This document shows positions 1 to 20,530 of a DNA stretch of 20,530 nt, piece after piece. The stretch spans positions 1 through 20,530 of IMG/VR virus record IMGVR_UViG_3300042884_000100; one strand, 5' to 3'. Below the pieces are notes generated by a model. The model saw nothing but the letters and a program-made list of their open reading frames with translations. It made no database searches and was not told the DNA's origin. Made by a program: the position numbers and the translations under genes. How positions within the stretch are numbered: the stretch's first letter is position 1; the number at the start of each line of letters is the position of its first letter. This DNA comes from a virus.

Positions 1-384
1 GACAACTTTATCAAACTGGGTGTAATTATCCTTGCCTGTTAATTGAATATATCCTCGACCTCTAAATTTCCAACCATCGCCACTTGCTTCGTCTCCGTTA
101 CCCATTCTTGAACTATAAACTCTATTTGCTATCTTCTCAGGTTTTCTTTCATAAGCATTTGCAATAGCATCATCTTTAAAGTATTTTCCAAAAATAGACC
201 TAAGTCCTTTAGCACCATAATTAAGATTTTCAGTAACCGCTTTGAAGTTACCGCTTTCGTGAGCACATTGTGATAAAAAATGCGCTAATCTTAAATTGCT
301 ATTCAAGGCAAACTTTTCATTAATTTGAGGTATTTGGTCTAATACGTTTGCAGGTATCTTTGTCGATAATGCTTCTAAATTCAT
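1..384 (-). CDS. GH19-type endolysin, N-terminal part (cut by window edge)
   Basis: This is a cell-wall lytic enzyme of the glycoside hydrolase 19 (chitinase-like) fold, which phages use to cleave the glycan strands of peptidoglycan at the end of infection. The visible 128 residues carry the family signature. His42-Glu43-Ser44 lies in an AHESGNF motif, with Glu43 the expected general acid. Glu52 follows in TENLNYG and is a candidate second catalytic residue. RGRGYIQLTGKDNY at residues 108-121 is the substrate-groove motif. No signal peptide is visible, so release probably depends on the upstream holin candidate. The ATG at 384 is separated by one base from the stop of the preceding gene. The C-terminus lies beyond position 1. 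The family call is from motifs I recognise and is firm; the exact bond cleaved is inferred. Confidence 0.93.
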   Translation of the reverse strand, partial: MNLEALSTKIPANVLDQIPQINEKFALNSNLRLAHFLSQCAHESGNFKAVTENLNYGAKGLRSIFGKYFKDDAIANAYERKPEKIANRVYSSRMGNGDEASGDGWKFRGRGYIQLTGKDNYTQFDKVV

Positions 385-385
385 T

Positions 386-826
386 TTATTTTATTTGTGA
401 GTATAAAAATAATGTTAGCATAGCAAATAGAACTGAGTTAAGCCTATGAAGTTTTAATTCAAAGTTCATATCCTTTTCGTACTGCTCGTAGATTGCTATA
501 TTTTTATAGTACCTATTACGATAGTCGTTTAACGTATCGTTCGATATTTTATTGCGTATTGTAAGGGTATCTTTAAGGGTAAGTAAGTCAATGCGAAGGC
601 TATCCCTTGTCTTGATGTTAGCTTTAATTAAGCTATCTATTCTGTTGTTCTGGTAGCTTACTAAATTAGTTAGGCTATCAAATGAGTTGTTAATCTTCTC
701 GCCTTCTGACCGGCTAATAACAATCTTGTCCTCGCCACCTATCTTCTTAACGTATTGGGCGAAGCATAAACTTGGTGCTATTAGTATCGACAGAATTAGC
801 AGAATCCAATTTAGCCTTAACTTCAT
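386..826 (-). CDS. Exported protein with C-terminal membrane anchor, lysis cassette
   Basis: This 146-residue protein is of unknown family. Residues 1-23 look like a Sec signal peptide (charged MKLR start, hydrophobic core, possible signal peptidase I site after FA at 22-23). Residues about 35-120 are polar, with regularly spaced hydrophobics suggesting a coiled coil. Residues about 127-143 form a hydrophobic C-terminal segment. The chain would therefore be periplasmic with a membrane anchor at its C-terminus. It lies between the o-spanin-like lipoprotein gene, which it overlaps by 80 bases, and the endolysin, so a role in envelope disruption is inferred from position and topology. I see no lipobox: the cysteine at 21 is preceded by PSL. 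It could be a third spanin component or an unrelated envelope protein. Confidence 0.7.
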   Translation of the reverse strand: MKLRLNWILLILSILIAPSLCFAQYVKKIGGEDKIVISRSEGEKINNSFDSLTNLVSYQNNRIDSLIKANIKTRDSLRIDLLTLKDTLTIRNKISNDTLNDYRNRYYKNIAIYEQYEKDMNFELKLHRLNSVLFAMLTLFLYSQIK

Positions 827-1037
827 TTAGTTCTGTTTTTAATTCTTTTACTTCTTGCTTTAAGGTAACTATCGTTTTTACTGTCTTCGTAATTACCTTC
901 TTGTTATCCTGAGAAGCCACACCCTGCACCGCTTTACTCTGCACTTGGCTTTCTTTTACTTTGTCTTGCAACTCTTTAATCTGGTTATCGGCTTTAGTTC
1001 CGCAACCTAACAAAGCAACCAATAATAAATAGCGCAT
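747..1037 (-). CDS. Small lipoprotein, o-spanin-like (Rz1 analogue candidate)
   Basis: This 96-residue protein has a lipoprotein-type signal: MRYLLLVALLGC, with the lipidated cysteine expected at residue 12. The mature part is short, Lys/Glu-rich and probably coiled coil at about residues 20-80. That suits an outer-membrane lipoprotein that pairs with an inner-membrane partner. Its start overlaps the stop of the preceding single-span membrane protein (TAATG, one shared base), and its last 80 bases overlap the next gene in another frame. This close, overlapping arrangement of a membrane protein and a lipoprotein recalls Rz/Rz1 pairs. The spanin role is inference. The lipobox has Leu at -2, which is tolerated but not ideal. 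Confidence 0.72.
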   Translation of the reverse strand: MRYLLLVALLGCGTKADNQIKELQDKVKESQVQSKAVQGVASQDNKKVITKTVKTIVTLKQEVKELKTELNEVKAKLDSANSVDTNSTKFMLRPIR

Positions 1038-1309
1038 TACTTAAACTTTTTAAGAGCCTTAAGGTCTACTGCCATTTCTAAACGAGCCGTACTTGCTGCG
1101 TTACTGCTATCACTTTTACGCACCATTTCATACAAGCTACCTATCTTTTCGTCTTGCTTTTCGTTACGCTTTGCATTGTCGATGTAGAGGTAACTAATAC
1201 CGCAGATACATAAAAACAACATACCTACGACAGGGTTCTTGCTAAACTCTTTGAATGAAATTGGTAACGGGTTTGTCGATACGTTTACGCTTCTTGCTGC
1301 TTTTGCCAT
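1037..1309 (-). CDS. Single-span membrane protein, i-spanin-like (Rz analogue candidate)
   Basis: This 90-residue protein has a positively charged N-terminal tail, one transmembrane segment at about residues 27-43 (VVGMLFLCICGISYLYI), and then a polar, probably helical or coiled-coil tail rich in Lys, Glu and Ala. The predicted topology is N-in with the tail in the periplasm, as in inner-membrane spanin subunits. It is directly followed, with a one-base overlap, by a lipoprotein gene, and preceded by a u-spanin candidate whose stop lies one base upstream. Context and topology suggest an i-spanin. Sequence identity to any known Rz was not tested, and a pinholin or other small membrane protein remains possible. 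Confidence 0.65.
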   Translation of the reverse strand: MAKAARSVNVSTNPLPISFKEFSKNPVVGMLFLCICGISYLYIDNAKRNEKQDEKIGSLYEMVRKSDSSNAASTARLEMAVDLKALKKFK

Positions 1310-1310
1310 A

Positions 1311-1742
1311 TTATTTACGTTTCCAAAAGAATAAGATTAGCGTAATTATTAATATAAGCGCGATTAAAGCCTTATAAAATTCGCTGAAGGACTTATCCTT
1401 AGTTTTAATTATCTTCGAAATTTGGGTACTTTCTGTGCGATTTAGAGCCATTGAGTCCGTCTTGGTATGCTTACTATCCGTTTGTTTCTCTTTTGTACCT
1501 CTTGTGTAGGTTTCCGTGTACTTAGGAATAGTTATCATACTATCCTTAGTAACCCACAAAGTATCGTAGTAAGTAATGGTCTTGGTAAAATACTCTTCCT
1601 TTTCTACTATTTTAGTTACGCTATCTAAAACGACTACACGCACCGAGTCAAAAGTTTTGACAACTGTGCTATCTAATTTCTCCGATGCCTTCTTTACTGA
1701 GGCGCAAGAAGTAAGCAATAAGGCTAAAAGTATTAATCTCAT
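1311..1742 (-). CDS. Unimolecular spanin (u-spanin) candidate: lipoprotein with C-terminal TM
   Basis: This 143-residue protein combines two features that together define u-spanins such as T1 gp11. The first is an N-terminal lipoprotein signal, with a near-perfect lipobox LTSC and Cys13. The second is a C-terminal transmembrane segment at about residues 124-140, closed by WKRK, which would face the cytoplasm. The linker between them is rich in Thr, Val, Lys and Asp with alternating hydrophobics, consistent with beta structure. Such a protein would be lipid-anchored in the outer membrane and embedded in the inner membrane, and would fuse the two during lysis. The ATG overlaps the stop of the upstream holin candidate (ATGA). 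Topology is read from sequence; the family role is known for u-spanins; the assignment here is inferred. Confidence 0.75.
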   Translation of the reverse strand: MRLILLALLLTSCASVKKASEKLDSTVVKTFDSVRVVVLDSVTKIVEKEEYFTKTITYYDTLWVTKDSMITIPKYTETYTRGTKEKQTDSKHTKTDSMALNRTESTQISKIIKTKDKSFSEFYKALIALILIITLILFFWKRK

Positions 1743-1909
1743 TTTAGTTTCTTAGTCATTTTCCAATAGTATCTAATAGCCATACCGCCAGAAACAATAG
1801 CCACCAAACTTGCAATCAATGTGAATAGTGGTTGAATACTTGTAATGCTTATTGTTGCACTTACTACTGATACGATTGTTGATTGGTCTGCTTGGTGGTT
1901 ATTTTCCAT
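1739..1909 (-). CDS. Small membrane protein, holin candidate (56 aa)
   Basis: This 56-residue ORF fills the gap between its neighbours exactly. Its ATG overlaps the upstream stop (TAATG at 1909) and its TGA overlaps the next ATG (ATGA at 1739-1742), strong signs of translational coupling. Residues about 11-25 are moderately hydrophobic (TIVSVVSATISITSI) and residues 28-46 form a clear membrane span. The C-terminus is basic (RYYWKMTKKLK). Small size, one or two spans, a charged tail and position at the head of a spanin-endolysin cassette make it the best holin candidate in the window. Holins share no diagnostic motif, so the role is inference. Confidence 0.7.
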   Translation of the reverse strand: MENNHQADQSTIVSVVSATISITSIQPLFTLIASLVAIVSGGMAIRYYWKMTKKLK

Positions 1910-2295
1910 TAAAGTTCTTCTTCTTCTTGTTTGTTAAATTCAATCCCGGTAGTCCAATTTTCTAAGAAAGTAAAGTCCTCAAGACCTTGTTGATTGACTA
2001 CGTTAATTATTACAAAGTCAAATTCTTTATCATTTAAGGCTTCAATATCTTTAGTCAGCTTCTTGATGCCTTCTTTAGAGTACTTGTAATTTCCTTTGTC
2101 ATCTAATAGTAAGCAGTCCTTATCGTCGGTCTGCGCATTGTCTAAACGCAAAATTTCAACTTCTGCTTGGTAGTCCTCGTGATGTTGTTTAACCTTCTCG
2201 TAAATTTTTACAAGCTTCTTTTGTGTTTTAGTTTCTTGGCTACCGATAACGGCATTAAGGTTGCTCACTAATTGGAGCAGTTGTTTGTTCTTCAT
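1909..2295 (-). CDS. Conserved-looking hypothetical protein, 128 aa
   Basis: I do not recognise this family. The protein is soluble, with a helical N-terminal half (LLQLVSNLNAVIG, then a Lys/Glu-rich stretch to about residue 50). A compact acidic second half contains a DDKGNYKYSKEG turn followed by a helix, and the C-terminus is EEEEL. There is no signal peptide or membrane span. The first 41 bases overlap the end of the upstream fibre-associated gene, and its stop overlaps the holin candidate start. The position between fibre and lysis genes would suit a fibre-assembly or lysis-timing protein, but nothing in the sequence decides this. Confidence 0.8.
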   Translation of the reverse strand: MKNKQLLQLVSNLNAVIGSQETKTQKKLVKIYEKVKQHHEDYQAEVEILRLDNAQTDDKDCLLLDDKGNYKYSKEGIKKLTKDIEALNDKEFDFVIINVVNQQGLEDFTFLENWTTGIEFNKQEEEEL

Positions 2296-2647
2296 TTTCG
2301 TTGTTTTTTATTTGTAAAGATAATTGTGGATTGCTAAACGGCAAAGGTAAATTTACGATTGGTGGGTTTTTTAGGTTCTCAATTTGAGTAGCTAAGTTTA
2401 AGTCCATAGCTTCTACGTTAAGACCTGCTTCTAACCAAGTACATACTTGCTCATAAGTTAAATCTTCGTATGCAGTAAAGTCAGTTTCCGAAGGTGTTTC
2501 GCAAGACAATACTCCGTAAATATCTGCAAAGTATTGTTCGTCTGTACCCTCATAACGATAATGCACTCTTTTAACTACGTCTGTTAATTTGTCCTCTGAA
2601 GGTGCGGTATCCATTTGAACCACAACCCATTTTGTTTCTAATGCCAT
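2255..2647 (-). CDS. Small fibre-associated protein with KNPP...PLPF motif
   Basis: This 130-residue protein begins with a beta-rich domain (WVVVQMDTAPSEDKLTDVV, then a RYEGTDEQYFADIYGV strand pair). It continues with LTYEQVCTWLEAGLNVEAMD, a helix, and then IENLKNPPIVNLPLPF at about residues 88-103. I recognise this pattern from a family of small proteins widespread in phages (I believe Pfam DUF7936, from memory), often encoded beside tail fibre genes. Its molecular function is not known to me; a fibre cap, tip or chaperone role is a guess from position. The Gln/Asn/Glu-rich tail after residue 104 overlaps the next gene by 41 bases, so it may be a less constrained extension. Confidence 0.75.
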   Translation of the reverse strand: MALETKWVVVQMDTAPSEDKLTDVVKRVHYRYEGTDEQYFADIYGVLSCETPSETDFTAYEDLTYEQVCTWLEAGLNVEAMDLNLATQIENLKNPPIVNLPLPFSNPQLSLQIKNNENEEQTTAPISEQP

Positions 2648-2656
2648 TTTATATTT

Positions 2657-5600
2657 TTATGGTAATGATGAATAAACATTAATAAAGTATATTGTGCCGT
2701 CAATGTTTACAGGTAGGTGACCACCTGAATTGAACGCTTGCCCTGTATTTCTTGCACCTATCTTGATTGCTGCCCTGCCATACCCCGTGTCTGGTTCTCC
2801 TGTTTTTATTGAGCCTATTGCTATTTCTACGTTACCCACACTTGTAATTGTCATACGGGTACTGTTTGCAGTACCAAATATTAATGAATCATTTTCATAA
2901 TTCCATAAATACGCAGTTGTACCACTTAATTCCATTGTATAACCATCAGTACCTCCTTGACCTGTTGTAGAACTATATAAACCAATAGTGTTATTAAATA
3001 TAGATAAACCTCTTGCGGGTGTGATAGTACCTATACCTACGTTACCGCTATTAGTTAAGGTCATTGCTAAAGTAGGAGTTACATTATTTGTGTAAAATCT
3101 TAAATTACCATCATTACCATTAACACCACGATAGCCAACAATTTTGCCCATTAAATTGGCATTAGCATCATTCCAACTTACTGAAGCATTTTCTGTATTA
3201 TTATTTGCATTATTTCCTGTAAATGTAGCTGCTCCTGTAGAGGAAATAATCATATCTGCACTATTCCCTTGTCCGCTTAATACTAAGCCTGACTCACCTC
3301 TAACTGCAAATTTACCATTGTGACCTGTTATAATACCTTGCGCTCCACCTACAAAACCTACTGTTGTTGCTGACTCAGTCCATCTTGCGTGTGAAAGTCC
3401 TGCTGCTGCAGTTATTTGTAATCTTGAATTTGCAGAAGTGTCGCCAATAACCAAATTACCTGAAGCGTTTAACGTCATTGCTTGGGTAAAGGTTATAGTG
3501 TTACCTGCTGCTGCTCCTGAAGGAGCGTTATACCATTCGTGCCTTCCAGAAGTTTGTTGGTATCTTGATGCAAAACCAATTTTTACATACTTGTATGTAC
3601 CGTTCCAAAAAGCATTTTGATTTATTTCAAAAAAATTATTGTCAACATAACTTGAAATAGAACCACCACCTAATTGTAATACTTTATAATCTGTACTCCA
3701 CGCACTCGGTGTAACTCCTAATCCTAAATTGCCTGAAGCGTCAAGAGTCATTTTTGTAGCAGAATTTGTAAGAAACTTTAGTACACTTGAAGCACCAACC
3801 GCATCTATTCTTAATTCATTTGCAAGGCTATAAATTTCGCCATATAAAGTATTGGCAGTTTTTAAATCTATTACAGAACCATTTGTTCCGTTAATAGTTA
3901 AAGTTGTTAAATTAGTATAACTTGAAGGAGATGGAGTATTGATACCAACATTTGTTCCATTTTCAAATATCGCACTATTCCCTATTGTACTTGCACCTGT
4001 AAACTTAGGTAGGTAGTTAGTAGTACCTGAACCCGTTACTGGATTTGTTAAAGCGTTTTGCTTAGAATTAAACGTAGTCCAATCCGCACTACTTAAAGCA
4101 CCTCTATTCGTTGCACTTGCAGTAGGTACGTTTAAAGTAATTACAGGAGTAGTAGTGCTATTAGCAACAGTAGAACTTAAATCAGTTCCCGTAGTTCCTA
4201 TTGTTAAAGCAGCAACCGAAGTTACAGTACCTACAAATTGGTCTGCGTATTGCGGAATATTTAATACTCCCGTTGTGTTGTTATATGTAGCTGCTCCGCT
4301 TGTTCCCGTTGTGGTTAAGCTAATGGCAGCTCTTGCCAAAGCATCGGTATATTGTGTAATAGTAGAAGCAATAACTCCTGTTGTGTTATTATAGCTTATC
4401 CCTGCACCTGCACTTAAAGAAGTAAGCGTTATATAGTTTGCTCCGTTAGTTAATTGGTTTGTATTTGTAGGAATAGTAATAACACCCGTTGTAGAATTGT
4501 AAGCACCACTACCTGCCGTAAAGCTTAACGCTGCACGACTACGAGCATCTGTGTAATATAAATTACTTCCTTCTGCTATGTTTGAAGTTGTACCTGCAAC
4601 CTTAGTCCATAAACTTGTGCTTGATACATATTGTAAAATATCTCCGTTGCTTGGACTTTGAGCAGCTACGTTATGAAGTTCGTCTAATTCGTAGCCGTTT
4701 TGTATCTTAACTTCAACAACCCCTTGTGTCGGGTGCGCTCTTACTACGATACCAACATAAACTAAGTGATTAGGTGCGTAAGGTTTTGTACTTGTAAAAG
4801 TACCTGCCGTTGTAGGACTTAAATAAAGTTGTGTACCTTCTGTAAAAGCCTGAGTATCTAAATCGCTTATGCGACCTGCAACCACTACATATCCGTTATT
4901 GTTATTTGTAATATCGTTTCTTACTATTCCATAAGTTTGTGCGCTTGTACTATCGCCCGTTGCTAAAGCCTTAGTAACTGTTGGCAAGTTACCTTGACCG
5001 CCATTGATATAAACAACTGTTCCCTTTGTTAAAGTCGCTCCTGTCTTGTTATAAACCTCAGTAATTAAGTTTTGTGCTTCATTAATTACTCCGGGAAACG
5101 TAACTAAGTTACCTGCTCCGTTTACATACTGAGTGCTATTACCTGCAAACGCTAAAGCTAAAGTTCCACTTGTTGTTACTGGACTTCCTGTTATGCCTAT
5201 TGCATCACCCGTAATAGTTGCAGCAACGCTTGTAACTGTACCCACCGCTCCACTTGAACGCTGCCAGATAGTTCCTGAATAAATCACATAATCGCCAACC
5301 GCAAAAGTAATCGGACCCGCCCCAAAATTTACTGTCCCGGCTACATTACACAAAAATACATCGCCCGTATCTCCCGTACCATTCGCAAGTGTAGGTGTGT
5401 TAGTCGCTGCGTTCCAAGTTCCTTTATATTCCATAATAGAACTCGGTAGCTGACTTATAGGAACTTTACCGCCACTATCCAAAGAAGCATAACCATTACT
5501 CACACCCTTTTCGCTTCTTAACTGATAAGTATCTAATAAAGCTTGTGAAGGGAATACTTCTACATAAGCCGTGCCACTCCATAAGTAAAGTTTCTTTGTG

Positions 5601-5809
5601 TCTTTAGCGCAGTATATAACGTTAATAGTTCCCGGATTAGGAAACGCTGCAAGATTAGTATAAAAAGAAACTGCACCGCTAAATATTGCTCCTAATTGCT
5701 CAAGTGTAATCTTCTTACTTACTCCCGTTGTAGGGTTGCCTATAATAGTTAAATCGGTACTCGCAGGTGCTAACTCGGTAGCTAATTGGTTAATCTTTTT
5801 TCCTATCAT
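2657..5809 (-). CDS. Modular tail fibre / receptor-binding protein, 1050 aa
   Basis: This is the largest gene in the window and encodes a long, Gly/Thr/Asn-rich beta-structured fibre. Residues 1-40 (KKINQLATELAPASTDL, KKITLEQLG) resemble the N-terminal attachment region of Bacteroidetes phage fibres. About 45-90 holds a FYTNLAAFPNPG / YLWSGTAYVEVFP module. About 100-185 holds NGYASLDSGGKVPISQLP and GDYVIYSGTIWQR. About 243-400 holds TKGTVVYINGGQGNLPTV through NGYELDELHNV. Next come repeated YN(N/S)TTGV units, an NRGALSSADWTTFNSKQNAL linker, and four MT(L/I)-x-x-SGN repeats. The C-terminus (NIDGTIYFINVYSSLP) is short, and I see no S74-type intramolecular chaperone. The downstream small gene may act as a partner. 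Host recognition is inferred from architecture. Confidence 0.92.
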   Translation of the reverse strand: MIGKKINQLATELAPASTDLTIIGNPTTGVSKKITLEQLGAIFSGAVSFYTNLAAFPNPGTINVIYCAKDTKKLYLWSGTAYVEVFPSQALLDTYQLRSEKGVSNGYASLDSGGKVPISQLPSSIMEYKGTWNAATNTPTLANGTGDTGDVFLCNVAGTVNFGAGPITFAVGDYVIYSGTIWQRSSGAVGTVTSVAATITGDAIGITGSPVTTSGTLALAFAGNSTQYVNGAGNLVTFPGVINEAQNLITEVYNKTGATLTKGTVVYINGGQGNLPTVTKALATGDSTSAQTYGIVRNDITNNNNGYVVVAGRISDLDTQAFTEGTQLYLSPTTAGTFTSTKPYAPNHLVYVGIVVRAHPTQGVVEVKIQNGYELDELHNVAAQSPSNGDILQYVSSTSLWTKVAGTTSNIAEGSNLYYTDARSRAALSFTAGSGAYNSTTGVITIPTNTNQLTNGANYITLTSLSAGAGISYNNTTGVIASTITQYTDALARAAISLTTTGTSGAATYNNTTGVLNIPQYADQFVGTVTSVAALTIGTTGTDLSSTVANSTTTPVITLNVPTASATNRGALSSADWTTFNSKQNALTNPVTGSGTTNYLPKFTGASTIGNSAIFENGTNVGINTPSPSSYTNLTTLTINGTNGSVIDLKTANTLYGEIYSLANELRIDAVGASSVLKFLTNSATKMTLDASGNLGLGVTPSAWSTDYKVLQLGGGSISSYVDNNFFEINQNAFWNGTYKYVKIGFASRYQQTSGRHEWYNAPSGAAAGNTITFTQAMTLNASGNLVIGDTSANSRLQITAAAGLSHARWTESATTVGFVGGAQGIITGHNGKFAVRGESGLVLSGQGNSADMIISSTGAATFTGNNANNNTENASVSWNDANANLMGKIVGYRGVNGNDGNLRFYTNNVTPTLAMTLTNSGNVGIGTITPARGLSIFNNTIGLYSSTTGQGGTDGYTMELSGTTAYLWNYENDSLIFGTANSTRMTITSVGNVEIAIGSIKTGEPDTGYGRAAIKIGARNTGQAFNSGGHLPVNIDGTIYFINVYSSLP
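2819..3751 (-). repeat. Four degenerate fibre repeats of the MTL-x-x-SGN type
   Basis: Within the fibre gene, four short units recur: MTLDASGNLGLG (about 3716-3751), MTLNASGNLVIG (about 3442-3477), MTLTNSGNVGIG (about 3029-3064) and MTITSVGNVEIAIG (about 2819-2854). Copies diverge at DNA level, with third positions differing, so they look like old duplications kept by selection on the protein. Each probably forms a beta turn between strands of a trimeric shaft. Confidence 0.7.
4236..4560 (-). repeat. YNxTTGV / ALxRAAxS fibre shaft repeats
   Basis: Three copies of a Y-N-(N/S)-T-T-G-V motif, each followed by I(P)-rich strands, occur in this part of the fibre gene (around 4237-4291, 4321-4400 and 4450-4506). 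They alternate with YTDA-(L/R)-(A/S)-RA-A-(I/L)-S motifs. This is a tandem modular shaft, which offers obvious sites for homologous exchange between phages. Confidence 0.6.
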
Positions 5810-5810
5810 C

Positions 5811-6254
5811 TTAGTATGTATAAATCGATGGCACTTGGCATCTGTCGTTTAAGTAAGGTAATTCCATTGTAATATCTATCTTAACTCCTGCAAGATAGTC
5901 AGGGTCGCTTTCTGTAAAGTAAGTCAAAGGTGCAGTATCGCCAATATCCCAAATTGCTTTAGGGTATCTAAGCTGCGCAACTATATCTTGACCTACTAAA
6001 GTCATATCGCTAAGAACTTCGGTTTCGTTTGTTTCTTCCATTAACATTCTGTCCATAAAATAAAGGCTAAAATTATAAGTAATATTTTTAGCGTTTATAG
6101 TTGCACCTGTTAAAGTGTAAAACATAGCAGGGTAAGTAACCTCGCCATTAGACAAACGTTCCCACACATCTCCGAAGTAAACAAAGTTAATTTGTTCGTG
6201 GTCGTTTCCGAGTGTCGTTATTTGCTTGACGATTTGGTTTAACGTTAGGCTCAT
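5811..6254 (-). CDS. Tail-completion / tail-terminator-like structural protein
   Basis: This 147-residue protein lies between the head-tail connector genes and the fibre gene. It has an N-terminal helix (LTLNQIVKQITTLG), a YFGDVWERLSNGEVTYPAMFYTL segment, and a beta-rich body with paired strands (ITYNFSLYFMDRM, VKIDITMELPYLND). The size, the helix-plus-sheet pattern and the location fit the tail-terminator or neck class. I recall similar proteins from Bacteroidetes phages only as uncharacterised structural proteins. The ATG at 6254 is the first usable start, since an in-frame stop lies a few codons upstream. The role is inferred, moderately. Confidence 0.8.
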   Translation of the reverse strand: MSLTLNQIVKQITTLGNDHEQINFVYFGDVWERLSNGEVTYPAMFYTLTGATINAKNITYNFSLYFMDRMLMEETNETEVLSDMTLVGQDIVAQLRYPKAIWDIGDTAPLTYFTESDPDYLAGVKIDITMELPYLNDRCQVPSIYTY

Positions 6255-6318
6255 TCTTAATTTTTTCTAAATAAACACGCAGTTTATTTTGGTTTTTAAT
6301 CGTTGTTACTTTACTCAT
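6187..6318 (-). CDS. Possible small basic protein, 43 aa
   Basis: This ORF has an ATG two bases after the stop of the connector gene and overlaps the next gene by 68 bases in another frame. It covers the otherwise unexplained 66-base gap. The product is strongly basic and hydrophilic (many Lys, Arg and Asn; ending RKRPRTN), with one short amphipathic helix (LRVYLEKIKNE). It could be a small nucleic-acid-binding or assembly factor, or simply leader sequence. The evidence is spacing and an ATG only, so it remains tentative. Confidence 0.4.
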   Translation of the reverse strand: MSKVTTIKNQNKLRVYLEKIKNEPNVKPNRQANNDTRKRPRTN

Positions 6319-6320
6319 AA

Positions 6321-6902
6321 TTAGCAATCACTACAACCTCTATTCCCTTGATAAAGTTCCTCGAAGCTCTTACCTGCGCAGCAATCGAAATCGCCTAACC
6401 AAATGCTCGTTGTATAAGCATCATTCTCAGGGTGTATTGCATCAATGCCGCTTCCGGGATTAAGGTACTCAGGATAAAGTGTTGAATATTCTTTTAGGTA
6501 TTTAATCATTCTTTGCTTGTAGAACTCGGCTCTTGCTTTGTATCTATTCGCTACGTCAATCATATCTTGCATTGAAGGGTTCTCGGTATTCTCGCCACCC
6601 TTCCTTAACAAGCCTTTGTTATAGAACTGATAAGACAAACCCATTGGCAATTCACTAAGTACATAATGCACCAAAGTATCTGCTATGTATTGGTCTAATA
6701 ATATTACCTCGTTAGCGTTTAAGTTGTTTGCCGTGATACCTGCTTGAAGTCGATTGTACAAAGCACTACCAAGCGCAGGTAAGATATACATATCTTGTGC
6801 GGTCTTAATCTCAGGCAATACAAGTTTTTCGTCTACGTTAGCGTGTAAGCCAGACCTGTCTTTAATATTCTGTACGCTTATGAATAATGTGTTTAAGCTC
6901 AT
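6321..6902 (-). CDS. Head-tail connector (gp6-like adaptor), DUF6712-like
   Basis: This 193-residue, mostly helical protein follows the portal gene by three bases. The N-terminal region VLPEIKTAQDMYILPALGSALYNRL (about residues 28-52) and the helix EVILLDQYIADTLVHYVL resemble the helical connectors that form the ring under the portal. I recall this pattern from the DUF6712 family of Bacteroidetes phages (from memory). The position immediately after the portal supports the call. The C-terminus is odd: after a Pro/Gly-rich linker it ends with a cysteine pair at 174-175 and a C-x-x-C at 190-193, which could bind metal or form cross-links. Confidence 0.8.
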   Translation of the reverse strand: MSLNTLFISVQNIKDRSGLHANVDEKLVLPEIKTAQDMYILPALGSALYNRLQAGITANNLNANEVILLDQYIADTLVHYVLSELPMGLSYQFYNKGLLRKGGENTENPSMQDMIDVANRYKARAEFYKQRMIKYLKEYSTLYPEYLNPGSGIDAIHPENDAYTTSIWLGDFDCCAGKSFEELYQGNRGCSDC

Positions 6903-6905
6903 TTC

Positions 6906-8882
6906 TTATTTTTTTCTCGTTACTATCATTGACTTCCACTCGTGTCTGCAACTTGGACTATGTGTATTTGTTCCCGGTAGTGTATACCAACCACCTGCTC
7001 TTGCAAAAACATCATATCCAAGTCTTGCACTCATACTTTGAATTTCAGACATACTATAAACTTTCTTTGCACCTATCAAGTATTTACAGAAAGGTCTGCT
7101 TGTTCTAATATCAGCATTGTTAAAACCTGACTTCCATTTATAGCCATAGCGTATTAAAATTTCAGTTGTCTGAGGTTTCATAGCTTCTACAATCTCGCTC
7201 AAAGGTCTTGTTAAAGTCCTTTCTACTTGAATGTTTTGGTCGATGCCTTTACCTATCTTAACTTCTGTTGCTTTAATAAAACCCTTTTCGATTAAAGTAT
7301 CTATTACACGCTTTACACTTCCTACATCTGTGTTTAGTGTTTCTGCTATTACTTCTGGAGTAATATACTTTTGCTTACTAATCAAATCTAAAATGTTGCT
7401 TTGTAATTGTGTTACATCTGCAAACGCTTCAAATTGATTATCTATAAACTTAGTTTTTTCGCTCCATACGTTGTAGTTATCTTCGTCATCACCAAACTCA
7501 TAAAAAACTTTAAAGTCCTCTTCGCTAAATTCTAATTCTTCTGCACCAAGCCAAGTTGCTACTTCTTCGTCTGTTAAAGCATATCCTGACTTTAGCATAG
7601 CAGTAGCTTGTTCCCTTGTTATCTTGCCTCTATTAAATTCTCTAATAATACGCTGCATATTCTGCCACTCACGACCTTTAAGACCTTTAATATGCTCGTT
7701 TACATTTAAAGGACTTGCTGCCATTGGCTGCTCTGTTTCAGCAGGTATCCCGTATTGCGTTGGGTCAATACCAAGCTTTTCTAATATCCATTCTTTAGGT
7801 GCTACTTGTAAAATAACACTTTCGCTAAACTCAATACCGATTGGGTCAGTAGGTTGTAGCATTAACTCTTCTGTAACACCTGCATATTGTCCAAGCATAT
7901 TAAATACACCTTCTAATTGCATTTGCTTGTAACGTACATAAGTGTTATTAAATATCTCGTAGCTATCACGCATCTGCTGACGGCTTCCTAATTGACCCGG
8001 AGTAGCAATACCAAACAAATCTGGACTTGTAATTTGGTGACCGCTAAATATGTTAGTTTGTATTAACTCATCTACTCTACCAAAATCTTCTTTAGTTAAA
8101 TCACTCGCACCCAAATCGTCTACAATAGGCTTACGAGTTGCATCGTTTACAAAAGCAAGTAAATACTTTTTGCCGTCTGCACCCGTATACATATTGTCGA
8201 ACTGTCTGCTTACTGCTCTTTTCTCGTCAGGGCTTGGCTCTCCGTTTGGTAAGGTAATAAGTTTACTAGCAGAAAACCCGGTTTGAGCATTACCCAAAAC
8301 GTGCTTACTTACTTCTACATCACTTTCAATATAGTTTAAAGCACCGAAATAACCCGGTAAGCTATAAACATTCATACCCGGTCTGTATTCTTTTACATAA
8401 AGTATTTGAACACCAATAGGGTTTTTAGGATTAAACGCTGCGTAAACTTCTGCTTTCTCTTGGTTGCGTGTAGCTTTCCAGTCTTCTTTATACCAGAACT
8501 GCGTGTTGTCTTTATTGGTTCTAATCTTTGTATAGTCACAATGCCATAATTCAGCGATTTGTTCGCCCATTACAGACCAAATAACTTGGATATAAGCACC
8601 GCCAAATAGTTCAATATCTAAAGCAACCTTTTTAGTTAGGTCGTTTAAAGTTTCGTCTCTATTAACTTGCTTAACAATAGGCTGCTCACCTGCCCAACCA
8701 TTACCAACAATGTAGTTCACTTTGCCTCTTACGATAGCATTGTGCTTGGCTGACTTGTTGAAAAGGTCTAATAGGTATTGCGGATAGTCATTATTTTGAC
8801 CATACTGCATATAACCTTCGCCTTTCTTTTCTTTATATTCCGGTTGCTTTGCTTCCGCAAATGTCAATACTTGTATTTCCAT
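6906..8882 (-). CDS. Portal protein fused to winged-helix and MuF-like C-terminal domains
   Basis: The N-terminal about 400 residues show portal features: QYGQNNDYPQYLLDLFNKSAKHNAIVRGKVNYIVGNGW near the start, a beta-rich ELWHCDYTKIRTNKDN region, and a long helical crown region. The portal is the dodecameric ring through which DNA enters the head. Residues about 490-545 look like a winged helix (a three-helix segment ITPEVIAETLNTDVGSVKRV, then GFIKATE). Residues 595-658 carry SRPFC (Cys599), a GGWYTLP turn and HSPSCRHEW (His641, Cys645, His647). This layout recalls the C-terminus of MuF/gp7 minor head proteins, with their SR-x-x-C and PNCRC motifs. At 658 residues it is longer than common portals of about 400-500. 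No separate MuF gene is visible. Confidence 0.88.
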   Translation of the reverse strand: MEIQVLTFAEAKQPEYKEKKGEGYMQYGQNNDYPQYLLDLFNKSAKHNAIVRGKVNYIVGNGWAGEQPIVKQVNRDETLNDLTKKVALDIELFGGAYIQVIWSVMGEQIAELWHCDYTKIRTNKDNTQFWYKEDWKATRNQEKAEVYAAFNPKNPIGVQILYVKEYRPGMNVYSLPGYFGALNYIESDVEVSKHVLGNAQTGFSASKLITLPNGEPSPDEKRAVSRQFDNMYTGADGKKYLLAFVNDATRKPIVDDLGASDLTKEDFGRVDELIQTNIFSGHQITSPDLFGIATPGQLGSRQQMRDSYEIFNNTYVRYKQMQLEGVFNMLGQYAGVTEELMLQPTDPIGIEFSESVILQVAPKEWILEKLGIDPTQYGIPAETEQPMAASPLNVNEHIKGLKGREWQNMQRIIREFNRGKITREQATAMLKSGYALTDEEVATWLGAEELEFSEEDFKVFYEFGDDEDNYNVWSEKTKFIDNQFEAFADVTQLQSNILDLISKQKYITPEVIAETLNTDVGSVKRVIDTLIEKGFIKATEVKIGKGIDQNIQVERTLTRPLSEIVEAMKPQTTEILIRYGYKWKSGFNNADIRTSRPFCKYLIGAKKVYSMSEIQSMSARLGYDVFARAGGWYTLPGTNTHSPSCRHEWKSMIVTRKK

Positions 8883-9256
8883 TATTGTCTAATTGTGAAT
8901 GTGCTTGTTGTTTCGTATTCCGTGAATGAGATAGTAGTGCCAGATAGTTCCATAATGCCCGTTTCGAGCAGGTTTAAGCCTGTTGGATTAAGGTTTGATG
9001 TACTTGCCTGTTCGTAAACTGAGTAGGTATATTGCCCGTTTAAACTCGTATTAAAGTGGCTATTGACTACAATGCTAAACTCGTTGTAACGTTCCTTGTA
9101 TGCGCTTATATCCGTATTGTTTAGCTTAACAAACTTAACATCTATATTCGTGCTTCTATTCTCAAACACAAATAGATAGTTTGGATTAGTAAGCGTTTGC
9201 TTTTCGGTTAGTGTCAAAATGATATTTTGGGTTTGCCCTTTCGTTAATTGTATCAT
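8882..9256 (-). CDS. Small beta-rich virion protein
   Basis: This 124-residue protein is predicted beta-rich: LTKGQTQNIILTLTE, PNYLFVFENRST, YNEFSIVV, GQYTYSVYEQAS. I recall similar proteins among uncharacterised structural genes of Bacteroidetes phages, with the Q-Y-T-Y-x-x-Y-E-Q-A motif. The start is taken as the ATG at 9256 rather than the TTG three bases upstream. Its stop overlaps the portal start (TAATG at 8882), so it is probably co-translated with the portal. It begins just after a strong terminator and may be expressed separately from the capsid gene. An adaptor or decoration role is possible but unproven. Confidence 0.78.
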   Translation of the reverse strand: MIQLTKGQTQNIILTLTEKQTLTNPNYLFVFENRSTNIDVKFVKLNNTDISAYKERYNEFSIVVNSHFNTSLNGQYTYSVYEQASTSNLNPTGLNLLETGIMELSGTTISFTEYETTSTFTIRQ

Positions 9257-9262
9257 CAACTA

Positions 9263-9292
9263 TAAATATACTAAGAGCCAAAACTTTGCAAA
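9263..9292 (-). promoter_or_regulatory. Weak Bacteroidetes-type promoter candidate
   Basis: On the minus strand, TTTG at 9292-9289 is followed after 18 bases by TATATTTA at 9270-9263, close to the Bacteroidetes -33 TTTG and -7 TAnnTTTG consensus. It lies just after the terminator, where a new promoter would be expected. However, the predicted transcript would begin almost at the ATG at 9256, implying a leaderless message. In AT-rich DNA such matches arise by chance. Confidence 0.25.
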
Positions 9293-9324
9293 ATAAAAAA
9301 CCCCCGTCAAATTAATGACGAGGG
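9291..9324 (-). terminator. Intrinsic terminator after the tail-tube-like gene
   Basis: The minus-strand RNA would fold CCCTCGTCA (9324-9316) against TGACGGGGG (9309-9301) around a six-base loop, a nine-pair stem with one G-U wobble, followed by six U's (9300-9295) and more U-rich sequence. The wobble becomes a C-A mismatch in the opposite direction, so the element is oriented for minus-strand transcription. It lies 26 bases after the stop of the gene at 9350-9871. Confidence 0.9.
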
Positions 9325-9349
9325 CATCTATATACAAAACCAAAACAAC

Positions 9350-9871
9350 CTAAGAACCTGCGGTAGTAAGTGCTGCTGCTACAGTAGAGTTTACCTCTGG
9401 AGCAAGGGCAGCTTCCGCACCTGTGAAGGTTAAAGTGTAACCACTTCTATCGCCTTCTGCCGTACCTGTACCTGCGCTACCGCCTGTAAGGTCTAAGCCT
9501 CTTGTTTTTCCTAAGTACCAATATTTACCATTGTTATCTTTGGCAACTGATACTAAAGTGTTTTGAGCCAACAACAAGATTTCGTTTCTTGTGTTCGCTT
9601 GTAATTTGTTTAATACTATGGTTAATTCTGGAGCGTAAAAGATAGTACCATTTTGTACGTTTGCATTAACATTCTCAACTAATTGAGAAGTGCCTTTTAC
9701 AAGTTCGTACTTAAAGAACTTCTTACCTGCTGCCTTTACTAAAGCGGTAATTACACCACTTGCTTCGGTAGTTGAGGTAACATCTGCTGCTGCCATAAAA
9801 TAAACCTCAGTAATTCCACCTAAACTGTCTTTACAATCTAAGGTATAATTTTGAGTTAAAGCACAAGCCAT
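9350..9871 (-). CDS. Probable major tail (tube) protein or other abundant structural protein
   Basis: This 173-residue protein is of a type I recognise from Bacteroidetes phages and prophages: MACALTQNYTLDCKDSLGGI at the start, VLNKLQANTRNEILLLAQN in the middle, and SGYTLTFTGAEAALAPEV near the end. The gene immediately follows the major capsid gene and is bracketed by two strong terminators, an arrangement that suits a highly expressed structural protein. No other gene in the window looks like a tail tube. The beta-rich ending and the size fit tail-tube proteins of siphoviruses, so that is my preferred role. A head decoration protein is the main alternative. Sequence family is fairly sure, function is inferred. 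Confidence 0.82.
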   Translation of the reverse strand: MACALTQNYTLDCKDSLGGITEVYFMAAADVTSTTEASGVITALVKAAGKKFFKYELVKGTSQLVENVNANVQNGTIFYAPELTIVLNKLQANTRNEILLLAQNTLVSVAKDNNGKYWYLGKTRGLDLTGGSAGTGTAEGDRSGYTLTFTGAEAALAPEVNSTVAAALTTAGS

Positions 9872-9894
9872 TGTTATTGAATTAAATTAGTTTG

Positions 9895-9924
9895 AAAAAA
9901 AGGGGGATATATTTCAATCCCCCT
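9895..9924 (-). terminator. Intrinsic terminator after the major capsid gene
   Basis: In minus-strand orientation, AGGGGGAT (9924-9917) pairs perfectly with ATCCCCCT (9908-9901) across an eight-base loop and is followed by seven U's including 9900-9895. It starts six bases after the capsid stop codon. No room for a promoter remains before the next ATG at 9871, so the downstream gene must rely on read-through. Confidence 0.92.
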
Positions 9925-9929
9925 ATAAA

Positions 9930-10883
9930 TTATGCAAGGATAAACTTCACTACTTCGTCTGGAAATGCGATGTTCACGCCCATCTTAAATTCGCTCACAA
10001 AGCGCACTTGGTCCGCCTCTTTTGCGTAAAAGATTTCGAATTTTTCTTCCTCGTTCAATAAGTCAGTACCTAAGAACAAGTTGCTCAAACGCATAGCGTA
10101 AACTTTGTTAGTTCCGTTAAGACCTGCAACTGCAATAACTTTGATTGTAGTACCTGGTAATACGAATTCGCTATCAGCTTTTACATCAATTTGATAATTG
10201 AAAGAACCGCTATTCTTAAGAGCAACAGTGTAAGTTCTGAATAAATCTTGACCACAGAAGATAGTCATATCTTCAGCAGCTACAACTTGTGCAGGGATTG
10301 CTTGGTAAACACCATCAAAGATAGAAATTACGTTAGCAGCAGTAATGCTTGATAAAGGAGCACCACTAATGTAAGTTGAAGCGTTTGCAGCTACAACACC
10401 TGAAGCAGCACCGATTAATTTTACAAGACCATCGAAGCGGTTAAGGTTAACATTAACACTTGAAGTGTCGCCAGTCCATAGCGCAGTTTCTAATTGAGCA
10501 GCAATAGTTTTAGCTTTCTTTTCAGAATATTCTTGCTCAAAAGGAATAGAGTCATAATAAGAACCAGTAGGTAAAGCCTTCTGAAGATACTTAGCTTCTA
10601 AATCTTTAGGGCAAAGAGCTTCGTTAACTTTAATTTTACCTGGAGTTACAGTACGTTGAGTAAAAGTTGTAGAACCAGAAGCGTTAAAACCGCAAGAAGC
10701 ACCATCTTGGAAGATAGCATCAGTTTGCATAATGTTGATTTTTTCGCTTGACTTCACGCCAACCATAACGTTACCAGCGCTCTTAATAAGAGAAGCAGTT
10801 TTTGCACCCAACACAGATGAAGTTACAAGTAGAGCCTCGTTTTCTTTTGTATAGTTTGCTAATGCAGATACATCAAATCCCAT
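9930..10883 (-). CDS. Major capsid protein (HK97-like fold expected)
   Basis: This 317-residue protein has no signal peptide and mixed alpha/beta composition. Features include an N-terminal helix region (VSALANYTKENEALLVTSSVLGAKTASL), KINIMQTDAIFQDG, a long-helix segment IPFEQEYSEKKAKTIAAQLETALWTGD (the spine-helix position), and a C-terminal EADQVRFVSEFKMGVNIAFPDEVVKF strand region. I recognise this as the capsid type common in Bacteroidetes siphophages. The neighbours support it: protease then scaffold just upstream, and a strong terminator just downstream. The protein lacks an obvious long N-terminal delta domain, consistent with a separate scaffold gene. The fold assignment is inference. 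Confidence 0.88.
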   Translation of the reverse strand: MGFDVSALANYTKENEALLVTSSVLGAKTASLIKSAGNVMVGVKSSEKINIMQTDAIFQDGASCGFNASGSTTFTQRTVTPGKIKVNEALCPKDLEAKYLQKALPTGSYYDSIPFEQEYSEKKAKTIAAQLETALWTGDTSSVNVNLNRFDGLVKLIGAASGVVAANASTYISGAPLSSITAANVISIFDGVYQAIPAQVVAAEDMTIFCGQDLFRTYTVALKNSGSFNYQIDVKADSEFVLPGTTIKVIAVAGLNGTNKVYAMRLSNLFLGTDLLNEEEKFEIFYAKEADQVRFVSEFKMGVNIAFPDEVVKFILA

Positions 10884-10895
10884 TTTATTTTATTT

Positions 10896-11486
10896 TTATT
10901 TGTTTAATAAAGCGTTTCTAAATTTCTCAATTCTATCGTACTTCATATTATGAGTTGTTACGTTAGAACCAAAGTTGTTTCTTGGTTGCGCAATAGGTTC
11001 AGCGTTAGGTGTCTTAGTAAGTGCTTCTATTAATTCAGCTACTTGACTAAAGCCATTCTTAACTTTTGCCTCTAATTGTGCTACTTGTGTTTTAAGATTT
11101 TCGTTTTGAGAAACTAAAGCAGCAATTTCGTCTGCCATCTTTTCGTCAATCTTATTGCCTAACTCAGCAGGTACTTCTTCAGCTTCTTTTGCTTCAGCCT
11201 CTGGAGTTTCGATAGATAAGATTTTAGAAGCCTCGTCTAAAACGATTTGTGTTCCGTCTGCTAATTGGTGTTCGCCCATTGGAGCAGGAGTCCCGTCTGC
11301 CAATGTAACTTCGCCACCGATAGCAAGTTCGCTAATCATAACCTTTGTACCATCCATAAGGCTATACTCTGCGAATGTAACAGGTACTTCTTCGATTGGT
11401 GCAGGAGCAGGTGCAGGAGCATCTACTATTGGCATATCTTCGAACAAAGCCCTAATTTGCATAATTGCATCTTTTGCGTTCATCAT
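10896..11486 (-). CDS. Scaffold-like protein
   Basis: This 196-residue acidic protein sits between the protease and capsid genes, the usual place for a scaffold. The N-terminal third has a Pro/Ala-rich stretch (VDAPAPAPAPIEEV) and two similar beta units ending in ADGT (VTLADGTPAPMGEHQLADGT, about residues 60-80), then a Glu/Ala-rich linker. Residues about 115-160 form a strong coiled coil (IAALVSQNENLKTQVAQLEAKV). The C-terminus is basic (YDRIEKFRNALLNK), as expected for a capsid-contacting tail. Two ATGs occur in tandem at 11486 and 11483; the first is used here. Scaffold function is inferred from position and coiled-coil content. Confidence 0.82.
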   Translation of the reverse strand: MMNAKDAIMQIRALFEDMPIVDAPAPAPAPIEEVPVTFAEYSLMDGTKVMISELAIGGEVTLADGTPAPMGEHQLADGTQIVLDEASKILSIETPEAEAKEAEEVPAELGNKIDEKMADEIAALVSQNENLKTQVAQLEAKVKNGFSQVAELIEALTKTPNAEPIAQPRNNFGSNVTTHNMKYDRIEKFRNALLNK

Positions 11487-11495
11487 TCTTTTTGT

Positions 11496-11532
11496 TTAAA
11501 TATTAATAAAAGATTTTGTTTATCATTTAACC
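11496..11532 (-). promoter_or_regulatory. Copy 1 of a duplicated bipartite intergenic element
   Basis: On the minus strand GGTTAAATGATAA (11532-11520) and TTAATATTTAA (11506-11496) are separated by 13 bases. The same two blocks with the same spacing occur before the protease gene. The element covers the protease stop codon and ends nine bases before the scaffold ATG. Its role (promoter, processing or translation signal) is unknown. Confidence 0.55.
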
Positions 11533-12107
11533 CTTTGCAATATTTCCTTTATTGCATTCATAAGTTCTTGTTCTTTGGTAGGTTTTGTCTTGTAAGTAAA
11601 CAAACCCTCTACGCTAAAGCCTTTAAATTTACCCTCTTTAACATCGTTCCATACCTCGTCATTATCTACTTTAAAGCTACCAAACCAACTTCCGTCTGGT
11701 GCATCTTCAAACCCTTTCATTGGTAAGATGCCTCTGCTCTCGTCTGTAATAAAGCTTTCAAACATTGTAACACCTTCTACTTGCGCGTTAGGTGAGTGCA
11801 TCAAGTTTACGTTTGATTGGTAGCCTCTTTTGAAAAACTTTTGAGCAATCTTAAAAATAGTATCTTTAGAGAACACCACATAGTAATCGCCGTAAGTAGC
11901 ATCGCTCCTAAAGATAGGAACGTCAGCCAACATAAGAGGTCCAGAAATAATACGCTTATCTTCGCTAACAACTTCAAAGCGTTGTTGGTTTTTAAAGGCA
12001 TTCCAATTCTTTTGAATAGCAGGGCGGTCTACCAATGCGACGTAATCTACCTCAGCATCGTCGTTCATATCCTCGCTGATGTCTAATAAATAAACAGGTA
12101 AGTCCAT
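11523..12107 (-). CDS. Prohead serine protease, XkdF-like
   Basis: This 194-residue protein matches the XkdF/prohead protease type (Pfam PF14550, from memory). Motifs are VDYVALVDRPAIQ at about 20-32, NLMHSPNAQVEGV with His104 as the expected catalytic histidine, FESFITDE just after, and a G-x-F-K-GFSVEG ending with Ser165 as the expected nucleophile. These enzymes process scaffold and capsid proteins inside the immature head. The position directly before the scaffold and capsid genes agrees. The C-terminal 25 residues (TKPTKEQELMNAIKEILQRV) form a helix that may bind the scaffold. I see no truncation. Family recognition is confident; the third catalytic residue is not assigned. Confidence 0.9.
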   Translation of the reverse strand: MDLPVYLLDISEDMNDDAEVDYVALVDRPAIQKNWNAFKNQQRFEVVSEDKRIISGPLMLADVPIFRSDATYGDYYVVFSKDTIFKIAQKFFKRGYQSNVNLMHSPNAQVEGVTMFESFITDESRGILPMKGFEDAPDGSWFGSFKVDNDEVWNDVKEGKFKGFSVEGLFTYKTKPTKEQELMNAIKEILQRVK

Positions 12108-12111
12108 AATC

Positions 12112-12148
12112 TTAAATATTAAGTGTTTTAAATTGTTATCATTTAACC
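12112..12148 (-). promoter_or_regulatory. Copy 2 of a duplicated bipartite intergenic element
   Basis: On the minus strand GGTTAAATGATAA (12148-12136) and TTAATATTTAA (12122-12112), again 13 bases apart, span the end of the tape-measure gene and the gap before the protease ATG at 12107. The blocks are identical to those at 11496-11532 while the spacers are unrelated, which suggests the blocks are selected. Confidence 0.55.
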
Positions 12149-14014
12149 GAACCTTGCTCTTTGCTGAATAGCTGCAATACGTTGTTGGCTGCTTGTAACA
12201 TCGCTCTCTACTACATAAGCTCTTGATGTTTGGCTACCTAAAGCATTAATAGATTGGCTGTCTAAGGTAGTCGTTTGCGCTTGTGGTTGCGGTGGGGCTA
12301 TCGGTGCTGATGCTGATATGCTCGGAGCAGCTGCGCCACCTTGGACGCTACCCGTGCCCTTTGCAGAAGGTACTTTAGTAGAAACAATCTTTTTAACGTT
12401 CATAATACCCGCAGCAATTACGGCTCCAGCAGTTACAAAACCGAGCGCACCGCCCTGTCCTAAGGCTTTTGTCGCACCTTGATAGGTATTAATGATAGCT
12501 TGTGCAACTGCAATAGCCTTACCTGCTACGCTATTTTGGTCTACAATAGCACTCAGGGCATCTAAAGCCATTTGAGTATCAGCTACTTTTTCGTCTAAGC
12601 GTTTTTTGTCTTCTGATGCTAACCACTTGTTTACTGCGCTTATGTTTTCAGCTGAGTTTTTAGTAGCTTCTTGCTGTTGCTGAATACCCTGCAAAGCAAA
12701 GTTTGTAGTAGTCGCTACTACTTTCATTTGCCCGTCTATTCGGTCATTATTTATTTTGTCTTGCTTGTCTTTGTCTTCTTTAGCTTGTGCGGCATCTAAA
12801 GCTGCGATTTCTTTTTGTGTTAATATCTTTGCCTTATTTGCAATACCCCTTCTTTTATCGTATTCAGCTAATAAGTCTTCTGTAAGTTTCTTTTCGTCTT
12901 GAAGTTGCTTGTCAAGTCTTGCAGACTGTTCTTCTGCTAATTTATCAGCATTGGCTTTTGCAGCATCAGACGTTTGCTTGTTTAAGCTTTGTACTGATAA
13001 TTGATACCCTGCTTGTTTGTTTTTTAAGTCTGCTAATGTTTTATCAATAGCTGCAATTTCTTGTTGCCCTTTCTTTTCTGTTTCTTTAGGGTCAAATACT
13101 AATCCTGATAGTTTTTCTGCTACGTTAAATTCAAAGCCTTTGCCAAATACTTGCGCAACTTTATTAACCCCGTCTATTACTAATTGAAGCGGTGCAGTTA
13201 CAAAATTTAATATCCCTTGTAGTATTTCTTTATTTCGCTTCTCAGCTGATAGCTGCGCTTGTAATACTATCTTTTGTTGTGCTACTTGTTTTTCAGTTGC
13301 ACTAATTACTTCGCCTGTTTGCTTAATCTTTAAGTCTAATATCTCTTTTTCTGACTTGCCTTGAAGCTTTAAGATATTATCTTGACTATCTATTGTCGAT
13401 AACTTGTCTTGTTGTGCTTTTGCATCTGCTTGTGTATCTGCTAAAAGCTTCTTTTGTTCTTCACTTACACCACCTACCGCAGCTTTAATATCGTCCCAAA
13501 ATGCAACAATGCCACCTAAAGCTAACAATAAAGCACCAATGCCAGTTGCACCAATACCAGCTTTTACGGCTTGAAAGGCTTTGACTGCTCCTGTTCTTAA
13601 TTCAGTAAAAGTAGAAACAATAGCACCTCTAAATTCAGCTAAGTTTTGAACTGCATCTCCGATAGCAAGTGCAGACTGTATTTTAGCTAATTGCTTAATT
13701 GTGTCTTCTCCTGCAAGTCCTGTAAGTTCTAAAGCCCCTTGAACGCCACCATAAGCAGCTGATAAAGCCGATACTGTCTTAGCTGCATTGTCAAGTCTTT
13801 GAGTATTTTCTTCTTGCTTTTGATTTGTTAAGTCTTGTAGATTTGCTAATCTTTTTTGCGCTGCTTCTACTTCTTTGCTATTCTCACCATACTGCGTACC
13901 TAAGTCTTCTACTGCTTTCGTAGTTTTCTCAATCTCTTGCCTTAGTTCTTTTATCGATTTTGAAGCGTCATTCGACTCGACTGTTACGCTAAAACCTACG
14001 TTAGTTGTCTGCAT
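12143..14014 (-). CDS. Tape-measure protein (short)
   Basis: This 623-residue, Ala/Gln/Lys-rich, largely helical protein fits a tape measure, which sets tail length and is ejected with the DNA. Residues about 15-75 are coiled coil (SIKELRQEIEKTTKAVEDLG, then EVEAAQKRLANLQDL). Residues 152-173 form a hydrophobic helix (GIGATGIGALLLALGGIVAFW). Residues about 190-480 are long coiled coil with KQDKIN-type charge. A second Gly/Ala-rich hydrophobic segment (GALGFVTAGAVIAAGIMNV) lies at about 515-545. The C-terminus is Ala/Pro/Gln-rich. At the usual 0.15 nm per residue it would predict a tail of roughly 90 nm. No lytic domain is visible. The call rests on composition and architecture. Confidence 0.85.
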   Translation of the reverse strand: MQTTNVGFSVTVESNDASKSIKELRQEIEKTTKAVEDLGTQYGENSKEVEAAQKRLANLQDLTNQKQEENTQRLDNAAKTVSALSAAYGGVQGALELTGLAGEDTIKQLAKIQSALAIGDAVQNLAEFRGAIVSTFTELRTGAVKAFQAVKAGIGATGIGALLLALGGIVAFWDDIKAAVGGVSEEQKKLLADTQADAKAQQDKLSTIDSQDNILKLQGKSEKEILDLKIKQTGEVISATEKQVAQQKIVLQAQLSAEKRNKEILQGILNFVTAPLQLVIDGVNKVAQVFGKGFEFNVAEKLSGLVFDPKETEKKGQQEIAAIDKTLADLKNKQAGYQLSVQSLNKQTSDAAKANADKLAEEQSARLDKQLQDEKKLTEDLLAEYDKRRGIANKAKILTQKEIAALDAAQAKEDKDKQDKINNDRIDGQMKVVATTTNFALQGIQQQQEATKNSAENISAVNKWLASEDKKRLDEKVADTQMALDALSAIVDQNSVAGKAIAVAQAIINTYQGATKALGQGGALGFVTAGAVIAAGIMNVKKIVSTKVPSAKGTGSVQGGAAAPSISASAPIAPPQPQAQTTTLDSQSINALGSQTSRAYVVESDVTSSQQRIAAIQQRARFG

Positions 14015-14023
14015 TATTTATCT

Positions 14024-16087
14024 TTAAGGGTATGTAGTTTGTATTACTTTTAAAAATGATAATTTAGTAGTGTTATACTCCATTGGGTTAAAATTTTCGA
14101 CTTTATTAAGTCTAAATAATACTCCGTCTATATATACATATTTACTAAAATCTAAATTGAAAATGTCTACTATATCAAGTAGACCAAAGCAACTTAATAG
14201 CTTACTATCTTTGCTTGTTATTTCTGCAAGATAAGGACTGTGATAATCAGCAAATAAGTTAAATTCTGTAAAATTAGCAGGGCTAAATTGAACTTCTTTA
14301 GGCGCACCAAAGTTAATATCACTTGTAGAATTGATAGGGTCGTTCAAGTGTCCTGCATAACCATAACTTGTATAAGTTCCTAAAGTTGATGTAGTGTCCA
14401 TTATTTTCCAACTCGATACACCTGTTATTTTCTTTGTCTGCATTATACGAATGATGCTCTCCATTCTGTCTTCTGCACTATTAGTGTTTGACTTCTTATA
14501 GATAGCAGGAAATACTTTGTCTTGCCCTTGTTCTTGATATAATACTGATGCAGCAAATATAACTTCTAAAACATCTGTTTCTTTTACAAAATCAAACTGA
14601 GTATCGTAAATTAAATCGCCATATCCTTCTGTGTACTTCTTACGATAGTTTTCGTTATAGAAGTCGTTATCTTGTTTGAATTTATAGTTATAGTAACGAG
14701 CATTAACCTCACTCATTGGCTTTATGCTTATAGGTTTTGACCTATCTACTTTGTTTGTCCAATCTTCTGCGTTATCTGACTTTTCAGGATAAAAAGTAAC
14801 GTAAGGACTTATTACAAGCTCTTTGTCGTTAAACTTGTTTTCATATACATAAAGGTTAAACATCTTCACGATACTCAAAAAGAAATCTCTTTGAAATATA
14901 CCTTTAGGGATTGTATCGTTTACTTTAATAGTTTCGCCTAAGTTTACAGGTACTTGTGTCGGTGTGCTTGTAGTAACACTAAGTTCTCCTAATGTAATAT
15001 CAACAATAACCCCGTTAGCTACTATTTCAACTTGCATATAGTCGCCATTCGCAAACGTAACTCCATTAACAGTAAACTCGCAATTAAAAAAACTGCTAAC
15101 ACTTGCATCGAAATCTTGTCTGCCTATTTCTGTGTTATTCTTTTTAAGTACAACAGAAAAGTTTGGTAATGGCGGATTGTGATAAAAAACGTCGCCTCTT
15201 AATAATAGTTGTATGTTAGTTGTAATTGTTGGTGCTGGAACTACGCCATAAGTAAACAACTGCCCTAATCCGTCAAGTGTAAAGCTACCTGCCGTTATCA
15301 TTGTATACTCTACAATAGAACTAAGGTTTGTATTTATCCTAATTAATTTAGCTGCTGCGTTTAAACTTGTATTATTTAGCGTAGATATGTTAATTTGGTT
15401 ATGCGGTATGATAAGCCTTTTAAATAAAGGAGTATCAAAAAACGGACAATTAAATGTATATTCTGTTCCTTCAAATATCTTTTGTATATATTCCCTAACA
15501 TACAAAGCAGGTCTAAAAGTTGTATATTGAAAGTCCTTTTTAAGAACTCCGTACTGACCTGTGCTAACGTTCCCGTAATCAATTAAGGGATAGTAATAAC
15601 CAGAACCACCTGCATTATCCCAACTATTGCTAATATTAGTTACGTTGTATGTATGATTGTATGCGCTAAAATTTAAATCTTCTAAACGCTGATTACCTAA
15701 CTGATTAATAAAACCGCCAAGCTCACCAAACACGCTGCATTGATATTCGATAGTTTCTTTATCAATAACTATTTCTAATATTCTTAAAGTGCCTTTAAAT
15801 ATCTGTACTTTGTCAATAAAGATTTTACAGTTAGCTTGTTTAGTAACGTTGTAATTATAGCCTACGTTTGGTAGTTCATTATAGGTTACGTTAGCGTTAT
15901 TAAGTTCGAAGATGTAGCCAAAGATAAGGTTATTAGTTGCAGTACCTGGTATGCTTATTGTTTTGCTAAAAGAAGTATTGCGGCTACCGAACTCGCTTAC
16001 GTCATCAATAGCGTAAGTAAACTCGGTAGATATATCTTGCAATAAATCAATCTTCTGTTCCTCGATGTATATTTCTGTGCTAATCAT
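14024..16087 (-). CDS. Tail-tip / baseplate-like structural protein, 687 aa
   Basis: I recognise the start (ISTEFTYAIDDVSEFGSRNTSFSKTISIPGT, split across about residues 20-50) from Bacteroidetes phage structural proteins; its exact role is unknown to me. The protein is beta-rich with many aromatic residues. It contains a FFLSIVKMFNLYVYENKFNDKEL segment at about 400-425 followed by SPYVTFYPE, reminiscent of tail-hub or Dit/Tal-type domains that repeat a beta-barrel fold. Its start overlaps the upstream stop (TAATG at 16087), and the tape-measure gene follows nine bases after its end. This suggests co-translation and a place at the distal tail. Function is inferred from context. Confidence 0.8.
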   Translation of the reverse strand: MISTEIYIEEQKIDLLQDISTEFTYAIDDVSEFGSRNTSFSKTISIPGTATNNLIFGYIFELNNANVTYNELPNVGYNYNVTKQANCKIFIDKVQIFKGTLRILEIVIDKETIEYQCSVFGELGGFINQLGNQRLEDLNFSAYNHTYNVTNISNSWDNAGGSGYYYPLIDYGNVSTGQYGVLKKDFQYTTFRPALYVREYIQKIFEGTEYTFNCPFFDTPLFKRLIIPHNQINISTLNNTSLNAAAKLIRINTNLSSIVEYTMITAGSFTLDGLGQLFTYGVVPAPTITTNIQLLLRGDVFYHNPPLPNFSVVLKKNNTEIGRQDFDASVSSFFNCEFTVNGVTFANGDYMQVEIVANGVIVDITLGELSVTTSTPTQVPVNLGETIKVNDTIPKGIFQRDFFLSIVKMFNLYVYENKFNDKELVISPYVTFYPEKSDNAEDWTNKVDRSKPISIKPMSEVNARYYNYKFKQDNDFYNENYRKKYTEGYGDLIYDTQFDFVKETDVLEVIFAASVLYQEQGQDKVFPAIYKKSNTNSAEDRMESIIRIMQTKKITGVSSWKIMDTTSTLGTYTSYGYAGHLNDPINSTSDINFGAPKEVQFSPANFTEFNLFADYHSPYLAEITSKDSKLLSCFGLLDIVDIFNLDFSKYVYIDGVLFRLNKVENFNPMEYNTTKLSFLKVIQTTYP

Positions 16088-17301
16088 TATCTGAATTGGC
16101 TTGTTAAGTATTTACCTACTTCTATTTCAATCTCAAAGTTAAATAGTTTGTCTGCACTTTCTAACTTATACTCGTAGTTAGTTGTACTTATTGTAACAGG
16201 GAAGTAAGCACCAAGAACCTCCATATATACAATAGGACTCGATACAAGCTGAGCCAACCAAGAATAGTCTTGTTCACTAACCCAATCGCTAATAAGCTTA
16301 TATTTATCCTTATGCTGAATAGCATAGTTGAAAGTTGTTTCGTTATATCTGTTATATCCATCTATATTTGTCATTTGCCCACCTACAAGCTGCCAATCGC
16401 TTCGCCTGTAAGATGCTCTTTGATACTCGCTCGACCTTCTATTTACAAGGGCAAACTTCTTTGTGTCCCAACCGCCTAATCTATTAAGGAACTCAAGGTT
16501 AAATTGTTGGTATTTAGGATAGCACTTATGTCTTATCTTAATAACCCTTGTCTTTGCTATGCCTCTTTTTAAATAGAAATTATAGCCGTAAGTATTCTCG
16601 TTAATTATAGTTCCAGATGCCCAATCGTTTATATGCCCTGCTTGTAGGTTAAACATATTAAATTGTCCGTTCAATGTTATGTTACCCGATACAGTATTAG
16701 TAACTGCCTCATTTTGTCCTACTACTTCAACCCAAGCAGAATAACCGCCCGTTGCTATTCGTAAAAACGTAATGTAAAAGTTATCTCCGTATTCAAGCGT
16801 TATGTTATCCGTATCACGTTCTGTTAAGAAATCATCTGTAAAGTTTTCCAATAGTAAATTATCGTAATAGTCCGATAGCACTAAAGGTGTTTTGTTTTTA
16901 GTTAAAAATACGTCGGCAAACAATGGCGGTACAAAGTTGTATGCTGAGAAGTTACCAGACGCTAAGTTTGTAGTCGTTACACCGCTTACTTCTTCTCCTA
17001 TTCTTAATTGATAATCTACTTTAATCTTGTCATTTGAAGCTACAAGTATTGAGTTACCCGAAGGCTCGAAATAGTTAGTAACGAAACTTCTAACCATTGG
17101 CGAAGCGTTAAACACTCCGTAGCTACCTTCTGCACTTGGTGAAGGGAATACTTTAGAACGTATTACTTGACTTCCATTGATGTATACGTCATACACAAAT
17201 TTAAAGTTAGTAGTTCCGCTATTAGTAGAACTTGATACAAACCAAAGGTTATCGTGCATAGACGAATAAGGTGCAGGACTACTTGTTACTGTTATTGCCA
17301 T
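16087..17301 (-). CDS. Tail structural protein, 404 aa
   Basis: This beta-rich protein starts with ITVTSSPAPYSSMHDNLWFVSSS and ends with FNFEIEIEVGKYLTSQ. In the middle it carries KIRHKCYPKYQQFNLEFLNRLGGWDTKKF at about residues 250-280, a conserved-looking block that I recall from Bacteroidetes phage tail proteins. It overlaps the preceding gene by 23 bases and the next by one, indicating a single translational unit with the 687-residue tail-tip protein. A distal-tail or baseplate role is inferred. No enzymatic motif, signal peptide or membrane span is visible. Confidence 0.8.
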   Translation of the reverse strand: MAITVTSSPAPYSSMHDNLWFVSSSTNSGTTNFKFVYDVYINGSQVIRSKVFPSPSAEGSYGVFNASPMVRSFVTNYFEPSGNSILVASNDKIKVDYQLRIGEEVSGVTTTNLASGNFSAYNFVPPLFADVFLTKNKTPLVLSDYYDNLLLENFTDDFLTERDTDNITLEYGDNFYITFLRIATGGYSAWVEVVGQNEAVTNTVSGNITLNGQFNMFNLQAGHINDWASGTIINENTYGYNFYLKRGIAKTRVIKIRHKCYPKYQQFNLEFLNRLGGWDTKKFALVNRRSSEYQRASYRRSDWQLVGGQMTNIDGYNRYNETTFNYAIQHKDKYKLISDWVSEQDYSWLAQLVSSPIVYMEVLGAYFPVTISTTNYEYKLESADKLFNFEIEIEVGKYLTSQFR

Positions 17302-17950
17302 TTGATATTCTAATTATTTTTAATTCAAAGTCATCGCCTAAAGCGGCTGAAACATCATTTCTAAATTTCTCGCTTTCAAAGACTTGCGTAACTGCGTTTG
17401 TGAAGTAATTAGTAGTTTTTATACCTTTTCTATGTATACTTCGAGCTATCAAGAATGCAAGACTTTTGCTATCTGTCATAGCTTTTTGCTCTACTCCAAG
17501 CTTTGTGTACTTTTTAACTGATACTGCTTTTAAGTTGTTTTGTTCTATCCAAAGCTTAATATTCTTGATAGGTACAGACTTCTTGCTTGTCTTAAATTTA
17601 AAACGAGTGTTTGGATTAGCTTTTTTGTTATCAGTACCTAAAACCCCTTCGTCTACAAATTCAAAATATTCAACTTGTGGACTATCTCTTTTGTAACCTA
17701 CTTCTAAGATGTACTTAGTGCCAAACTTAACTACGACAGGTATCTCAGGTCTTGCTAAAGCACCAGAAGATATTGAGTTTGTTTTTCTTAAGTTGCTTAC
17801 AATAGCATCGTTAAACGCTTGACCATATAAAGCAAGAGTTTCCTCTAAAATAGGCAAACCTATTTCGTCGCCAACTGCTAATGGCTTAAAACCAAGCTTT
17901 TGTATAAACTGGTCCCGTAACGCTTGTCTTTGTGCTGAACTTATACTCAC
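17279..17950 (-). CDS. Tail-completion-like protein with GTG start
   Basis: This 223-residue basic protein begins with a helix (SSAQRQALRDQFIQKLG), has another helical stretch to about residue 55, then a beta region (YFEFVDEGVLG, TRFKFKTSKKSVP). It ends with a block resembling AFLIARSIHRKGIKTTNYFT followed by a helix. The EFVDEGVxG and R-x-x-GIK-x-TN-x-F motifs remind me of HK97 gp10-like neck or tail proteins, a weak recognition. GTG at 17950 is used because no ATG occurs in frame between the upstream stop and residue 100. It lies about 72 bases after the chaperone gene, beyond a hairpin. Confidence 0.72.
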   Translation of the reverse strand: MSISSAQRQALRDQFIQKLGFKPLAVGDEIGLPILEETLALYGQAFNDAIVSNLRKTNSISSGALARPEIPVVVKFGTKYILEVGYKRDSPQVEYFEFVDEGVLGTDNKKANPNTRFKFKTSKKSVPIKNIKLWIEQNNLKAVSVKKYTKLGVEQKAMTDSKSLAFLIARSIHRKGIKTTNYFTNAVTQVFESEKFRNDVSAALGDDFELKIIRISNGNNSNK

Positions 17951-17970
17951 GATAATAAATATAAGATAGT

Positions 17971-18005
17971 TATAAAAATAACTAACCCCACCAAAATTGG
18001 CAGGG
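17971..18005 (-). terminator. Possible terminator after the tail chaperone gene
   Basis: On the minus strand CCCTGCCA (18005-17998) can pair with TGGTGGGG (17993-17986) around a four-base loop, with two G-U pairs, followed by a T-rich tail (17985-17971). A competing longer-range stem pairs TAACCCC (18025-18019) with GGGGTTA (17989-17983). Only one can form at a time. It is weaker than the two terminators near the capsid gene. Confidence 0.4.
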
Positions 18006-18022
18006 CTTGTCTATTTGAGGGG

Positions 18023-18780
18023 TTATTTTAGTTTTCTATGCTGTTCTTTGTCATAATCAGCTTTCGCTTTTAGATAAGATAGCGTATTTAAGAACTCAAT
18101 CGTACTCAGTTCGTATGATTGTTCTACTGTGATATTCTCGTGGTCTGCAACAGATTTGGCGCAATACTGCCATCCAAAATCACGCATAAAGTTTGAACCG
18201 CCTGGTCTGCTACTTCCTTCGTCAGTCCGCTCTCCATCATTTCCTTTGCCAAATAATCCTTCGAAATTTCTATCCAATTTCTGTATACTTGATAAAAAAA
18301 AACAATGGAATAGTAAATATGAACAAATTTAGCTCCTAACATATCTTCTGCATATTCGCTATGCTTCGAAGCGTCATACTTGTCATCGACCCATTTGCCG
18401 TACCAATTTTTCTTTTGTGGCATTACCATTGAAGCTGCAATCTTATGTAAATTGCCTATTAAATCGCTGCTAAACACTTTGCTTTCTATATATCTTGCTG
18501 CGTTAATCTTAAAGACATCATAGATAAATCTGTATCTTTTGCCGTTTATTTCTGCGAATTTAATAGGCTCTCCCTTAGGTTCTGTACTAACAAAATCTAA
18601 TGTATTGCGTAAGTTGTTAAACTGCATAACGCTTAGATTGTCTACTTGTGCGTCTGTTAGATTGTATACAATACTTACAAGCTTAGTTTGTATATCAAGC
18701 TTTGTCCAATCGCTTTGAGGCTTAGTAATTATTGGATAGATTTGTTGATACTGCCAAACTGTGATTTCGTTCCAAGTCAT
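18023..18780 (-). CDS. Tail assembly chaperone, -1 frameshift extended (gpGT-like) product
   Basis: If ribosomes slip back one base on T TTT TTT (18301-18295), the first 162 residues of the zero-frame protein continue into 90 residues of the -1 frame (18295-18023), giving a 252-residue fusion. The -1 frame has no stop between 18328 and its TAA at 18023. The extension begins LSSIQKLDRNFEG and ends with ITVEQSYELSTIEFLNTLSY and KAKADYDKEQHRKLK. That ending I recognise as typical of the T-type domain in Bacteroidetes phages. The -1 ORF lacks a good start of its own: only a TTG at 18277 and an internal ATG at 18187 exist. Alternatives are independent translation from that ATG or a miscounted homopolymer. 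Confidence 0.72.
18124..18780 (-). CDS. Tail assembly chaperone, short (gpG-like) product
   Basis: This 218-residue soluble protein is read in the zero frame. It starts TWNEITVWQYQQIYPIITK, has a helical region (SVMQFNNLRNTLDFVS), then a beta region (IKFAEINGKRYRFIYDV) and a long helical part to about residue 195. I know of similar proteins encoded before tape measures in Bacteroidetes phages. The key feature is codon Val160-Phe161-Phe162-Tyr163 (GTT TTT TTT TAT) inside a run of nine T's, from which the -1 frame stays open past the zero-frame stop. This is the layout of G/GT chaperones, which coat the tape measure during tail assembly. It is separated from the tape measure by three genes, unlike in lambda. 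Confidence 0.8.
   Translation of the reverse strand: MTWNEITVWQYQQIYPIITKPQSDWTKLDIQTKLVSIVYNLTDAQVDNLSVMQFNNLRNTLDFVSTEPKGEPIKFAEINGKRYRFIYDVFKINAARYIESKVFSSDLIGNLHKIAASMVMPQKKNWYGKWVDDKYDASKHSEYAEDMLGAKFVHIYYSIVFFYQVYRNWIEISKDYLAKEMMESGLTKEVADQAVQTLCVILDGSIAPNLLQTTRISQ
18295..18301 (-). promoter_or_regulatory. -1 ribosomal frameshift slippery heptamer (T TTT TTT)
   Basis: The heptamer sits in zero-frame phase as GT[T TTT TTT] TAT inside a nine-T run (18302-18294), so both the P-site and A-site tRNAs can re-pair perfectly after a -1 slip. A small stem, GAAATT (18281-18276) with AATTTC (18268-18263) and a seven-base loop, lies about 13 bases downstream. It is AT-rich and probably weak. Confidence 0.72.
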
Positions 18781-18869
18781 TTTCTGAGTTTTAACATTAG
18801 CTCATAAGCAAGATGCCCACCTATGTAAGCTAACGCTGCCAAAGGTAAGCAAATTGCAAAGAAGTACAA
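18777..18869 (-). CDS. Possible 30-aa membrane peptide with TTG start
   Basis: An open frame in the 97-base gap before the chaperone gene encodes a hydrophobic peptide (YFFAICLPLAALAYIGG, then YELMLKLRK). Its TGA overlaps the chaperone ATG (ATGA). No ATG exists, only TTG at 18869 shortly after the upstream stop. The overlap and the membrane-like composition are suggestive; the missing ATG keeps confidence low. Confidence 0.25.
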   Translation of the reverse strand: MYFFAICLPLAALAYIGGHLAYELMLKLRK

Positions 18870-18877
18870 TATTTTTA

Positions 18878-19342
18878 TTACTTTAATGATACGGCTACAC
18901 TTGTTGTGCTACTTTTGGCAGGTGGGTAAACTTTGGTAACCTCGCCTGTAACTCCGTTAATAATGTCAAGTCCAGAATGAGGTACTTTTTTTAAGAACTC
19001 TTCCATATCCTTTTTGCGCTTAGTAGCATCGTTATAGTCAGCCATAATTTCCTCGTATGCAGGACTTTCGCATTTGCTAAAGTCATACTTAACGCCTACT
19101 TCTCTAATGTTGAACTTTGCACTCATATACTCAAAGTCCTTGCCATTAAGTACGGCTGCTTGTAATACTGCATCTTTATAGTCCTTATTTGCCTTTAGGG
19201 TTTCAAGCATATCCTCTAAGGCTTTAACCTGAAGATGTGTTTTTAACGGGTCAAGTTCCCCTGCGTTTAAGCGTTCAATTAATTGGTGGGTAAACTCCAC
19301 TCGTTGTTCTTTTGTTGTTTCAAAGATTTGTTGTAGTTCCAT
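18878..19342 (-). CDS. Conserved-looking phage protein, 154 aa, function unknown
   Basis: The ATG at 19342 is preferred: it follows the upstream stop by four bases, whereas the longer reading frame would need a TTG at 19378 inside the previous gene. The protein starts with a helical region (LQQIFETTKEQRVEFTHQL, then LDPLKTHLQVKALEDMLETL) and a second helix rich in Ala/Asp. It then has FNIREVGVKYDFSKCESPAY, a charged helix (ATKRKKDMEEFLKKVP), and a beta tail ending VYPPAKSSTTSVAVSLK. I recall proteins with this GVKYD...C and PPxKSSTTxV pattern from Bacteroidetes mobile elements and phages, without a known function. It could be a Gp157-like replication accessory or a structural assembly factor. 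Confidence 0.75.
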   Translation of the reverse strand: MELQQIFETTKEQRVEFTHQLIERLNAGELDPLKTHLQVKALEDMLETLKANKDYKDAVLQAAVLNGKDFEYMSAKFNIREVGVKYDFSKCESPAYEEIMADYNDATKRKKDMEEFLKKVPHSGLDIINGVTGEVTKVYPPAKSSTTSVAVSLK

Positions 19343-19346
19343 TTGT

Positions 19347-19556
19347 TTAGTTTTGGTTAAAATATTCTGGATAGTCAAGTAATTTGAATTTACCCGTTTG
19401 TTTTAATTTGTTTAATTTTCTCCATAAATACATATAAGATATTTTACAATCTTTACTCAATTTGCTTATATTTTTATTGTGATTATAGTAAGCTTTTAAA
19501 AGTTCTATTTCAAACCAATGCATACTATTAATCAATTTTTTTATATCTGCATTCAT
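19347..19556 (-). CDS. Small helix-turn-helix-like protein, 69 aa
   Basis: The basic 69-residue product contains a probable helix-turn-helix: HWFEIELLKAYYNHNKN leads into ISKLSKDCKISYMYLWRKLNKLK at about residues 29-51, with the turn near DCKIS and a Tyr/Trp/Arg-rich recognition helix. Its ATG overlaps the stop of the preceding gene (ATGA at 19553-19556). It could regulate late gene expression or, since small HTH proteins occur near packaging genes, be a DNA-recognition component. The sequence alone does not separate these. Confidence 0.65.
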   Translation of the reverse strand: MNADIKKLINSMHWFEIELLKAYYNHNKNISKLSKDCKISYMYLWRKLNKLKQTGKFKLLDYPEYFNQN

Positions 19557-19765
19557 ATTGTTTCGGGTTTATAGTTATCAATGTCAAAAAAGCCGATTTT
19601 TGACTTATGTTCTGGTCGCCTTAATCTACGCTTAGAAGGTTCGTAACCCTTCTCGTTGCAATAGGTAAGTATCTCAAGATAGGTAGCATCAATGTTATTC
19701 ATCATTATGCTAATCGGCTCACTTGCGTAATATTTGTCTATGTAATCTTTTGTGCTTTGGGTCAT
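19553..19765 (-). CDS. Small hypothetical protein, 70 aa
   Basis: This protein starts at the ATG at 19765 (MTQSTKDYIDKYY); the frame is open to a TTG at 19786, but ATG is more likely. It has a helical N-terminal half including ISIMMNNIDATYLEILTYCNEKGYEP and a basic stretch SKRRLRRPEHKSK. The C-terminus is acidic and aromatic (GFFDIDNY). The Arg-rich patch suggests nucleic-acid contact. Its stop overlaps the next gene's start by four bases. I do not recognise the family. Confidence 0.6.
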   Translation of the reverse strand: MTQSTKDYIDKYYASEPISIMMNNIDATYLEILTYCNEKGYEPSKRRLRRPEHKSKIGFFDIDNYKPETI

Positions 19766-19844
19766 TGTGTTTAATTGTGTAGTCAAATAATGCTGCCATT
19801 ACAAAACCTGTTGCAATTAGCAGAAGGCATATAGTGTAAATCAT
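19719..19844 (-). CDS. Possible small membrane protein, 41 aa
   Basis: The ATG at 19844 overlaps the stop of an upstream 28-residue ORF (ATGA). Residues 2-20 form a membrane span (IYTICLLLIATGFVMAALF), followed by a basic tail (KHNDPKHKRLHRQILRK). The 3' end overlaps the next gene by 47 bases. Coupling and composition support it, but short AT-rich ORFs are easily spurious. Confidence 0.4.
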   Translation of the reverse strand: MIYTICLLLIATGFVMAALFDYTIKHNDPKHKRLHRQILRK

Positions 19845-19927
19845 TTTGAGTAGATGTCTTGAAGTTGACCAATAAGGTAACAAGCTACTAAAAATACGGC
19901 TAATAATTGTGCGGTTTCTTTTTTCAT
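19841..19927 (-). CDS. Possible small membrane peptide, 28 aa
   Basis: A 28-residue ORF with a good ATG one base after the upstream stop (TAA-A-ATG) and an ATGA overlap with the next small ORF. The sequence starts MKKETAQ and then has a short hydrophobic helix (LLAVFLVACYLIG). It would be a tiny inner-membrane peptide. Function is unknown. Confidence 0.4.
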   Translation of the reverse strand: MKKETAQLLAVFLVACYLIGQLQDIYSK

Positions 19928-19928
19928 T

Positions 19929-20162
19929 TTATTTCTTTTTATTTTGTAATACACTACTGTTTTTTTCTAATAAATTACTAAAAACAACTATACAAAATTG
20001 TGGGAAAGATATACCTTGCTCTTTTATTTTTTGTTCATTATAATCATCTATTAATAATTTATCATATTCTCCGCAAAAATTATATAGCGTTTCAAAATTA
20101 TCTCCAGCTTTTTCTATAGCTGAAAAGTAAATAAATTCTAATGGTTTTTTTTCTTTTTTCAT
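19929..20162 (-). CDS. Small hypothetical protein, 77 aa
   Basis: This hydrophilic 77-residue protein begins MKKEKKPLEFIYFSAIEKAG, continues FETLYNFCGEYDKLLIDDYNE, and ends SFPQFCIVVFSNLLEKNSS followed by a Lys/Gln tail. It looks alpha-helical and soluble; the C-terminal hydrophobic stretch is probably an amphipathic helix. The ATG is preceded by an A-rich run (ACAAAAAAACACAA) typical of Bacteroidetes translation starts. No family recognised. Confidence 0.65.
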   Translation of the reverse strand: MKKEKKPLEFIYFSAIEKAGDNFETLYNFCGEYDKLLIDDYNEQKIKEQGISFPQFCIVVFSNLLEKNSSVLQNKKK

Positions 20163-20187
20163 TTGTGTTTTTTTGTGTGGTTAAATT

Positions 20188-20206
20188 GTGCGTTAGTCAG
20201 TCGCAC
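20188..20206. other. Short inverted repeat in the 55-base gap
   Basis: GTGCG (20188-20192) and CGCAC (20202-20206) form a perfect five-pair inverted repeat around nine bases, inside the gap between two early genes. It has no T-run, so it is not a terminator. It could be an operator half-site pair or chance. Confidence 0.25.
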
Positions 20207-20217
20207 CCCTGAGTATT

Positions 20218-20530
20218 TTAATTATGGATATAATGTCTATCGTATTCACCAATTTTAATATTTACGTAAAAATCTGGCTGCCATCCGTAATCACCTGTTT
20301 CTCTATAAGATACCTCTTCGTTTGCAATTTTATCTATGATAGTTAAAACATTTCTTTTTACAGGTTCGGTACTTTCATTTATATAATAGTGATTAACGCT
20401 TTCATATGTTTCCGTTAATTTAGCAGGTCCAGATAGAATAACAATTGTCACTCCATTATAATGTCTTTTAGTTACAGAAAACTTGTAAGCAGGTAAAACG
20501 TTCTTTAATTCGTTTCTGATTTCTTTTACT
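20218..20530 (-). CDS. LPD29-like domain protein, C-terminal part (cut by window edge)
   Basis: The frame is open to the right edge, so the gene continues beyond position 20530; a GTG at 20451 is an internal codon rather than the start. The visible part begins VKEIRNELKNVLPAYKFSV, then YNGVTIVILSGP, which resembles the LPD29 (large polyvalent protein associated) domain pattern of IR-x-x-LK-x-x-P-x-x-KFSV followed by a strand and a G-P turn. The rest contains VKRNVLTIIDKIANEE and ends PDFYVNIKIGEYDRHYIH. LPD29 occurs in phages and conjugative elements with unknown function. The recognition is from memory and moderate. Confidence 0.55.
   Translation of the reverse strand, partial: VKEIRNELKNVLPAYKFSVTKRHYNGVTIVILSGPAKLTETYESVNHYYINESTEPVKRNVLTIIDKIANEEVSYRETGDYGWQPDFYVNIKIGEYDRHYIHN

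Follow-up and report, generated by a model that had tools for sequence, protein, structure and literature searches.

Candidate unimolecular and two-component spanins encoded side by side in a viral lysis cassette with exchangeable parts

The window, i.e., the whole stretch of viral DNA analyzed here (an IMG/VR virus record of 20,530 bases), carries a lysis cassette that probably, though with some reservation, contains two self-standing and exchangeable spanin systems. One would be U, a lipoprotein with a C-terminal transmembrane (TM) segment, and the other the protein pair I-O extended by a third protein, X. More tentatively, I-O-X may be a three-component spanin made up of a type I rod (X), a type II i-spanin, and an o-spanin, deployed along with the u-spanin as the second of two exchangeable systems.

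As to localization, complex formation, and membrane fusion, we infer the following. U would have its acylated N terminus in the outer membrane and its C-terminal TM segment in the inner membrane, with a beta-rich linker across the periplasm, and would pull the membranes together once the GH19 endolysin has removed the peptidoglycan. I-O-X would act as a second system consisting of the i-spanin I, the o-spanin O, and a third, type I subunit X. The latter may serve as a long helix, anchored in the inner membrane and tipped with a beta-hairpin, that probably docks to the C terminus of O, which is conserved.

RESULTS

Gene content of the cassette

The minus-strand gene order is DUF7936 protein, 128-aa protein, hol56, U, I, O, X, and GH19 endolysin (Table 1). 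All four open reading frames that the initial annotation had claimed between positions 386 and 1742 were found there, upstream of the endolysin gene; its list of envelope-spanning candidates stands, but as a list of the cassette it was incomplete, having overlooked hol56. The last 4 bases of hol56 are also the first 4 of U, and I and O have one base in common (TAATG). Signal peptides, lipoboxes, and TM segments were called by sequence rules and hydropathy (rule-based, not SignalP or TMHMM). The protein encoded by hol56 matches PHROG 33315 weakly, and a distant homologue gave a weak match to the holin family phrog_1350 (E = 9e-4). In the loci read, hol56 is a constant member of the cassette, and in relatives a two-TM gene, hol72, comes after the endolysin gene. 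U, I, O, and X are all under purifying selection, with dN/dS values of 0.07, 0.05, 0.17, and 0.14, respectively (65 to 72 distinct coding sequences from the window's clade).

Table 1. Features of the lysis cassette and its surroundings in the window
Feature	Position	Strand	Properties
DUF7936 protein	2255-2647	minus	
128-aa protein	1909-2295	minus	
hol56	1739-1909	minus	56-aa membrane protein, one or two TM segments; holin-like candidate
U	1311-1742	minus	Lipoprotein (lipobox LTSC, Cys13), periplasmic part predicted beta-rich at low confidence, C-terminal TM segment 124-140; u-spanin candidate
I	1037-1309	minus	Type II single-TM protein, conserved motif SFKEF.KNP...LF..YLYID; i-spanin candidate
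O	747-1037	minus	Lipoprotein (lipobox LLGC, Cys12), amphipathic helix, conserved C terminus F.LRPI; o-spanin candidate
X	386-826	minus	Signal peptide, beta-hairpin 24-37, long helix 39-144 into C-terminal TM segment; type I inner-membrane protein
O end/X start overlap	747-826	minus	80 nt; O frame constrained
GH19-type endolysin	1-384	minus	Truncated by contig end; phrog_181 endolysin, E = 3.7e-48

U has the layout of a unimolecular spanin

Sequence and hydropathy place a periplasmic stretch of ~105 residues between the lipobox and the C-terminal TM segment of U, which is followed by a KRK tail. The analysis revealed that the lipobox Cys is kept in 72 of 72 clade sequences (LTSC), SC being invariant also in divergent members, and that the C-terminal TM segment is present in all 254 family members, with periplasmic Cys absent from all 251 U sequences. 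These data bear out the u-spanin layout attributed to U in the initial annotation. The AlphaFold2 model (pLDDT about 50) contains four strands and a confident C-terminal helix. The combination of a lipobox and a single C-terminal TM segment is rare: outside the U family and the V151 family described below, it was found in only 1 of 8,253 open reading frames in 431 loci, namely, an X variant with an extra Cys. In the loci read, U sits in lysis cassettes. By layout it fits the definition of a unimolecular spanin, and most likely it is a sufficient u-spanin; a comparison with known u-spanin families found no sequence similarity.

I and O resemble a two-component spanin, with X as a linked third gene

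I has a basic, cytoplasmic N terminus, a single TM segment at about residues 27 to 43, and a C-terminal periplasmic part of 46 residues, a type II layout that is conserved in 18 divergent sequences. One I homologue matched an Rz-like spanin family weakly (E = 3e-4), and I did not match any Pfam or PHROGs holin family. O combines its lipobox with a strongly amphipathic central stretch; it is a lipoprotein in every lineage, and its lipobox Cys occupies one of only eight invariant columns among 28 divergent sequences. The adjacency of the two genes is near universal, with a spacing of -1 or 0 in 333 of 370 loci. The pairing of I and O as i- and o-spanin candidates thus holds up at the level of layout, and together they fit that of a two-component spanin. 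Against a second spanin system count the absence of periplasmic Cys from the window's I, O, and X and the short periplasmic part of I, which shows no heptad signal: the heptad test was significant only for O, with I and X scoring no better than shuffled sequences. In other lineages, periplasmic Cys does occur, in 72 of 385 homologues of I.

The signal peptide of X ends in CFA, before an invariant Gln, and its C-terminal TM segment gives the protein a type I topology (N-out, C-in) rather than type II, which lies outside current spanin criteria. The AlphaFold2 model (pLDDT 87) shows a beta-hairpin and then a helix running into the membrane, single long helices being easily over-predicted; Foldseek found no counterpart of this model. 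The overlap of O and X, which measures 80 nt in 270 loci and has other lengths but the same relative frame elsewhere, is kept, in line with a two-system reading. Within it, constraint is evident in the O frame (pN 0.016, pS 0.150) but not in the X frame (pN 0.050, pS 0.032), so the C terminus of O matters in its own right. X is absent from 14 loci of one lineage in which I-O is retained. In exactly these 14 loci O has a different, extended C terminus, and the standard ending is found in 352 of 352 loci with X. The loss of X and the change in O were probably a single evolutionary event, but the match fits a docking of X to the C terminus of O. X had been counted in the initial annotation as a fourth separate candidate and possible third spanin. 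This did not survive: X is always linked to O and belongs to the I-O block, and with its type I topology it is ruled out as an independent third spanin.

Relatives exchange one module and keep the other

Scans of IMG/VR yielded 431 loci, two other searches added one further locus each, and 437 relatives of I were found. The constant genes in the window's clade are those for the 128-aa protein, hol56, U, an endolysin (GH24 or GH19), and the two-TM protein hol72. The space between U and the endolysin is a variable slot. It holds I-O-X in most of the clade, and alternatively H111-M210-B144, a protein with a PAS domain and two TM segments (PAS+2TM), or the single-TM protein C135; it is empty in the related lineage L307-L309. 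Minimal cassettes consist of hol56-U-hol72-GH24. On a tree of hol56 and U, the slot changed at least 6 times, a count that recombination could inflate; well-supported branches force 4 of these changes, and different slot modules accompany U genes that are nearly identical. U therefore persists when I-O-X is lost. This persistence of U where I-O-X is replaced or absent, and that of I-O-X where U is absent, speak for two systems. A 70-kb phage (L207/G026) and the window share I, O, and X at 84 to 91% identity and U at only 56%, so the histories of the two modules are separate.

Relatives differ in the type of endolysin at this cassette position, which is GH19 in some, as in the window (1-384), and GH24 in others, such as L007 (8060-8506), with at least 3 changes on the hol56 and U tree. 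Several loci, including L007 (7359-8069), encode a 236-aa protein that we read as a GIY-YIG-type homing nuclease; its gene lies within the lysis cassette or close by, either between X and the endolysin or at another place.

The alternative slot contents bear on the main rival reading, in which U is the only spanin and I-O-X an envelope-sensing lysis-timing or holin/antiholin module, with I as a single-TM holin or antiholin and O and X as envelope-side regulators. Close relatives fill the same slot with the PAS+2TM protein or with H111-M210-B144, in which H111 matches holin families (Phage_holin_3_3, E = 1.7e-4; phrog_6384, E = 5.5e-8). A slot that also accepts a holin-homologue module suits a timing role and tells against two spanin systems, and the lack of periplasmic Cys in the window's I, O, and X points the same way. 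Against it stand two other small membrane proteins, hol56 and hol72, which as holin candidates are more constant, and the status of O as a lipoprotein in every lineage. Together with the lipoprotein census below, this makes the timing reading unlikely.

The slot modules have features of their own. H111-M210-B144 (L077:1353-2748, with relatives in L060 and L311) comprises the holin homologue, a two-TM periplasmic protein that matches a four-helix sensory module weakly (M210), and a secreted beta-rich protein (B144) that looks like a small outer-membrane barrel and could be an outer-membrane component of lysis. The PAS+2TM protein (L064:3882-4622, L048:989-1732, and L306:5342-6109) combines a PAS sensor domain with a coiled coil and two TM segments at the C terminus, and is possibly a signal-gated holin or antiholin. 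In L370 (3196-4955), the neighbor of I-O is a divergent cluster on the opposite strand that encodes a two-TM protein, a 194-aa two-TM protein, and a 110-aa holin-like protein; this cluster resembles H111-M210, and slot modules may therefore not be strictly exclusive.

Other loci have I-O-X but no U. The largest of the other groups has N178 at the position of U (L142:878-1411, L285:3726-4331, and others). N178 has no lipobox; it has an N-terminal TM segment, beta repeats with the motif DT(L/I), and C-terminal strands that look barrel-like. No homology was detected when U or X was compared with N178 by profile. N178 could span both membranes without a lipid and would then be a possible new kind of spanin. 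Another group carries V151, a lipoprotein with a C-terminal TM segment, beside an M15 or VanY-type endolysin and accompanied by I-O-X or I-O. Searches with the U family did not recover V151; since a sequence-unrelated protein of this layout also lies beside I-O, the double spanin-type set recurs, which again favors two systems.

In the loci read, U, V151, and N178 never co-occur. This mutual replacement raises the question of whether the spanin is I-O-X, with U, V151, and N178 being other envelope proteins, for example, ones for exclusion or envelope stress, that ride in the lysis cassette. As N178 has no lipobox, the shared role of the proteins in this place may be other than that of a u-spanin, and the structure model of U is poor. 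We nevertheless consider this improbable, because the layout of U is that of a complete u-spanin, V151 has the same layout with an unrelated sequence, and minimal cassettes exist in which U is the only lipobox gene found, located between hol56 and hol72 or the endolysin.

Each system can apparently stand alone

To take a census of lipoproteins, long contigs were scanned in six frames for lipobox genes, using looser rules because stricter ones missed known U and O genes. Both U and O were present in the window, in G025 (33.7 kb), and in G026 (69.6 kb), and V151 and O in G027 (64 kb); G025 contained one further, antisense lipobox match, apparently spurious. U was the sole lipobox gene in G001 and G005 (28 kb each), G009 (11.6 kb), and G010 (14 kb), whereas it was O in G022 (52 kb) and G020 (58 kb). 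When the U-only records were searched with profiles of O and I, nothing was recovered, and the positive controls worked for both. Phages with U only, with I-O-X only, and with both thus all appear to exist, as far as contigs that may be incomplete can tell, and the census is our strongest evidence that each system can stand alone. It also weighs against a timing role, as the two O-only contigs would have no recognizable spanin without I-O-X. The suggestion in the initial annotation that the envelope of a Bacteroidetes host accounts for carrying both is contradicted by close relatives with U alone and other phages with I-O-X alone; an envelope requirement for both was accordingly rejected.

Host and database searches

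The proposed Bacteroidetes host itself is likely: a homologous cassette is present in an uncultured Bacteroidetes metagenome-assembled genome (MAG), and endolysin relatives occur in many phages, including those of Flavobacterium, Olleya, and Cellulophaga. Among 395 genomes of the phylum of this MAG, I was found only in the starting phage-like contig and U in none. When all cassette proteins were searched against Pfam and PHROGs, none of U, I, O, and X matched a spanin family above the noise level; that curated spanin families give weak matches only, and that the contigs are incomplete, counts against the two-system reading. In tblastn searches of 50,697 phage records, U, O, X, and V151 had no match, I matched only one uncultured huge phage, and N178 had one weak match. 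The window's 317-aa protein, taken to be the major capsid protein by position and size, had no match among sequenced phages, and PDB sequence and Foldseek searches returned nothing meaningful. An uncultured huge phage (L141, LR745206.1, 634,780 bases) encodes an I homologue at a distance of about 32 kb from a GH19 gene. In place of O, the gene that follows codes for a 198-aa coiled-coil protein that has an N-terminal TM segment.

A last reading, favored by the lack of annotated family membership, is that the four proteins are unrelated to lysis. We consider this very improbable: the cassettes of the relatives read adjoin endolysins of the GH19, GH24, M15, or VanY type and small membrane proteins, and the sampled bacterial genomes of the phylum hold no homologue outside the one phage-like contig. 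The initial annotation had regarded loss of the lipobox or TM segment, or homologues outside lysis cassettes, as contrary to its proposal; in the relatives read, lipobox and TM segment were kept and the homologues lay within lysis cassettes.

DISCUSSION

In a survey of 677 phages that assigned one class per phage, 528 had a two-component spanin, 58 a unimolecular spanin, and 91 none (Kongari et al. 2018, PMC6139136), so that carrying both types would be unusual, as the initial annotation had held. The literature searched, which included few subscription papers, contained no report of both types in one cassette. Phage B40-8, which we take to be a Bacteroides phage, is a case for comparison. It has a two-component candidate whose genes are about 1 kb apart (Kongari et al. 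2018, PMC6139136). According to a 2025 survey, Bacteroidetes phages exclusively use unimolecular spanins (PMC12596118); here, hundreds of viral contigs of Bacteroidota type contain a two-component-type pair, which is often accompanied by a gene of the u-spanin type. Phages that have only U, only I-O-X, or both form a natural comparison set in which redundancy, division of labor, and the spanin requirement of Bacteroidota can be tested.

U resembles unimolecular spanins of the T1 gp11 type (Kongari et al. 2018, PMC6139136) in its N-terminal lipobox, C-terminal TM segment, lysis-cassette position, and lack of periplasmic Cys (found in 0 of 58 u-spanins in that survey); a beta-rich periplasmic part, suggested by a low-confidence model, may be a further similarity. 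It differs in adjoining a second system of the two-component type. Flavobacterial phages with annotated u-spanins are Ingeline and Nekkels, in the latter near a GH19 endolysin (Bartlau et al. 2021, PMC8776804); unlike in the window's cassette, only u-spanins were reported there.

I and O share with lambda Rz/Rz1, T4 PseT.3/PseT.2, and P2 LysB/LysC a type II inner-membrane protein, a lipoprotein with an amphipathic helix as predicted outer-membrane partner, and neighboring genes in lysis cassettes, and their summed periplasmic length of about 130 residues lies within the 62 to 300 reported for two-component systems (PMC6139136). Their genes are not embedded one in the other but abut by 1 bp. 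Periplasmic Cys, absent from the window's pair, is present in 507 of 528 known two-component systems (PMC6139136); as the other 21 also lack it, it is typical rather than strictly defining. Further differences from known two-component systems are the co-occurrence with U and a third gene, X, which in nearly all lineages overlaps the gene for the o-spanin candidate.

A type I (N-out, C-in) i-spanin has been proposed, and not yet found, in a discussion of spanin-less phages (Kongari et al. 2018, PMC6139136). X resembles this proposal in its signal peptide, periplasmic helix, C-terminal TM segment, and a gene that overlaps a lipoprotein gene, and differs from it in that X is always accompanied by the type II protein I and can itself be lost. 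If our reading is true, X is a candidate for the type I spanin subunit proposed by Kongari et al.
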